A DNA stretch of 64,000 nt from Pseudobdellovibrionaceae bacterium (GTDB lineage Bacteria > Bdellovibrionota > Bdellovibrionia > Bdellovibrionales > Bdellovibrionaceae): contig CANFQX010000002.1 in the NCBI GenBank assembly GCA_947449255.1, positions 248,001 through 312,000 of the forward strand, in the 5' to 3' direction. The number at the start of each line of letters is the position of its first letter. The first letter of the stretch is position 1. Shown piece by piece: positions 1 through 64,000 of this stretch. Below the pieces are notes generated by a model. The model was not told the DNA's origin and ran no database searches. It saw only the letters and a list, made by a program, of their open reading frames with translations. The translations under genes were made by a program, and so were the position numbers.

Positions 1-421
1 GGATTTTTAGAAATTGAACTAAAGTTCCCAATTTATAATTTGGTAAGCCGGGAAATACTTTACGAGCGATTGGAAGTGAATCTATCACTAATCCTCGAGG
101 AGCTTTAGACTCATGCTTCTTTATGTCTGATGTTAAGAATTGAGCATCAAAGGGCGCATTATGAGCCACCATCAATTCATCGCCACAAAATTCTGCGAAA
201 GAGTCCAGAAGCACATCTATTGTTGGAGCTCCCTTAACCATATAATCATAGATTTTATTAACATTTGATGCCCCCGGTGGAATGGGGCGCAGCGGGTCTA
301 CGAAAGTTGAATACACCGCCTCTGGTTCCCCGTTAATGAAGCGAACAGCTCCAATTTCAATAATTTGGTCAACACCAGGTACAGTACCAGTCGTTTCGAA
401 GTCAAAAGCTATGAATCTCAT
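1..421 (-). CDS. DnaQ-family 3'-5' exonuclease (partial, cut by window edge)
   Basis: Only the first 140 residues are in the window; the gene runs off the left edge. The protein begins MRFIAFDFETTG, which is the ExoI motif of DEDD exonucleases with acidic residues D7 and E9. The ExoII motif HNAPFDAQF follows around residues 87-95 with D92. This is the pattern of DNA polymerase III epsilon-type proofreading domains and related stand-alone exonucleases. The ExoIII motif, which separates DEDDh from DEDDy, lies outside the window, so polymerase proofreading and a general exonuclease role cannot be told apart. The ATG at 421 puts the first motif at the usual N-terminal place. The ferredoxin gene diverges 69 bp away. 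Confidence 0.85.
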   Translation of the reverse strand, partial: MRFIAFDFETTGTVPGVDQIIEIGAVRFINGEPEAVYSTFVDPLRPIPPGASNVNKIYDYMVKGAPTIDVLLDSFAEFCGDELMVAHNAPFDAQFLTSDIKKHESKAPRGLVIDSLPIARKVFPGLPNYKLGTLVQFLKI

Positions 422-490
422 GGAATCATTGATACAAAATGGAGAGGTTGGTTACAACAAAAGACTGACTTAATTAAGGAGTTCTTCAAG

Positions 491-805
491 ATGAGACCTA
501 AATCTTCGATATCCATAACTTTTTTGCCCAAGAATGAAATTGTTGTTGTGAGTCAAGAAGGCGTGAACATTTTAGATATAGCTTTGAAGGCTGGTATTGA
601 GGTTTCAAATTCTTGCGGTGGTAACGGCACCTGTGGAACTTGCCTTGTTCGTGTCCATCAGGGAGGTCAAAATCTGCCACCCAGGAACGAAATTGAAATG
701 GAAATGGCACTAGAGCGAGGTTTTAGTCCAAATGAACGGCTATGCTGTCAACTGGAACCTGTTGATGGTTTAGTCCTGGAGTTGCCCTTTGAGATGTTGA
801 AATAA
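491..805 (+). CDS. 2Fe-2S ferredoxin
   Basis: A 104-residue electron-carrier protein. Cysteines C42, C48 and C51 form C-X5-C-X2-C and a fourth, C85, lies near the C terminus. This is the cluster-binding layout of adrenodoxin-type [2Fe-2S] ferredoxins, and the length fits a single-domain soluble carrier. I placed the start at the ATG at 491 because an AAGGAG ribosome binding site lies about 9 bases upstream. An upstream in-frame ATG at 365 would overlap the divergent exonuclease gene and add unrelated sequence. No partner reductase or oxygenase is adjacent, so its electron acceptor is unknown. Confidence 0.9.
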   Translation: MRPKSSISITFLPKNEIVVVSQEGVNILDIALKAGIEVSNSCGGNGTCGTCLVRVHQGGQNLPPRNEIEMEMALERGFSPNERLCCQLEPVDGLVLELPFEMLK

Positions 806-815
806 TCAATTTAAA

Positions 816-2039
816 TCAATGAGCCAGATATTGATCGCCTACAAAGAAGGCATTCGTGTAGATCCACGTGAACCATTTTTTCGCATCAGGAAGTGGAAGC
901 ATGGGGCTGACTCGAACTTGGACTCTATAGGCTCCGGGCTGAGTCACGGCATAGTTCGCTTCAGTTGAGTTTGTTTTTGCGACAACCTCACCATTTCTTA
1001 GAATAATAATTTCAAAAAAATCTCTAGGCTTTGAGGGCAACTTCACTTTGAGAGTTAAATTTTTACTTAATTTAACTTGAGCTCCCATTAAATGTGATTT
1101 GTTTTCGTCATCAAGGGTTGCAACAAAACCCTTAGGATCCCCAAGCAGATCTAATGACAAATAGAAGTTTCCATTTTTTAAGGCATTAAATATTTTAACT
1201 CTATCACTATTGAAACTTCCCGTGAGTTCAGACTTTAATAAGACATGATTGGTCATGACTTCAAAAGTCCTTTTATAACTTGGAAATCGAATCAGGTAAT
1301 TCGCAAGTGGTATTGCTCTCGCAGAAGCCTCGGTACCAGCAAAGGCAATAATTTTTCTTTGAGCACTTAGTTTATCTAAAAGCGCGATTTCCTCAGTGGG
1401 TTCTGTGTAAAGTCTTAGTAGTGCTAATTTTGGATTGAATAAATAAATCAATGAACTCCAAATAACAGAAAGCTTAGAATCAATCCATGCTCGGTTTGAG
1501 AGGCTCTTTTGATTCCAAAGTTCAAAGCCGTCAAGTCCGGAAGGAATTTCACCACTCCAATTGAAGCCAGTTTTAAAGGGATGTGAAAGGATTGTAAGGG
1601 TATCCTTTTTGGCGCCAGTTTTTTGAGACAGCAAGTCAGAGAGTCGAACCTGTGCTTCGCCCAAACTACTTCCTATCGTTTCTTGATTCAGCGAATAGTA
1701 AATTAATCTAGAATCTAAATAGCTGTATTTTCCAGATGAAAGCACAAGGAGGTTTCCACGATAGGACTCTGAAGTGGTTTGTTTATTGAATATATTAACA
1801 TCAGTGAACATCAAAAAATCAAGATTTGCCAATTTAGCTGAGGCGATTACAAAATTAGCTGAGGCTGAACCAAAGCTGAGTTCAGTATGAACATTAATAA
1901 CACCTTTATAGTCGTAGTAATGACTTGAATGCGCTGTCGAAATCTGTCGCGGTATTGTACTCACCTCATATTGGTTAATATAAAATCCATAAAGAAAGTA
2001 AGCCACAATAATAAAGGAAAATTTTAATAATGTTTTCAT
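816..2039 (-). CDS. PHP-superfamily-like secreted/membrane protein, metal site degenerate
   Basis: A 407-residue protein with an N-terminal hydrophobic segment (about residues 5-22), so probably exported or membrane anchored. The next ~220 residues follow the layout of PHP (polymerase and histidinol phosphatase) domains: VHTE near residue 51, FTDVN near 79, LSHPF near 150 and FAGTEASAR near 235. In active PHP enzymes these are usually HxH, TDH, AHP and GSDAH, so several metal-binding histidines are replaced. A C-terminal beta-rich region of about 100 residues follows. The start overlaps the stop of the upstream glycosyltransferase gene by ATGA, so the two are probably co-translated. Fold assignment is inference from motif order; catalytic activity is doubtful. 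Confidence 0.6.
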   Translation of the reverse strand: MKTLLKFSFIIVAYFLYGFYINQYEVSTIPRQISTAHSSHYYDYKGVINVHTELSFGSASANFVIASAKLANLDFLMFTDVNIFNKQTTSESYRGNLLVLSSGKYSYLDSRLIYYSLNQETIGSSLGEAQVRLSDLLSQKTGAKKDTLTILSHPFKTGFNWSGEIPSGLDGFELWNQKSLSNRAWIDSKLSVIWSSLIYLFNPKLALLRLYTEPTEEIALLDKLSAQRKIIAFAGTEASARAIPLANYLIRFPSYKRTFEVMTNHVLLKSELTGSFNSDRVKIFNALKNGNFYLSLDLLGDPKGFVATLDDENKSHLMGAQVKLSKNLTLKVKLPSKPRDFFEIIILRNGEVVAKTNSTEANYAVTQPGAYRVQVRVSPMLPLPDAKKWFTWIYTNAFFVGDQYLAH

Positions 2040-3352
2040 AGATGAGTAAAACTCAAAAGTTCGTAATTGGGAGCTATTTTCTTAATGGTTTGTTGCTCCC
2101 AATTTTCATTAATAAGCCACTGAGGCAGATTCGTCGACTTATGCTTCAAGAGAAAAAATTTTTTAGCCGTTGGAATGGACTCATTGAGTGTGTCGAAGAA
2201 ATCATACCTACTAATTCCTCTAAGTTTAAATGTAGGTTTTTTGCTAAAGTACCAAATTGAAGATGCCATTTGGTAGGTGCCCGCATAAAGGGGTGAGTAT
2301 TCAAAAGCTAAGTGACTTAAATCTTGCAACTCATAGGGCTCAGAAAGCTTAGGATCAATTGTTCGAATCATTGGAATGAAAAGTGTCGCAGTGACGATGA
2401 CCATGATGCTCGTCCAAAATTTAATATAATAACCAATCCATTTATCTATTTTCTCATGGCATACAGCCAATATAAGAATTCCAGGCAGTGCTATGATTGG
2501 CCAGTTTCCTTCAACAAGTGCACGAAACGAAGTGAAAAAGAAAAATATTAAAGGGAACCAGGCAAAGTAAAAAATGAAGCGCAATTTGAATGGCACTTTA
2601 GCATAAATAGCAGCCCAAAAGATCAAAGGAAAAATGATCAAAATTTGACCTAAAACATACGAGAGGGTCCAGACCACATCATAAGACTCTCGCTCTAGCC
2701 CGTGATTCAATTGGAAGAGGAATGATGTAAAATGATTATTATAATTCCATAAAAGTACAGGAAGGCTAAATAATAATCCTGCTATTAATGTCAGTGAAAC
2801 CAGTCGCCATTTAACCACACTCCATTTTTTTTCGAAAAATAGAAAGAAAAGCAGGCATGGAATAAAAAGTACAATGTGGTATTTCGCACAAAAGCCCAAT
2901 CCCAATGAAGCGCCCAATAATAAATAGCTAGTCGCTTTTTGTTTTTCTAAAATTTGGAAGAGATAATAGAGAGAAAGCATCCAAAAGAATATTACAGGAA
3001 GGTCGGGCGTGACGATTAATGATCCAAATCCCAGCATAGGAGAAAAAAGGACTAAATACACCCACAGTCGAACTTTTTCCCTTGGTAAAATATCTTTCAA
3101 AAGTAAAAAACCTAGTCCTAAAGTGCAGTGACCGAGCAAAACAGCAGGCCATCTTACAGCATTGAAAACAGGTTCAAGGAAATGACCCAAATAAAATAAC
3201 CAGGCAACCATTGGAGGGTGATCAAAATAGCTAAGCTGAATCTTATGCGACCATACCCAATAGTAAGCCTCGTCAGCGCTGAGGGGAATCAAGGCTGAGA
3301 TGATTAGCTTCAAAAAAAGACTGATAATCCAAAGATTTCTAAGGCTCTTCAA
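2036..3352 (-). CDS. GT39/ArnT-like membrane glycosyltransferase
   Basis: A 438-residue polytopic membrane protein with roughly ten or more hydrophobic segments. The first extracytoplasmic loop carries acidic D27-E28 in the stretch SADEAYYWVWSH followed by YFDHPPMVAW. This is the signature of PMT_2/ArnT-type glycosyltransferases, which move a sugar from a polyprenyl-phosphate carrier to lipid or protein outside the membrane. The start is TTG at 3352, 15 bases after the rodZ stop; no internal ATG would keep the first membrane segment. It lies in a tight operon with rodZ upstream and the PHP-like gene downstream. The acceptor is unknown; lipid A or an envelope protein are possible. Confidence 0.75.
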   Translation of the reverse strand: MKSLRNLWIISLFLKLIISALIPLSADEAYYWVWSHKIQLSYFDHPPMVAWLFYLGHFLEPVFNAVRWPAVLLGHCTLGLGFLLLKDILPREKVRLWVYLVLFSPMLGFGSLIVTPDLPVIFFWMLSLYYLFQILEKQKATSYLLLGASLGLGFCAKYHIVLFIPCLLFFLFFEKKWSVVKWRLVSLTLIAGLLFSLPVLLWNYNNHFTSFLFQLNHGLERESYDVVWTLSYVLGQILIIFPLIFWAAIYAKVPFKLRFIFYFAWFPLIFFFFTSFRALVEGNWPIIALPGILILAVCHEKIDKWIGYYIKFWTSIMVIVTATLFIPMIRTIDPKLSEPYELQDLSHLAFEYSPLYAGTYQMASSIWYFSKKPTFKLRGISRYDFFDTLNESIPTAKKFFLLKHKSTNLPQWLINENWEQQTIKKIAPNYELLSFTHL

Positions 3353-3367
3353 AGACGGGCTCGTTTC

Positions 3368-4471
3368 TTAATAAACCAAATTCACTGGCTTGCCAAGGTC
3401 ACCCGGAATTCCAACATCTTTGCCGTTCTTGATAATATTGACGGCGCCGCCATTAGATAAATGGATCTTCAATCCGTTGCGACTCTTAAATGTATGAACT
3501 TGGTCAGGTGAGAGATTAATTTTTTGTGGTTTACCTGTTGGAGTCGAGTATTCAATCTCAACGGAGTCCAGGGCTTCAACAATCAATTCAACTGCTTTGG
3601 CTTTATCCTCAAGTGTCGCTGTCGTTGAAGCGACACTTGTTGGCACAGCCGGCGCTACACTTGCTGGAGGAGCAATAGGCTCAGTCTTTTTCGCGACTAT
3701 GGGCAATGCAGGCGCTGTCGCATTCACTGAAGGTATCGCATTAGTTGATGTTTGCGTTTGTTTTAATTGCAGTGTTTCACTAGCGATGGTTTGCTTGTTT
3801 GTCAATGTGGGCGAATGCTGAACCTTAGATATCGTTTCGTGTGATGCCGGATCTACTTGTTTGTTTAGATCGACAGGGGGATCAGCTTTGGCGATTTCTG
3901 GATTAGGCCCAAATGTTGTGGGGGAATCTTCTGTTACGGCAATTTTAGGAATTTCTGCCTCTTTACTGTATTTATCAACCATCTTTTTTGTAAATAGAAT
4001 TAAACCAACTAAGAAAATACTAAAAATGACAAGAGCAAGAGTCTTGGTGTCTTTCTTAGGCGCTAGGGGGTTGTATGTGTTAATTGATTTTTGATTATTC
4101 TTTGCTGAATTAGTTTTAGAATCGCCTATGTCTTTAGAATTCAATTTATCTGAGCCTGGATTTTTTAGCTCACCAACCGCACCCTTATCAATTACATCTT
4201 CACCTATTGTCGACCTTAAATAAGGTCGAGGTTTAGTTGAACCATATTCCTTATAAAAAAACTCTAAGACCTGATCGATGTCCAAACGAAGATAAGTTGC
4301 ATAACTTTTAATAAAACCTCGGACGAAAGTTTTTGCAGGCAGATTTTTTTCATCGCCTTCTTCAATTGCTTTAAGTACCTTGCTACTAAGCTTTAGAGCC
4401 AAACCCACTTCACTAATTGAAAGTCCTTTATCTTCGCGAGCCTTCTTCAGAATTTCGCCAGTTTGTTTCAT
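3368..4471 (-). CDS. rodZ: RodZ-like cytoskeletal/shape protein
   Basis: A 367-residue single-pass membrane protein with RodZ architecture. It has an N-terminal XRE-type HTH_25 domain (residues 1-72, with the typical LPAKTFVRGFIKSYA stretch), a polar linker, one membrane segment at about residues 144-161, a long Pro/Thr/Ala-rich periplasmic linker, and a C-terminal DUF4115-like beta domain (about 290-367). RodZ links MreB filaments to the peptidoglycan synthesis machinery. The mreB gene is in the same window at 10084-11127 but not in this operon. Its start overlaps the stop of the TPR lipoprotein gene by ATGA. A paralogous HTH occurs fused to a J-domain at 37498-38124. Confidence 0.85.
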   Translation of the reverse strand: MKQTGEILKKAREDKGLSISEVGLALKLSSKVLKAIEEGDEKNLPAKTFVRGFIKSYATYLRLDIDQVLEFFYKEYGSTKPRPYLRSTIGEDVIDKGAVGELKNPGSDKLNSKDIGDSKTNSAKNNQKSINTYNPLAPKKDTKTLALVIFSIFLVGLILFTKKMVDKYSKEAEIPKIAVTEDSPTTFGPNPEIAKADPPVDLNKQVDPASHETISKVQHSPTLTNKQTIASETLQLKQTQTSTNAIPSVNATAPALPIVAKKTEPIAPPASVAPAVPTSVASTTATLEDKAKAVELIVEALDSVEIEYSTPTGKPQKINLSPDQVHTFKSRNGLKIHLSNGGAVNIIKNGKDVGIPGDLGKPVNLVY

Positions 4472-5238
4472 TGATTTCCCTTTCGTATCAATTCAAGCAT
4501 GCCTTTAGCTTTTTCTCGATGTTTACCATCAGGGTAGTATTTTAATATTTCCTCAAATCGGGCGATGGACTGATTTTTCTCACCTAGCCGAAAATAGGCC
4601 AAGGCGCTAAAAAAATGCGGTTCATCGTAGAGCTGCTTTTGACAGAATCCAATAGCTCTATCTAAAACCTCCGCCGCTCTTGAATAGTCCAATTGCTCGA
4701 AAACCGACATTCCGTAATAGCTTGTAGCAACACAGTCGTCAGGTTTTGTTTTTAGGACAGTTCTAAAAGCAACCTCTGCCTTTGAATATTCTTTTTTATT
4801 AAACTTCAAAAGTCCCAGATTGATATAGGCCCTATCAATGGCGCCGTAGGTAAGATCAGTAATTACAAGTTTGAGCTCATTTTCAGCTTCGGAGTATTTA
4901 CCTTCTTCGATTAGTACTCTAGCTAAATTGTTATGTGCATCGGTATAATCAGGCTGCAGTTTAATGGCGTTTTTAAATTGCCTCTCAGCAAGATCATTCC
5001 GCTCTCGCATAAAATAAACTTGTCCGAGATTATTTAAGATCAGTGGATTTTGAGAGTCCAATTCATGAGCTTTTAGAAGCGCAGAGAGGGCATTGGCATA
5101 ATTCCCTTCTTCAAGCAGCGAGCTTCCCATTCGCAGATAGAGATCTGCCTTTTCTCTGTCCTGCTTCCAACTGGCGCAACTAGTAAGAGCAATTGCCGTT
5201 TGAAAAAGGATGAAAAAAGAAATAATTTTTTTACTCAT
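4468..5238 (-). CDS. TPR-repeat lipoprotein (PilF/NlpI-like)
   Basis: A 256-residue protein with a lipoprotein signal peptide ending in ALTSC (C21), followed by about six or seven tetratricopeptide repeats. The repeats show the expected pattern, such as NLGQVYFMRERNDLAERQF and YINLGLLKFNKKEYSKAEV. This is the form of PilF/PilW-type pilotins and other outer-membrane TPR scaffolds. TPRs bind protein partners and are not catalytic. No pilin or secretin gene is adjacent, so a pilus role is not shown. It sits between the rRNA methyltransferase gene and rodZ, overlapping the latter by 4 bp, which suggests a joint envelope role. Confidence 0.8.
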   Translation of the reverse strand: MSKKIISFFILFQTAIALTSCASWKQDREKADLYLRMGSSLLEEGNYANALSALLKAHELDSQNPLILNNLGQVYFMRERNDLAERQFKNAIKLQPDYTDAHNNLARVLIEEGKYSEAENELKLVITDLTYGAIDRAYINLGLLKFNKKEYSKAEVAFRTVLKTKPDDCVATSYYGMSVFEQLDYSRAAEVLDRAIGFCQKQLYDEPHFFSALAYFRLGEKNQSIARFEEILKYYPDGKHREKAKGMLELIRKGNQ

Positions 5239-5264
5239 CCTAAAAAGGTAACATTAGAGAAATA

Positions 5265-6419
5265 TTAGTCAACCTTGAGCTCAGCAATAGTTTCTACATG
5301 ATCTGTCTGAGGAAACATCTCAAAGGTCTGAAGTCTAGAAAGTTTGTAATTGTGACCCATTTTTTGATTCCAGTCAAAAAACCACTTGAGATCCCTTGCT
5401 AGGGAAACCGGGTGGCAACTTATGTAGATAATTTTCTTTGGTTTAGCTGACGCCAGGGTACGCATGATATACTCACTTGTTCCAGCTCTTGGGGGATCTA
5501 AGACGACAAGGTCATTTTCGGTGAGGTGAGCCCGTTTTAAGTAACTTTCCACATCTGAAGTAAAATAACTCAGACGTTTTTCCTTGTTTTGCGCTCGACC
5601 ACGTTCAACTAGTTTGGCATTCATTTCAACGGCCATGACTGATGAAGCTTTGAACTGGTTCAATAGGGGTATAGTAAAGTTTCCCGAACCTGCATAAAGG
5701 TCAAAGACCTGCGCATAATGATTTTGGCCAGACTCGATGTTAGACCAATCCAAAACTGTTTGGATTAAATCTTCATTTTGAAATCGATTGACCTGAGAAA
5801 ATCCAACCCCGTCATCTACATCAGTAATTAAACTGAAATGAACTTCTTCCTGATCTGAAATATAGGCTTCTAGGCGAAGAACTTCGCCTGATTTCTGATG
5901 AGAGGCCCATTTTTTAATTTCGGGAAATTTTTTGGTTAGGACTTCTTCGGTTATTAAACAATCATCTATTTCTACTATATCATGAGAGTTTCGAGCAAAA
6001 AAGCCAAGCTGGCCATTTTTAAATTTCGGCTGAATTCGATTGCGGTAGCGGAAAACCCTAGGGCTTTCCTTGATAGGAAGATGTGTGAATTCTAGACTTG
6101 GATTGAACTTTTTAATTGTCTCAAAAACCAGAGATTCCTTTTGAAGCCGCTGCTCTTGTTCACTGAGATGCTGCCAGTTGCATCCTCCGCATATGTATGC
6201 AACTTTACATGGCGGATCTCTTCGCGATGGACCAGGCTTTAATATTTTAATTATGCGGGCCTCAGCAAAATTTTTCTTTTTGGCTGTAAACTCAACGAGG
6301 AGTTCGTCCTCTGGCGCCGCCTGGGGAACGAAAATAACAAGGCCATCGTGACGCGCAATGCCTGCGCCTCCGATGGCCATTTTCTCGATCTTAATTTGGA
6401 TCTGAGAAGTTGCTGTCAT
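5265..6419 (-). CDS. rlmD: 23S rRNA (uracil-C5)-methyltransferase, RlmD/RumA type
   Basis: A 384-residue SAM-dependent RNA m5U methyltransferase. A TRAM-like RNA-binding domain lies at about residues 1-60. The iron-sulfur motif has C71, C77 and C80 with a fourth ligand, C154, as in RumA. The SAM-binding motif DLYAGSGNFTIPL is at about 240-252. DPPRAG (308-313) and the catalytic cysteine C335 in YISCHP complete the active site. Which uracil it modifies (RlmD, RlmC or a tRNA position) cannot be fixed from sequence alone. It lies 3 bases downstream of ndk and upstream of the TPR lipoprotein gene on the same strand. Confidence 0.88.
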   Translation of the reverse strand: MTATSQIQIKIEKMAIGGAGIARHDGLVIFVPQAAPEDELLVEFTAKKKNFAEARIIKILKPGPSRRDPPCKVAYICGGCNWQHLSEQEQRLQKESLVFETIKKFNPSLEFTHLPIKESPRVFRYRNRIQPKFKNGQLGFFARNSHDIVEIDDCLITEEVLTKKFPEIKKWASHQKSGEVLRLEAYISDQEEVHFSLITDVDDGVGFSQVNRFQNEDLIQTVLDWSNIESGQNHYAQVFDLYAGSGNFTIPLLNQFKASSVMAVEMNAKLVERGRAQNKEKRLSYFTSDVESYLKRAHLTENDLVVLDPPRAGTSEYIMRTLASAKPKKIIYISCHPVSLARDLKWFFDWNQKMGHNYKLSRLQTFEMFPQTDHVETIAELKVD

Positions 6420-6422
6420 AGA

Positions 6423-6848
6423 CTATGTGTTGCAGATTTCGTGTTTTTCGAAGAACAAAGCAAGTTCGCGGTTTGCAGACTCAACGCTATCAGAACCATG
6501 AACTGCATTTTCGCCAACGTTGTCGCCAAATTTTGAACGGATAGTTCCAGCAGTTGCTTTTTTAGGATCTGTTGCACCCATGATTTCACGGTTTTTCAAA
6601 ACTGCGTTTTCACCTTGAAGGCATAACAACATCACTGGTCCAGAAGTCATGAAAGAAACAAGCTCACCAAAGAATGGACGAGCTTTATGCTCAGCATAGA
6701 ATTCACCAGCTTTATCGCTTGTTAGTACAGTAATTTTTGCGGCAGCGATTTTTAAACCGTTTGCTTCAAACATGCTGATGATATCGCCAAGAGCATTTTT
6801 TTTCATTGCATTGGGCTTGATGATTGAGAAAGTTTGTTCGATAGCCAT
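6423..6848 (-). CDS. ndk: Nucleoside diphosphate kinase
   Basis: A 141-residue protein that transfers the gamma phosphate from ATP to nucleoside diphosphates through a phosphohistidine. The active-site motif [10 protein letters not shown] with H117 is intact, and the N-terminal stretch [12 protein letters not shown] is typical; the length matches the family. I used the ATG at 6848. A longer reading from 6863 would start inside the ribosome binding site: its second and third codons are AAG GAG, which serve as the Shine-Dalgarno sequence for the ATG at 6848. A well-formed promoter lies at 6898-6926. Confidence 0.95.
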
Positions 6849-6897
6849 GAGGCGCTCCTTCAATTAGGGTTACTTAGATCGCAAAGGTCCACCAAGT

Positions 6898-6926
6898 TTT
6901 ATATTTCGGCTTTTTTTGCATGTTAA
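6898..6926 (-). promoter_or_regulatory. Predicted sigma70-type promoter of ndk
   Basis: On the minus strand there is TTAACA (6926-6921), a 17-base spacer and TATAAA (6903-6898). Five of six bases match the consensus in each box, with optimal spacing. The predicted start of transcription is about 40 bases upstream of the ndk start codon. It could drive ndk, the methyltransferase and the rest of the cluster to position 816. Confidence 0.55.
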
Positions 6927-7040
6927 AAGAATTTAGAAGTTCTAACGAATTGGTACCAACATGTCCAGAATTGAGTTCTTGATACGAAAATATTGCTTTG
7001 TCACAATTAAATCCACCTAAAGCTCATTCCTACAAGAGTT

Positions 7041-7784
7041 CTATATGAATCGATGGGAGATCCAGTTATTCAATTTTGCCTTCTGAAGCAACTCACTTTC
7101 CGTTAGATATAGAACATCTTTTTCTGCGGCAGCACTCACCGCAACGCTCAAATGAGTGGCAGATTGGAGCAACTGATAATCTCCCATGGTGTTCCCGCTG
7201 GCAAAAAAGGGCTGCTTGCCACCCGTTTTTGCTAACAGGGCGTCCACTTTGCCTTGACGGTAAGTGATGATTCCCTTCTGTAGATCAGTAATACTTTCAT
7301 TTTCCAGTGTGGTTTCAACCCCGATGACATTTTCATTCGAAAGTCCGACTAGATGAGCGCCTGGTTCAACGGCCCATTTAACAGAGGCAGTGATTATATA
7401 GATCTTAACTCCTCTGCTGAGAAAAAGTTCAATGAGCTTTTGCTGTTCATCAAAGATTGGAATTGGAGAGGCCTTTTGTATAGCTTCAGAAGCCCAAGCT
7501 TGGACCTCTTTAATGTTTTTGCCTTTGCATATTTGAGCTAGCCAAAGGTAGGCTTTTTGTGGGTTATCGGCTTTTGTCGATTGATAGAATTTCCAAGGTT
7601 CTGGGGGTAATTCCACAAGCTTGTTGTCTATTTGATAATGGAAAAAAGTTTCACCAAGATCAGTGTCCCAAAGCGTGCCATCGGCATCGAAGGCTGCAAC
7701 GGGCTCAGGGTCAAGTTCCTGGATTTTGTCTAGGGCTGTGTTCACATGGGACCATATTGCTTGGGAATAATCTTTGTATTTCAT
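7041..7784 (-). CDS. HAD-superfamily phosphatase (phosphoserine-phosphatase-like)
   Basis: A 247-residue haloacid-dehalogenase-type hydrolase. Motif I is AAFDADGTLWD (nucleophile D33 and D35), motif II is IYIITASVKWAVEP, and the late acidic motif is SGNTMGDYQLL. The helical cap lies between motifs I and II, as in the SerB-like class I subgroup. The substrate is not evident and no serine-pathway gene is adjacent. I used the ATG at 7784; a TTG two codons upstream (7790) is an alternative, and neither has a strong ribosome binding site. The neighbours are ndk 190 bp downstream and a divergent GNAT-like gene. Confidence 0.8.
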   Translation of the reverse strand: MKYKDYSQAIWSHVNTALDKIQELDPEPVAAFDADGTLWDTDLGETFFHYQIDNKLVELPPEPWKFYQSTKADNPQKAYLWLAQICKGKNIKEVQAWASEAIQKASPIPIFDEQQKLIELFLSRGVKIYIITASVKWAVEPGAHLVGLSNENVIGVETTLENESITDLQKGIITYRQGKVDALLAKTGGKQPFFASGNTMGDYQLLQSATHLSVAVSAAAEKDVLYLTESELLQKAKLNNWISHRFI

Positions 7785-7857
7785 GCGCAATTAGTATGAA
7801 ATAAACCGATCCATTTGCCTAGTGAATAACGCTTAAATTTAGAGGAAGCTAAAGAGA

Positions 7858-8313
7858 ATGAACCTCCATTTCAAAGTCATCCTTCCCGAAGATCTTCAAG
7901 AAATTTTAAATCTAGAAAACAAAAAAATGAACGAATTGTTTCCAGACGAAATGGAAAGAATGATTGCTGGCTGGAACTCAAAATTTCGAATTGAAGCATT
8001 GAATCATTATATTCCTCTGGGTTGGAGTTTTTTAGCTCGAGAATTGGAGAAGAATTCACTTATGGGGTATTTCATTGCGCAACCACTGCTTTTTGTAGAT
8101 GGCCATACTCAATCCTTATGGGTTGAGCATATTCAGTACATATCCCTGCAGGCTCGCGACGAACTTTGTGAGCTAGCTTATAAGTTGGGCCGAGAAAAGC
8201 ACCTACAGAGAGTTTATTTTCCTCAAGACAATGGGATTTCAAATTCAGTAACAAGTTTTAAACCAGAGTCTTGGCAGCCAGGAGCTCTTGCTGTAAAAAC
8301 AACGAAAGGTTGA
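7858..8313 (+). CDS. GNAT-like acetyltransferase fold protein
   Basis: A 151-residue soluble protein. The pattern of an N-terminal LPEDLQEILNLENKKM stretch, a central GYFIAQPLLFV strand and a later helix resembles a small GNAT acyltransferase. The classic acetyl-CoA loop R/QxxGxG/A is not clear, so activity is uncertain. The ATG at 7858 is preceded by an AAGAGA-type binding site. The gene ends 4 bases before glpD and is probably co-transcribed with it. It could instead be a family-specific protein of unknown function. Confidence 0.5.
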   Translation: MNLHFKVILPEDLQEILNLENKKMNELFPDEMERMIAGWNSKFRIEALNHYIPLGWSFLARELEKNSLMGYFIAQPLLFVDGHTQSLWVEHIQYISLQARDELCELAYKLGREKHLQRVYFPQDNGISNSVTSFKPESWQPGALAVKTTKG

Positions 8314-8317
8314 TTTT

Positions 8318-9955
8318 ATGAAAAATTTTTCCTTCCACGAGCGAGCTCAAAATATTAAAAAAATGAAGTTTGAGTCCTTTGATCTTGTTGTTATTGGCGG
8401 CGGAATCAATGGTGCCGGAGTAGCCCGGGATGCGGCCCTTCGAGGTATGAGCGTTGCGCTCATCGAAGCTAATGACTTTGCTTCAGGCACTTCATCAAAA
8501 TCTAGCAAATTGATTCACGGGGGCATACGCTACCTCGAAAACATGGAATTTAAACTGGTTTTTGAGGCACTGAGCGAGCGAACTAAGCTTTTTAAAATGG
8601 CCCCACACCTGATTCATCCCCTGCGTTTTATGATCCCCTTATATAAAGACGGCCGGGTTGGGATGTTTAAGATGGGGCTTGGAATGTGGCTTTATGATGC
8701 GCTATCCCTATTTCAAGCGCCAGAAATGCATGAGAGGTGCAATAGCGCAGAAACTCTTTTGAAAATGCCAGCATTGAGATCCGATAATTTATTGGGCTCT
8801 TTCATTTATTCAGACGCTTACATGGATGATGACAGGCTAGTCTTGGAAACGTTGCGATCAGCAAATGAAAATAGCGCCATCTGTGCCAATTATATTAAGT
8901 CAACTGGAGCTCGCTTTTCGGTGGATGGCAATATCACGGATGTTGTTTGTGAAGATCAGATTTCGCATGAAAAATTCTCTATAAAGGCAAAACATGTTAT
9001 CAGTTCCGTTGGACCCTGGACTGACCAACTGGGTGCAGCATTGCTTAAAGATTGGAAAAAGATTTTGCGCCCAACTAAGGGAGTCCATTTGACTCTTCCG
9101 AAGAATCGACTGCCGCTTTCAAGCGCCGTTGTCATGGGTGCAGAAAAAGGAAACCGGATTGTCTTTGGAATACCACGACATGAAATGATCATCGTTGGAA
9201 CCACGGATACTGATTTTAGTGGTTCACCAGAAGATGTAATTTCGACACCGGAAGATGTTCAATATTTACTGGATATCACTGCACAGTATTTCCCAGGAGC
9301 CAAGATAACAGCTCACGATGTCATTGCCAGTTATGCAGGTGTTAGGCCGCTCGTCTATGATGGTTCTCAATCAGAAGGAAAAACCAGCCGAGAGCATACT
9401 ATTATTAGTGATCCTCGTGGAGTCACTTTTGTAGCTGGGGGAAAATACACCACTTATAGACTGATGTGCCAGCAGACTGTTGAAAAAGCACTAGAATCAT
9501 TCAGCTTAGAGGAGCGTGCAAGGTTTTCAAGGTCTGAGACCACACAGCCACTGAATGAATTTACGAGCATTGAGAACTTTCAACAAGCTCAGATGCTGAC
9601 TCAAAAATGGTCACTGGAGCTGGGTCGATCGGAAGCCGACCTCAAGGAATTAGCAGAAAGATTTGGTCGAGAAGCGGAACTCATATGTCAAAAATATCCC
9701 GCAAAGTATAGCTATTGGCAACTTGAAGCAGCCCAGGCTATCGATTCAACGATGTGTTTGCATTTGCGTGATTTTTTTGCTCGTCGAGTTCATCTGTTTT
9801 TGGCAGATCGCAACCATGGTCTTAAATTTTCGGATGAGATTGGTCGAGTTTTTCAAGAAAAATTGGGCTGGACTGATTCGCAATTAAAAGAAGAAATGAA
9901 GATGCTCACAGAGTATATGGCAGACGAATTAGAGTGGAAAAAGCACTTCAAATAG
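8318..9955 (+). CDS. glpD: Aerobic glycerol-3-phosphate dehydrogenase
   Basis: A 545-residue FAD enzyme that oxidises sn-glycerol-3-phosphate to dihydroxyacetone phosphate and feeds electrons to the quinone pool at the inner membrane. The N-terminal FAD-binding motif is VVIGGGINGAGVARDAA (residues 24-40), followed by the GlpD-typical SGTSSKSSKLIHGGIRYLE. The central part carries GTTDTDF and VRPLV, also typical, and a C-terminal helical domain follows. Length and motifs match the GlpD/GlpA family. AAAGG lies about 8 bases before the ATG. Neither glpK nor glpF is nearby. The only apparent operon partner is the GNAT-like gene. Confidence 0.93.
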   Translation: MKNFSFHERAQNIKKMKFESFDLVVIGGGINGAGVARDAALRGMSVALIEANDFASGTSSKSSKLIHGGIRYLENMEFKLVFEALSERTKLFKMAPHLIHPLRFMIPLYKDGRVGMFKMGLGMWLYDALSLFQAPEMHERCNSAETLLKMPALRSDNLLGSFIYSDAYMDDDRLVLETLRSANENSAICANYIKSTGARFSVDGNITDVVCEDQISHEKFSIKAKHVISSVGPWTDQLGAALLKDWKKILRPTKGVHLTLPKNRLPLSSAVVMGAEKGNRIVFGIPRHEMIIVGTTDTDFSGSPEDVISTPEDVQYLLDITAQYFPGAKITAHDVIASYAGVRPLVYDGSQSEGKTSREHTIISDPRGVTFVAGGKYTTYRLMCQQTVEKALESFSLEERARFSRSETTQPLNEFTSIENFQQAQMLTQKWSLELGRSEADLKELAERFGREAELICQKYPAKYSYWQLEAAQAIDSTMCLHLRDFFARRVHLFLADRNHGLKFSDEIGRVFQEKLGWTDSQLKEEMKMLTEYMADELEWKKHFK

Positions 9956-9999
9956 CGCGCACTGCGAAAATATCTAATAGGTGAAGCTAAATATCTGCA

Positions 10000-10028
10000 T
10001 TGACACTGGATTTCATTGTACCTAGACT
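10000..10028 (+). promoter_or_regulatory. Predicted strong sigma70-type promoter of mreB
   Basis: A perfect TTGACA (10000-10005) is separated by 17 bases from TAGACT (10023-10028). The predicted transcription start is about 50 bases before the mreB start codon. This fits a separate promoter for mreB and the regulator genes behind it. Confidence 0.6.
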
Positions 10029-10050
10029 TAAGACATTATTTGGCTTTTAG

Positions 10051-11127
<1,077 letters not shown>

Positions 11128-11138
11128 AATATCAAGAT

Positions 11139-11621
11139 ATGACCGAAGCTGAAATACAATTGATCGCACTCTTTTTTTATTTTGCATTGCTTGATGATAA
11201 AAAAGCGATTGAAGCTTCGACCCAAGCACTAGCCCTTTGTCGGGCTAGGCTTAAAAAGAATCCAAACTTAAAACACTCTATAATTATTGTTTCATCTACA
11301 AAGGCGATCTGGGATAAGATCAAGCTGCGCGTGCCAAGAGGAAGGCCTAACACCTCAATGGAGTCGGGTTGGTTAATTCCTGAAGGGCTTGATATGGGTC
11401 CATGGCGTGAATTTCAAAAGAACTCCACGGAGGAAGAACTACTGTCCGTAATTTGGTCAAAAATAATGAAAATTGAAGATCAAAATATATCTGAGGGTTT
11501 GGGGTTAACGCCGGGAACTATCAGATATAGATTGGGAAGGTCATTGCGTAAACTAGGTTCGATGACACAAGGAATTCGTAGAATTGCGAGAAAAACCCAA
11601 TATGAATCAGCCGGAGAATAA
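11139..11621 (+). CDS. Sigma-70 region-4-like DNA-binding protein
   Basis: A 160-residue protein whose C-terminal half (about residues 105-150) matches the helix-turn-helix pattern of sigma region 4: EEELLSVIWSKI, then ISEGLGLTPGTIRYRLGRSLRKLG. The N-terminal half is helical but lacks a recognisable region 2 for -10 recognition and core binding. It may be a highly diverged ECF sigma factor or a regulator that reuses the fold. The ATG at 11139 lies 11 bases after mreB. The next gene, an anti-sigma-like membrane protein, begins inside its last 20 bases, which is the usual sigma/anti-sigma order. Confidence 0.6.
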   Translation: MTEAEIQLIALFFYFALLDDKKAIEASTQALALCRARLKKNPNLKHSIIIVSSTKAIWDKIKLRVPRGRPNTSMESGWLIPEGLDMGPWREFQKNSTEEELLSVIWSKIMKIEDQNISEGLGLTPGTIRYRLGRSLRKLGSMTQGIRRIARKTQYESAGE

Positions 11622-12609
11622 AATATTCTTTTCAAAAAAAGGTCAGAGGGAGATCTCGGACTTTGTTGGTCACGAACTTCTCTATGATTATTTAAATGGA
11701 GCTCTGGACCAAGAGCGACGCAATGGTGTGGCCATGCACTTAAAGTACTCTCGCGATGCCCAAATTGATCTAAATAACATTGTATCTGGTGAAGCTTATT
11801 CAAAAAAGCTGTCAGAAACCTCAGTATCCCATATATTAATTGAACAGCTTAATGCCACCTCGGCATCGACTTATCTTTCAACATTGATAGTTAAAACCAA
11901 TTTTGAAAAATGGCCTTCTGGACTGAAGTGGGGGCTTGAGGTTTTGGTCGTCGTCGCTGGAATAGTGCTTATGTTAACAATAGCGCCGTGGGAAAAAGCA
12001 TTAAACATGCGCGCTTTCAATGGTCCATCTCAAATCATTATGGCTGAAGTTGAGAAAAAAGAATCTTTAAATAAGCCCATCGCAGAAAATCCCCAATTTA
12101 TAGATGAGTACGATAAGGTCGGAAAAGGTCCTAGGGATAAGAATATGGGTCATAAAACTGAGGAAGTTAAAAATACCATCTCAGCTGAGGCTCCAACGGC
12201 ACCTGTAGTGCAAACTGCTGTGATAGAGAAAAAAGCGGAGCCTCTGCCTTTGATGGACACAGACAAAAAAAACGAAGAGTCTAAGGCGTCGGAGACCACA
12301 GCAGCAAATTCAGCAGGATTCCTCTATAGGGCTGAAATTTCGATTACAAATATTGCCGTAGTGGGCCCAAAAATTACAGAGAAAATTTTGGAACTAGGTG
12401 GTCGAAAAGCTGGTGGTGTTGAACTTGGCTGGCAGAAGTCTGCCAGCTCGTTTTATTACCATTTCACTATACCAGAAGCCAAATTTCAGGAGCTTTCAAA
12501 TTATCTTGGGACATATGGTAAGGCACGTATTGGAAAAGAGAAACACTCACGAACTATGCCTGACGGTATTATCAGGCTGATCCTGACCGTGGACGAAGCC
12601 AAAAATTGA
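11602..12609 (+). CDS. Membrane anti-sigma-like protein with DUF4349-like C-terminal domain
   Basis: A 335-residue single-pass protein. The N-terminal part (GHELLYDYLNGALDQERR, then MHLKYS) resembles the anti-sigma zinc-finger fold but lacks the two cysteines of the HxxxCxxC motif. A membrane segment follows at about residues 113-132, then a charged linker, then a C-terminal alpha/beta domain (about 240-335). In that domain, ELGGRKAGGVELGW and FTIPEAKFQELSNYLGTYGKA resemble the DUF4349 type often carried by membrane anti-sigma proteins. The ATG at 11602 is 20 bases before the end of the sigma-like gene, so translation is coupled. It probably holds the upstream protein at the membrane until an envelope signal is sensed. 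Confidence 0.6.
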   Translation: MNQPENKIFFSKKGQREISDFVGHELLYDYLNGALDQERRNGVAMHLKYSRDAQIDLNNIVSGEAYSKKLSETSVSHILIEQLNATSASTYLSTLIVKTNFEKWPSGLKWGLEVLVVVAGIVLMLTIAPWEKALNMRAFNGPSQIIMAEVEKKESLNKPIAENPQFIDEYDKVGKGPRDKNMGHKTEEVKNTISAEAPTAPVVQTAVIEKKAEPLPLMDTDKKNEESKASETTAANSAGFLYRAEISITNIAVVGPKITEKILELGGRKAGGVELGWQKSASSFYYHFTIPEAKFQELSNYLGTYGKARIGKEKHSRTMPDGIIRLILTVDEAKN

Positions 12610-14582
12610 AAATTCTTAGAAGAAAACCAAAAAGGTCATTCCGCACAATTTTAATAATTTGGTTCATTTTATTTTCTGTAGCTCCTTTGGCATTCCTTAC
12701 GGTCTATTCAATGGTCAAGTATGAAAAAGCAATCGATCATGAGCTTTCTCAGCGATTGGCTGGAAATATACAAGAAGTTGAGGCAATTTTAAATGACTCA
12801 AAAAAAGATCTTCAGCTAAGACGTGATCAATATGTTCGAAATCCAAATTTAACTTATCATTTGGCCATTAGAGATGGCGGAACCTTAAATGCAATAGCCA
12901 CAAATTTACTGAAAATGGATTCGGTTTCTAGTCTGACTTTTTTTGATCGCGATGGGCGAATGGTCTCATCGTCTTTTAGAGATAATAAAAACTCCATCCG
13001 AAATTTTATGCCCTCTCAAGATGCTGTTTTCTTATCGGCAAAGTACATGTCTGAACTTAAAAATAAAAAAGACATAAGCTTGGCCGAGTTTGCGGATTCG
13101 AAAAAAATAAATCTTATTCAAATCTCAAAGGTAGAAGGCTCTGGCGGGCGAACTGTTGGGTATATAGAGCAGATTTTAAATGTAAACGGTGAGTTTGTTG
13201 CCCGAATAAAAAATAGGCTTAAACTTGAGGTCATATTTTTTCGAGATAATGGTGAGGTAGGTTTAGCAAGTCATCCCGACTTTTATCTTTACAAAAAAGA
13301 ATTTTTTAAAAATTACCTCACACCTGGGGCTGACTCCTTTTTTGATTTAAATATTCGAGGCTATCCTTTTGGCTTTCTAGTTTCTCCGGTTCATTGGGGA
13401 ATTTCTAAGTTTTATGTTGCGCTTGGGGCTTCAAAAAACGAGGCCACTGCAGTCCTTAGAAACGTGAACTACACCTTTATCACTATAGTTGGTACTGTCG
13501 TAGTTCTCTTGGTATTTACAATCTTGGTAACCTCAAGCTGGGTGCTGAAGCCACTTTATGAGCTGGTAGATGCACTGCAAGCCTTTGAATCTCAAGAGCA
13601 AGCCGTAACTATACCGGTTAAAAATAATACCGAGATAGGCTTGCTGACTGAAAGCTTTAATGAAATGAGTAAAAAGATCTGGACAGCTAGATCTGATTTA
13701 AAGAAGAAAATATTCGAATTAGAGACAGCCAATAAAGAGCTTAAAGAGACTCAAACCAAGCTTGTCCACTCTGCCAAAATGGTTAGTCTCGGCCAGTTGG
13801 TCGCTGGTGTTGCTCATGAGCTGAATAATCCAATCGGTTTTATTTATTCAAACATGGTTCACCTTAAAGAATATGCAGAAAGATTGATTCAGCTAGTTAA
13901 TATTGCTGAAAGTAAACCCTCGCAACTGGCTTCTTCAAAGGTTGATTTTGAGTTTGATTATATCGTGAAAGATCTGCCTAAGCTCATTGCTTCATGCCAA
14001 GATGGAGCTCGGCGTACAAAAGATATTGTTCTTGGCTTGCGAAATTTTTCAAGACTTGAAGAGACAAAACTGCAAGAAGTCGATATTCAAATGAGCCTGG
14101 ATACCACATTGAATTTACTGCAGGGTGAGTTGAAAAACCGCATTGAAGTGCATCGCCAATACGAACCCACGCCTCTTATTTATTGTTATGCCAGTCAGAT
14201 TAATCAAGTATTGATGAATATATTGTCAAATGCTGTCCAGGCTATCGATGGTCAGGGGGATATCTGGCTTTCCACCATGGCTCTGAAAGAAAAAAAAGGA
14301 TCGCAGGAATCAAGCGAAGCTTCAAGCACGCCTAAAGATAATTCGAAAATTGGTTGGGTTCAAATTTCCATACAAGATAGTGGGAAGGGCATGCCACCAG
14401 AGACCCTTGAGAAAATATTCGATCCTTTTTTTACAACCAAAGGAGTGGGTCAGGGAACCGGACTGGGTCTGAGCATTTCATATGGAATTATTCAAAATCA
14501 TGGAGGCGAGATTCAGGTTCGATCACAACTTAATGTAGGAACCGAATTTGTTGTCATAATTCCTATTTATCCACCCGTTTAG
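12606..14582 (+). CDS. Membrane sensor histidine kinase (HAMP, orphan)
   Basis: A 658-residue sensor kinase. It has a first membrane segment (about 14-32), a large periplasmic sensor domain (about 35-285, Cache-like in size), a second membrane segment (about 288-312), a HAMP linker and a coiled coil. The HisKA box is LVAGVAHELNNPIGF (about 398-412). The HATPase domain carries INQVLMNILSNAVQAI, DSGKGMPPE and GQGTGLGLSISYGII. All catalytic motifs are intact; the HELNNP form is typical of NtrB/ZraS-like kinases. The TTG start at 12606 overlaps the preceding stop in TTGA, so it is coupled to the anti-sigma-like gene. No response regulator is adjacent on this strand. Confidence 0.85.
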   Translation: MKILRRKPKRSFRTILIIWFILFSVAPLAFLTVYSMVKYEKAIDHELSQRLAGNIQEVEAILNDSKKDLQLRRDQYVRNPNLTYHLAIRDGGTLNAIATNLLKMDSVSSLTFFDRDGRMVSSSFRDNKNSIRNFMPSQDAVFLSAKYMSELKNKKDISLAEFADSKKINLIQISKVEGSGGRTVGYIEQILNVNGEFVARIKNRLKLEVIFFRDNGEVGLASHPDFYLYKKEFFKNYLTPGADSFFDLNIRGYPFGFLVSPVHWGISKFYVALGASKNEATAVLRNVNYTFITIVGTVVVLLVFTILVTSSWVLKPLYELVDALQAFESQEQAVTIPVKNNTEIGLLTESFNEMSKKIWTARSDLKKKIFELETANKELKETQTKLVHSAKMVSLGQLVAGVAHELNNPIGFIYSNMVHLKEYAERLIQLVNIAESKPSQLASSKVDFEFDYIVKDLPKLIASCQDGARRTKDIVLGLRNFSRLEETKLQEVDIQMSLDTTLNLLQGELKNRIEVHRQYEPTPLIYCYASQINQVLMNILSNAVQAIDGQGDIWLSTMALKEKKGSQESSEASSTPKDNSKIGWVQISIQDSGKGMPPETLEKIFDPFFTTKGVGQGTGLGLSISYGIIQNHGGEIQVRSQLNVGTEFVVIIPIYPPV

Positions 14583-14585
14583 TAT

Positions 14586-15992
14586 TTATTTTTTAAATAA
14601 TTTTTGTCCATAATTTCTGCGTAGGTTGGGAAATGACAGCCTAAAGCAAGTCCCTACTCCGAAATCACTTTCGATCGAAATTTTACCATCGTGAAGCTTC
14701 ATAATGCTTGCCACTATAGATAATCCAAGTCCTAGAGACCCTGAGTTTGGATCTCGAGATGGGTCAACTCTATAGAGTCTGTCGAATAAAAAAGGTAAAT
14801 GAATTGATTCTATGCCGGGGCCGTTGTCTGCAACCTCTATCACAGCTTCATTTGAGTCGCCAGCCAGCCTTATGGTAATTCTTGAGCCCACTTTGCAATA
14901 TTGTATCGAATTTTGAATAAGGTTTCCCAGTGCACGATCAAACAGACTTTTCTCCACGAATTGAGAAAGTTCAGCATGAGACTCAAAGACTATGATCATT
15001 GATTTATCAGAGGCTAATGGCTCATAAAACTCGATGATGGACTGTATTTCAGAATTCAAAGACAGATTTTCAAATTGCAAAGTCCTATTTGGATTTTCTG
15101 CTCTTGCCAAGAATAAAAGAGTATCAATTAATCTTGAAAGGCCACGTGCATCTTTATGGAGTGACTCTAAAAGATCCTGATATTCATCAATAGATCGCGG
15201 TCGTTCAAGCATAACCTCGATTTTTATTAAAAGGGCATTTAGGGGAGTGCGCATCTCATGTGCAATGTCGCCTGAAAAACGCTTCATCTGGTCAAATGAT
15301 TTTTCAAGCTTATTCAACATGATATTAAATGATTGAGCTACCGGGACAAGCTCCGTTGGAAAGTGAGTCGAGTCAATTTGTCTGTTCAAAGATTTCAATG
15401 TAATATTTTTCATTTTTCTACTCATTTTTAGAAGAGGAAAAATCTCAAAGGAAATCATTTTAAACGTAGAATAAATTGATAGAAAAATTGATAAAACAAA
15501 AACCCCCAGCATTTTAAAACCATAGGATAATAAAAGACTGTTTTCTTTGCTGCGATCAAGTTTTAGAGTCACATTTATATAAGGGGCGATTGTTGATCGA
15601 AGTTGTACCTTATGCTTTTCCTCCAAAAATTTCTTGTTCGAATCTTCGAGAAACAAGGGGGATTTTGCAAAAATAGTTCCGTCTGGCAATTGGATCTGCA
15701 CCCAAAGTGGCTCGTGATTTGGGCTGATCCATTCGGTCTCTATTCGATGTTTTAGTGTGTTCAGTCCGCTTGTTTCGTCAGGGCTATCCAATAAGATATC
15801 ATTTATTAGCATGACCCGTTCATTCAGAATTATTTTGGCTTCATTGTTGAAATATTTATGTAGGAAAAAATAGAGATAGCTAAAAATAATGAGGAGCAGA
15901 ATGGCAATAATCAAAGAAAATAAAAGCGCAATCCTGACTCTCATTGAACCAAAATATTTGATGCGATAATTAGATAAAATTTTCTTAGTCAT
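14586..15992 (-). CDS. Sensor histidine kinase of an OmpR-type pair
   Basis: A 468-residue kinase with membrane segments at about residues 17-43 and 160-185, a periplasmic sensor between them and HAMP. The HisKA box is FSGDIAHEMRTPLNALLIKIE. The ATPase motifs are NLIQNSIQY, DNGPGIE and GSLGLGLSIVASIM. This layout resembles heavy-metal or copper sensor kinases (CusS type). The ATG at 15992 overlaps the end of the response regulator gene by 8 bases (ATGACTAA); a TTG at 16001 is possible. The pair almost certainly works as a two-component system. The signal is unknown, and no metal efflux gene is adjacent. Confidence 0.88.
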   Translation of the reverse strand: MTKKILSNYRIKYFGSMRVRIALLFSLIIAILLLIIFSYLYFFLHKYFNNEAKIILNERVMLINDILLDSPDETSGLNTLKHRIETEWISPNHEPLWVQIQLPDGTIFAKSPLFLEDSNKKFLEEKHKVQLRSTIAPYINVTLKLDRSKENSLLLSYGFKMLGVFVLSIFLSIYSTFKMISFEIFPLLKMSRKMKNITLKSLNRQIDSTHFPTELVPVAQSFNIMLNKLEKSFDQMKRFSGDIAHEMRTPLNALLIKIEVMLERPRSIDEYQDLLESLHKDARGLSRLIDTLLFLARAENPNRTLQFENLSLNSEIQSIIEFYEPLASDKSMIIVFESHAELSQFVEKSLFDRALGNLIQNSIQYCKVGSRITIRLAGDSNEAVIEVADNGPGIESIHLPFLFDRLYRVDPSRDPNSGSLGLGLSIVASIMKLHDGKISIESDFGVGTCFRLSFPNLRRNYGQKLFKK

Positions 15993-16671
15993 CACCGTCA
16001 ATTAGATACCCCAGTCCTCGAACAGTCTGAATTAGTTTTTTTGGAAAGGGATCGTCAACCTTTGCTCTTAATCTTCGAATATGAACATCAACAACATTGG
16101 TGTCACTGTCAAAATTCATATCCCAGACTTGCTCGACTATGATGGTTCTTGAAATAACATCACCTCGTCGCCTCATTAGTAACGCCAAAAGTGCAAATTC
16201 CTTGGATGTTAAATCTAATTTTTTCCCGGCTCGAAAGGCTTTGTGCTGTGAAATATCCAGAATAAGGTCTTCAATTTGAAGCTTATTTTCTGCTTTTTCA
16301 ATAGTAGTCATTTTTTGCCGGCGCAAAAGTGAATGGACTTGTGCTAAGAGTTCGCTGAAAGCAAAGGGCTTGACCAAGTAGCAATCAGCACCGGCTTCAA
16401 GACCTTTAACTCGGTCCTCTACTTCATCTCGAGCCGAGAGAAATAGAATAGGCATTTGAATTCTAGCGGTTCGTAATTTTTTGACTAAAGTCCAACCATC
16501 CAAATTTGGCAACAAACCGTCGACAATAATTAAATCATAGGATCTTGTCGTGGCAATAGCTAAGCCTTCGTCACCTTTACTAGCAAGGTCGACGACGAAT
16601 CCGCTTTCAGTGAGCCCCTTTTTAAGATATTGGGCTACAGAATCCTGATCTTCTACGATGAGCAGTTTCAA
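15985..16671 (-). CDS. OmpR/PhoB-family response regulator
   Basis: A 228-residue regulator. The receiver domain (1-115) starts LKLLIVEDQ, has phosphoacceptor D51 in LIIVDGLLP, and the later LVKPFAFSELLAQV with the conserved lysine. The C-terminal winged helix (about 130-226) carries LTSKEFALLALLMRRRGDVISR and VHIRRLRAKVD, typical of OmpR proteins. I chose the TTG at 16671 because the family normally begins with MKLLIVED here and GTGAGG lies about 7 bases upstream; the ATG at 16713 would add 14 atypical residues. The kinase partner follows with an 8-base overlap. Confidence 0.88.
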   Translation of the reverse strand: MKLLIVEDQDSVAQYLKKGLTESGFVVDLASKGDEGLAIATTRSYDLIIVDGLLPNLDGWTLVKKLRTARIQMPILFLSARDEVEDRVKGLEAGADCYLVKPFAFSELLAQVHSLLRRQKMTTIEKAENKLQIEDLILDISQHKAFRAGKKLDLTSKEFALLALLMRRRGDVISRTIIVEQVWDMNFDSDTNVVDVHIRRLRAKVDDPFPKKLIQTVRGLGYLIDGDD

Positions 16672-16858
16672 AAAAACCTCACTTAAATGACGAAAACGTA
16701 ATTTTATAGTCATTTTAAATCAATCTTCGTCGGATACATTCCTTGAAAATCAATAAAATGACATTGAGACTCGGGAAAAAGAATTGCAAGCCGCTATGAA
16801 TTAGGTATTTGTACTCACAATAATGTTTCCTGAGCTCTATATTAAGGACGTTTAAAGC

Positions 16859-18397
16859 ATGAAAAAGATAAAATCAAACATGTTTCAGAATATTAAGACA
16901 GATCTACCGGCTTCTATGGTTGTCTTTTTAATTGCATTGCCTTTATCTTTGGGAATCTCCCTGGCTTCTGGGGCTCCAATGAAGGCTGGGATTATTGCAG
17001 CTGCAATTGGTGGAATAATTGTCGGTTTGTTGTCTGGTGCTCCCTTACAAGTCAGTGGGCCAGCGGCAGGTCTTTCTGTGATGGTCCTTGGTTTTATTCA
17101 AAAGTTTGGGTTTGAAGCAACTTGCGTGATAACCATCATTGCCGGTCTAACTCAGGTCCTTTTTGGATTTCTTGGTGCTGCACAATTAGCTTTTATTATA
17201 TCCCCGGCAGTTATTCATGCAATGCTTGCTGGAATCGGCATTTTAATAGCATTGGGGCAAGTCCATGTTTTGCTTGGTTTCGGTCCAAAAAGCTCTGCTT
17301 TATTAAATATTGCATCTTATCCTGACTCCATAAGTCATGTGAATATTTCTGCTGCGGCACTTGGATTATTTAGTTTAGCCGTGCTGCTATGTTGGAATAA
17401 GTGGGGACAAAGGAAAATTAAGTTCATACCAGGTTCTCTTGTGGCTGTTGTGACTGGAACTCTTTTAAGTTCTTTTTTGAATGCTGATGTTCCTCATGTG
17501 CAACTTGGTTCACAATTGTTTGACGGTATCGGCTCTTTGAAACTTGGAGATGCTTCAATTTTACAATTGGTTCTGGGCGGAATGGGTTTGGCCTTGGTTG
17601 CTAGTGCCGAATCCTTATTGTGCGCAGTAGCCACCGACAAACTGCACAGCGGAGAGCGAGTAAATCTTGGGAAAGAGCTTATTGCACAAGGTGTTGGAAA
17701 TACTATATCAGGGATCTTGGGTGGACTTCCTATTACTGGAGTCATTGTCAGAAGCTCTGCAAATATTTCAGCTGGTGCAAAGTCAAAAATGTCTGCAGTC
17801 TTGCATGGTGTATGGATATTAGTTTTTGCAGTCTTTTTTGCACCAATGCTGAATCAAATTCCCCTTGCGGTTCTTGCTGCTCTATTAATTTACACTGGTG
17901 TTAAATTAGTTAAAATTGCAGAAGTAAAAAAGCTCATGGTTTTCCAAGAGAGCTTTGTTTATTTTGTAACCCTTGCTGGTGTGGTTTTTGTTAACTTGCT
18001 CTGGGGCATTGGAATTGGTTTTGCTTTGGCGACAGTGATGATGATTACTAAAATGGCCAAGTTTCAGTTTCAATCAGAAACTATTGGAAATATGGTTCGT
18101 GTAAATATCAGTGGCAATCTCACTTTCTTTGCAGTGCCAAGGCTTTTAAATAAATTGAATGGATTGCCACGAAGATCAGAAGTACATATGTCGCTCAACG
18201 TAGATCATTTAGATCATGCGGTGATTGAGGCTATGCATGATTGGAAACAGAGCTATGAAAGCGACGGCGGAAAAGTTGTTAAAGCATCGCTGTTTGATCT
18301 TTGGATGGATCTGAAATCAGCAGATTTTATTCATCAAAAGCCTAGACCTAAGTACTTCGAGGCACAGAGTCCTGTCATTTCAGATATTACCCTTTAG
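16859..18397 (+). CDS. SulP/SLC26-family anion transporter
   Basis: A 512-residue membrane transporter with about 12-14 hydrophobic segments (residues 15-390) and a C-terminal STAS-like domain (about 395-500). The N-terminal DLPASMVVFLIALPLSLGIS and GAPLQVSGPAAGLSVMV are family hallmarks. SulP proteins move sulfate, bicarbonate or other anions, usually with sodium or protons. Its place 3 bases before dabA points to bicarbonate. TTAAGGA lies about 10 bases before the ATG. I did not recognise a carbonic anhydrase in the window. Confidence 0.85.
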   Translation: MKKIKSNMFQNIKTDLPASMVVFLIALPLSLGISLASGAPMKAGIIAAAIGGIIVGLLSGAPLQVSGPAAGLSVMVLGFIQKFGFEATCVITIIAGLTQVLFGFLGAAQLAFIISPAVIHAMLAGIGILIALGQVHVLLGFGPKSSALLNIASYPDSISHVNISAAALGLFSLAVLLCWNKWGQRKIKFIPGSLVAVVTGTLLSSFLNADVPHVQLGSQLFDGIGSLKLGDASILQLVLGGMGLALVASAESLLCAVATDKLHSGERVNLGKELIAQGVGNTISGILGGLPITGVIVRSSANISAGAKSKMSAVLHGVWILVFAVFFAPMLNQIPLAVLAALLIYTGVKLVKIAEVKKLMVFQESFVYFVTLAGVVFVNLLWGIGIGFALATVMMITKMAKFQFQSETIGNMVRVNISGNLTFFAVPRLLNKLNGLPRRSEVHMSLNVDHLDHAVIEAMHDWKQSYESDGGKVVKASLFDLWMDLKSADFIHQKPRPKYFEAQSPVISDITL

Positions 18398-18400
18398 TAT

Positions 18401-20692
18401 ATGAGACCTATGGATGACAACTTAGATCAAAATTCAATTGAAGGCTGCCAACTTAAGTCAAACAAGGAAGCCTTCTTAATTAACGAGTTTTTAAAAGAGC
18501 TGCGACCACAACTGCCCATTCAGAACCCAATGCCATTTTTTGTTCACAACAATCCAATTCAATATTGGGAAAAATATAAATTTAAACAGGGTGTCGAGTC
18601 AGCTTGCCTGCTCTATGAGCGAGCAGGCATACAAATAGATCGCAACTTTGCTCGGGAGTTCGAGGATTTGGTCATTCCAATTCTGGCGTCCTATCTTGAT
18701 CAGGGAATGAGACGTTGGACCTCCCATGACCATTTAGGTACCACAGGATTATGGGGCTGGTTCAAGAGTTTTGTTGTTTACAGTTCAAGCTTCAAAAGTG
18801 AAGTATTTGCGGACATAAAAAGAGATTTTAATCTTTGGAGTGAACAAAGCTCTGAAGAGTATATTCGTACCGCTCTAGTTAAGAAATTCAAAACACTTGA
18901 TAACACTTCAGAGTGGCATTTTTATTTGAAATCTCTTTTATTCCACCTCAAAGGCTGGAGTGGAATGGTTCATCTATTTGAGTCGAACCCTAGTTTATAC
19001 CCACTTAAAGAGAAAAAAATATCATTGGTTGATTGGTTAGCTATTCTTGTCTTAGTTGAGAGTAAATTAAGCGCAGTAGATCAACTACCAATTGAAGTGG
19101 ATCCAAAATTACGCCATCAACGCGGGCGAGAGATTCAGTTGGAAATTGCGGACATTAAAAACAACGAAGATCAATTCTATCGAACGATCATAACTGATTT
19201 TCGTGATCAAATTAAAATAAATAGAAATTTAAAAAACCAAACTCCAGTAGCACAAATATTTTTCTGCATCGACGATCGAGAAGAAACCTTACGTAAAATG
19301 ATCGAAAAAATAAATCCACAAATTGAAACCTTTGGAACTGTTGGTTTTTTTGGAATTGATATTGCTATTCGATCTTTGGATCAATTGATTTTTCAGCCCT
19401 TCTGCCCTCCAGTTATCCAGCCTCGTAAAAAAGCGACGGAACTAACCATTCATCAAGTTTCAAGGCTGGAAAATAAGGTCAAGTCTGCCGTGACTGCCTT
19501 CAACCACACTCGATTTACTGTTCTTGAACCATTAATCGCCTTACTTGCTCCATTTTTTTATCTGGCGACGTTATTGATCAGAACGCTGAACTTGGGGTTC
19601 TATGGATGGCTTAGAAACAAGTTTTTGAATCAACCGAATAGAATAGATGACTTAAAGTATGAATTTGAGGATGGGTTTTCTTATTCACTTGCTGAAAAAG
19701 TAAAAATTGTTAAGGACATTCTTAAGTCGGCGGGGCTTAAAGAGAATTTCTCGCAAGTCATAATTATGATGGGCCATGGGGCATCAACCACAAACAATCC
19801 TTTTCAAAAATCATACGGTTGTGGTGCTTGCAGCGGCCAATCGGGTTTTGCTAATGCAAAGATCTTCTGTTCTTTTGCTAATGATGTCTATGTTAGGAAA
19901 TCATTGGCCGAATTAGAGTATCACATTCCAGAGAGTACTATGTTCATTGCTGGACATCATGATACTTGCTCAGATGAGTTCATGCTGGTTGAAGACAAAA
20001 ATATGTCAGTGTCCCAAAAGACCATCCTAAATAATATTAGGATAGATTTAAAGAGATCATTGCAAAAAAATACGGAAGATCGATTTAATCGATTTGGAAT
20101 AGATCTAAGTGAATCACCGGTGGATCGATCCTTGGATTGGTCTCAGCCTCGGCCAGAATATGGGCATTCAAGAGTGGCGATGGCAGTCTTTGGACCACGA
20201 TGGCTGACAGGCAATATGAATTTATCGGGGCGCTCTTTTTTGGTTTCTTACGATCCAAGGAATGATCTCAATGGGGCCGAGCTTGAGTTTGTTATCATGA
20301 ATGCACTGCCTGTTTGTGCTAATATTAACCTGGACTATTTTACATCGCGAGCTTTTCCTGAGGCCTTTGGCTCTGGAAGTAAGCTGCCAATGAATATTGT
20401 TTCTGGGATTGGATTGATGACGGGCTCAAAAGGGGACCTTCGGATTGGTTTAGCTCGTCAGATGGTAGATCGACATGAAGCCTTGAGACTAATCAGTTTT
20501 GTTTTCTGCAAGAAAGAGCACTTGGTCAGTATTATTGGAAAATCTGCCCGCTTGACCAATTTAGTTAAAAACGAATGGATTCACCTAGTTCGTATTGATC
20601 CTGATGACTTTTCAATGGAACCATTTACAGAGCATATTTCAGTGATATTAAACGATAAGTTAACAGAGGAATTTAGTGTTGGAATTTCTTAA
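18401..20692 (+). CDS. dabA: DabA-type inorganic carbon transporter subunit (DUF2309)
   Basis: A 763-residue protein of the DUF2309/DabA family. DabA is a zinc protein related in its site to beta-carbonic anhydrases. With DabB it couples ion flow to conversion of CO2 into cytoplasmic bicarbonate. The predicted zinc-site residues are C289 and D291 (FFCIDDREE), H459 (GHGAS) and C474 (YGCGAC). The spacing C+2 to D and H+15 to C matches that reported for the Halothiobacillus protein (C351, D353, H524, C539). The HNNP stretch near the N terminus is also typical. It starts 3 bases after the SulP stop, and dabB begins inside its last 17 bases. Confidence 0.92.
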   Translation: MRPMDDNLDQNSIEGCQLKSNKEAFLINEFLKELRPQLPIQNPMPFFVHNNPIQYWEKYKFKQGVESACLLYERAGIQIDRNFAREFEDLVIPILASYLDQGMRRWTSHDHLGTTGLWGWFKSFVVYSSSFKSEVFADIKRDFNLWSEQSSEEYIRTALVKKFKTLDNTSEWHFYLKSLLFHLKGWSGMVHLFESNPSLYPLKEKKISLVDWLAILVLVESKLSAVDQLPIEVDPKLRHQRGREIQLEIADIKNNEDQFYRTIITDFRDQIKINRNLKNQTPVAQIFFCIDDREETLRKMIEKINPQIETFGTVGFFGIDIAIRSLDQLIFQPFCPPVIQPRKKATELTIHQVSRLENKVKSAVTAFNHTRFTVLEPLIALLAPFFYLATLLIRTLNLGFYGWLRNKFLNQPNRIDDLKYEFEDGFSYSLAEKVKIVKDILKSAGLKENFSQVIIMMGHGASTTNNPFQKSYGCGACSGQSGFANAKIFCSFANDVYVRKSLAELEYHIPESTMFIAGHHDTCSDEFMLVEDKNMSVSQKTILNNIRIDLKRSLQKNTEDRFNRFGIDLSESPVDRSLDWSQPRPEYGHSRVAMAVFGPRWLTGNMNLSGRSFLVSYDPRNDLNGAELEFVIMNALPVCANINLDYFTSRAFPEAFGSGSKLPMNIVSGIGLMTGSKGDLRIGLARQMVDRHEALRLISFVFCKKEHLVSIIGKSARLTNLVKNEWIHLVRIDPDDFSMEPFTEHISVILNDKLTEEFSVGIS

Positions 20693-22190
20693 TACGATTC
20701 AGGATTTGTTTCATCATTATGAATACGGTTTTTCCTTCAGCCCATTTTCTGTGACTTTTGGTATTCTTATTCTTTTTACCTTGTCCGTCGTCGGAAAATT
20801 CTCGAAAAACTATCTAAAAGGAGAGGTTGGCGCTCCTCGTTTTTGGGTGCTTTTTACCTTCTTTGCATTTGGAATATTGATTTCATGTTTTGCGAAGAAT
20901 CTGACCACTTTTTATGTGGGCTGGGAAATGGTTGGATTGGCGTCCTATTTCTTGATTGGCTTTTACCAGACGAATGCTCGCAGCACTGAAAACTCGATGA
21001 TTGCTTTAGCAAATTACAAGATCTGCGATCTTTTTTTCGTTATGGCCATTCTCCTTGAAGAATCTAAATTGCACACTGCTAGCGGATTTTGCTTAATTAT
21101 TGCGACCCTTGCTAAAAGCGCACAGTTGCCATTTTCTTCTTGGTTGTATCGGGCTTTAGAAGGCCCAACTCCCTCCAGTACGCTATTTTATGGTGGGCTG
21201 TCGTTGCACCTTGGGGCCTTTGCTCTGTTGCAGTTTTCCCCAATGTGGGATCATTCCGTGGCTCTGCGAGTGCTCGTTTTTTTAATCGGTTTTAGTAGTG
21301 CGATTTTTGGATTTTTAGTGGGTTCAACGCGAAGTGATTTAAAAACAGCGTTTGCCTTCGCTTCAATTTCACAAGTAGGGCTTATTTATTGTGAAATGGC
21401 CTTGGGCTTTTATAATTTGGCAATGTGGCATATTGTTGGTCACAATCTATTGAGAACTTGGAATTATCTTCGTGGGATGAGCTTTTTTGATGAGTTTTTT
21501 AAAAAAGAATATCATCAGCAAAAAAGCATTATTTGGGATAATATTTTTGGTTTACTTCCAGATTCATTTTTTATTCATTCATTGAATAGTTTTTATGTGG
21601 ATAGAATTTCAGTTCTATTGCGAAAATGGGGACTGCTGATTTTTACTTTAGTAGCATACTTTAGCTTGTTGATATCGCATGAAGGTGACTTGTTTTCTAT
21701 TCTGTCATTGGGTGCAGGGCTTTTGTTAACGGTTTTACTTTTTGTCAAAGAGCGTATTAAACCAAATCCTTTTTTGGCAGGTTTAGTATTATCGCAGACA
21801 TTATTTCTGGTTTCTATCCACACCTTTTTTGAGGATAGAATTGAGCACTTATATTTAGTCATTTCAATTATGAGTCTGATATTGCTAATGGTTTCATTAT
21901 GGCCCGCAGTTGTTATTTGGAAAAAAAGGCAATCCTCTGGTTTCGATCGACACCAACTTTTGGGTCTTTCAGTTAAGTTGAGAGGGCGACATTTGGTTTT
22001 CTTGGTCTCAGCCATTGCTTTAACTGGATCACCAGGAACTTTTGAGTTTTTTATACAAGAGGGCATACTTGACGAACTATGGTCCAAGTCGCATTTGTTT
22101 TTGGTAGTTTCAATGGTTTGCTTGACGCTAAATACGGTCCATACTTTCAAAATTGGACAACTGGCATTTTTAGGTGACTCCAAAAACTAG
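20676..22190 (+). CDS. dabB: DabB-type NuoL-like membrane subunit
   Basis: A 504-residue polytopic membrane protein of the proton-antiporter (NuoL/MrpA) superfamily. Recognisable parts are the early FYVGWEMVGLASYFLIGFY and the central LAKSAQLPFSSWLYRALEGP with following TPSST. Such subunits provide the ion path. Next to dabA it is the expected DabB partner, not a piece of complex I, and no other nuo gene is present. The GTG at 20676 has AGAGGA 6 bases upstream and overlaps the dabA end by 17 bases, implying coupled synthesis. It ends 5 bases from the convergent AGE-family gene. Confidence 0.85.
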   Translation: MLEFLNTIQDLFHHYEYGFSFSPFSVTFGILILFTLSVVGKFSKNYLKGEVGAPRFWVLFTFFAFGILISCFAKNLTTFYVGWEMVGLASYFLIGFYQTNARSTENSMIALANYKICDLFFVMAILLEESKLHTASGFCLIIATLAKSAQLPFSSWLYRALEGPTPSSTLFYGGLSLHLGAFALLQFSPMWDHSVALRVLVFLIGFSSAIFGFLVGSTRSDLKTAFAFASISQVGLIYCEMALGFYNLAMWHIVGHNLLRTWNYLRGMSFFDEFFKKEYHQQKSIIWDNIFGLLPDSFFIHSLNSFYVDRISVLLRKWGLLIFTLVAYFSLLISHEGDLFSILSLGAGLLLTVLLFVKERIKPNPFLAGLVLSQTLFLVSIHTFFEDRIEHLYLVISIMSLILLMVSLWPAVVIWKKRQSSGFDRHQLLGLSVKLRGRHLVFLVSAIALTGSPGTFEFFIQEGILDELWSKSHLFLVVSMVCLTLNTVHTFKIGQLAFLGDSKN

Positions 22191-22195
22191 ATTTT

Positions 22196-23365
22196 TCAGA
22201 GTTGTTCCGTCAAATTTCCCCTTAAATTAATGTATTCTTCCATCGCATTTACGATGTGGTAAAGGGAGCTTGCCTTAGCAGAGTTCCCGCTGAATTTATC
22301 TTGCTCTGAAAGCTGATCGAACCAAAGGCCCTTTATCGGCGTTTCAAAAAATCTAAAAAGTGTTACCATGGCCTCATCAGCAGCCTGCACATAGGACGAC
22401 CGCTCAGAGCTAGGCACTTCATTTCCTAAGCGAACAGCAGCCTTTATTCGCTCGCACTGAGGCCAAAATCTGGATGATTGCAATTTCGGGGCGTGATTGC
22501 TCCACATTTCATCAAAGGCAATTTTTCGAATTGGCGAGGTTCCATATTTTTCAGCTGTTTGAAAAAGTTGATGTCGAATGGACTTTAAGTTTTGGCCTGT
22601 AAGGTCTTCATAGAGGGACATTAACCAAGCCCACTCATACTGGTGGCCCGGTTCATAAATAAATTGTCCATTTTCAACAATAGGATTCCATTCGGAATCA
22701 AAGTATTCACCAAGAACATGAGTCTTTGGATCTATAAGCTTTGAGACTGCCAAGTTCATCAGCTCGGAGCCAAGTTCTTTCCACGCCATGTCCTCATCGA
22801 TTTGCATCCAGGCAATAGCTGATTCAAGAAGGTGCATGTGAGGATTGGACTTATAGGAGATTTGACCTTGTTCATCAACCTCTGTAAAACCACCATGGCC
22901 AGTTTTGCGATGGGTATTTAAATAAGTCAGTAATTCTAGTGCCCTCAGCTTATATTTATCTTTTTTGGTCACAGAATAGGCTTGGGCCAATCCAAATAAA
23001 GCAAAGGCCTGAGTGTATAAATCTTCATTGATGCTCTTTGGAGAGCCATCGGGATTGATAGAATAGATAAATCCGCCGTTGGAGGCTGAAAAAAAATCCA
23101 TTAAATAGTTTGCAGCACGCTCAGCGGTTTCAACTGCTAAATCTTTTTTTAAGCAGCCTAACTTAGCTCCTGTCAGCACAGAATAAATTTGTCGAGATTG
23201 GACCATGGCTCGACGTGGGACTTCCATCGGTTCCTTATTGAAAGTTAGACTTTCAATAAAACCACCATGACTTTGATCAATTCCTTGGGTGATCCACAAA
23301 GGATAAACATCATCTTTGAGCCAGGTTTTAGACATCTCAATCAATTGCATAAAAGTGGTAGTCAT
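22196..23365 (-). CDS. AGE-family sugar epimerase/isomerase
   Basis: A 389-residue (alpha/alpha)6-barrel protein of the N-acylglucosamine 2-epimerase family. Supporting stretches are HGGFIESLTF near the N terminus, RAMVQSRQIYSV, NPHMHLLESAIAW and the typical PGHQYEWAWLM. The family includes GlcNAc 2-epimerase, mannose isomerase (YihS), cellobiose 2-epimerase and bacterial phosphomannose-isomerase-like proteins, and the exact sugar cannot be set from sequence alone. It may be followed by the small membrane protein gene upstream on the same strand (start 23589). No sugar-uptake gene is adjacent. Confidence 0.8.
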   Translation of the reverse strand: MTTTFMQLIEMSKTWLKDDVYPLWITQGIDQSHGGFIESLTFNKEPMEVPRRAMVQSRQIYSVLTGAKLGCLKKDLAVETAERAANYLMDFFSASNGGFIYSINPDGSPKSINEDLYTQAFALFGLAQAYSVTKKDKYKLRALELLTYLNTHRKTGHGGFTEVDEQGQISYKSNPHMHLLESAIAWMQIDEDMAWKELGSELMNLAVSKLIDPKTHVLGEYFDSEWNPIVENGQFIYEPGHQYEWAWLMSLYEDLTGQNLKSIRHQLFQTAEKYGTSPIRKIAFDEMWSNHAPKLQSSRFWPQCERIKAAVRLGNEVPSSERSSYVQAADEAMVTLFRFFETPIKGLWFDQLSEQDKFSGNSAKASSLYHIVNAMEEYINLRGNLTEQL

Positions 23366-23385
23366 AGGGTCCCTTTAAGTAAGGT

Positions 23386-23589
23386 TTAAGTGCGATCTAT
23401 AATTAAATAGGGGATGATCAGATAAAATGTGATATCGCGAATGAGATAATAGGCAATCACACCAGCAAAAAGTTTCCAACCATATTTCTCTTGAAGGCCT
23501 TTAAAGCCCGACGTTTTAAGGGTGGATTTAACATGGCTAAATCTCACTGAATTTAGTTTAAATTTACTTAAGTTTATATATTTAAACAT
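23386..23589 (-). CDS. Small single-pass membrane protein, unknown function
   Basis: A 67-residue protein with a basic N-terminal half and one hydrophobic segment near the C terminus (about residues 44-62, LFAGVIAYYLIRDITFYLII). I chose the ATG at 23589 over the upstream 23604 start; GCGGGA lies about 8 bases before it. I do not recognise the family. It is 20 bases upstream of the AGE gene on the same strand, so the two may be co-transcribed. The basic face followed by a membrane anchor is compatible with a small regulatory membrane protein, but that is only a guess. Confidence 0.5.
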   Translation of the reverse strand: MFKYINLSKFKLNSVRFSHVKSTLKTSGFKGLQEKYGWKLFAGVIAYYLIRDITFYLIIPYLIIDRT

Positions 23590-23674
23590 TCGCAATTCCC
23601 GCAAAAGTATAGAGTCAATACTTCGTATATCACTAAAAAATAACCTTAGTCATCTATTCGTGAATCGAGGAATA

Positions 23675-23713
23675 AAAAAAGCGGATCTTAATTTTCACTA
23701 AGATCCGCTTTTT
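23675..23713 (-). terminator. Rho-independent terminator of mdh-sucC-sucD
   Basis: A perfect hairpin: AGCGGATCTTA pairs with TAAGATCCGCT across an 8-base loop, flanked by A- and T-runs on both sides. It lies 23 bases after the sucD stop and may also act in the other direction. Confidence 0.85.
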
Positions 23714-23735
23714 AATTGAAATTAATATCAGACTA

Positions 23736-24605
23736 TTATTTCAACATTGATTTCAATGTTGTTCCCATATCCGCAGGGCTTCGAGCTATCTTGCATCCAG
23801 CAGCTTCAAGGGCAGCAAATTTTGCTTCTGCTGTACCTTTTCCACCACTAATAATAGCACCAGCATGTCCCATTCGTTTTCCAGCAGGAGCTGCAGCCCC
23901 CGCAATGAAAGCGGTCACTGGTTTTTTAAAGTGCTTTTTAATGTAGTCAGCTGCTTCCTCTTCGGCCGATCCACCAATTTCACCAATCATAATAACAGCG
24001 TCAGTATCTGGATCTTCATTGAACATTTTCAAAACATCAATAAAGTTTGTGCCATTGACTGGATCACCACCAATGCCTACACAAGTCGATTGTCCGAGAC
24101 CCAAGGCGGTCAATTGGCCAACAGCTTCATAGGTTAAAGTTCCAGATCGTGATAGGACACCGATGCGACCAGGCTTATGAATGTGAGCTGGCATGATTCC
24201 AATTTTGCAGGCTCCTGGAGTAATTACGCCAGGACAATTTGGACCGATAAGTCGGGTCTTTTTGCCTTGCATAAATTTTTTCACCTTAACCATGTCTAAA
24301 ACAGGAATGCCTTCTGTGATGCAGATAACAAGATCAAGATCTGCATCAACAGCTTCCATAATTGAATCTGCCGCAAATGGTGGCGGTACGAAAATAACAG
24401 AAGCGTTGCAGCCTGTAGCCGCTTTCGCTTCTTTAACTGTATTAAATACTGGAAGTCCAATATGAGTGGTGCCGCCTTTTCCAGGAGTTACACCGCCAAC
24501 CATTTTTGTTCCATAAGCCAAAGCTTGCTCAGAGTGGAAAGTTCCTTGAGCGCCAGTGAATCCTTGGCAGATGACTTTTGTATCTTTATTTATAAGAATT
24601 GCCAT
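23736..24605 (-). CDS. sucD: Succinyl-CoA synthetase alpha subunit
   Basis: A 289-residue subunit that binds CoA in an N-terminal Rossmann-like domain ([18 protein letters not shown]) and carries the phosphorylated histidine in [17 protein letters not shown] near residue 245. It makes ATP or GTP from succinyl-CoA in the TCA cycle together with SucC. The ATG at 24605 is used; a TTG two codons earlier is less likely. An AAAGGA site made by the end of sucC lies about 8 bases upstream. A strong terminator follows the stop. Confidence 0.96.
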
Positions 24606-24611
24606 ATTCAA

Positions 24612-25775
24612 TTATCCTTTAACTGCTGCAACAATTTTCTTAGCTGCATCTGTAAGATCATCAGCAGGAGTGATATTCAATCCGCTTTCTCTCAACATTT
24701 TTTTACCAAGCTCAACATTTGTACCCTCAAGGCGAACAACAAGTGGCACTTTAAGTCCTAATTCTTTAGATGCCGAAATCACGCCATCAGCGATGATGTC
24801 GCATTTCATAATGCCACCGAAGATGTTAACCAGGATTCCTTTAACATTAGGATCCTTTAGAATGATCTTAAATGCGGCAGTCACTTTTTCTTTATTTGCG
24901 CCGCCGCCAACATCTAAGAAATTTGCAGGTGAAGAACCATGCAGTTTAATGATATCCAGAGTGGCCATCGCAAGTCCGGCACCATTCACTAGGCATCCAA
25001 TATTTCCATCGAGTTTGATGAAAGCAAGGTCATATTTTGAAGCTTCGATTTCAGAGGGTTCTTCTTCATTTAAATCGCGCATTTCAACTATGTCTGGATG
25101 TCTAAAGAGTGAATTTGAATCGAAATTCATTTTGGCATCAAGACAAAGAACATCGTTATCTTTTGTCACCACAAGCGGATTTATTTCAGCAATTGAGCAA
25201 TCTGTCGCAATAAATGCATTATAAAGTCCAGTGAAAAACTTAACAGCTTTGTTTACAATTTCTGGCGCCATTCCGATTTGGAAGGCCAACTCACGCGCTT
25301 GGAAAGGCATTAATCCCACGGTAGGATCAATATCAACTTTTTTGATTGCGTCTGGATTATGTTCTGCAACTTCCTCGATATCCATGCCGCCTTCAGAAGA
25401 AGCCATCATTGCGGCTCTGCCTGTGGCACGATCGATAAGGCAAGCAACATAATACTCTTTGGCAATGTTGCATCCTTGTTCGATGAAAACTTTTTGTACA
25501 ACTTTACCTTCAGGACCCGTTTGGTGGGTAACTAAAGTCATCCCAATCATTTTTCGTGTGAATTCAGCCACTTCTTCGATGGATTTAGCAACTTTAACGC
25601 CTCCACCTTTTCCTCGACCACCGGCATGTATTTGAGCTTTGACAACCCAAACAGTTCCACCAATTTCTTTTGCAGCGGCTACGGCTTCGTCAGGAGTGTG
25701 CGCAAGTTTCCCTTTGAGGGTTGCTACGCCAAACTTTCTTAGGACCTCTTTGGCCTGATACTCATGAATATTCAT
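24612..25775 (-). CDS. sucC: Succinyl-CoA synthetase beta subunit
   Basis: A 387-residue subunit with an N-terminal ATP-grasp domain: [16 protein letters not shown], then [15 protein letters not shown] for nucleotide binding. A C-terminal ligase domain has [12 protein letters not shown] and [11 protein letters not shown]. Length and motifs match the family. It pairs with SucD, whose gene begins 6 bases downstream, and lies 16 bases after mdh, giving a TCA-cycle operon. Confidence 0.96.
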
Positions 25776-25791
25776 TACTTATTTACTCCGA

Positions 25792-26736
25792 TTATTGAAC
25801 GGTTTTTAGGGCTGATACTAATGTACGAACAGCATCAACAGATTTCTTGAATTCCTCTTGTTCAGCAGGATTCATTTCAAACTTATGTACTTTCTCTATT
25901 CCATTGCCGCCGATAGTTGCGATAACACCTACCATAAGGCCTTCATTCACACCAAATTCACCAGTCAACTCTACAGCAACTGGAAGCACGCGTTTTTGAT
26001 CTTTCAAAATAGCTTCAGCCATTTCAACTGCACCACGTGCAGGAGCATAGTAAGCAGAACCTGTTTTAAGGTGGCCACCAATTTCGGCACCAGCTTGCTT
26101 GGTTCTTTGGACGATAGCTGCAATTTTGTCAGCGGTCATAAGTTCAGTTAATGGAATCCCGGAAACTGAAGTGTGACGAACTAAAGGCATCATAGCATCT
26201 CCGTGATTGCCGATAACCATGCCTGTAACATCTTTCACAGAAACGCCAAGTTCTTCAGCTATAAAGGTACGGTATCTAGCTGAATCCAAACAGCCACCCA
26301 TTCCCATAACACGTTCACGCGGAAAGCCTAGGATCTGCTTAGCATATACGGCCATAACGTCCATCGGATTACATACAACGATGACAAATGAATGAGGTGC
26401 ATACTTTTTAACACCCTCACAGACATCCTTGACGATTTTTGTATTGATTCCAACAAGCTCATCGCGGCTCATTCCAGGTTTTCGTGGCATTCCAGCTGTG
26501 ATAATAACGACGTCAGAATCTGCGATATCTTCATATTTATTGGTGCCTTTAACGTTTGTATCAAACATTTCAATAGCAGCAGCTTGAGCTAAGTCGAGGG
26601 ATTTGCCGATAGCTGCACCTTCATTGACATCCAGAATAACAACATCTCCGAGTTCTTTTTGAGCTGCCCAATGAGCAGTCGTAGAACCAACGAAACCAGC
26701 ACCGATTACGGCGATTTTTTTTCTTTTGTGAGGCAT
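25792..26736 (-). CDS. mdh: Malate dehydrogenase (LDH-like type)
   Basis: A 314-residue NAD-dependent enzyme that interconverts malate and oxaloacetate. The N-terminal Rossmann motif is IAVIGAGFVGSTTAHW. The substrate-loop stretch AGMPRKPGMSRDEL contains the two arginines expected for malate, not lactate. NPMDVM and the catalytic-histidine stretch VIGNHGDAMMP are intact. This is the LDH-like MDH group found in many non-enteric bacteria. AAAGGAG lies about 7 bases before the ATG at 26736. sucC and sucD follow in the same operon. Confidence 0.95.
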   Translation of the reverse strand: MPHKRKKIAVIGAGFVGSTTAHWAAQKELGDVVILDVNEGAAIGKSLDLAQAAAIEMFDTNVKGTNKYEDIADSDVVIITAGMPRKPGMSRDELVGINTKIVKDVCEGVKKYAPHSFVIVVCNPMDVMAVYAKQILGFPRERVMGMGGCLDSARYRTFIAEELGVSVKDVTGMVIGNHGDAMMPLVRHTSVSGIPLTELMTADKIAAIVQRTKQAGAEIGGHLKTGSAYYAPARGAVEMAEAILKDQKRVLPVAVELTGEFGVNEGLMVGVIATIGGNGIEKVHKFEMNPAEQEEFKKSVDAVRTLVSALKTVQ

Positions 26737-26947
26737 TTGAAATCTCCTTTAGGCATCATAATGTACGAAAAAATTAGAACTTGCGTCGATGGTTCATTCA
26801 ATATCAAATCGTACCTAGAGACAAGCGATTCTGCTTGGCGCAGTACTTTGCCCAAGGCCCACAAAGACTAAAGCCTACAAGGTCTAGATAAGCCAAGTGA
26901 AGATCTTTGCCGCCCTTGAAATCAGTGGAAATTCTGAGAAGGATTTT

Positions 26948-27703
26948 ATGAGTATAATGAGTTTGCAAAATGTGAAAGTGTGCTTTGAATCCCAAGTCAT
27001 ACTTAAGTCAATAAACTTAGAAATAAAGCGCGGTGAAGCCTTCGTCATTATTGGGCCAAGCGGACAGGGGAAAACAACCCTGTTAAAAACCTTGTCTGGC
27101 CTTGTAACTCCTCAAAATGGCAAAGTATTTATTGAACAGAAAGAATGGCTAACGCTAAGCTTCAAAGAGCAACTCCCCGTACTTAGAAAGATGGGAATAT
27201 TGTTTCAAAAAAATGCTCTGTTCGATTCGTTCACTTGCATTGAAAACATAGCTTTTCCATTGCAAGAATTGGGGACCTTGACCGAAAGGGAAATTGAAAA
27301 AAAGGCTGAGTATTTTTTGGATGCTGTAGGAATGGCTCATGCGCGTGATTTATTTCCTGATGAAATCAGTGGTGGGATGCAAAAGCGACTTGGAATTGCC
27401 AGAGCGTTGGCGTTGGACCCAGAAATTATTTTTTATGACGATCCTACGGCTGGACTCGATCCAATAACGGCCAAAAAAATTATAGATTTAATCATTTTTT
27501 TAAAGAACCAGCAAGATTCCACCATAGTTGCAGTTACTAATGATATGAACCGAGCTTATCAACTTGCAGATCGAATTGGCATGGTCATAGATGGTGGTCT
27601 TTTGATGACTGGAACTCCTGAAGAAACCAGAAATCATCCAGATTTGAGAGTTCAACAGTTTATTCACGGCAATCTTACTGGGCCTTTGAACGCGATGACT
27701 TGA
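26948..27703 (+). CDS. Mla/MCE-type ABC transporter ATPase 1 (non-canonical catalytic residues)
   Basis: A 251-residue ABC ATPase. Walker A is GPSGQGKTT (36-44), the Q-loop is ILFQKNALFDS and the signature is the canonical SGGMQ (141-145). Walker B ends D164-D165 (IFYDDPTAGLDP), so the usual catalytic glutamate is aspartate. The switch position, usually His in SHD, is N198 (VTNDM). The start at 26948 has GAAGGA 7 bases upstream; an in-frame ATG at 26897 is less likely. It is the first gene of a five-gene lipid-transport operon and probably pairs with the second ATPase (27737-28468). Confidence 0.85.
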   Translation: MSIMSLQNVKVCFESQVILKSINLEIKRGEAFVIIGPSGQGKTTLLKTLSGLVTPQNGKVFIEQKEWLTLSFKEQLPVLRKMGILFQKNALFDSFTCIENIAFPLQELGTLTEREIEKKAEYFLDAVGMAHARDLFPDEISGGMQKRLGIARALALDPEIIFYDDPTAGLDPITAKKIIDLIIFLKNQQDSTIVAVTNDMNRAYQLADRIGMVIDGGLLMTGTPEETRNHPDLRVQQFIHGNLTGPLNAMT

Positions 27704-27736
27704 CCCCTTATCGTTTGCGACTTTAAAATTAGAATA

Positions 27737-28468
27737 GTGATTGAATTTAAAGGCCTCATAAAAAAATTTGGAAATCGAACGGTCCTCAATGGGCTGGATT
27801 TAATAATCCGTGAAGGTGAAATTGTTTTTATTTTAGGAACCTCTGGCACAGGTAAATCTGTTTTATTGAAAAACATTGTTGGACTGATGAGGCCCGATGA
27901 AGGTGAGATTTGGATTGATGGTGAGGAAGTCAGTCGTTTTTCTGAGGATCAATATTTTTCCATCAGAAAAAAGTGTGGAATGGTTTTTCAGCAGCCCGCT
28001 TTGTTTGATTCACTGACTGTCTTTGAAAATATAGCCTTTGGACTGCGAAGGCATTTTAGGCTTTCCGAACGAGAAGTTACAGACAGAGTCCAACTTGCCT
28101 TAAAATTGGTGAATATTCAGGGGGTCGAACAAAAGCGCCCGACTCAAATGTCTTATGGAATGCAAAAGAGAGTCAGTCTAGCGCGCACAATTGCACTGCA
28201 ACCAAAAATTTTGCTTTTTGATGAACCAACAACAGGTTTAGATCCAATCACTACCACCGTAATAAATCACCTGATCCAAGATTTATCCAAGCAACTCAAA
28301 TCAACTTCAATTGTTGTAAGTCATGATATGAACTGTGCTCTTTCAATTGCAGATCGAATTGTTGTCCTAGATAAAGGTCAGATTGAAGCAATCGGAACAC
28401 CAGATGAGCTTAAAAAATCACAGCACCCCCTGGTCAGAGATTTTCTAGCGGAGGTATTGAGTTTATGA
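27737..28468 (+). CDS. Mla/MCE-type ABC transporter ATPase 2 (altered signature)
   Basis: A 243-residue ABC ATPase resembling MlaF. Walker A is GTSGTGKS (34-41), Walker B LLFDEPTTGLDP has the catalytic E163, and the switch histidine H196 (VSHDM) is present. The signature reads MSYGMQ (138-143), with tyrosine where the first glycine of SGG is usual. It starts with GTG at 27737. The next gene overlaps its stop by ATGA. MlaF homologues power phospholipid movement between the membranes through MCE proteins. The two ATPases differ clearly and are likely to form a heterodimer. Confidence 0.87.
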   Translation: MIEFKGLIKKFGNRTVLNGLDLIIREGEIVFILGTSGTGKSVLLKNIVGLMRPDEGEIWIDGEEVSRFSEDQYFSIRKKCGMVFQQPALFDSLTVFENIAFGLRRHFRLSEREVTDRVQLALKLVNIQGVEQKRPTQMSYGMQKRVSLARTIALQPKILLFDEPTTGLDPITTTVINHLIQDLSKQLKSTSIVVSHDMNCALSIADRIVVLDKGQIEAIGTPDELKKSQHPLVRDFLAEVLSL

Positions 28469-29244
28469 AATTCCTCGCTGAAATTTTTGGAGAGCTGGGC
28501 GGCACACTTCTTTTTTTGAAAACAATAATGACAACCTTGGTTAATAAGAAAATTAGAAGGAGCGATGTCTTTACACAAATTTGGTCAGTTATTATAGCAA
28601 GCTTTCCAACGACGGCAATGGCAGGATTTTTTGTAGGCGCTATTATGACCGTACAATTTGCTTTATTGATGAATGAATTTGGAGCCTTGGGATATTTAGG
28701 TGGGCTTTCGACCAGCGCGACGGTCAGGGAGATAGGACCATTACTCATTGCATTTATGCTGAGTGGAAAAGTTGGTGCCTTCACCTCAGCTGAATTGGGA
28801 ACAATGCGAGTGACGGAACAGATCGATGCCATACGTTGTCTAGGCTCAGATCCATTACAAGAAATTATTGTCCCCAGATTTATTGGTATTGTGATAGCTA
28901 GTTTTTTTCTATTGGGATTTGGGCTTATCATGTCTATTTTTGGTGGAATGATTTTAGGTGATATTTTTGCTGGCGTAAACTTTCAGGAGTATTTAAGGCA
29001 TATACCGACGGTGGTGAATCCAGTTTCAATATTATTTGGAACTGTTAAATGTGGCTCGTTCGCTGTGGTTACAGCGACAGTATCAACCTATAAAGGATTT
29101 ACAACGACGGGTGGCGCCAAGGGTGTAGGTAAAGCCGTAGTTTCTACCTCAGTCATGACTATGATTTTGATTGTGCTGATGGATTGGTTCACTAGTTTCA
29201 TCGGTGATATTGTTTTGCAAATCGCACGAGGCTACCGCTCATGA
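28465..29244 (+). CDS. MlaE-family permease 1
   Basis: A 259-residue inner-membrane permease of the MlaE/YrbE type with about five or six membrane segments. The coupling stretch REIGPLLIAFMLSGKVGAF followed by LGTMRVTEQIDAIRCLGSDP is highly typical. It starts in ATGA overlap with the second ATPase and ends in ATGA overlap with the second permease. The two permeases probably form the membrane dimer beneath the MCE ring. Confidence 0.9.
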   Translation: MKFLAEIFGELGGTLLFLKTIMTTLVNKKIRRSDVFTQIWSVIIASFPTTAMAGFFVGAIMTVQFALLMNEFGALGYLGGLSTSATVREIGPLLIAFMLSGKVGAFTSAELGTMRVTEQIDAIRCLGSDPLQEIIVPRFIGIVIASFFLLGFGLIMSIFGGMILGDIFAGVNFQEYLRHIPTVVNPVSILFGTVKCGSFAVVTATVSTYKGFTTTGGAKGVGKAVVSTSVMTMILIVLMDWFTSFIGDIVLQIARGYRS

Positions 29245-29960
29245 TTTCATTATTTACTGAGACTTTCTTGGGTGTATTCAGACCTCCATTTAGGAAAAAA
29301 GAGTTTTTTCAACAGCTTCATTTTGTAGCTAACACCAGCCTCGCCATTATTGTATTTTGCGTTAGTTTTGCAGCCATCGTGACTATTTTGGAGTCATCTT
29401 TTCATATGAAGCTAGTTATTCAGAATGATTCAATGGTTCCTGGCTTTGCAGCGGTGTTGATACTGCGTGAATTGGCTGCCATTGTGACTGCCCTTTTGTT
29501 AGCGTCCAGAATAGGAGCAGGATATGCCGCAGAAATTGGAAGTATGCAGATCACAGAGCAAATTGACGCCTTAAAAATGCTTGGAATAGACCCAATCAAC
29601 TATTTGGTCGTACCAAGATTTTTGGCGAGTATTGCTGGAACTATGATGTTAACTGTGATTGCCAATGTCTTCTGCCTTTTGTCAGCCATTTTAGTGAGTC
29701 AGCTTTATCTTGGCTTTACTTTCGGTATGTTCATTTCGTCGATGCACCGCTTTGTTCATTTTCAGGACATTATTTTTTCTATGATAAAGGGTGCTTGCTT
29801 TGGGGCCGTCATTCCAATTGTTGCTAGCTATTTTGGCTTCAATTGTAAGCAAGGGGCAGAAGGTGTGGGACATGCCACTACAAATACTGTGGTCTTGGCA
29901 TCCATTGGTATCATTGTCGTTGATTTTATTTTGTCTTATACTTTCAGTCATATTTATTAG
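29241..29960 (+). CDS. MlaE-family permease 2
   Basis: A 239-residue permease paralogous to the preceding gene. It shows LRELAAIVTALLLASRIGAG, MQITEQIDALKMLGIDPINYLVVPRF in two parts, and five or six membrane segments. The two permeases are clearly different in sequence, which suits an asymmetric transporter. It overlaps the preceding gene by 4 bases. The MCE gene starts 52 bases after its stop. Confidence 0.9.
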   Translation: MISLFTETFLGVFRPPFRKKEFFQQLHFVANTSLAIIVFCVSFAAIVTILESSFHMKLVIQNDSMVPGFAAVLILRELAAIVTALLLASRIGAGYAAEIGSMQITEQIDALKMLGIDPINYLVVPRFLASIAGTMMLTVIANVFCLLSAILVSQLYLGFTFGMFISSMHRFVHFQDIIFSMIKGACFGAVIPIVASYFGFNCKQGAEGVGHATTNTVVLASIGIIVVDFILSYTFSHIY

Positions 29961-30012
29961 TTATTTTATTACCTATCCAGAAATTGGAACGGGTAAGAAG
30001 TTTGGAGTCTCG

Positions 30013-30789
30013 ATGAAGGCAGAAACCAAGGTTGGAATATTAGGTGTTTTCTGTATTGTTTTGCTGACTGTGTTCGCCTATTTAATGGGAGTCATTTCGC
30101 CGTTTTCTAACACCAAAGAATTATTTGTTGCCTATAATTATGCAGGTGGAATAGAGGAAGGGTCTCCAGTTCGGGTCATGGGTATTAAGGTTGGCAAAGT
30201 TAAAGAAATTACTTTTGATCCCTCCTTTAAAATGCCAAACGGGGAAGAAGCGAAGCTGAGATTGAAAATAAGCATTGATAAAAAAGCTTGGTCAAGCATT
30301 CGAAAAGATTCAAAGTTTTTTATAAACCTTGCTGGTGTCATAGGTGAAAAATTTTTAGAAATTTCTGCGGGGTCCGTCGACACTGGTGAGTTTTCGAATG
30401 GAGACTACGTTCGTGGCGAGGATCCTCCAAGGATTGATCAATTAATCTCTCAAGGATACGGCCTTGCAGGCAAATTGCTTGAAGTAGTAGAGAAAAACAA
30501 GGGCTCAGTCACCAGCGTAATAACTCAATTAGATCACTTGGCTACAAATGTTAACAAGACCTTAGTGCTATTGGATAAAGCGACAAAAAATCGTGAAGTT
30601 GCAAAGTTATTGGATAACGCCATAAAAATCAGCGACGACCTTGCTTACTTGACGAATGGTATGAGATCAAAGAAGGCAGAAGAAACCTACGAACTAATGC
30701 ACAAGTTATTATTTAGACTAGAGCCAATGGATGGACCCGCAATAAAGAAGTTTTTTCAGCAAGAGGGAATCAAAGCCCACTTGTTCTAG
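30013..30789 (+). CDS. MCE-domain (MlaD-like) substrate-binding protein
   Basis: A 258-residue protein with one N-terminal membrane segment (about residues 7-28) and a periplasmic MCE domain (about 35-125; EEGSPVRVMGIKVGKVKEI is typical). A helical C-terminal tail follows, which in homologues helps build the hexameric lipid channel. I used the ATG at 30013 because GGAG lies 5 bases upstream. The open frame extends back to 29791, but that part overlaps the permease gene in another frame and has no binding site. It is the likely single MCE component of the two-ATPase, two-permease system. No MlaB or MlaC gene is adjacent. Confidence 0.87.
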   Translation: MKAETKVGILGVFCIVLLTVFAYLMGVISPFSNTKELFVAYNYAGGIEEGSPVRVMGIKVGKVKEITFDPSFKMPNGEEAKLRLKISIDKKAWSSIRKDSKFFINLAGVIGEKFLEISAGSVDTGEFSNGDYVRGEDPPRIDQLISQGYGLAGKLLEVVEKNKGSVTSVITQLDHLATNVNKTLVLLDKATKNREVAKLLDNAIKISDDLAYLTNGMRSKKAEETYELMHKLLFRLEPMDGPAIKKFFQQEGIKAHLF

Positions 30790-30850
30790 AGCTATTACTG
30801 AGTTATATAATTTTTCCGCAGTTAATTGAGTTCACTAACAGAGGAGATGT

Positions 30851-31453
30851 ATGGCACAAAGGTTTTTAGCACTTTTACTAATGATCTGGTTTCTTCTGAT
30901 CCATGTACCAGCATTTTCGGCTGAATCCATGAATTCAGGGTCCAATTCAGTGGCCAATGAAAGTTCAATGACTTATTCATCAACATTAAAAATGCGTGAG
31001 AGTTTAAGAATGGGCGCAGGAGCATCCGTTGGTGGTCAGCTTGGACTATGGGGCTTAAATGCAGAGTTAAATTTTGAAGATGAAAATAGCGCCATTGCAG
31101 GTGTTGGGGCTGGACCAGGATATCGCTCTGTACAGTTGGCATGGAAGCATTCGTTTGATGGGGATTATTTAGCTCCTTATTATTCTGTTGGATATTCACA
31201 TTGGTACAACTCGGACATCTCAAATGACCAGTGGAAGGAATCAAGCATATTAAGACGAGTTTTGACCGCCGATGAAAAGCGCAAAGGCCAGTATGGTACT
31301 GATTTTGTGAATGTTTCGATGGGGCTTCAGTATAATCAGCTCTCTGGAGATTTTTATGGATTTTCCTGTTATGCAGAAATCATGGGTATGTATGAAATCA
31401 AGCGCTCTCAGCTGATACCATCAGGCGCCATAGGGTCGACTTATTATTTTTGA
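30851..31453 (+). CDS. Exported beta-rich protein, probable outer-membrane protein
   Basis: A 200-residue protein with a signal peptide (about residues 1-24, cleavage near AFSA). The mature part has alternating polar/hydrophobic strands, glycine-rich turns, and a C terminus ending GAIGSTYYF with terminal Phe. This is the look of a small outer-membrane beta-barrel. GAGGAG lies about 5 bases before the ATG. It follows the MCE gene by 61 bases and may be the outer-membrane end of the same lipid pathway, though it could also be independent. A terminator follows at 31547-31583. Confidence 0.65.
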   Translation: MAQRFLALLLMIWFLLIHVPAFSAESMNSGSNSVANESSMTYSSTLKMRESLRMGAGASVGGQLGLWGLNAELNFEDENSAIAGVGAGPGYRSVQLAWKHSFDGDYLAPYYSVGYSHWYNSDISNDQWKESSILRRVLTADEKRKGQYGTDFVNVSMGLQYNQLSGDFYGFSCYAEIMGMYEIKRSQLIPSGAIGSTYYF

Positions 31454-31546
31454 TTTTAATAGGAAAAGATTGTTTCAAAGCCTTTAATTAAGAGCTGTTT
31501 CGAAATGCTATCTAAGAGTAGAAAATAAATTTCAGTTTAAATCATC

Positions 31547-31583
31547 AAAGGTCACTTTTTAGTATTGAAGAGTGGCCTTTTTC
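31547..31583 (+). terminator. Rho-independent terminator after the Mla/OMP genes
   Basis: AAAGGTCACT pairs with AGTGGCCTTT (one G-U pair) across a 14-base loop, and a short T-run follows. It lies about 95 bases after the stop at 31453. Confidence 0.6.
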
Positions 31584-31619
31584 ATTACGTCCTAAAAAAA
31601 TAAAAAACTAGGCTTTTAA

Positions 31620-31652
31620 AAGCAAAAACCCCAGAGTTTCCCCTGGGGTTTT
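31620..31652 (-). terminator. Rho-independent terminator of the Lys/Ala-repeat gene
   Basis: AAAACCCCAG pairs perfectly with CTGGGGTTTT across an 8-base loop, followed on the minus strand by TGCTTTT. It begins 24 bases after the stop of the small basic protein gene. Confidence 0.8.
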
Positions 31653-31676
31653 ATGTACGATTAAGTACAGCGCGAA

Positions 31677-31799
31677 CTATTTCGCAGCTTTTTTAGTGGC
31701 TTTTTTAGCAACTTTTTTAGTCGCTTTTTTAGCTACTTTTTTAGTAGTAGTTTTCTTAACTGCTTTTTTAGTAGCTTTTTTAGCTGCTTTCTTTGCCAT
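31677..31799 (-). CDS. Histone-H1-like Lys/Ala repeat protein, 40 residues
   Basis: A very small, highly basic protein built of KKA[TAV]- and KKVA-type four-residue repeats, starting MAKKAAKKATKKAVKK and ending KKAAK. Every residue is K, A, T or V apart from the initiator. Its reality is backed by a perfect AGGAGGAG binding site 4 bases before the ATG, repeat-periodic coding sequence, and a strong terminator 24 bases after the stop. Such proteins resemble the C-terminal tail of histone H1 and bacterial HctA/HctB-like or AlgP-like proteins. Binding to DNA or RNA is likely on charge alone. The leader contains (AAC)5 between about 31820 and 31836. The gene faces a Tad-like membrane protein gene. 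Confidence 0.8.
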   Translation of the reverse strand: MAKKAAKKATKKAVKKTTTKKVAKKATKKVAKKATKKAAK

Positions 31800-31944
31800 G
31801 TGCTCCTCCTAGGATGCAAACGTTGTTGTTGTTGTTCACTTAATTAAAATCTATCTGTTTCTATTTTTGCTAATTCGACCATCAACGTCAAGAAAAAAAT
31901 TCTTGCATATTTTTTGCGTTCACCAGAATTCACGGAGGCAACTT

Positions 31945-32685
31945 ATGTACATCCTTGTTTCAGTTTCGATGATCGGACTTTTGCTCGCTCATCGTACCTT
32001 TTCGGTGAGTGCAAAGGAATTTGCAATCTCAAAATGCAATCAAAGTTTATTATTTTCACTTCTAGTGCTTCTGATTTCAATTCTAGTCATGAGTTTTCAC
32101 TCAACACCATTAATGCTCTGGCTTTTCATCGGCATAATTTCAATTACCTTAAAGTGTTTCCCTTACTTTTTACGATTTTTTTTATTAAAGCGACTTGTTG
32201 GTTTATTAATTCCATTGCTCGATAGCGTAATCTTGGGATTGCAAACGGGGAAATCATTTCGTTTGGCACTTTTTTCGGCGATCGAAAATCAACAGGGTTG
32301 GCAAAGGAATCAGCTCCGCGAAATATACAATTCTATCATCTCATCAGAGAGCATTCCTTCGATAAGATGCCTGATGATAAAGGATTTGCAGGCAGAGTTA
32401 GTAGAAATTGATCGTTCACAAAATAGAATCATAGATCAGATTAGAACCCTAAGAAGGCACTTAAAAATACAAGAAAATTTCCGACGTAGGTCCGGACAGG
32501 TCACACAACAAATAAAAATGCAGGCAATAATTGTCACCGGGCTCTTTACTGCCTTGTTGATCTTTGTTGTTAGGCAATTTGGCTTTATTGAGTATAAAAA
32601 TCTAATTTTCCTGTCAGTCACTATTTTTTTAATTGGCCTGATTTGGATTTTTAGTGTTGGAAGGAGAATGAAATGGAAGGTTTAG
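31945..32685 (+). CDS. TadB/T2SF-like membrane protein (tentative)
   Basis: A 246-residue protein with two N-terminal hydrophobic hairpins, a cytoplasmic helical region of about 100 residues and two C-terminal membrane segments (about 190-208 and 215-235). LGLQTGKSFRLALFSA and LRRHLKIQENFRRRSGQVTQQIKMQA resemble the T2SF-type platform proteins TadB/GspF. The ATG at 31945 has CGGAGG 7 bases upstream. The next gene starts inside its last 13 bases. No TadA ATPase is nearby, so this pair is detached from a full pilus operon or diverged. Identity is inferred from topology and pattern. Confidence 0.5.
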   Translation: MYILVSVSMIGLLLAHRTFSVSAKEFAISKCNQSLLFSLLVLLISILVMSFHSTPLMLWLFIGIISITLKCFPYFLRFFLLKRLVGLLIPLLDSVILGLQTGKSFRLALFSAIENQQGWQRNQLREIYNSIISSESIPSIRCLMIKDLQAELVEIDRSQNRIIDQIRTLRRHLKIQENFRRRSGQVTQQIKMQAIIVTGLFTALLIFVVRQFGFIEYKNLIFLSVTIFLIGLIWIFSVGRRMKWKV

Positions 32686-33107
32686 CGCCGCCTTTAGCCT
32701 TATTGTTGGCCGTAAAGCGAACTTTAGAAAAGGGGCATCCCACAAAACAGGGGATTCATCTTTATTTAAAACGACACCAGGGAGAGTTTGTTGCAGTTGT
32801 TACTCAGTGGCTAGCATTGATCCAGCAAGGAAAGGAGACTCAGAGCCTGATTTCTGGCATTTCCTCTCAACATAGGCAGGTCCTTTTGCAGCTTTTGGAA
32901 AGAGGGCTTCGTGGAGAGGCAATATACAATGTGGTGTTAACCCTTGAGGAGGAGATTTTAGAAGCCTGTCACGAGGAGCTAACTAATAAATTGGCCCGGT
33001 TGCCTTTTATTTTGCTGATTCCCTTGTTGCTCTTTCAATTCCCGGCATTTTTATTGATTCTTTTTGGACCGCTATTGCAAAATTTTTTTCACTCTTTGGC
33101 TGGGTGA
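32673..33107 (+). CDS. TadC-like small membrane protein (tentative)
   Basis: A 144-residue protein, shorter than usual T2SF proteins (about 250-300). The cytoplasmic helical part has LLQLLERGLRGEAIYNVVLTLEEEI in two helices, and the C-terminal segment (about 109-137, FILLIPLLLFQFPAFLLILFG) is hydrophobic with the PxxxF pattern common near the end of TadB/TadC. GAAGGAGA lies about 5 bases before the ATG. It overlaps the preceding gene by 13 bases. It may be a half-sized platform protein partner. Confidence 0.45.
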   Translation: MEGLAPPLALLLAVKRTLEKGHPTKQGIHLYLKRHQGEFVAVVTQWLALIQQGKETQSLISGISSQHRQVLLQLLERGLRGEAIYNVVLTLEEEILEACHEELTNKLARLPFILLIPLLLFQFPAFLLILFGPLLQNFFHSLAG

Positions 33108-33137
33108 TGATAGAGTGTCCTTGTTGGAGGGTACGCC

Positions 33138-33383
33138 GTGGCCAAATCTCTTAGTAATTCTGAAGCCTCAAGTGAAACTGATCAGGATCTGTTAAGGTTT
33201 AGACTTGAAAAACTGGTGAATGAGTTGTTAAAAAATCAACCTAACCGTCAGATGGTGAAAAAGCTTACTTCTGAGCTTGGAATGGCATACTCATTGGACC
33301 CAATGACTCAAATGAATACAGTCTTGCAGTCCATGAATTCAGTTTTACTTCGCTCCAGCGGAAGTGAAGACTTAGAAAGATAG
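33138..33383 (+). CDS. Small conserved-looking cytoplasmic protein, unknown function
   Basis: An 81-residue polar protein, mostly helical by composition, without a signal peptide or membrane segment. It starts with GTG at 33138 behind a good GGAGGG site (about 7 bases upstream) and ends 6 bases before the cystathionine beta-synthase gene. I do not recognise it. Its position suggests either the end of the Tad-like group or a leading member of the transsulfuration operon. Confidence 0.6.
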   Translation: MAKSLSNSEASSETDQDLLRFRLEKLVNELLKNQPNRQMVKKLTSELGMAYSLDPMTQMNTVLQSMNSVLLRSSGSEDLER

Positions 33384-33389
33384 TTTTTA

Positions 33390-34439
33390 ATGTCACACAT
33401 TCTTGAATCCATTCTAGATACCATTGGAAATACTCCGATGGTGAAGCTAAATAAAGTTACCAAAAACTCAAAACATAATTTTTATGCCAAAATTGAGTAT
33501 TTTAATCCTGGTGGCAGCATCAAAGATCGCGTTGCCATTGCTCTCATTGAACAAGCTGAAAGACGTGGCGAGTTAAAGCCAGGGGGAACAATCGTAGAGG
33601 CAACATCCGGGAACACCGGTGTAGGCTTGGCCTTGGCTGCAGCAGTGAAGGGCTATCGATGTATCATTGTTATGCCGCAGAAAATGAGTGAGGAGAAACG
33701 AGCACTGCTAAGAGCCTATGGGGCTCAAGTCGTTATCACTCCCATGGTGGATGCAGAAGATCCAATGAGTCATTATAGTGTTGCAAAAACCATCGTCGCA
33801 GAAATTCCGGGCGCCTTTTTAGCAAATCAGTTCTTTAATCCAGACAATGTGAACCAACATTATCTAACGACTGGTCCTGAGATTTGGAAACAAATGGATG
33901 GAAAAATCGACATGATGGTGGCTGGAGCTGGCACGGGGGGGACTCTCTCCGGTTGTGCAAAATATTTTAAAGAAAAAAATCCAAATGTTAAAGTTGTTTG
34001 TGCAGACCCCGTAGGCAGCATTCTCTATGATTTGTACTATCATAAAAAAATTGTAGATCCACCAGGTTCTTACAAAGTTGAGGGCATTGGTGAAGACATG
34101 CTGCCTGGAAATGTTCATCTAGACATGTATGATGGATTTGTTCGTGTGAACGATCAGGAAGCTTTTGACATGACTCGCAGATTGGTCGCTGAAGAAGGGC
34201 TGCTCGTTGGACCTTCAAGCGCTACAGCCCTCGTGGGAGCTTTGAAATTTTCCGAAAGTTTTGAATCACCCATGAATATAGTGGTCGTCTTTGCTGATAG
34301 CGGTCGGCAGTATTTGAGTAAAGCATTCAATGATCAATGGCTGGTGGAAAATGGACTGGTCAAAGAAGAGCAAATTTCAAACGCCTTCAATACCGTCATG
34401 TCAGCAGAAGCAGCTTTAAAACTTTATTTGAAAAAATAG
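33390..34439 (+). CDS. Cystathionine beta-synthase-type PLP enzyme
   Basis: A 349-residue fold-type II PLP enzyme. The PLP lysine lies in NPGGSIKDRVA, the substrate loop is EATSGNTGVGLA, and the phosphate-binding GAGTGGTLSG is intact. Compared with CysK/CysM the sequence is closer to the catalytic domain of eukaryote-like cystathionine beta-synthases (VMPQKMSEEKRALLRAYGA). It would join serine and homocysteine to cystathionine. It lacks the C-terminal CBS regulatory domains. The following gene encodes the next enzyme, which supports this over O-acetylserine sulfhydrylase. Confidence 0.8.
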   Translation: MSHILESILDTIGNTPMVKLNKVTKNSKHNFYAKIEYFNPGGSIKDRVAIALIEQAERRGELKPGGTIVEATSGNTGVGLALAAAVKGYRCIIVMPQKMSEEKRALLRAYGAQVVITPMVDAEDPMSHYSVAKTIVAEIPGAFLANQFFNPDNVNQHYLTTGPEIWKQMDGKIDMMVAGAGTGGTLSGCAKYFKEKNPNVKVVCADPVGSILYDLYYHKKIVDPPGSYKVEGIGEDMLPGNVHLDMYDGFVRVNDQEAFDMTRRLVAEEGLLVGPSSATALVGALKFSESFESPMNIVVVFADSGRQYLSKAFNDQWLVENGLVKEEQISNAFNTVMSAEAALKLYLKK

Positions 34440-34446
34440 GAACAAA

Positions 34447-35610
34447 ATGAAAAACCCAACAGATAATTTAGGATTTTCTACCAGAGCCATTCATGCGGGT
34501 CAGTCTCCAGATCCAACAACGGGGGCAATTATGACTCCTGTTTATTTAACCTCGACCTATGTTCAAGATTCTCCAGGAGTGCATAAGGGTTGGGAATACA
34601 CCAGAACACACAATCCCACTCGTCGTGCTTTTGAAAATTGCGTAGCCAGTCTTGAAAGCGGAAAATTTGGCTTTGCCTTTGCTTCGGGTTGTGCCGCGAC
34701 AGCGACAGTTTTGCATTTACTAAAAGGTGGCGATCATATTATCGGTATGGATGATATGTATGGTGGTACATTTAGATTATTTGATAAAGTTTTAAAGCAT
34801 GATGGAATGGATTTTTCATTTGTCGATTTGACTAAATTCGAAAATTTTGAAAAGGCAATCAAGCCTACAACAAAAATGGTCTGGCTTGAAACTCCAACCA
34901 ATCCCACTTTAAAGCTTGTTGATATCAAAAGAATATCAGCATTGGCTAAAAAGCATGGAATTCTTGTGGCTGTTGATAATACCTTTATGAGCCCTTATTT
35001 TCAGCGCCCCTTAGAACTTGGTGCTGACATAGTGGTTCATTCTGCAACAAAATACATTGGTGGGCACAGTGATGTTGTCGGCGGTGTGGCCGTGACTGAT
35101 CGAGCTGATATAGCAGAAAAAATGGCTTTTTTAAGCAACTCTATGGGTTCGACACAAGCTCCTTTTGACTCTTTTTTATGTCTGAGAAGCTTGAAAACTT
35201 TGCCCCTAAGAATGAAAGCACATCAAATCAATGCAATGGCTATTGCAAAGTTTTTAGAAAATCATCCAAAGGTAGAAAAAGTCATTTACCCGGGGCTTGA
35301 AAGTCATCCGCAGCATGCTCTAGCTAAAGAGCAAATGCATGGCTTTGGTGGAATGATCACCTTTCATATAAAGGGCGGGTTGGAATCAGCCCGAAAATTC
35401 CTTGAGAATGTGAATGTGTTTGCTTTGGCAGAAAGTCTTGGAGGGGTTGAAAGCCTGGTTGAACACCCTGCAATCATGACGCACGCCTCTGTACCAGCTG
35501 AAAATCGAAAGGCATTGGGAATTGATGATTCGTTGATTCGGCTTTCTGTAGGGGTTGAGGACCTTCAGGATCTAATAAATGATTTAAATGCTGCTTTTGG
35601 TAAAGCCTAG
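34447..35610 (+). CDS. Cystathionine gamma-lyase/synthase family PLP enzyme
   Basis: A 387-residue fold-type I PLP enzyme of the Cys/Met metabolism family. The opening GFSTRAIHAGQSPDPTTGAI, the cofactor lysine in VVHSATKYIGGHSDVVGG and the C-terminal ESLGGVESLVEHPAIMTH are diagnostic. Next to a cystathionine beta-synthase it most likely acts as gamma-lyase, releasing cysteine (reverse transsulfuration). Cystathionine gamma-synthase activity cannot be excluded. AGGAAC lies 5 bases before the ATG; the gap to the preceding gene is 7 bases. Confidence 0.87.
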   Translation: MKNPTDNLGFSTRAIHAGQSPDPTTGAIMTPVYLTSTYVQDSPGVHKGWEYTRTHNPTRRAFENCVASLESGKFGFAFASGCAATATVLHLLKGGDHIIGMDDMYGGTFRLFDKVLKHDGMDFSFVDLTKFENFEKAIKPTTKMVWLETPTNPTLKLVDIKRISALAKKHGILVAVDNTFMSPYFQRPLELGADIVVHSATKYIGGHSDVVGGVAVTDRADIAEKMAFLSNSMGSTQAPFDSFLCLRSLKTLPLRMKAHQINAMAIAKFLENHPKVEKVIYPGLESHPQHALAKEQMHGFGGMITFHIKGGLESARKFLENVNVFALAESLGGVESLVEHPAIMTHASVPAENRKALGIDDSLIRLSVGVEDLQDLINDLNAAFGKA

Positions 35611-35613
35611 TTG

Positions 35614-35651
35614 TTGACATATGTGAGACCAAAAGATAAACATTTGGTCTC
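35614..35651 (+). promoter_or_regulatory. TTGACA box with overlapping perfect palindrome upstream of tRNA-Phe
   Basis: TTGACA at 35614-35619 and a weak -10-like TAAACA at 35637-35642 (17-base spacer) could drive tRNA-Phe, which begins about 26 bases on. The spacer contains GAGACCAAA (35625-35633), which pairs perfectly with TTTGGTCTC (35643-35651) across 9 bases. The hairpin may instead terminate the upstream gene, but only TTTG follows it. Confidence 0.4.
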
Positions 35652-35667
35652 TTTGAACGATTCACGT

Positions 35668-35743
35668 GGCTTGGTAGCTCAGTTGGTAGAGCAGAGGATT
35701 GAAAATCCTTGTGTCGGCGGTTCAATTCCGTCTCAAGCCACCA
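35668..35743 (+). tRNA. tRNA-Phe (anticodon GAA)
   Basis: A 76-base tRNA. The acceptor arms GGCTTGG and TCAAGCC pair (one G-U). The D-loop region TAGCTCAGTTGGTAGAGCA is present. The anticodon loop TTGAAAA has GAA at 35701-35703. The T-loop GGTTCAATTCC and an encoded CCA end at 35743. A T-rich run follows. Known phenylalanine tRNAs share this anticodon-loop context. Confidence 0.96.
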
Positions 35744-35769
35744 TTTTTTTCTATTTTTTAAGTTAAAAT

Positions 35770-36501
35770 CTACAAAATCCTGCTAATAAAACTTATTTGT
35801 CGTCCCGCTTTTTCTTTATCTCTGCGGTGAGAATGAAATTCAAGGCTTGAATAGGTATCGATATTTAGATCAAAAACTCTTTCAAGATTGACCCCAACTA
35901 TTTTAAGCTGATTTTTTGTGATTTGATTGAGATCAACAAGGTATTTACCTTCAGAAATTTGCTGAGACAGACTTTTAAATTTCTTTTCATCGTCGTTGAT
36001 ATTGGTCCTGAGCATTTCTGCTAAATTAGAACCAAGACTTGCAAAAATTTGATCTTGAACATCTAGATCGACTTGAAAACTTTCCTGTTGAATATGTGGA
36101 CCTATCCAAACATCGAGCTCATGAGCGTGAGCACCAAGTTGATGAAGTTGATTTACAGTCTTCATTAAAATTTTATTAGCAACACCTCGCCACCCGGCAT
36201 GAACAGCAGCGACCAACCCTGTCTTTTGATGGCTCAATAAAATAGGCACGCAGTCTGCAGTAGCGATACAAAGCGCTGTGTTTTTCTGAAAGCTAAAATG
36301 GGAGTCCGCCTCGATCTGATAATCTAACTTTGGATTCTTAGATTCGACGAGTATTTCACTGTGAGTTTGTTTGACCCTAATGAGATCAAATTCTGGATAA
36401 TGTGTTCGTAGATTTGAAATCTGGGACTCTTGTCCGCCAAAAAAATAGAGAAAATAATTTGTGCGAATTTCATAACCAAAATTCGTCTTTTTTAGAGTCA
36501 T
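35770..36501 (-). CDS. pgeF: PgeF/YfiH-family multicopper-like protein (laccase domain)
   Basis: A 243-residue protein of the DUF152/YfiH family. The diagnostic AAVHAGWRGVANKI carries the histidine, and other conserved parts are ATADCVPILL (with the catalytic cysteine) and WIGPHIQQESFQV. Characterised members are zinc enzymes that hydrolyse or phosphorolyse purine nucleosides or clear mis-incorporated amino acids from peptidoglycan precursors. The start overlaps the rluD stop by ATGA, an arrangement often seen for yfiH and rluD. Confidence 0.88.
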   Translation of the reverse strand: MTLKKTNFGYEIRTNYFLYFFGGQESQISNLRTHYPEFDLIRVKQTHSEILVESKNPKLDYQIEADSHFSFQKNTALCIATADCVPILLSHQKTGLVAAVHAGWRGVANKILMKTVNQLHQLGAHAHELDVWIGPHIQQESFQVDLDVQDQIFASLGSNLAEMLRTNINDDEKKFKSLSQQISEGKYLVDLNQITKNQLKIVGVNLERVFDLNIDTYSSLEFHSHRRDKEKAGRQISFISRIL

Positions 36502-37508
36502 CTAAGGTTCCATTGAGTCAGTAATTTTTGTATTTCTTCAGGCCAATCTTGCTTGAAAAGCATCCTGGTCTGAGTCCTAGGGTGGTTAAAGCCAAGCTCA
36601 GCGGCATGAAGCAGGAATCTGGTAAGGCCTCTAAGATCTTCTTGTACACTACGTTGTTCAATTGTTCTTATTTTTCGGTCAGCTCCATATTGCTCGTCAC
36701 CAGCAATTGGTAAATTATTTTCAGAGAGGTGCACACGAATTTGGTGAGTCCTGCCTGTTTCTAATTTCAGTTTTAAATAACTGAGTCCACTTTTTCTGGC
36801 CAAAACTTCAAAATGAGTTACCGCCCACTTTCCAATTTCAGGCGGATTTTCTTGATCCATCAATGGCAGTCGATCTGTTCCAAGCACTGAGGCGTAGCGT
36901 TTTCGGTCTTGGGGATGGCGGGCTAGAAAGCTTTGAATTGTCCCACTCAAGGTTCTGCAAGTTCCAATGCTGACTGCGTAGTATATTCTGTGTGTGCTGC
37001 GCTCTTTGAATTGTGTGGTCAACGATTCATGAGCTTTATCATTTTTTGCTACGACTATAATTCCACTGGTTTCTTTATCTAGTCGATGAACAATGCCAGG
37101 TCTTTCCTCGCCAAACTTCATCGATAAATCGCTTGTGTGTGATAGCAAGGCATTCACGAGAGTGTCATGAAAGTGACCAGCTGCTGGGTGAACGACTAGG
37201 CCTGAGGGCTTATTGATAACGATAATATCTTCGTCTTCGTGCAAAATATCTAATTTAAAGTCATAAGGTTGAAGATTGGATGGACGTGGTGCAGGCAATT
37301 CAACAGAAATAAGGTCATTTTCTAAGACTTTTACTGAAGCTTTCGCAATCTTCCCATTTACAGAGACCATTAAATTATCAATAAGGTGACTTGCCCTGGA
37401 GCGAGTTTCTATCTCTGGGATGAGGGCAAGGGCTTTATCAAGTCTGAGGCCTATCATTTCAAGGCTAGCGGCAATTTCTATTTTTGAATTTTGTTTTTTA
37501 TTTTCCAA
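36498..37508 (-). CDS. rluD: RluD-type 23S rRNA pseudouridine synthase
   Basis: A 336-residue RluA-family enzyme. An S4 RNA-binding domain occupies about residues 18-75. The catalytic domain carries INKPSGLVVHPAAGH and the active-site HRLDKETSGIIVVAKND with the catalytic aspartate, then LETGRTHQIRVHL. The S4 domain and the coupling with pgeF favour RluD, which modifies helix 69 of 23S rRNA, over RluA or RluC. Its first bases overlap the J-domain/HTH gene by 11 bases. Confidence 0.88.
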   Translation of the reverse strand: MENKKQNSKIEIAASLEMIGLRLDKALALIPEIETRSRASHLIDNLMVSVNGKIAKASVKVLENDLISVELPAPRPSNLQPYDFKLDILHEDEDIIVINKPSGLVVHPAAGHFHDTLVNALLSHTSDLSMKFGEERPGIVHRLDKETSGIIVVAKNDKAHESLTTQFKERSTHRIYYAVSIGTCRTLSGTIQSFLARHPQDRKRYASVLGTDRLPLMDQENPPEIGKWAVTHFEVLARKSGLSYLKLKLETGRTHQIRVHLSENNLPIAGDEQYGADRKIRTIEQRSVQEDLRGLTRFLLHAAELGFNHPRTQTRMLFKQDWPEEIQKLLTQWNLR

Positions 37509-38124
37509 GAGCGTTTTTGTATATTTTCATATAGGAATCAGCAACCTTTTTATCATCTATTCCTAAAGCTCTAGATATTTGAATAATATATCCACGAACA
37601 AAGACTATTGCGGGCAGCGAAGAGGGGTCATTTCTTTCGATTGCTGTAATATACCAAGAATTTATTTTTGTTATTTCGCTCATGCGCTCAACAGAAATAC
37701 ATTTGTATTCGCGAACTTTTTTTAGAAAAGTTCCAGTCCACTGCTCTTGTGCTAAAATTTCACGCTCAAAGTCTGAATTGAGCTCATAGCCGAGGCTCTT
37801 TTTAACAATTTTTTTATTTTTATTGGTGTTATTGCAAGTCTCAACAATGGAATCGTAGGTGAGTTCATTCAATGAAGAGCGACCACTTAGCAGTCTTTGA
37901 TCATAAATCGCTCTGTAAGCTGAGTTGCTTAGGATCTGATAAGCTTCTTCAACCATGATTAAAAGTTCATCAGCTTCCTGCCTTGAAAAAACACTATATA
38001 TCGCTGGGTTATCCCCAGAATAGGCAAGGCAAGCACGTTCATAGGCTTTTATAACCTCATTTTCAGGTGCACCAGTTGGTAATTCCAAAATTTCGTAATA
38101 GTTGTTTCGACCTGTCGATTGCAT
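37498..38124 (-). CDS. J-domain-like / RodZ-type HTH fusion protein
   Basis: A 208-residue soluble protein with two parts. Residues about 8-80 follow a J-domain: NYYEILELP at the start and AYQILSNSAYRAIYDQRLLSG at the end. The HPD loop needed to stimulate DnaK is replaced by YSGDN. Residues about 125-208 form an HTH_25 domain like that of RodZ, with SLPAIVFVRGYIIQISRALG matching the RodZ stretch LPAKTFVRGFIKSYATYL. No membrane segment is seen. I chose the ATG at 38124, which sits just before the J-domain; the frame is open to 38175. It overlaps rluD by 11 bases. The 254 bases upstream hold no recognised gene. Confidence 0.7.
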   Translation of the reverse strand: MQSTGRNNYYEILELPTGAPENEVIKAYERACLAYSGDNPAIYSVFSRQEADELLIMVEEAYQILSNSAYRAIYDQRLLSGRSSLNELTYDSIVETCNNTNKNKKIVKKSLGYELNSDFEREILAQEQWTGTFLKKVREYKCISVERMSEITKINSWYITAIERNDPSSLPAIVFVRGYIIQISRALGIDDKKVADSYMKIYKNALGK

Positions 38125-38378
38125 CGCTAATATATTACGGTGTGAAGTTCCCTTGGAGCAATAAGATGTTTGCATATCATTGAAAAATAACTGGATTTTT
38201 TAAACTTGATTGTGAATTTAGATTGGGTTTTCGATGTTAAAGTATTTGCTACGGCGCATTGTCTTTCCAGAAAGCTTCTGCTGTAAGTAAATGAGGGCAT
38301 TCGTGATTTGAATTTTTAAATCTCCTTTTAGTTTTTTATTAAAAAGTTAGAATTTGACTTAAGCATGCAATAAAAAAA

Positions 38379-39107
38379 CTAAGTTAGGGGAGTTATTAGG
38401 ATTCCTCTTTTTGTTTCCTCTGCCTCTGAGGCTCGAATATAAAGAGGCCTGAAGGTCTTCCAGTCGGAGTTTGGAGCTGGTTGAAGCTCTGCTGACGAGG
38501 CCAATAGCAATTGCCTCTCTGCCAAGATTCCCAGGGTCCTGGCTTGGGGAAAATCGGGATAATGTTCAAATCGCTGAAGATTATTTTTAACTTCCTCAGA
38601 AAAGTATGGGTGATAGGCGCTCCAGCCATCTCCAACAACAATAACTTCAGTTGAAATATACTTTCCTATGTCACGCACGGGTATTGCCTCAGGCCCTTTG
38701 ATATAGAGTGGTGTATTGCCAGACACATCAAAGAGTCCAATATAGACCATATTCTTGTAGGCATTGATGATGGAGAGCACGGGTTTATTAGAGCCTCTAA
38801 CTTGTTCTGCAAGAAGAGTTAAAGAGTCCAGTGCGATGAGAGGCTTATTAAAACTGTAAGAAAAAGACTTCCCCGCATTTGCTGCAACTCGGATTCCAGT
38901 GAAAGACCCGGGTCCCTGACCTACTGCAAAGGCATCGATATCTTCAAGCTTTAGGTTTGATTCTCTGAGACATTCTGAAATAAATGGACTGATGTTTTCA
39001 CTGTGAGATTTCTGTCGTAAAGAGCTGACTTCAGCTACTACAACTCCATTCACGACGACCGCAACACCACCCAGCTGAGTGCTGGTTTCCATAGATAAAA
39101 TATTCAT
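38379..39107 (-). CDS. tsaB: tRNA threonylcarbamoyladenosine biosynthesis protein TsaB
   Basis: A 242-residue ASKHA-fold protein of the TsaB/YeaZ family. The start MNILSMETSTQLGGVAVV, then AVGQGPGSFTGIRVAANAGKSF and LIALDSLTLLAEQ, are diagnostic. TsaB is the non-catalytic partner of TsaD in making t6A37 in tRNAs that read ANN codons. It lies 69 bases downstream of rseP on the same strand. No tsaD or tsaE is in the window. Confidence 0.92.
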   Translation of the reverse strand: MNILSMETSTQLGGVAVVVNGVVVAEVSSLRQKSHSENISPFISECLRESNLKLEDIDAFAVGQGPGSFTGIRVAANAGKSFSYSFNKPLIALDSLTLLAEQVRGSNKPVLSIINAYKNMVYIGLFDVSGNTPLYIKGPEAIPVRDIGKYISTEVIVVGDGWSAYHPYFSEEVKNNLQRFEHYPDFPQARTLGILAERQLLLASSAELQPAPNSDWKTFRPLYIRASEAEETKRGILITPLT

Positions 39108-39176
39108 TTTATAAACCTTAAGAATCCTGCAGAAATAAATTCTGCAGTCTGCTAGTTAAGTACTCTTTAGAAAATT

Positions 39177-40853
39177 TTATTTTCCAAAGAGGCGAGCAAA
39201 GTCATTGAAAAGTGCAAAAACCATAAGGCTCATCAACAGAGCCATACCAACTTGCTGTGCGATCTCCATTTTCTTCAAACTTAAAGGAGCTCCCTTAATA
39301 ATTTCAACGATATAGAATACCAAGTGACCACCGTCGAGAACTGGAATCGGCAGCAGATTTAGTACGAATAAGTTGACTGAAATGACAGCCATCATTTGGA
39401 GAAATTGACTCAAGCCCATTTTAAAAGTTTCACTGGCAGCTTGTCCAATTGATAAAACGCCACCAATATTTTTAGGCGATATTTTGGCCTCAAACAGTCT
39501 GACAAAACTCATGACAGTCATTATTGAAACATCCCATGTTCGCTCTGCTCCGCGTGCAAGAGCCAATAATGGGTTTCCTATTTTTACCAAGACAAAATTC
39601 TGAGCGGCTAAATTTACTAGTGGTGCAATTCCAATAGTATATCTTTTTTCCTCTGAACCACCAGGTGTCATCTGTGTCGTCATTTTCGGCGTTATTTTCA
39701 GATCTACGATTTTTTTGTCGCGTAAAACTGAAATACTAACTGGGTTTTTTCCATCAAAGGATTTGATGTTATTTATTACATCTTCCCATTTAGTCAGTTT
39801 GATGTTGTTAATGCTTACAAGTCTGTCCATCTGTTTCAGGCCAGCAGCTTCTGCAGGTGAACTTTCCATAACTTTGGATAGATATAGTTCGGAAGACTCG
39901 AGCCCTAAGTTTTCTAATGAATAAGACTTCAATGAATCATCTGGAGACATTGTGATCGTCAGCGGCTTTTCAACTTTGTCACCTTCACGGATTCCAAGAA
40001 TTTCAAGTGAAAGGACTTCTTTGGGGTCAATTTTTGCAAGGGTTGTATTGAGGTCTCTCCAATAAGTAACCCTATGACCGTTGATTGAAGTTATGGTGTC
40101 GCCGGTTCTTAAGCCCATAGCGTACAATCGAGATTTCTCGTCTAAGCCGATAGTCGTTCCAGCTGCCATTGTGGTTAGTCCAGGAACATTGGCGACGTGA
40201 CTGTACATGCTCAGGATATTTGGGTTGACTTCGGCCTTGGCGACAACAGAAATTTTGGACTGATCCGTTGAACCCTCATGTTGTAGAACAAAGTTTAAAT
40301 TTACGTCATTGCCATTTTTTTGATTTAAAACCTTTTGAAATTCTTCCCAAGTTTGTATCTTAAGATCATTTACAGAAATAAGCTTATCACCAGAGCGAAA
40401 ACCTGCAGAGTAGGCAGATGAATCAGCAGCGATATCACCTAAAACTGGAGTCCTTGCGTCTTCCCCAATCATAGCGACTGTGAAAAAAACCAGGATTGCG
40501 AAAAGAAAATTCATTATTGGCCCAGCTAATACTATGGCCACTCGCTGCCAAACATTTTTATGGGTGAATGCAAATTTTTTATCCTCATCGGAGATGCTCG
40601 TGCCTGGTTGTTCCCCAAACATTTTTACATAGCCACCCAGCGGGATGATAGAAAGGGCATAGGTCGTTTCGCCCCTTGTGAATTTAAAGATTTTTTTTCC
40701 AAAGCCCAAGCTGAATACTTCGACTCTTACGCCACACCAAATTGCGACCAGAAAATGTCCAAGTTCATGAACAAAAATTAATATCCCCAAAAGTACAACG
40801 AAGGGGACGATTGCAGAAAAGCCTTGGTGTAATAAATTTAAAATAATATCCAT
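39177..40853 (-). CDS. rseP: Site-2 membrane metalloprotease RseP with three PDZ domains
   Basis: A 558-residue intramembrane zinc protease. The active-site HELGH (H29, E30, H33) lies in the first membrane segment and NLLPIPVLDGGHLVFY near residue 495 gives the aspartate. Between them I count three PDZ-like units: about 140-190 (SAGFRSGDKLISVND), about 240-285 (AMGLRTGDTITSINGH) and about 325-375 (AAGLKQMDRLVSINN). E. coli RseP has two and about 450 residues. RseP cuts membrane-bound anti-sigma factors after a first cleavage. The anti-sigma-like protein at 11602-12609 is a possible substrate, by inference only. cdsA lies 75 bases upstream. Confidence 0.92.
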   Translation of the reverse strand: MDIILNLLHQGFSAIVPFVVLLGILIFVHELGHFLVAIWCGVRVEVFSLGFGKKIFKFTRGETTYALSIIPLGGYVKMFGEQPGTSISDEDKKFAFTHKNVWQRVAIVLAGPIMNFLFAILVFFTVAMIGEDARTPVLGDIAADSSAYSAGFRSGDKLISVNDLKIQTWEEFQKVLNQKNGNDVNLNFVLQHEGSTDQSKISVVAKAEVNPNILSMYSHVANVPGLTTMAAGTTIGLDEKSRLYAMGLRTGDTITSINGHRVTYWRDLNTTLAKIDPKEVLSLEILGIREGDKVEKPLTITMSPDDSLKSYSLENLGLESSELYLSKVMESSPAEAAGLKQMDRLVSINNIKLTKWEDVINNIKSFDGKNPVSISVLRDKKIVDLKITPKMTTQMTPGGSEEKRYTIGIAPLVNLAAQNFVLVKIGNPLLALARGAERTWDVSIMTVMSFVRLFEAKISPKNIGGVLSIGQAASETFKMGLSQFLQMMAVISVNLFVLNLLPIPVLDGGHLVFYIVEIIKGAPLSLKKMEIAQQVGMALLMSLMVFALFNDFARLFGK

Positions 40854-40928
40854 GGCTATATTCTAGCGGTGGCAATGGCCTTGGTGCCAGTAAAATACTT
40901 AATTATGCAGCAGCGCTCGACTTTTTGC

Positions 40929-41762
40929 TTACGACAAAAGATGAGACAAAATCACGACCCCAAAAAAAACAACTGGCCCGGCAAACAAAATGCCATCAAT
41001 TCTATCTAAAATACCGCCATGACCAGGCATAATTTTACCTGAATCCTTAACTCCAGAGACGCGTTTGAGCAAGGACTCGAAAAAGTCTCCAAATTGACCA
41101 AAAAAACCAGTCACAGCAGAAAGTCCCAGAATGAAACTTGGGCTAAAATCATGAACAAGATAAGTCCAGCATATAAAGCCGGCTAGAACTGAACCAACTA
41201 GCCCACCTATGGCACCCTGCCATGTCTTTTTTGGAGAAACTGTTGGCATAACCTTATGTTTTCCAAAGAGCACACCAAAAACATAGGCTAATGTGTCGCT
41301 TGAAAAAACCACACTCAGTAAAAAAATAAACCATGACAATCCAAGAGGCCCATCAAGTAACCTAACAATAAAGGCGGGAATAAGGCCCATATAAACTATT
41401 CCCAACGAAGCCTTTGCCTGAAAAATTGAGATATGCTCTAAGCTAGAGTGCTTGTTTAAAACGACAAGGCCCAGAATCCACATGAAAAGAATAGCCAAGG
41501 TAAAAACAATAATTCCTACGTCTAAGTAAAAACTAGAAATGCCAAAGGTTATGAGCGAACAAAGCACGAAAGAGACCCTTAGTAAAACAGAGGATTCACC
41601 TTTAAAAAGCATGGCCATTAATTCAATATTTCCAAGGACAACCGCAGCTGCGACAATGAGTTTTAGACCTGTTATGTTTAGATAAACATAGAGCAAATAA
41701 ATGATCGCGATTGCGACCAATGCTGAGGCTGTTCTAATTAGAAAGTTTTTCCAAGTTGACAT
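40929..41762 (-). CDS. cdsA: Phosphatidate cytidylyltransferase
   Basis: A 277-residue inner-membrane enzyme that makes CDP-diacylglycerol from CTP and phosphatidate. About seven membrane segments precede the conserved C-terminal region: SPKKTWQGAIGGLVGS, GFFGQFGDFFESLLKR and the signature SGKIMPGHGGILDRIDG. Its start lies 29 bases inside the uppS gene, which is usual for this pair. A dxr gene, often found between cdsA and rseP, is absent here. Confidence 0.94.
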   Translation of the reverse strand: MSTWKNFLIRTASALVAIAIIYLLYVYLNITGLKLIVAAAVVLGNIELMAMLFKGESSVLLRVSFVLCSLITFGISSFYLDVGIIVFTLAILFMWILGLVVLNKHSSLEHISIFQAKASLGIVYMGLIPAFIVRLLDGPLGLSWFIFLLSVVFSSDTLAYVFGVLFGKHKVMPTVSPKKTWQGAIGGLVGSVLAGFICWTYLVHDFSPSFILGLSAVTGFFGQFGDFFESLLKRVSGVKDSGKIMPGHGGILDRIDGILFAGPVVFFGVVILSHLLS

Positions 41763-42465
41763 CAGTTGAGACCTTTCCGTAGCGGCGCTGTCTTGATGAA
41801 AAAGATTTAAGAGCTTCTTCTAGGTGTGATTCCGTGAAATTAGGCCATAAGACCTCTGTGAAATAAAACTCCGCATAGGCAGCCTGCCATAACAAAAAGT
41901 TGGATAGTCTTTGTTCGCCACTTGTTCGTATAATAAAATCTGGATCTGGAGTTGGATAAGTACTTAAATTTTTACTAACAAGGTTTTCATTGATATCATC
42001 ACAAGAGATCTGACCCGCAGCGACTTGTTCAGCAATTTTTTTAACTGCTGCAGTAATTTCCTGTCGAGAGCCATAGCCAAGGGCAAAAACTAAATTTAAG
42101 CCCGTACATCGCGATGTAGATTCAGCAGCATTTTTAATAGCCTCGCAAACATCAGAAGGCACTTGTGACAGATCACCAATCACTGAAAATTTAATATTTT
42201 CTTTTATGAGATTGTCGGTTTCACGTCCTAAATAACGACGAAGCAATCTCATTAAAAATGAGACTTCATTTAAAGGCCGCAACCAATTTTCGGAAGAGAA
42301 TGCATAAAGAGTGAGGTTTTGAACACCTCTTCTGGAACAGCTGGTAATAATCTTTTTGGCTACTCGTGTGCCTTTTATATGTCCAAATGTTCGAGGCCTT
42401 CGCTTGAGCTGAGCCCATCGACCGTTACCATCCATAATAATTGCAATGTGTTTCGGTAGCGTCAT
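41734..42465 (-). CDS. uppS: Undecaprenyl diphosphate synthase
   Basis: A 243-residue cis-prenyltransferase that makes the C55 carrier lipid for cell-wall synthesis. The catalytic motif HIAIIMDGNGRWAQ, the later YAFSSENWLRP, and the C-terminal DPDFIIRTSGEQRLSNFLLW are intact. It overlaps cdsA by 29 bases and follows frr by 13 bases. Confidence 0.95.
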   Translation of the reverse strand: MTLPKHIAIIMDGNGRWAQLKRRPRTFGHIKGTRVAKKIITSCSRRGVQNLTLYAFSSENWLRPLNEVSFLMRLLRRYLGRETDNLIKENIKFSVIGDLSQVPSDVCEAIKNAAESTSRCTGLNLVFALGYGSRQEITAAVKKIAEQVAAGQISCDDINENLVSKNLSTYPTPDPDFIIRTSGEQRLSNFLLWQAAYAEFYFTEVLWPNFTESHLEEALKSFSSRQRRYGKVSTDVNLEKLSN

Positions 42466-42478
42466 GGGCTCCTAGAAC

Positions 42479-43039
42479 CTAAATTGTCAAAATTGACTTT
42501 TCTTTTTCGTCAACGATCTGATCGACTTTTTTGATAAAATCGTCAGTGGCTTTTTGAATTTCAGTTTCAGCTTTCTTGCCCTCATCTTCGCTGATGGCTT
42601 TGTCTTTTTGAAGTTTTTTGACTTCGTCATTCGCATCACGACGTGCCATTCGAACAGCAACACGAGCTTCTTCTGCAATCTTTTTAACTTGTTTAGCAAG
42701 ATCTTTTCGTCGTTCTTCTGTAAGATCAGGAACCTTGAGGCGAATAACTTTTCCGTCATTCATAGGAGCCATTCCAAGTTCAGATTTAATAATGGACTGC
42801 TCAATTTCTTTTAGAATTGATGCTTCCCAGGGAGCTATAAGGAATGATTTAGCATCTGGAGTTGAAATAGAGGCAACTTGAGAAAGTGGGGAAGGATTCC
42901 CGTAATAATTAACTCGAATATTATCGAGCATTGAAACTTGCGCTCGACCAGTTCTAATTTTTTTAAGTTCTTCACCCAAAGCCAAAACTGATTTATCCAT
43001 TTTAGTCTGGGCATTCTTTTTTACATCAGCGATTGTCAT
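42479..43039 (-). CDS. frr: Ribosome recycling factor
   Basis: A 186-residue helical protein that splits post-termination ribosomes with EF-G. The typical stretches LKKIRTGRAQVSMLDNI, ISTPDAKSFLIAPWE and RLKVPDLTEERRKDLAKQVK are present, and the length matches. It lies between pyrH and uppS in the standard order. Confidence 0.96.
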   Translation of the reverse strand: MTIADVKKNAQTKMDKSVLALGEELKKIRTGRAQVSMLDNIRVNYYGNPSPLSQVASISTPDAKSFLIAPWEASILKEIEQSIIKSELGMAPMNDGKVIRLKVPDLTEERRKDLAKQVKKIAEEARVAVRMARRDANDEVKKLQKDKAISEDEGKKAETEIQKATDDFIKKVDQIVDEKEKSILTI

Positions 43040-43106
43040 AGTTGAATCTCCTTTGAGGACTTATTTTCAATAGAATAAGTCTGCCGCTTGTTCATAGTCC
43101 AATGAA

Positions 43107-44751
<1,645 letters not shown>

Positions 44752-44815
44752 AGGAAGACTCCTTAAATAATAATTTGAATTAGATAGGATATTTAAAATT
44801 TATCAGGGTCATTTA

Positions 44816-44844
44816 TAAAAAGGGCGGCTAGGCCGCCCTTTTTT
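44816..44844 (-). terminator. Hairpin terminator/attenuator between rpsB and tsf
   Basis: AAAAAGGGCGGC pairs perfectly with GCCGCCCTTTTT across a 3-base loop, with T-rich sequence after it. Its position 18 bases after the rpsB stop but before tsf suggests partial termination, so that S2 is made in excess of EF-Ts. Confidence 0.85.
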
Positions 44845-44861
44845 CACTCGTCTGTGAAAAA

Positions 44862-45794
44862 CTATTCAGCAGATTCGTCTTTATTTTCAAGTTCAGCTTG
44901 GATCTCAACTTCTTCAGCAAGTCCGGCAGCAACAAGCTTAGGACCTTTGCTTGCTCGAACAACAACTGGACCTGCAGCTTTTTTAGGAGCTTCTTTAGCT
45001 CCAGCTTTAGGTGCGCCACGTTTTTTCGGAGCAGCTTCTTCTTTGCCTTCTGGTTTAACTTCTTTAGCAAGGTCAGACTGTTTGTCAGTCTGAGTGCGAA
45101 GTTTTTGTTCCCAAATTTTCGCGCCCTCAAGGTAAGCGTCAGCAGCAAGGTTCACAAAAAGTTTAATTGAGCGAATTGCATCGTCATTCCCTGGAATTGG
45201 GAAGTCGATAGATTCTGGATCTGAGTTGGAATCAGCAATACCGATAACAGCCATACCCAAACGCTTTGCTTCTGCAACAGCGATGTGCTCTTTTGGAAGA
45301 TCAACAACGAACATAGCCGTAGGCATTTCTTTCATGTTGCGGATACCATTAAGGAATTCAGATAAACGGATGTATTCTTTTTCGATTTTAGCGCGCTCTT
45401 TTTTAGTAAGATAATTGAACTCGCCTTTTTCTTTCATTTGATCAACTTTGCGAAGACGATCGATAGATGATTTGATCGTTGCAAAGTTAGTCATCATGCC
45501 ACCCAACCAACGCTTGGTTACGTAGTATTGACCACATTTAGCAGCAGCTTCTTGAACTGGTTCAATAGCTTGCTTTTTTGTGCCCACGAAAATCATACGG
45601 CCGCCATTGGCTGCGATTTCTTTAACGAAATCAGCTGCTTTATTAGCGCGTACAACAGTCTTCTGAAGGTCAATAATATGAATACCTCCACGAGCTGTGT
45701 AAACGTAAGGCTTCATTTTTGGGTTCCAACGCTGTGTTTGATGTCCGAAATGGACCCCTGCGTCTAGCAATTCTTTCATGGTAACTTGTGCCAT
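44862..45794 (-). CDS. rpsB: 30S ribosomal protein S2 with basic C-terminal extension
   Basis: A 310-residue S2 protein. The core (1-235) is typical: LLDAGVHFGHQTQRWNPKMK, IIDLQKTVVRANKA, WLGGMMTNFATIKSSI and GIADSNSDPESIDFPIPGND. Most bacterial S2 proteins have about 230-260 residues. Here about 65 extra residues follow, rich in Lys, Ala, Pro and Gly (KKRGAPKAGAKEAPKKAAGP) and ending in an acidic tail. AAAGGA lies about 9 bases before the ATG. The long upstream leader is described separately. Confidence 0.95.
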   Translation of the reverse strand: MAQVTMKELLDAGVHFGHQTQRWNPKMKPYVYTARGGIHIIDLQKTVVRANKAADFVKEIAANGGRMIFVGTKKQAIEPVQEAAAKCGQYYVTKRWLGGMMTNFATIKSSIDRLRKVDQMKEKGEFNYLTKKERAKIEKEYIRLSEFLNGIRNMKEMPTAMFVVDLPKEHIAVAEAKRLGMAVIGIADSNSDPESIDFPIPGNDDAIRSIKLFVNLAADAYLEGAKIWEQKLRTQTDKQSDLAKEVKPEGKEEAAPKKRGAPKAGAKEAPKKAAGPVVVRASKGPKLVAAGLAEEVEIQAELENKDESAE

Positions 45795-46040
45795 GGTAGT
45801 ACTTCCTTTCTGGTTAATCCTCCTCTCAGCAGAGCCAGCTTCTTTTTTTCGCCGGAAGACCCCCTATTTCAGTACTTTGGGGGACCAGGTAGATGCTTGA
45901 GAGTGTGTTTTTGTTGGCCTACTGGAATATCACAGGCCGATGCGTGGCGCAAGCTGTCTTTGAACTTGTGTTTCATATTAGCGGTGAGGCTGGCTTGAAA
46001 TAAAGATCACCTCCAGGTTCTTCTGAAGGTTAGTTAAAAT
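45795..46040 (-). promoter_or_regulatory. Long structured 5' leader of rpsB
   Basis: About 245 bases lie between the predicted transcription start and rpsB. On the minus strand the leader holds GGAGGTGATC (46014-46005), a perfect match to the anti-Shine-Dalgarno tail of 16S rRNA that has no ATG behind it. A 35-codon frame runs from ATG at 45976 to TGA at 45869 without its own binding site. A hairpin follows in which CTGG-T-CCCCC pairs with GGGGG-TCTT-CCGG across a 14-base loop (about 45888-45855). Autogenous control by S2 is known for E. coli rpsB; a similar role here is inference. Confidence 0.5.
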
Positions 46041-46046
46041 TAATAC

Positions 46047-46075
46047 AGTATAGTTTGTTTATTAAATTTTGTTAT
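46047..46075 (-). promoter_or_regulatory. Predicted promoter of rpsB
   Basis: On the minus strand ATAACA (46075-46070) and TATACT (46052-46047) are separated by 17 bases. The -10 matches five of six consensus bases, the -35 four of six. Confidence 0.45.
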
Positions 46076-46091
46076 GCTACAGATCATTTCA

Positions 46092-46120
46092 TTGACCGAG
46101 ATTTTTATTAATTTTCTAAA
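46092..46120 (+). promoter_or_regulatory. Predicted promoter of the downstream histidine kinase gene
   Basis: TTGACC (46092-46097) and TCTAAA (46115-46120) with a 17-base spacer. The transcription start would fall inside the first repeat unit of the 9-bp array that follows. Confidence 0.35.
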
Positions 46121-46121
46121 T

Positions 46122-46184
46122 GATTCATTTGATTCATTTGATTCATTTGATTCATTTGATTCATTTGATTCATTTGATTCATTT
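46122..46184. repeat. Tandem array of seven 9-bp repeats (GATTCATTT)
   Basis: Seven perfect copies of GATTCATTT in a row (46122-46184). They lie between the divergent rpsB and histidine-kinase promoters, directly after the predicted -10 box of the kinase and 68 bases before its start codon. No spacers, so not a CRISPR array. Confidence 0.98.
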
Positions 46185-46252
46185 CTTGAAATTCAATTTA
46201 TATTTGTTTCTTAAATAAAACCTCATTATTTTAAGATTGTAGAGTGTAATTT

Positions 46253-47602
46253 ATGGAATTTGATTCAGCCAATTTTGGCAGTGAAATTAAGATCCTCAGC
46301 ATTTTTTATGATGAACATTCCGGTATTTGTAAGTTGATGGACAGATCTTTTGTGGCCTTCCTGGGTTTCCAGTGGGTGGCCGCTGTTGCAATTTCAGTAT
46401 TAATTAATCCTCAAACTTGGCTTGGATTTGGAATTTACTCAAATGAAACTCTTTATTTGAGTTTGTTTTTTGGGGGAGTTCTTTTTTTACTGCCATTTTA
46501 TTTTGTGTATAAAATTCCAGGGACTTTTTTAAGCAGGCTTTTGGTGACAGTATGTCAGATGCTTTTTTCCGTGATGTTTATGATCCTTTTTGGTGGTCGG
46601 ACTGAAGCACATTTTCATATTTTTATTTCCTTGGCTTTAATTGCCTTTTATAAGGATTGGAAGTTGTTACTGTTAGCAGGCGGTATAGCCATTGCTGCTA
46701 CCTTTCTTATCGATGGCTATTTTCCTTTGATTATATACGGGGTGGCAGCAGGAGCTTTATCAAGTTGGAAGAGTTACGAATTCTGGTTTTTGGTGGAAAT
46801 TTTCGTTTTATATCTGGGTATTTTTCAGTCCAGAAGAGGAATGTTGAATCTTGCTAGATCAAGATTTGCCTTGGTTGAGGCAAAAGAAGAAGCGATTAGA
46901 CTGTCTAAATTAAAGTCAGATTTTCTTAGCAACATCAGCCATGAGCTGCGCACCCCTTTGAGTAGTATTATTGGATTTACTGACATTCTAAAAGAGACTA
47001 GCTTAGCCAGCGACCAAAAAAAGTACGTGGATATTGTCCATCGCTGTTCCGTTTCTTTATCCCAACTAATTAATGAATTGTTGGACCTTTCAAGAATTGA
47101 AAATGGCTTAATCGTCCTTGATATAGAGCCTTTTGACCTTCGATCTTGCCTTGATGAAGTCTTAGATATGCTGGCTATTCAATCCAGTGATAAAAAAATC
47201 AAATTCGAGGCAAAATTTTCTGACGAGGTTCCTTCGTTGGTTTTAGGAGACACCCATCGCATCCGACAAGTGTTGGTTAATTTAATAGGCAATGCGGTTA
47301 AGTTTACAGAGAATGGGTCTATTTCAATTTCATGTGCTGTTGAGTGCTCGGCATTAGGCATCTATCGCTGGAGAATCAAGGACTCAGGTGTCGGAATAGC
47401 AGCAGAGGATGTTCCGAAATTATTTAATACCTTTTATCAGGGATCAAATTGTCGAAAGCACGGCGGCAACGGCCTAGGCTTAGCCATAACAAAAAATTTA
47501 ATTCGTCTCATGGGTGGGGAAATTTCAATAGAAAGCCAATTAGGTGAAGGCAGTGAAGTTTCTTTTACAATGAAGTTGGCTGCGCCGTCACTTCAGTCAT
47601 AA
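46253..47602 (+). CDS. Membrane histidine kinase, orphan
   Basis: A 449-residue kinase with about six hydrophobic segments (residues 30-200), including the EAHFHIFISLALIAFYKDW stretch seen in several membrane sensor domains. A short linker leads to HisKA (FLSNISHELRTPLSSIIGF, phosphoacceptor His about 228) and HATPase (LIGNAVKFTENG, DSGVGIAAEDVPKLF, GGNGLGLAITKNLI). No large periplasmic domain is present, so it likely senses a membrane or small diffusible signal. No receiver gene is adjacent. The ATG at 46253 has only a weak binding site (AGAG). Confidence 0.85.
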   Translation: MEFDSANFGSEIKILSIFYDEHSGICKLMDRSFVAFLGFQWVAAVAISVLINPQTWLGFGIYSNETLYLSLFFGGVLFLLPFYFVYKIPGTFLSRLLVTVCQMLFSVMFMILFGGRTEAHFHIFISLALIAFYKDWKLLLLAGGIAIAATFLIDGYFPLIIYGVAAGALSSWKSYEFWFLVEIFVLYLGIFQSRRGMLNLARSRFALVEAKEEAIRLSKLKSDFLSNISHELRTPLSSIIGFTDILKETSLASDQKKYVDIVHRCSVSLSQLINELLDLSRIENGLIVLDIEPFDLRSCLDEVLDMLAIQSSDKKIKFEAKFSDEVPSLVLGDTHRIRQVLVNLIGNAVKFTENGSISISCAVECSALGIYRWRIKDSGVGIAAEDVPKLFNTFYQGSNCRKHGGNGLGLAITKNLIRLMGGEISIESQLGEGSEVSFTMKLAAPSLQS

Positions 47603-47620
47603 ACTGAACTTTGAATTTTA

Positions 47621-47654
47621 ATGAAGTCCTAATTGTTTTAAAATAGGACCTCAT
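47621..47654. terminator. Possible bidirectional terminator hairpin
   Basis: ATGAAGTCCTA pairs with TAGGACCTCAT (one mismatch) across a 12-base loop between the convergent kinase and FAD-protein genes. There is no strong T-run, so it is only a weak candidate. Confidence 0.35.
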
Positions 47655-47663
47655 TGATTTATC

Positions 47664-48809
47664 TTAGAGTGATGGTTCCAGAGTTGTCTGATCTAAGTAT
47701 TCTGCATGTTCTGTTGACTGTTCTAATTTGAAACCCAAAGCTGATAAAATCATTTCTGATTGCAGCAGGCTTCCCACCAGATTTTTTGAGTCATTCATTG
47801 TGGGTGATGCAATCCACAAGTTTTGAAGGCTTGGTAGGCTTAGATTTCCGCTCACTTTGAGGTCGCCATTTCCTGATATTATAGGCGAAATAAAAATTCT
47901 TTCTATTTTAATATGATCAAGAGCCTCTGGGTAGGCTCGCTTTATTTGCCGTTTCATTTTTTTCAATGAAAGGCCAATGGCTTCGCTGTCCTCAGTGGAT
48001 TCAGATTCAATAAAGGTTAGCCATTGTGAACTTTGCTGAAGAACTCCATCAACTTCTTGAGCTGGCAAAAAACGACCTATGCATGGGCCAATATCATCTT
48101 GAGTTGTCCCATTTAAGACGTGTATAGCCGTAGAGTCCGTCAAATTCTTACTGTGACAGATATCTAGTGAAATTGAGGTCCAATAAATATTTTTTGATAA
48201 TTTAGATCGTGCGCGAACCGAGAGGGCCTCTTCAGGAAGCAGTAAGGCTAGATCTTTCACATTGCCAGTGAAAATGAAATTATGTGCGTAGATAGTTTTA
48301 GAGCCGTTGATTGTAATGTGAGTGACAACGTTCCCTTCTTGGTGAAATTTTGTCACATAGGACCTCGGCATAAAGTTGCCGGTGAATTTTTCGAATAAAA
48401 TTTCTGTCCAATCGTGGGGCTGTATATCCAATTCTATTTTTTTATTGGCAGTAAAGTAATTCAATTCCTCATAAAAAGCTGGGGGGTTGTCCCCAAAACC
48501 AAGAAATGTTTTAAAATTTCCAGATTCATAAGTGATGGGGGCCTCTTCTGAAATTTTGGATTGCACCGTTCGTTCTATAAGGTTTTCAAGAAATCGAATA
48601 CCTTTTTCAGCCAAGATCGAATCGGGAATGCATCTGAGGCCATTGTTAATTACACCAGTTGGAAAGTTTATTTTTCTATTAACGCCGCCAGGAACGTCAG
48701 CACTATCAATAAGTGCGATGTTATTTGTTTCGCGGCTGAGTGCGGTTGCTATACAGAGGCCGGTTAAGCCACTTCCAATAATTGCGTAGTCGAATATATG
48801 TTGAGCCAT
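47664..48809 (-). CDS. FAD-dependent oxidoreductase, amine-oxidase/phytoene-desaturase-like
   Basis: A 381-residue protein with an N-terminal dinucleotide motif IIGSGLTGLCIATALSRE and a following acidic residue, then the second FAD motif region DVPGGVNRK. The C-terminal LQNLWIASPTMNDSKNLVGSLLQSEM (two stretches) resembles the closing FAD-binding strand and helix of this superfamily. The central substrate domain is not diagnostic. The substrate is unknown and the neighbours give no clear hint. It is shorter than typical phytoene desaturases (about 490). Confidence 0.65.
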   Translation of the reverse strand: MAQHIFDYAIIGSGLTGLCIATALSRETNNIALIDSADVPGGVNRKINFPTGVINNGLRCIPDSILAEKGIRFLENLIERTVQSKISEEAPITYESGNFKTFLGFGDNPPAFYEELNYFTANKKIELDIQPHDWTEILFEKFTGNFMPRSYVTKFHQEGNVVTHITINGSKTIYAHNFIFTGNVKDLALLLPEEALSVRARSKLSKNIYWTSISLDICHSKNLTDSTAIHVLNGTTQDDIGPCIGRFLPAQEVDGVLQQSSQWLTFIESESTEDSEAIGLSLKKMKRQIKRAYPEALDHIKIERIFISPIISGNGDLKVSGNLSLPSLQNLWIASPTMNDSKNLVGSLLQSEMILSALGFKLEQSTEHAEYLDQTTLEPSL

Positions 48810-48873
48810 TCTTTTACAATCCTCAAAAGAGCAGGTCTTTGCAAGGTTCTTCTGAATGAATGTCTCTGAAAAT

Positions 48874-49746
48874 TTAGCTAACGCATTTAATCAATAGGCG
48901 CAAAGTTGCACGCACCGCAGGCTTGAACCAGGAGTGTTTATCTAAAAACAGGGCTAATTTAGGTGAATAGGCATAATATAATAAAATGAAGCGGCGACCC
49001 ACAAGTGAAGATTTCAAGGCTCCATCCCTGAACTTGCGCAATTCTTGAACTTCGATTGAAGCTGGTCCAAATGCAGAAGTTGCAATGAAGCACTTTGATT
49101 TTTCTTTCCCAGATAATTTTAAAAACTGTTTTACGATGTTCGGATTTTTTGCGGATCTTGAAAAGGATTCGGCCCTTCGTGCGATATCATTAAATATTGG
49201 AGTAAAAGGGGCAAAACTTGCTAACTGTTTAGAAACAGCCTGCATTCTTTCTTGGTATTTTGGCTGAGTATCGTAAATGCGCAATAGATCCCAGTAGACT
49301 GAAGTCACTACGGTTAGCTCCGTTGTACGGGCTCGTTCCTTGAATATTTCTGGACGCAATAGATCACCTTTTTTAACATCAAAGACCACTTCAAGGATCT
49401 TCAAATATTTTTCGTAGGCTAGTGCAGCCTCAGCAAAATGCTTCCCGGTCATGGCATTGCGCGCAGCTTTAATGAGTTGAACTCGACTTTTCCAAAGTGC
49501 AACCCTGTGCTCTTCTTTGGCTTTCTCTTGTGCCATGAGGACGCCACCACTATAAGCAGCGGGGTTTGTCGTTTCGCCAAGCGGAGCTGGAGGTTCAGAG
49601 TTTTGAGTCGACAGCTCGGAAATACAGGACAAGCAGGCCTGGCTCGACAGATCTGTCTCACCCATCTCTTTAAGTTTAGCAAGTAAACCTGGGTCGACGT
49701 TTTGCAGTCCATCAACCTGCGATTTGCAGCGCGGGCACTCAATCAT
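48874..49746 (-). CDS. Zinc-ribbon, CFI-box-CTERM protein
   Basis: A 290-residue protein. The N terminus has CPRC (residues 4-7) and later CLSC, a likely zinc ribbon. A helical TPR-like middle part (about 70-200) follows. The C-terminal 70 residues begin CFIATSAFGPASIEVQELRKFRD and continue FILLYYAYSPKLALFL. This matches the CFI-box C-terminal domain found on diverse bacterial proteins, of unknown function. I used the ATG at 49746, which puts the zinc ribbon at the start; a start at 49755 adds three residues. It is a single gene, 87 bases from the priA end. Confidence 0.65.
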   Translation of the reverse strand: MIECPRCKSQVDGLQNVDPGLLAKLKEMGETDLSSQACLSCISELSTQNSEPPAPLGETTNPAAYSGGVLMAQEKAKEEHRVALWKSRVQLIKAARNAMTGKHFAEAALAYEKYLKILEVVFDVKKGDLLRPEIFKERARTTELTVVTSVYWDLLRIYDTQPKYQERMQAVSKQLASFAPFTPIFNDIARRAESFSRSAKNPNIVKQFLKLSGKEKSKCFIATSAFGPASIEVQELRKFRDGALKSSLVGRRFILLYYAYSPKLALFLDKHSWFKPAVRATLRLLIKCVS

Positions 49747-49841
49747 GAAGAACATTTCCTAACTTTTTATACGATGGTATTTCTGACTAAAAATGTAAAA
49801 ATATTTTTAGCTGCTCACTAGATTCTAGGAAAGCTTTGGAC

Positions 49842-51884
49842 TTAAAGCAAATTCATTGGATCAATGTCGACCAAGATTTTTATACCAGACGGAACCCAAC
49901 CTTGGTCGCCAATCAATTGTCTGGTAAATGGATTCGCCACGTGGCCTTGCGCTGATTTGACTAGAAGATGAAATCGAAATTGTCCTCTTAGTTTAGATAA
50001 AGGTGCTTCGGCAGGACCTAAAATTTCGATGGATGCATAATTTGTATTTTGGGATTTTAAAACTTGAGCCCGTCTAGCTAAAAGTCGAGCAGCGTCCTCA
50101 ACTTTACCTAGGTGAGGCCCCTGAATTCTAAAGCTAATCAGCCTTCCGACAGGAGGATAGTTGAGAGAGCTTCTGATGTTGAGCTCATTTTCAGCAAAGC
50201 CTTCAAAGTCGTTATTCTGAGCGTAGAGAATACTTTCATGTTCGGCATTAAATGTCTGAATTATAACGTAGCCAGGATTTTCACCCTCTTTGATGTGGCG
50301 GCCGCTGCGGCCACTCATTTGAGTCATGAGCTGAAAGCTGCGCTCTGTGGCTCTAAAATCTGGAAGGTTAAATCCGACATCGGCTAAGACTAAGCCAACT
50401 AATTTTAGCTTTGGGAAGTCTAAGCCTTTTGCGATCATTTGAGTACCAACAAGAATATCAATTTCACCAATTTCCATTTTTTCAATAAGGTCTTCCAGGT
50501 CCGCACGACTTTGAATTTCGTCACGGTCCGCGCGAGAAATATTTTTCCCTGGAAATAGCCGTCTAAGATCATTTTCTAGGAGCTCTGTGCCCAGACCTAT
50601 CGCATCCATTTCGCCCTCAGCGCAATCAGGGCATTTTAATTTAAAGTTTTCATGGTAGTCGCAATAGTGACAGACAAGATGGGAGCCCGCATGCAGAGTG
50701 AGTGAAATATCGCAATTTGGACACTCTTTTGTATGGCCACACGCAGGACACACAACCATCTGTGCAACGCCTCTTCGATTTAGAAAAAGGGCCGCCTGGT
50801 CGCCTTTGTCTAGAACCTCAATTATTTTTTCAAATAGGGCAGGACTGAGCCAAAAAGGTAAATGAGAATACTTTTGGATTATTAATTTTTGCAGATCATC
50901 GTCTGATTTATTTTTTCTAAGATCGATCACTTCAATTGTCGGAAGGGCTCGGTTGGCAACGCGGTTTTTAAGAGTGTGAAGGTGATACTTTCCATCTTTA
51001 GCATTCTTCCAGGTCTCTAAGCTGGGTGTCGCAGATCCCAAAACAACGGGGCAGTTCATTTGTTTGCCCATCATGACGGCAGCGTCTCGGCCATTGTATT
51101 TTAATTTTTCATCTTGTTTATAGCTGGGCTCATGCTCTTCATCGACGATAATCAATCCTAAATTTTCTATAGGACAAAAGAGTGCAGAGCGCGCGCCAAT
51201 CAAGATGGATTTGCGACCATCAACAATGTCCCACCATTGATTTGTTCTTTCACGGTCAGTGAGCTGCGAATGAAGTGCTGCAATTTTATCACCAAATCTT
51301 CGCGCAAACCTTTGAATCAATTGTGGGGTCAGTGATATTTCTGGAACTAAAACCAAGCCACGTTGGCCCTTTTTTAAAACCTCATCAAGCAGACGCAGAT
51401 AAACCTCTGTTTTGCCTGATCCGGTGACCCCAAAAAGCAAATGAGTAGAAAAGCCAGAAAATTTAGAGATGCTTTCAAAGCATATTCTTTGTTCTATTGT
51501 CAGATCCATCGCTGAGTCTGCCATCAACTGCGGTATAACGGGGGCTCTTTTGCTGGTTCTGATTTTATTTGCTTTACGCAAAGGAGGAAATGCAGATTGA
51601 AAAACCTGCCCAATAGGGTGCAAATAATAGAAAGAAAGCCATTCGATCCATTTTAGATAGGGCTCATGCAGGGGTTTATATTCCTGATCGATGGAATCAA
51701 TACTTTTGATTTTAAATTCAGGGACTTTTGAACTTGGACCTAAGACAACCCCTTTAACTTTTCTCTTACCCAGGGGGACATTGACGAGCTGGCCTTTTTC
51801 TAGGGGTTCAGAAAATGAATAGGTCAGGGCCTCGGCTAGGGGGGCGTCAACGGCCACTTGCCAGAGCAAAGGCTCATCACTCAT
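49842..51884 (-). CDS. priA: Primosomal replication-restart helicase PriA
   Basis: A 680-residue superfamily-2 DNA helicase that reloads the replisome at stalled forks. The N-terminal 3'-DNA-binding domain is followed by Walker A FGVTGSGKTEVYLRLL (about 152-167), the DEEH box, and the eight-cysteine zinc-binding insert (CPACGHTKECPNC, CHYC, CPDC; about 379-420). The C-terminal helicase lobe carries LVGTQMIAKGLDFP. All key motifs are intact. Its start overlaps the stop of the upstream exported-protein gene by ATGA. Confidence 0.95.
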   Translation of the reverse strand: MSDEPLLWQVAVDAPLAEALTYSFSEPLEKGQLVNVPLGKRKVKGVVLGPSSKVPEFKIKSIDSIDQEYKPLHEPYLKWIEWLSFYYLHPIGQVFQSAFPPLRKANKIRTSKRAPVIPQLMADSAMDLTIEQRICFESISKFSGFSTHLLFGVTGSGKTEVYLRLLDEVLKKGQRGLVLVPEISLTPQLIQRFARRFGDKIAALHSQLTDRERTNQWWDIVDGRKSILIGARSALFCPIENLGLIIVDEEHEPSYKQDEKLKYNGRDAAVMMGKQMNCPVVLGSATPSLETWKNAKDGKYHLHTLKNRVANRALPTIEVIDLRKNKSDDDLQKLIIQKYSHLPFWLSPALFEKIIEVLDKGDQAALFLNRRGVAQMVVCPACGHTKECPNCDISLTLHAGSHLVCHYCDYHENFKLKCPDCAEGEMDAIGLGTELLENDLRRLFPGKNISRADRDEIQSRADLEDLIEKMEIGEIDILVGTQMIAKGLDFPKLKLVGLVLADVGFNLPDFRATERSFQLMTQMSGRSGRHIKEGENPGYVIIQTFNAEHESILYAQNNDFEGFAENELNIRSSLNYPPVGRLISFRIQGPHLGKVEDAARLLARRAQVLKSQNTNYASIEILGPAEAPLSKLRGQFRFHLLVKSAQGHVANPFTRQLIGDQGWVPSGIKILVDIDPMNLL

Positions 51885-52738
51885 CTAAACCTCGAGTAAA
51901 ATTCAAGGATGGCTTCCTTAGCAGGAATAGAATCGAGGCCTTCAACTTTTAAAGCTGTATCTAAAGAACTAGGCTGAAAAATATTTGCTGCCATTTTAGG
52001 TCGAGACGACAAACTAGTCAGTAAAATATTGACCGTGTTGTTGCCCCATCTCACAGTTTGATTGCGGGGGTAGTTCAAACCTTTTGCAAATTGCTTGTAA
52101 TTATCAGCAGTCATTTCAGCTCGACTTTTTAATCTTAATTTTCGAATAATAAACTGATCCTGTTCAATCCAAATTCCCGGATTACCTTCAGTCTGATTTT
52201 CTGGAGTAGCATTCCCGAGAGCATAATTAGGCACTCCACCAGTTCGAGAGAGGCGCACCCAGGATTCAGGTTCGTAAATAAAATCTTTGCTGGTTCTGGC
52301 TGCTGATTTCTTATTGTATGCGCCTGGTGGTATTATTTGATGATGAGTCAATGCATTAGCCAGGCCTTCAGGGCTTCTAAAGTTGAAATATTTTTCAAGA
52401 AAGTCTTCAGAGATTTTTTCGTTTTTCGTGGCGCCGCCGATGAGTCTCCAGCGCAGGCCTCCACTATAGATGAACTGCAATTTGAATGTATTTTGCAATT
52501 CTTTGCTGCCGGTGACCGTTAGTTTCATGGTGTGATCATTTTCAACCAACCAGATTTCTTTTAATTGGACAATGTCGTCTCCATTTGAAAATTGAACTTC
52601 TTGTTCAATGACATAGTTTGAAGCGCCAGCATTTTCAGATGTTTTTTGTAAAATGGTTCTAGTGGGCATGATGTAGGCAAAAACAAGGATTGGGCAAACC
52701 ATGACGATGGTGGCTGTTGCTAGGAACTTTTTTATCAT
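51881..52738 (-). CDS. Exported protein of unknown function
   Basis: A 285-residue protein with an N-terminal signal sequence (about residues 1-22, ending near LVFA) and a beta-rich mature part. The pattern of paired strands (VIEQEVQFSNGDDIVQLKEIW, MKLTVTG, LRLKSRAEM) recalls LolA/LolB-like outer-membrane lipoprotein-carrier folds, but no diagnostic motif is seen. It overlaps priA by 4 bases and lies 62 bases after galU on the same strand. I do not recognise the family. Confidence 0.6.
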   Translation of the reverse strand: MIKKFLATATIVMVCPILVFAYIMPTRTILQKTSENAGASNYVIEQEVQFSNGDDIVQLKEIWLVENDHTMKLTVTGSKELQNTFKLQFIYSGGLRWRLIGGATKNEKISEDFLEKYFNFRSPEGLANALTHHQIIPPGAYNKKSAARTSKDFIYEPESWVRLSRTGGVPNYALGNATPENQTEGNPGIWIEQDQFIIRKLRLKSRAEMTADNYKQFAKGLNYPRNQTVRWGNNTVNILLTSLSSRPKMAANIFQPSSLDTALKVEGLDSIPAKEAILEFYSRFR

Positions 52739-52800
52739 CAGGACTCCAATGCTCAGTAGATAAGCGGGCAGGAAAAGTAACGAATCTCTAGAATCAAATA

Positions 52801-53682
52801 CTATATTCGTGTAACAAGTCCCAACAAATAATTTTTAAGGTCGTCGCGTAGTTCAGGATTTTTCAGTCCTAATTCAATATTAGCTTGAAGATAACCCAAT
52901 TTATCACCTGCATCATAACGATCTGCGGTAAAAGTCATAGCATTGAGTCCCTGAGTTTGGCAAAGCAGCTTCATGCTGTCAGTCAGTTGAATTTCCCCAT
53001 TTAAAGTGGGTTTCGCCTTTTGCAGAATATCCATGATTGTATTATCGAAAACATAGCGGCCAGGGAGGGCCCAACGACTTAAAGTTTCCGAAGGTTTAGG
53101 CTTTTCTATCAGACTGGTCACTTTAAAAAAACCCGGAGAAGTTTGCTCGACTTCAGCAATTCCATATTTTGACACGTCTTTGTCTTCAACCTTCATCACT
53201 GAAATCGTCGAGACCGAGGTCTCTTCAAAGGATTTGACCAATTGAGCTGTCACATTGCTTTCGCCATTAGCTTCCATAGTGATTTCATCACCTAACAGAA
53301 CTGCAAACGGCTCCTTGCCGATGATAGGTAAACCACAAAGGATAGCGTGGCCTAAGCCCATCGCCTGCTTTTGACGAATGCTGATGATGTTGGCTTGATC
53401 ACGAATTTTAGAAACTCTATCCAAAAGCTTTGCTTTGCCGTCTTTAGCAAGTTTGTCTTCTAGTTCATAAGAGGTATCAAAAAAATCTTCTATGGCATGT
53501 TTTCCTCGACCAGCAATCAGGACGATGTCTTCGATGCCGGCTTTCACGGCTTCCTCGACAACATAAAGAATGATCGGTGCATCCACAATAGTGAGCATTT
53601 CTTTAGGTACAGTTTTTGTGGCTGGCAAGAAGCGAGTTCCTAAACCTGCGGCAGGGATTATGGCTTTTTTTACTTTTGGCAT
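52801..53682 (-). CDS. galU: UTP-glucose-1-phosphate uridylyltransferase
   Basis: A 293-residue nucleotidyltransferase that makes UDP-glucose for envelope polysaccharides. The N-terminal motif KKAIIPAAGLGTRFLPATK with the following PKEMLTIVDAP, then LLGDEIT and the catalytic-lysine stretch VTSLIEKPKP, are diagnostic. Length matches. It is divergent from a lipoprotein-like gene, with 131 bases between the starts. Confidence 0.94.
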   Translation of the reverse strand: MPKVKKAIIPAAGLGTRFLPATKTVPKEMLTIVDAPIILYVVEEAVKAGIEDIVLIAGRGKHAIEDFFDTSYELEDKLAKDGKAKLLDRVSKIRDQANIISIRQKQAMGLGHAILCGLPIIGKEPFAVLLGDEITMEANGESNVTAQLVKSFEETSVSTISVMKVEDKDVSKYGIAEVEQTSPGFFKVTSLIEKPKPSETLSRWALPGRYVFDNTIMDILQKAKPTLNGEIQLTDSMKLLCQTQGLNAMTFTADRYDAGDKLGYLQANIELGLKNPELRDDLKNYLLGLVTRI

Positions 53683-53813
53683 AGGTATATTGATCTCAAA
53701 CGTTTCATTTTAAGACAAGGAATAATCAATAGAGTCCAAATTTGAGATTTTATTAGATTTTAGTAATTGTTATTTATTAGCCCATGGTAAATTGGATATC
53801 TGGGGAGAATTCC

Positions 53814-55205
53814 ATGAAATTTCGTTTTGCAAAAACGATAAAAAATCATTTTGGCTGGATTATGGCCTCTGGAATGTTACTTACATCCTTTCAGAATTGT
53901 GGCAAAGCAGGCTTTGATTCAACTCTAGATGATTCTTTAAACTTGGGCAGCGTTGATGCCGCCTTGTCCGCAAAGTATGGTTCTCAGACTGGGGCCTTAG
54001 TGGCAGCCATTCCCTTTGCCTTTGATGCTGGTTTTGATCAAATTGCATACAATTCTTGTGCTGATGCAAGTCAGGCTAATGACAAGCAGACTTTTTTTAC
54101 CATAAAAGCAGGCGCCTATAGGAATATGGGGATCAGGCTGAACTCAGCTTTTTATAATTATGTCGATGATCCACAGAACTTTAAACCCATATACGATGAA
54201 ACTAAAGTTGTTCAAACAATCAGTCCAGGACAGTACCAAGGGTTTTTGGCAGATTCGCCGGCTAATCGCGGGGCTGTGGCAAATGTTGCTTTTAGAGATA
54301 GTAGAGACTTGTTAAAAATATCGATGATTGGGGATAGGAATGCCACCACAGTGACTTTAGACAGCGGTGATGAAGTTTCATTGGCGGGAACTTTAACTGA
54401 TCCAGAGATGATGGATGGGTACACTGACCCCTATACGAATCCTAATTTTGTGAATTATTTTCCGTTTTCAACGGCATCAAAAATAATTGAGGCCGTATTA
54501 ACAACAGACAAATCAGAAGGAACAGACGCTAAGGGAAATAAAGTAACTGCAGAGGGTGTTGCAATAGGCCTGCGCAGTGCCCTCATGGGTAACAATTCTA
54601 ACAATTATCCTTACTTAACTCTTACCTATCTGTCTGATGTTTCAGATCCTTATTTAATTCGTAGTCCAGCCAACAAAAATCCTTTAACAAAAGCGTATGG
54701 AAGAGGCTACAAGTTTATTTTTGTACAACCTGCAGGCGCAAATGCCGTCGTTCCAAGTAATGTTCTTGATGCAACAAGTGGAATTACTGAAATAGATTTA
54801 AGTTCCGGTGGCCCCATCATTGACAGGACTTGGGATTGCTCTATGCGATATAGAGTTGTTCGCGCCCAAGACTCTGCTTCACAGTGCCCGAAAATGACTT
54901 TGGATGATGCAAAACTTTATTTTAGTGAGTTGGAAATTGTCCGACGTCAACTTCCCGCCGACAAGTGGGATGTTAATCCAAAATATCGTTGTGCTGTTCC
55001 TAAGGGGATTACTTCTTGCTATAGTGAAGTGGGTATAGCGAATTCGGCCGGAGTTTTAGTTCCACCAGGTGTTGAGTATAATCTAGGCTTAGAATGTTTT
55101 AATCCAGAGTTGGTTGCCGGGAACTACACGGGCGGTGGAATCCCAATGAAACAATGCCTCAAGCACATTTCGATCTGCCTAGGCTCCTTTAAAGTAACAA
55201 ATTAA
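53814..55205 (+). CDS. Predicted surface lipoprotein, unknown function
   Basis: A 463-residue exported protein. The N terminus is basic, then hydrophobic, and ends in SFQNC, after which the mature part starts CGKAGF. The cysteine looks like a lipidation site, though Q and N precede it instead of the usual small residues. The remainder is beta-rich, with several cysteines in the last third (CSMRYRVV, CPKMTLDDAK, CAVPKG, CYSEV, CFNPEL) that could form disulfides. The ATG at 53814 has GGGGAG 7 bases upstream; an ATG at 53784 adds ten atypical residues. Its 3' end overlaps the convergent M23 gene by 4 bases. Confidence 0.65.
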   Translation: MKFRFAKTIKNHFGWIMASGMLLTSFQNCGKAGFDSTLDDSLNLGSVDAALSAKYGSQTGALVAAIPFAFDAGFDQIAYNSCADASQANDKQTFFTIKAGAYRNMGIRLNSAFYNYVDDPQNFKPIYDETKVVQTISPGQYQGFLADSPANRGAVANVAFRDSRDLLKISMIGDRNATTVTLDSGDEVSLAGTLTDPEMMDGYTDPYTNPNFVNYFPFSTASKIIEAVLTTDKSEGTDAKGNKVTAEGVAIGLRSALMGNNSNNYPYLTLTYLSDVSDPYLIRSPANKNPLTKAYGRGYKFIFVQPAGANAVVPSNVLDATSGITEIDLSSGGPIIDRTWDCSMRYRVVRAQDSASQCPKMTLDDAKLYFSELEIVRRQLPADKWDVNPKYRCAVPKGITSCYSEVGIANSAGVLVPPGVEYNLGLECFNPELVAGNYTGGGIPMKQCLKHISICLGSFKVTN

Positions 55206-56305
55206 TTTAGCGCAACTCGGGCAGCCAGTTGTTGCTCCATTCTATAAGGATAAGATTTAATATATTTGATCGGATTGATCATTTGCCCTTTATATTTAAT
55301 TGCAAAGTGCAAGTGAGCGCGTGTGCAATATCCAGTGCAGCCTACTTCGGCGATCTGGTCGCCAGCATAAACTCTATAACCACGGCGAATTTTTTTATTT
55401 ATTTTGGAAAGATGATTGTAGGCTGTTTCCATTCCGTTTGAATGAGCCAACACTATATAATTTCCAGCAGCATTGCTGAATCCATGTCGTATAACTACAC
55501 CCTGCCGAGGAGCAAAAACTGGATCCCCAGACGGCAGTTCAAAATCAATGCCCAGGTGGGGCTGACGGCGGCCTGTGATAGGATGCATTCGGTGAGGTTG
55601 AAAGTTGCTGGCAATTTTTAGGTAATTGACGGGGGCATAAAAGGGCCTTTTTTCAGTTAGAGAGCTTTTATTAAAAAAGACACTGCCATTTGTCGTGTGT
55701 ACAAAATTTTTCTTTATAATTCGACCGTCTATCTCGATTGAAGTTTGCAGAATTTCGCCATATTTTATGAAAGCTCCCTGGTCATATTTTTTCTGGACAG
55801 TAAACCAATAGGAAGCTCCAGACTTTATGTTTCGAGCCGAGCGAATATCAAAGGCATAGGCATCATTGAAACGACTGGCAACAAAATTACTGTCAATTTT
55901 AGCAAGAATACTTCCCAAGACGGAGCCATGCACTCGACCTTCAATTCGGACTAAAGTAATCTTAAAATTGGGTTTATAAGGTGCGGTGGTGATTTTTCCA
56001 TTGTGCTTAAGAATTCTAAACGCTGCTGCAGTTTGTGAATCATAGACTCGCAATTCGGTGAGATTTCTGTCCTGGTGAAGCATATACTTGATGTCTAAAG
56101 TCAAAAATAGTTTTTGCAAGTGGGTGCTGGTTGATAAAATTTGATCACGTTCGTGCTCGCTGAATCCGTGTTGACGCAAAATAGAGATCAGGGTGTCGCC
56201 TGATTTTACGGGCATTGCAGTAAAGTAGTTGGCGGCAGCTTGCCCAGGTTGGTAGCATATCCATGTGACTAAAAATACGATTACAACTTGTATAAGGTGA
56301 ATCAT
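55202..56305 (-). CDS. M23-family cell-wall endopeptidase
   Basis: A 367-residue exported peptidase. A signal sequence (1-25) is followed by a LysM/OapA-like N-terminal region (VKSGDTLISILRQHGFS) and a C-terminal LytM domain. The zinc ligands H250 and D254 (PHLGIDF) and H331-L-H333 (AHLHFAI) are intact, so an active D,D-endopeptidase cutting peptidoglycan cross-links is likely. AAAGGA lies 9 bases before the ATG, inside the coding region of the divergent gene. The two start codons are separated by a single base. Confidence 0.9.
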   Translation of the reverse strand: MIHLIQVVIVFLVTWICYQPGQAAANYFTAMPVKSGDTLISILRQHGFSEHERDQILSTSTHLQKLFLTLDIKYMLHQDRNLTELRVYDSQTAAAFRILKHNGKITTAPYKPNFKITLVRIEGRVHGSVLGSILAKIDSNFVASRFNDAYAFDIRSARNIKSGASYWFTVQKKYDQGAFIKYGEILQTSIEIDGRIIKKNFVHTTNGSVFFNKSSLTEKRPFYAPVNYLKIASNFQPHRMHPITGRRQPHLGIDFELPSGDPVFAPRQGVVIRHGFSNAAGNYIVLAHSNGMETAYNHLSKINKKIRRGYRVYAGDQIAEVGCTGYCTRAHLHFAIKYKGQMINPIKYIKSYPYRMEQQLAARVALN

Positions 56306-56306
56306 A

Positions 56307-57161
56307 ATGCCCCATCCTTTCTGTAGATTTGAAAAGAAAGCCTTCTTAGGCCTTTTTGTTATCCTGTTCTTAGCTTATTTTATCCCGAACCAGGCAGCGG
56401 CCCAAGCGTATTACTCTTCCGTCTCGACCGCGGCAGGTGGAACTGGACGTGGGGCGGTCGAGCCTGGGGATGCTTTATTATTAAATCCCTCGACCTTGCC
56501 TCACCTGCAGGGAAGATTTTTAAATTTCTCTGCTGCCGAGGATGTGTTTTTTGTCAGTTTGAGTGACAACACGAAAGAAAGTGCGTTGCCTGCTGGGGCT
56601 TCATTTATTCAGAAGAAATCAAAAATATCGGTAGGAAATTCACTGGAGGATTTTAAGCATCAAGATATTGCCATAACCTTGGCTGATTTTATTGTGGATA
56701 AATGGACTGTCGGAATAACAGGGCATTATATTGAGCAAAGTTTAGGGTTGGCCTCCTACATTCATACAAATGCTGATTTGGGATTTTTATATATTCACAA
56801 CCCTAATTTAGGTTTGGCTTTGGTTTTTTATAATGTTTTTGGAGAAAAAGGCACTTTGCCTGTAGAAATTCGCGAGAAGTTCTCTGTCGCTACGGGGATG
56901 AATTTCATCTATCATGAGACGATCCGGTTCAAAGTCGAGGCCACATCGGAGTCCATTTTGGCTGTAGGTTTAGAAACTTACCTGAACAAATTTTTTATTA
57001 CGCGGTTCGGCTATTCAGAGGACTTTGATGATAAGCGGCAAATTTTATGTGCAGGACTGGGTTTTAATGGTCCTCGCTTCCAATTGAACTATGCTTATTT
57101 GGGAAACACACAAAAGTCGTCGGACTATAGGCAATCCGTTGACATGGTGATTCCATTTTGA
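56307..57161 (+). CDS. Predicted outer-membrane beta-barrel protein
   Basis: A 284-residue exported protein with a signal peptide (about 1-33, ending AAAQA). The mature part (SSVSTAAGGTGRGAVEPGDALLLNPSTLPH) resembles FadL/PorV-like barrels that begin with an 'A..G.A.....PSAL..NPA' pattern. The rest alternates strands and turns, ending in MVIPF with terminal Phe. AAGGTG lies 7 bases before the ATG, within the divergent M23 gene. Exact substrate unknown. Confidence 0.7.
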   Translation: MPHPFCRFEKKAFLGLFVILFLAYFIPNQAAAQAYYSSVSTAAGGTGRGAVEPGDALLLNPSTLPHLQGRFLNFSAAEDVFFVSLSDNTKESALPAGASFIQKKSKISVGNSLEDFKHQDIAITLADFIVDKWTVGITGHYIEQSLGLASYIHTNADLGFLYIHNPNLGLALVFYNVFGEKGTLPVEIREKFSVATGMNFIYHETIRFKVEATSESILAVGLETYLNKFFITRFGYSEDFDDKRQILCAGLGFNGPRFQLNYAYLGNTQKSSDYRQSVDMVIPF

Positions 57162-57198
57162 TAACTAACTCATTCCGTCAATATTTCCGGGGGTTAAA

Positions 57199-57327
57199 AT
57201 GGCTTCAAAATCAGCACGTACTGAGTACATTCGCGAAAAAAAGAGATCTACAAGTGGCAAAAAACGTAAAGCCGCTATTAGAACTAAAGGCACTACCAAG
57301 TCTGCCAAAGATCTTTTCAAAGATTAG
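57199..57327 (+). CDS. Small basic protein, 42 residues
   Basis: Starts MASKSARTEYIREKKRSTSG and ends TTKSAKDLFKD, with about one third Lys or Arg. A GGGGG binding site lies 5 bases before the ATG, and a strong terminator follows 28 bases after the stop. These support a real gene in preference to the longer 65-codon frame from 57158 in another phase, which has no binding site. The protein resembles small conserved basic proteins annotated as hypothetical in some Proteobacteria-like genomes; I cannot name the family. Nucleic-acid or ribosome binding is a guess from charge. Confidence 0.7.
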   Translation: MASKSARTEYIREKKRSTSGKKRKAAIRTKGTTKSAKDLFKD

Positions 57328-57354
57328 TTCTCAGTTGCAAATAATTAAAAAATA

Positions 57355-57388
57355 AAAAACCTTTGGTTTATCGACCAAGGGTTTTTTT
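57355..57388 (+). terminator. Rho-independent terminator of the small basic protein gene
   Basis: AAAAACCTTTGGT pairs with ACCAAGGGTTTTT (one G-T pair) across a 6-base loop, with a run of seven T. It may also serve the convergent TonB-like gene. Confidence 0.85.
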
Positions 57389-57443
57389 GTTTGCGAATAC
57401 TGGTTATATTTAGCGAGATTTTGGTATCGGTTACTATCTTTGG

Positions 57444-59063
57444 CTATCTTTTACTTACGCTAGTTCTCAGGCGTCCGCCAATTTCTTGAACTCCACCTTT
57501 AATGTCCCACTGGAAGGGCAATTCAACCCAACCTTCTTGCCCCGGGTAGAATCGCCATTTTTTTAAAGCGGCTAGAGTTTTTGAATCTAAATTTCTGAAG
57601 CCTGTTGATTTTTTTAAGCTGAACTTATTTAAAGTTCCTTCTTTGCTGACATAAGCGTAAAAATCAATAGTCCCTTGGTCACCTCTTTGGCGCTCTTTAG
57701 GATCATATTGCGGACGAGGATTTCCAGGCATCTGACGAAGTTGATCCAAGCTGCGAACATTGCCAGAAGGGCTTCCAGGGTCGCCGGCGTTGGGTCCTTT
57801 GCCTGTTGAGGCCAGGTCGCTTCCAAGCCCATTGCTATTGTTGAAGCCAACTCCACTGCCATTACTGAAGCCAACGCCATTGCTAGCATTTTTATTTTTC
57901 GAATTCCTTGCATTGCGAAGGGCTGCGTTTTTAGCAGTGGCTTCTTGTGCGGCTATTGCTTGCGCAGCGGCTTTTTGCTCAGCGGCTAGTTGGGAAGTTG
58001 CTTTTTGTTCGGCGGCCTTTTGTTCAGCTGCAAGTTCAGCAGCAGCAACTGCTGCCGCCGCCGTGGCCTCATCTCGTTCTTTGGCTTCGGCCCGAGCTAG
58101 GGCCTCTTTGTTGCTTTTACGAAGCGATTGTTGGTGAGCTTCAAATCTGGCAGAATCTTTTTTATTTTCTTCTTGAAGTGCACGCAGTTTGTCTTCTTGT
58201 TTTGAGGATAAATCTGAAGCCAAATCATCCATTTTTGCTTTTTCTGCTGTCAGTGCCTTGTCGTGTGTTTGATCTATTCGACTAAAGTCGTCATCAAGGT
58301 CATTTTTTAAATCATCACTGAGATCAGTTTTCACAGTTTTAGTTGATAACTCACCCTGATCCAGTTGGGGGGCTTCGATATCATCTATAGTCATGGGGGC
58401 AGCTTTTAAAGTGGTTTTTGCGGAGGCACGTGGGGCAGAAGGCGGCGCTTTCGGTGGGTTGGCTCTTTCAACGGCCCTTTCTGCTGGCGATGAAATGGCC
58501 TGTTCCAATGCAGCTATAGCTGCAGATTGGTCGTCAGCAAAAGAAGCAGCCTTCGGAATAGATTTGGCAACTATTTTTGGAGCTGCTGGGGCTAAACTTC
58601 TGGGACTAACTTGAGACCTAGGTTTTGGTGGTGCTGCTATCGCTGTCGCTACGGGGATTGCTTCCGCAATATCTTCGGAATCGGTTTGTGATCCCATTTT
58701 TGGGGTGCTTCCCATAGGTGAGGGCATAACATCATCGCCCTTGGCTTGGACTTGCAATAATGGTTTTGTTTTTTCAAGTTCAATGGTGATGGTTTCACTT
58801 TTAGGTTGTTCAATCAGGGGGACTGTCATCATCGTCATAGCCAGAAGTGCTAGGGCATGTAGACCCAAGGACAGCGAAAAAAACTTTGGTGCACTATTTT
58901 CTTCTGAGCTGCCATTGGCCAACTGCAAAGCCTCATAGGAATTTAAACGGCCAGCTAATTTATCAGCTCCGAGGCTTGCACGCGTACCGAGTCCCAGATC
59001 AGTTTGACCAATCTGTTCGTTATTGCCCTTTTTTTCTATCCCATTGGTTAGATTAAATTCCAT
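57444..59063 (-). CDS. TonB-family protein with long Ala-rich coiled coil
   Basis: A 539-residue inner-membrane protein. It has a cytoplasmic N-terminal part, one membrane segment (about residues 61-84), and a Pro/Ala/Lys-rich stretch (about 85-230). A long charged coiled coil rich in AEQKA repeats (about 260-385) and an Asn/Gly-rich linker follow. The C-terminal TonB-like domain (about 440-525) contains DFYAYVSKEGTLNKFSLKKS and LAALKKWRFYPGQ. TonB proteins pass energy from ExbB/ExbD to outer-membrane partners. No exbB/exbD lies in the window. The ATG at 59063 has AGAGGT 8 bases upstream; the frame is open to 59129. Confidence 0.75.
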   Translation of the reverse strand: MEFNLTNGIEKKGNNEQIGQTDLGLGTRASLGADKLAGRLNSYEALQLANGSSEENSAPKFFSLSLGLHALALLAMTMMTVPLIEQPKSETITIELEKTKPLLQVQAKGDDVMPSPMGSTPKMGSQTDSEDIAEAIPVATAIAAPPKPRSQVSPRSLAPAAPKIVAKSIPKAASFADDQSAAIAALEQAISSPAERAVERANPPKAPPSAPRASAKTTLKAAPMTIDDIEAPQLDQGELSTKTVKTDLSDDLKNDLDDDFSRIDQTHDKALTAEKAKMDDLASDLSSKQEDKLRALQEENKKDSARFEAHQQSLRKSNKEALARAEAKERDEATAAAAVAAAELAAEQKAAEQKATSQLAAEQKAAAQAIAAQEATAKNAALRNARNSKNKNASNGVGFSNGSGVGFNNSNGLGSDLASTGKGPNAGDPGSPSGNVRSLDQLRQMPGNPRPQYDPKERQRGDQGTIDFYAYVSKEGTLNKFSLKKSTGFRNLDSKTLAALKKWRFYPGQEGWVELPFQWDIKGGVQEIGGRLRTSVSKR

Positions 59064-59172
59064 AAATAGACCTCTGCAACCAAAGGTCGTATCAATTTCT
59101 AGGCCAAGCCTAAGCCGTACAGCTTGCATTTGAGCCGCACGTATTTGAAATTATTTTAGGAGTGTCATAATC

Positions 59173-60303
59173 CTATTCAGGCAGAACACCCGCTGGCATT
59201 TCGCCTTTGGCAATGGCTGCCGCAAGTTGTTGATGATTTGGACATCCCACGATTTCAAGGACTTTTTCTAAAGGCAGGGGATTGGGCTCTGTCAGTTTGC
59301 TTTCCTTGAATTTCACTATCTTTCGGTGATTTCTGTGAAAGAGGCCATCTTCGATTGTTCCTTCTTTGTAGGCCTTGATGAGTGCTTCAATCGCCATCGG
59401 AGGAGTTTCTGGTTCATTGCAATAGAGCAACAGCTCGGCGCCCGCTTGGAGTGCACGAACAGGTATTTGCTCTGCTCCAAAGTGGCTGGCCATGGCCTTC
59501 ATTCCAAGGTCATCAGTGATGACAAAGCCAGTGTATTTTAATTCTTTGCGGAGCAATTCTTGGATAAAGGTTTTTGAAAGCGTAACGGGCCACTCGGGGT
59601 CAATCAGAGGAAATTTAATATGAGATGTCATCACCATATCAACCCGGGATCTAAGTGCACTTCTGAATGGTTTCAATTCGCGCTTGTTAAGCTCATCAAG
59701 GGTTGAATTTTCAATGGGCAGGTCAAGGTGACTGTCGATCAAAGTGTTGCCGTGTCCGGGAAAGTGTTTAGCACAGGTGAGGACTCCGGCTTTCATGTAA
59801 CCTCTGACCAAAGCTGAGGCGTGCCGAGCTACTTTCTCTGGATCTTCGCTGATGGCGCGGTCACCGATCACGGTGTTGGCAGGATTTGTAAGGACATCTA
59901 CGCAGGGGGCGAAATCAAGATTGATTCCGACCGCTTTGAGTTCAGTACCCATGCTGTAGGCAAAAGCGTAAGTCGCTGCCGGTGCATCGAGGTCTCCAAG
60001 GCGTCGAAGGGCAGGCCATGAAGTGAAGGGGGGTTTCAATCTGTGAACTCGCCCGCCTTCCATGTCTATGCCGATAAATAAGGGGGCTTTATCTGCCTGT
60101 TGATGGCGTAGGGATTGGATCTCTTCACAAAGGTCACGAACTTGTTTGGGGTCGGAAACATTGCGACCAAAAAGACAGACTCCGCCAATATTATTTTCAA
60201 CAATAAATCTTTTTTCGTCTGGTGTTAGAGCAAGCCCAGAAATTCCGATAAAAAATTGCTGGCCGATGAGAGCTTTGATTGTACTGAGGGAATGGGTGCT
60301 CAT
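59173..60303 (-). CDS. nagZ: Beta-N-acetylglucosaminidase NagZ (GH3)
   Basis: A 376-residue glycoside hydrolase family 3 protein acting in peptidoglycan recycling, where it removes GlcNAc from anhydro-muropeptides. The motifs FIGIDMEGGRVHRLKPPF, the catalytic His/Asp loop KHFPGHGNTLIDSHLDLP and the nucleophile region FVITDDLGMKAM are intact. There is no signal peptide, which fits a cytoplasmic enzyme. It ends just before the TonB-like gene and begins 17 bases after the exported-protein gene. Confidence 0.93.
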   Translation of the reverse strand: MSTHSLSTIKALIGQQFFIGISGLALTPDEKRFIVENNIGGVCLFGRNVSDPKQVRDLCEEIQSLRHQQADKAPLFIGIDMEGGRVHRLKPPFTSWPALRRLGDLDAPAATYAFAYSMGTELKAVGINLDFAPCVDVLTNPANTVIGDRAISEDPEKVARHASALVRGYMKAGVLTCAKHFPGHGNTLIDSHLDLPIENSTLDELNKRELKPFRSALRSRVDMVMTSHIKFPLIDPEWPVTLSKTFIQELLRKELKYTGFVITDDLGMKAMASHFGAEQIPVRALQAGAELLLYCNEPETPPMAIEALIKAYKEGTIEDGLFHRNHRKIVKFKESKLTEPNPLPLEKVLEIVGCPNHQQLAAAIAKGEMPAGVLPE

Positions 60304-60320
60304 ATTTGTAGGCTCCTATT

Positions 60321-61121
60321 TTATTTGCCAGGTTTTTTATTTTTTAAGGATTGCGCGACGAGATTTTTTTCACCAAGAGGAACAGCTCCAAAAAGTGTTT
60401 TTAAAATCATGTTGCTTGTAGTTTGCCCTGCCAGGGCCTCGTTTTGATTGGACACCAGTTCTGTTTTAATTCCTTGGCCCAAGGCACTGGTGCCCAGCAC
60501 CTCACCTTGTCCATTGATGTAGCTTAAGAATTTGAGGTCCTTGAAAGTATTTAAAACTTTAAAGGCTTTGAATCCATTAAACTCTTCTTCTTTGCCGACA
60601 AGGGCTTGGCCTTTATAAATTCCACCATCTTCTTCGGCAATGGCTTGGTATTCATATTTTGTTTCGGCTTGTAACCCCTCTTGACTCTTAAGCATTAAGT
60701 AAACCAAGAAGGTCGACAAAAAGGTGCCTTTGGGAATTTTTTTTTCTATTTTTTGAACTTTTCCAGCGTTTGTAATAACCGCACTCATGCTGGAGCCCTT
60801 AAATTTGGCATCAACGGTTTTGGCCTCTTTGTTGGCCAGGGTGGTGTATTCGTAGCTGATGGGGGCTAATTCAGAATCTGCAATGGCATGCAGGCTCTCG
60901 CTGACCTCTGAGGGACCTTTTCCTGTTTTTAAAAAGTAGGTGGAAATAAATTGTTTTTTCTTTTGATCAAACTCATATCGAGAAACGATGTAGCCGATAT
61001 GTTGATCCCCGGATAAGATTTTTGAATAGCCCTCAAAGAGGACATCGGCGTTTGCTGGTGAGGAAAAAATTGAAAAAAGAATGACATTCAATAATAGAGC
61101 AAACAGAAACGCACGGACCAT
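60321..61121 (-). CDS. Exported protein of unknown function
   Basis: A 266-residue protein with a signal peptide (about 1-25, ending PANA). The mature part has the strand-turn pattern of DUF3108/DUF6134-like periplasmic proteins (GYIVSRYEFDQKKKQFISTY, then LAPISYEYTTL, later GFKAFKVLNTFKDLKFLSYI). I cannot assign the family firmly. It lies 17 bases upstream of nagZ on the same strand and probably shares an operon. The divergent TadG-like gene starts 121 bases away. Confidence 0.55.
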   Translation of the reverse strand: MVRAFLFALLLNVILFSIFSSPANADVLFEGYSKILSGDQHIGYIVSRYEFDQKKKQFISTYFLKTGKGPSEVSESLHAIADSELAPISYEYTTLANKEAKTVDAKFKGSSMSAVITNAGKVQKIEKKIPKGTFLSTFLVYLMLKSQEGLQAETKYEYQAIAEEDGGIYKGQALVGKEEEFNGFKAFKVLNTFKDLKFLSYINGQGEVLGTSALGQGIKTELVSNQNEALAGQTTSNMILKTLFGAVPLGEKNLVAQSLKNKKPGK

Positions 61122-61242
61122 GGTCGAGTATCCTTGTTGAAAGTGAGATAAAAAAATTTTCGCATTGGCACCTAGATCAAGTCAAAGTTTTATAGGTCGA
61201 GTTCTTGCCTCTGACTTATTGATGCGACACAATCTAAGAATC

Positions 61243-63456
61243 ATGTTGAAGCACAGATTAGAGATAAAAAAATTAATCTCAAACAACAAAGGCCAAGTGG
61301 CCCTGTTTGTGGCCCTGATTTTTCAGGTGCTGTTCGTGTTTTTTGCCATGGTCATCAACGTTGGACTGCTTGTTCATCATAAAATCAACTTACAAAACTC
61401 GGTGGATTTAGCGGCCTATTACGGGGCTACGAAACAAGCCGAAAATTTAAATGCAATCGCGCATATGAATTATCAGATTCGACAAAGTTGGAAGTTACTG
61501 GCTTGGCGCTATCGGATGTTGGGGAGTGCGGGGGATTACGATTCTCATCCATACAAGAAATCTACCCCTCATCACTTGGAAGTCAGTCAGGCTCAGGAAT
61601 ATGTGGATCCAAACCCGAACACTCCACTTCATAAATTGCAGGAGGCCCCTGGATTTTGTATTACCTATGTCCCGATGAAGCCTATGCCACCGGGTGAAAA
61701 CACTTGTAAGGATGTGGGAAGTTTAAGCGGTATCAGTTTATTCTCTACACCAAGAATAGTTGGTTTTTTGGGGATTTCGACAACAGTGGCCGCCGCTTCG
61801 ACCCTAGCAAGAAGTAGGGCCATTCAGCGATGTCAGGATTTTGGTTCCATGAACTATTACATGCTCGGAACTTTTGTGGTGGCATTTAATATGGATCAAA
61901 GTGATCGAATGTCGATTATCAACGAACTCTCAAGTTCAATGAGCAAAAATATGGATGATTTTATTGATCTTGACGGTGATTCGGTCAAAAAAGGTATCAA
62001 ACAAACTCTTGAAAATAATTTAACTGCACCGAACAAAGATAGTTTAAAGGAAGCGGCCTTCAAGGTTTATAATTCCCTAGGGAATCCTAAGTGTGGCACT
62101 ACGAATGATAAAAATCGACCCGTAAAATGGCTTAGTCCCATCAAAATTGCACCAGCCTTTAATTATATCGATACCGAATGCATAGATAATGGAGCTGCTG
62201 GCGGGAACATTGGTCCAAGGCCCAAAGAGTTGACAAACGACCCAGCTCAACTGCCTATGCATAAAAACCTAACCGTATATTCAGGGGCTATTGACCAAAT
62301 CAAAGATTACATCGGAATTAGAGATCCATTTTCTAGTATTTATAATTATTCAGTTGGTGTTGAAAAAAATCCGTGGTGCGTGGCTTATGTAGGGGTGGCT
62401 GCGGAAACAACACCCAATATTCCATTTTCACCGTTTGGTACAGTCACTCTAAAAGCACGCGCCTTTGCAAAGCCCTTTGGCGGTCGAATTGGTCCTTGGC
62501 ATAAAGAGTCATGGAGCCGCAGAGAACTGGATGATCAATTTTCTGATGGTGGTAAAACTGTCGATGCGCTTATACCACCCCGCTTTACAGATCCAGGGTC
62601 GTTGGCACAAGTGAATACCTTTCAAAATCAGGTCATTCGAGCTGCAAATTACAGTCGCTATGTGGGTGATCCCTATGGTTTAAAGTCAGCAAAAATGATT
62701 GGATATTATGGCAGAGCCATTTATGAAATGGATGAGGCATGGAATAATGGGACTTTGTCGCAAACATCTGGAGCCGCCGAGTCTGTCTACCAAGGAAGTA
62801 CTGCGCCCAATTTCGATGATTGGAAAAATCTGCCGTTTGATTATAGGGAATATAATGGAACGGGTGATATCTTGGCCTGGGACTATGGTCTCGATCGTCC
62901 ATCTAGAATGAGAGTCTTAGAAATGTCAGCGGTCGCCCCCAATGCCTTCGATGTGGCCTATTACTCAATCGAACCCGATTTTTTTCATAATTACTATACG
63001 CGAATGAGAGACGGCTTTATTTCAAAAGTTGCAGGTGGACTGAAAAAAAATTTCCGACCTGATATCGGATACCACAAGGGTTTTAGGTTAGGTGGTATTA
63101 GCTACGATGAATATTCGGTCAAGGATCAAGTCAAAGAAATCACAACTCCGGATGCTGAAAGCATCATGCCTATCAAGGAGCATTTACCATTTACCATTGA
63201 TCAATGGAACCATGTCCTGACTGGATGGATGGGCAAATCTTTGAGCGATTATACGATGGATCTCCAAACATTCGGTGTTTGCACAGCAGAGCCAGAGCCC
63301 GGCGTCCCCAATCCAGGAAACTGTGTCGTAGGTGGGTCCACAGGCTATTCAGTAAAATTGATTTCATCAGATTACTTAAATTCACCAGAACTAAATCTCG
63401 GCGGAGCAAACGCCGCCAAGGGACCACTTTTAAATCCGCCACCTGATGATTTTTAG
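61243..63456 (+). CDS. TadG/TadE-like large pilus-assembly-type protein
   Basis: A 737-residue protein. After a short basic N terminus it has one membrane segment (about residues 18-42, GQVALFVALIFQVLFVFFAMV) and then VDLAAYYGATKQAENLNAIAHMNYQIRQSW, the start typical of TadE/TadG-type pseudopilin-like proteins. The rest (about 600 residues) is extracytoplasmic and shows no motif I recognise. The start is uncertain: ATGs at 61243 and 61222 and a TTG at 61165 are in frame, none with a strong binding site. I took 61243 since it leaves the usual short cytoplasmic tail. No other Tad genes are adjacent. Confidence 0.65.
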   Translation: MLKHRLEIKKLISNNKGQVALFVALIFQVLFVFFAMVINVGLLVHHKINLQNSVDLAAYYGATKQAENLNAIAHMNYQIRQSWKLLAWRYRMLGSAGDYDSHPYKKSTPHHLEVSQAQEYVDPNPNTPLHKLQEAPGFCITYVPMKPMPPGENTCKDVGSLSGISLFSTPRIVGFLGISTTVAAASTLARSRAIQRCQDFGSMNYYMLGTFVVAFNMDQSDRMSIINELSSSMSKNMDDFIDLDGDSVKKGIKQTLENNLTAPNKDSLKEAAFKVYNSLGNPKCGTTNDKNRPVKWLSPIKIAPAFNYIDTECIDNGAAGGNIGPRPKELTNDPAQLPMHKNLTVYSGAIDQIKDYIGIRDPFSSIYNYSVGVEKNPWCVAYVGVAAETTPNIPFSPFGTVTLKARAFAKPFGGRIGPWHKESWSRRELDDQFSDGGKTVDALIPPRFTDPGSLAQVNTFQNQVIRAANYSRYVGDPYGLKSAKMIGYYGRAIYEMDEAWNNGTLSQTSGAAESVYQGSTAPNFDDWKNLPFDYREYNGTGDILAWDYGLDRPSRMRVLEMSAVAPNAFDVAYYSIEPDFFHNYYTRMRDGFISKVAGGLKKNFRPDIGYHKGFRLGGISYDEYSVKDQVKEITTPDAESIMPIKEHLPFTIDQWNHVLTGWMGKSLSDYTMDLQTFGVCTAEPEPGVPNPGNCVVGGSTGYSVKLISSDYLNSPELNLGGANAAKGPLLNPPPDDF

Positions 63457-63474
63457 GGGCTTTGAAATAGAAGT

Positions 63475-63700
63475 TTAGATTAGCATTTAGATTTAGATTT
63501 AGATTGAGATCCAGTTTTAGTTCAAATTCAAATTCAAATTCAAATTCAAATTCAAGTTCAAATTCAAGTCCAAGTCCAAGTCCAAGTCCAAGTTCAAGTC
63601 CAAGTTCAAGTCCAAGTTCAAGTTCAAGTCCAAGTTCAAGTTCTAAATCCAGATCCAGATACAGATTAAGTGTCGGTTTTAGTTTTAGTTTGATGTTTTT
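63475..63700. repeat. Degenerate hexanucleotide repeat tract
   Basis: A low-complexity stretch of about 225 bp with a 6-bp period. TTTAGA-like units come first, then five TTCAAA copies, then mixed TTCAAG and TCCAAG copies, ending in TTTTAG-like units. It stays open in several frames on both strands because no stop codon fits the repeat; a 75-codon Ser/Asn/Pro frame at 63504-63731 is therefore not evidence of a gene. It begins about 20 bases after the TadG-like gene. Confidence 0.9.
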
Positions 63701-63731
63701 ACTGTTAACCCCCCCATTTGACCCAGTCTAG

Positions 63732-64000
63732 ATCTAACAGTGCGCTGGAGAGCGCTCCCGTTTGTGATAAATCCGACATTCCAGTGTTAATTTTTAAAAT
63801 TTAGGACATTCTTTAAAATTCTAACTTATCTGGACATTCATACTTATGCTTATTCTTCAAATATCAAAAAATGAGGTAATTGATGGATGAAATGCCGATG
63901 AGCAGTCCATGATATATCTACATGAAATTTACCGAAAGTAATAATGCGGTGGATATTCCCATGGTGGCTGGAATTTTAAATTTTAAATCTGATATCTGAA
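63732..64000. other. Right-edge region without recognised gene
   Basis: I find no convincing coding region. A weak GCGCT-GGAG-AGCGC hairpin lies near 63743-63757 without a T-run. A 25-codon frame starting near 63922 (MKFTESNNAVDIPMVAG) ends just before the edge and has no good binding site. A gene may begin beyond the window. Confidence 0.5.

Follow-up and report, generated by a model that had tools for sequence, protein, structure and literature searches.

The window, by which we mean the whole 64,000-nucleotide stretch of DNA that was analysed, holds an operon in which the genes for two ABC ATPases (A1 and A2) are followed by those for two permeases (P1 and P2), an MCE protein and a barrel protein with a signal peptide. 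Its features are listed below with their coordinates in the window, the two PF02405 E values being given in the order P1, P2.

26948..27703, plus strand: ATPase 1 (A1), an MlaF-like ABC ATPase of 251 amino acids that starts at ATG 26948 and carries a degenerate Walker B/His half-site
27440..27442, plus strand: codon (GAT) of A1 D165, at the catalytic-Glu position of Walker B, counted from ATG 26948
27539..27541, plus strand: codon (AAT) of A1 N198, at the switch-His position, counted from ATG 26948
27737..28468, plus strand: ATPase 2 (A2), an MlaF-like ABC ATPase of 243 amino acids with a GTG start
28154..28156, plus strand: codon of A2 Y140, which replaces the first signature Gly, counted from GTG 27737
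28465..29244, plus strand: permease 1 (P1), MlaE family (PF02405, E 9.3e-58)
29241..29960, plus strand: permease 2 (P2), MlaE family (PF02405, E 2.5e-61)
30013..30789, plus strand: MCE (MlaD-domain) protein (PF02470, E 5.6e-17)
30851..31453, plus strand: outer-membrane protein with a signal peptide and an 8-stranded beta barrel (AlphaFold2 pLDDT 90.5)

An SD-like AGAAGGA sits directly 5′ of the A1 start codon, and the start of P1 overlaps the stop of A2 by 4 bases, as the start of P2 does the stop of P1. A1 carries a Walker A GPSGQGKT at residue 36, a signature SGGMQ (141-145) and a Walker B IIFYDD (D164-D165), while A2 carries a Walker A GTSGTGKS, a signature S139-Y140-G141-M-Q, DE (E163) and SHD (H196). 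A first-pass annotation of the same DNA had reported D165, N198 and SGGMQ in A1, and a normal Glu and His together with SYGMQ in A2, and its residues, numbering and coordinates were all right. The barrel gene is the sixth gene of the operon in many relatives as well. In three relatives with a large gap between A1 and A2, the genes that lie in the gap differ from one another and were set aside as insertions rather than parts of the operon.

The predicted products, which combine MlaE permeases, an MCE-domain protein and ATPases akin to MlaF, assign the operon to the type VIII (MCE/Mla) ABC class. The best PDB matches of A1 include the MlaF chains 7ch8_I (E 1.2e-46) and 6xbd_I (E 5.6e-44). With the NCBIfam MlaF model, A1 reaches 177 bits and A2 214 bits, short of the equivalog cut-off of 441 bits, and by this model neither ATPase is an MlaF orthologue. 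For the MCE protein, the AlphaFold2 model (mean pLDDT 71.6) has an N-terminal membrane helix, one MCE domain and a helical tail of about 100 residues, the tail being at low confidence. The barrel protein is predicted with confidence to resemble the N-domains of OprF and OmpA most (Foldseek matches 4rlc, E 1.4e-06, and 1qjp, E 1.1e-05). No MlaB STAS gene was found in the operon, and profiles for MlaA (PF04333) and MlaC (PF05494), which found both proteins in control genomes, had no match in the whole genome, despite its four MCE systems. Since the genome is without MlaA and MlaC, this is not the canonical Mla pathway.

The closest described systems differ from this operon in their subunits. MlaFEDB of E. 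coli, Pseudomonas and Acinetobacter (type VIII; PDB 6xbd, 7ch8) shares with it the MlaE permeases, the MlaF-like ATPases and the MCE/MlaD protein, but is built from two identical MlaF and two identical MlaE subunits with near two-fold symmetry (PMC7790496); MlaF is therefore the symmetric homodimer that the first-pass annotation took it to be, whereas the present operon has two diverged copies each of ATPase and permease. Instead of the single homodimeric ATPase of canonical Mla there are two diverged genes, and their losses are complementary wherever both are readable. Mycobacterial Mce1 (YrbE1A/YrbE1B with MceG) shares a heteromeric MlaE-type permease pair, but it combines an MceG homodimer with six different MCE proteins (PMC9882608), where the present operon has two differing ATPases and one MCE gene. 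In the open-access literature, outside which most subscription papers and preprints fall, we found no MCE/Mla transporter that is reported to have a degenerate site or a pair of unlike ATPases.

For each ATP site of an ABC transporter, one subunit supplies the Walker A/B motifs, the Q-loop and the His, and its partner supplies the signature (PMC7756269). From the letters of the window it had been proposed that all deviations are concentrated in the site made of A1 Walker motifs and A2 signature, with the opposite site canonical, and the co-conservation of the substitutions in relatives had been named as a check. We ran this check on genomes of the family (66), the order (141) and the phylum (369), the last being Bdellovibrionota to judge from named records, whose taxa include Bdellovibrio, Bdellovibrionales, Bacteriovoracaceae and Oligoflexia; the loci were fetched and all their ATPases aligned. 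The resulting set comprises 115 non-redundant A1-A2 pairs, with identities to the window down to 34% (A1) and 49% (A2). Pairs were found via similarity to A2, which is mildly selected as a result, while A1 outside the family was taken by adjacency and hence is unselected. Three single-ATPase systems with an SGG signature (L191, L195 and L197) also passed the A2 threshold, so the aromatic A2 residue was not forced by it.

The substitutions co-occur in every pair found. At the A1 Glu position there is Asp in 90 pairs, Glu in 24 and Ser in one (L194), and at the A1 His position Asn in 102, Ser in eight, Thr in two and His in three; the three A1 that retain His have Asp (two) or Ser (one) at the Glu position, and not one of the 115 has Glu and His both intact. 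The A1 signature is SGG throughout (115/115), and the Walker A Lys, Walker B Asp, Q-loop Gln and D-loop Asp of A1 are equally constant (115/115). The opposite holds for A2, which has its Glu in 115/115 pairs and its His in all 114 that are readable, and in which the first signature Gly is replaced by Tyr (106) or Phe (9) and is never present (0/115). One further, partly incomplete pair has an SHG signature (L220), and in three pairs the A2 signature is eroded further (L175, L176, L198). All deviations thus fall within one composite site, formed by the Walker motifs and His of A1 and the signature of A2. Of the set of substitutions first described, A1 Asp/Asn with A2 Tyr, what stands is the aromatic A2 signature residue and the broken A1 Glu/His pair, which are the constant features; the Glu-to-Asp change is optional and was ruled out as a defining feature, as 24 of the 115 pairs keep Glu.

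As controls we used 54 single-ATPase MCE systems of other phyla, collected with the same genome-contig scan, together with E. coli MlaF. All were canonical at every position, although for Glu this result is to some extent a product of the search, since DEP was part of one of its two patterns; neither pattern contained the His or the signature. Chance can be excluded as the source of the split, because the same split occurs in 115/115 pairs and in 0/54 controls.

The pairing of a working ATP site with a crippled one is familiar from human TAP and CFTR. We take CFTR, MRP1 and TAP2 to be altered at the same signature Gly as A2. In TAP1/2, ABCC/CFTR, TM287/288 and BmrCD there are likewise two different nucleotide-binding domains (NBDs) and the deviations lie in one composite site, one NBD having a changed signature and its partner a changed Walker B Glu and H-loop (PMC7756269, PMC5216877); here the signature is altered in A2 only, and Glu and His in A1 only. 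Among human degenerate sites, a signature change is present in all, Glu-to-Asp is the next commonest, Ser occurs in CFTR and H-loop changes are frequent (PMC7756269). The pattern matches closely, because the signature, Glu-to-Asp, Ser and H-loop changes all occur among our pairs, and the likeness to asymmetric heterodimeric exporters that the first reading had drawn holds motif by motif. What differs is the membrane part: TM287/288, TAP and BmrCD have an exporter-type membrane domain fused to the NBD, whereas here stand-alone ATPases akin to MlaF go with MlaE permeases.

We infer from these sequences, with a probability of about 0.83, that the operon encodes an obligate 2+2 heteromeric MCE transporter, its ATPases forming a heterodimer in which one site hydrolyses ATP and the other mostly holds it. 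The alternative that survives best, improbable as we consider it, is that the two sites are catalytically equal, the Asp/Asn and the aromatic signature residue being compensated in such a way that both hydrolyse. It could draw on the Glu kept in 24 pairs and on the slow hydrolysis by degenerate sites that carry Asp, at a rate far too low for transport (PMC7756269), but every pair is without the signature Gly and at least one of Glu and His, like sites measured as impaired elsewhere, and substitutions occur at the positions of the degenerate site but not at those of its counterpart.

This difference was counted on a tree, because the 115 pairs, which share one ancestral event, are not 115 events and only 21 later changes are independent. 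On a tree of concatenated A1 and A2, from which the motif columns had been removed, at least 21 changes by parsimony (6+6+5+1+3) fall at the positions of the degenerate site (A1 Glu, A1 His and A2 S-G-G), against none at those of the consensus site (A2 Glu, A2 His and A1 S-G-G), a difference that gives p ~1e-6 in a sign test assuming equal rates. Mean motif entropy is likewise higher in the degenerate composite site (0.58 bits) than in the consensus site (0.19 bits), with 1.06 bits (A1) against 0.07 (A2) for the H-loop and 0.16 (A1) against 0.60 (A2) for the signature.

A second alternative is that the operon encodes two separate homodimeric transporters, in which A1:A1 and A2:A2 would each have a permease of their own. 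Two permeases are on hand, and the characterised MCE ATPases MlaF (PMC7790496) and MceG (PMC9882608) are both homodimers. The arrangement of the genes speaks against it. A1, A2, P1 and P2 share one operon with one MCE gene, and each has a single origin: in a tree of the ATPases that included those of single-ATPase MCE systems, A2 forms one group and A1, with its orphan paralogues, another (SH-aLRT 99 each), and in the permease trees P1 and P2 each form one group (SH-aLRT 100), the quick tree method being one that inflates support for long rows and leaves the deeper branching order of A1 unreliable. The four genes also travel together; in the 66 genomes of the family A1 and A2 are both present in 48 and both absent from 17, and A2 stands alone in one, which is incomplete. 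The genome has four MCE proteins and five MlaE permeases, and its three other MCE systems (contigs C5, C9 and C17) consist of one permease and one ATPase each. The 2+2 heteromer fits with this being the sole operon of the genome with two permeases and two ATPases. We rejected the separate homodimers, to which we give very little weight, on the grounds that either homodimer would have two damaged sites, that the parts which make up the shared canonical site, the A1 signature and the A2 Glu and His, are nonetheless invariant, and that there is a single MCE gene for two permeases. Least likely of all is that A1 is decaying or regulatory and its Walker/His changes are relaxed drift, with A2 working as a homodimer or A1 as an inert scaffold, for although A1 does evolve more quickly (median identity 55%, as against 64% for A2; mean entropy 1.64 bits, as against 1.21 bits), two A2 subunits together would lack a canonical signature, A1 keeps its nucleotide-binding residues and SGG in every pair, and its signature is, save for the D-loop, its most conserved motif, which is what its role in completing a functional site would predict.

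In the heteromeric transporter that we favour, a Mla-type (type VIII) machine presumably moving lipids, one A1 and one A2 would form the ATPase pair beneath a P1-P2 permease pair, above which a ring of the MCE protein would stand, probably leading to the co-encoded outer-membrane barrel. The Walker A/B motifs and His of A2 with the signature of A1 would make the canonical site, which would hydrolyse ATP in every cycle; those of A1 with the signature of A2 would make the degenerate one. The latter should bind ATP, because the Walker A Lys, Walker B Asp and Q-loop Gln are kept, and should hydrolyse it slowly or not at all, because of the altered Glu/His pair and the aromatic signature residue. 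It is not necessarily dead, as Asp can support slow hydrolysis and some pairs keep Glu. In characterised transporters, a degenerate site holds nucleotide and stops full separation of the NBDs (PMC5216877), and the site described here may similarly hold both ATPases together through the cycle, at an expected cost of about one ATP hydrolysed per stroke.

Orphan A1-like ATPases, which nest inside the A1 group and have Asp at the Glu position and His at the switch position, occur in the same genome (C4:197558-198292; L002, L018:8550-9320) and at other loci (L061-L066, L068, L072, L074, L075). No MlaE permease or MCE gene lies beside them in the fetched stretches. The A1 lineage can therefore exist without a neighbouring permease, which counts against the obligate heteromer; an orphan might possibly be an exchangeable subunit. 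As a tentative extension, which we think rather doubtful, the motor could be asymmetric throughout the phylum, with one site holding ATP over many cycles so that the ATPase pair and the MCE channel stay engaged, one ATP spent per lipid stroke, the diverged permease halves fixing its handedness, and His-bearing orphans perhaps swapping in and altering the degenerate site.

Why one ATP site is crippled in many ABC transporters is a question that has been studied almost only in exporters. The operon would place the same arrangement in a different membrane fold and in small, separate bacterial subunits, and would thereby allow the question to be tested outside the exporter fold. It would also break the assumption that Mla/MCE machines have a symmetric ATPase pair, in a putative lipid-transport system common to predatory bacteria and their relatives, found here in a genome that has neither MlaA nor MlaC.

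The ATPase of the MCE system on contig C17 (C17:29775-30482; L019:4776-5483, minus strand; L282), which lies next to a single permease gene and a single MCE gene, is degenerate at almost all of its motifs: the Walker A Lys is kept, while the Q-loop Gln is changed to Asp, LSGGQ to VPGR, the Glu to Asp, the D-loop Asp to Gly and the His to Tyr. ATPases of this type are present in 49 of the 66 family genomes, with motifs that are near-invariant in the 30 sequences examined, and the protein would have two degenerate sites if it forms a homodimer. The A1/A2 operon is absent from genomes G043-G056 (genus code g17), G001, G032 and G041, and the g17 genomes also have no C17-type ATPase; the absence of the operon is possibly tied to lifestyle.

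Elsewhere in the window, at 18401-22190, a DabA gene (PF10070, E 4.4e-150) is followed by one for a NuoL/Mrp-like membrane protein (PF00361), the gene arrangement of a DAB-type pump for inorganic carbon, here in a predatory bacterium. Finally, 31867-33107 holds two small genes, the second of which weakly matches type II secretion protein F (E 0.00077, below cut-off), which suggests a TadB/TadC-like pair.
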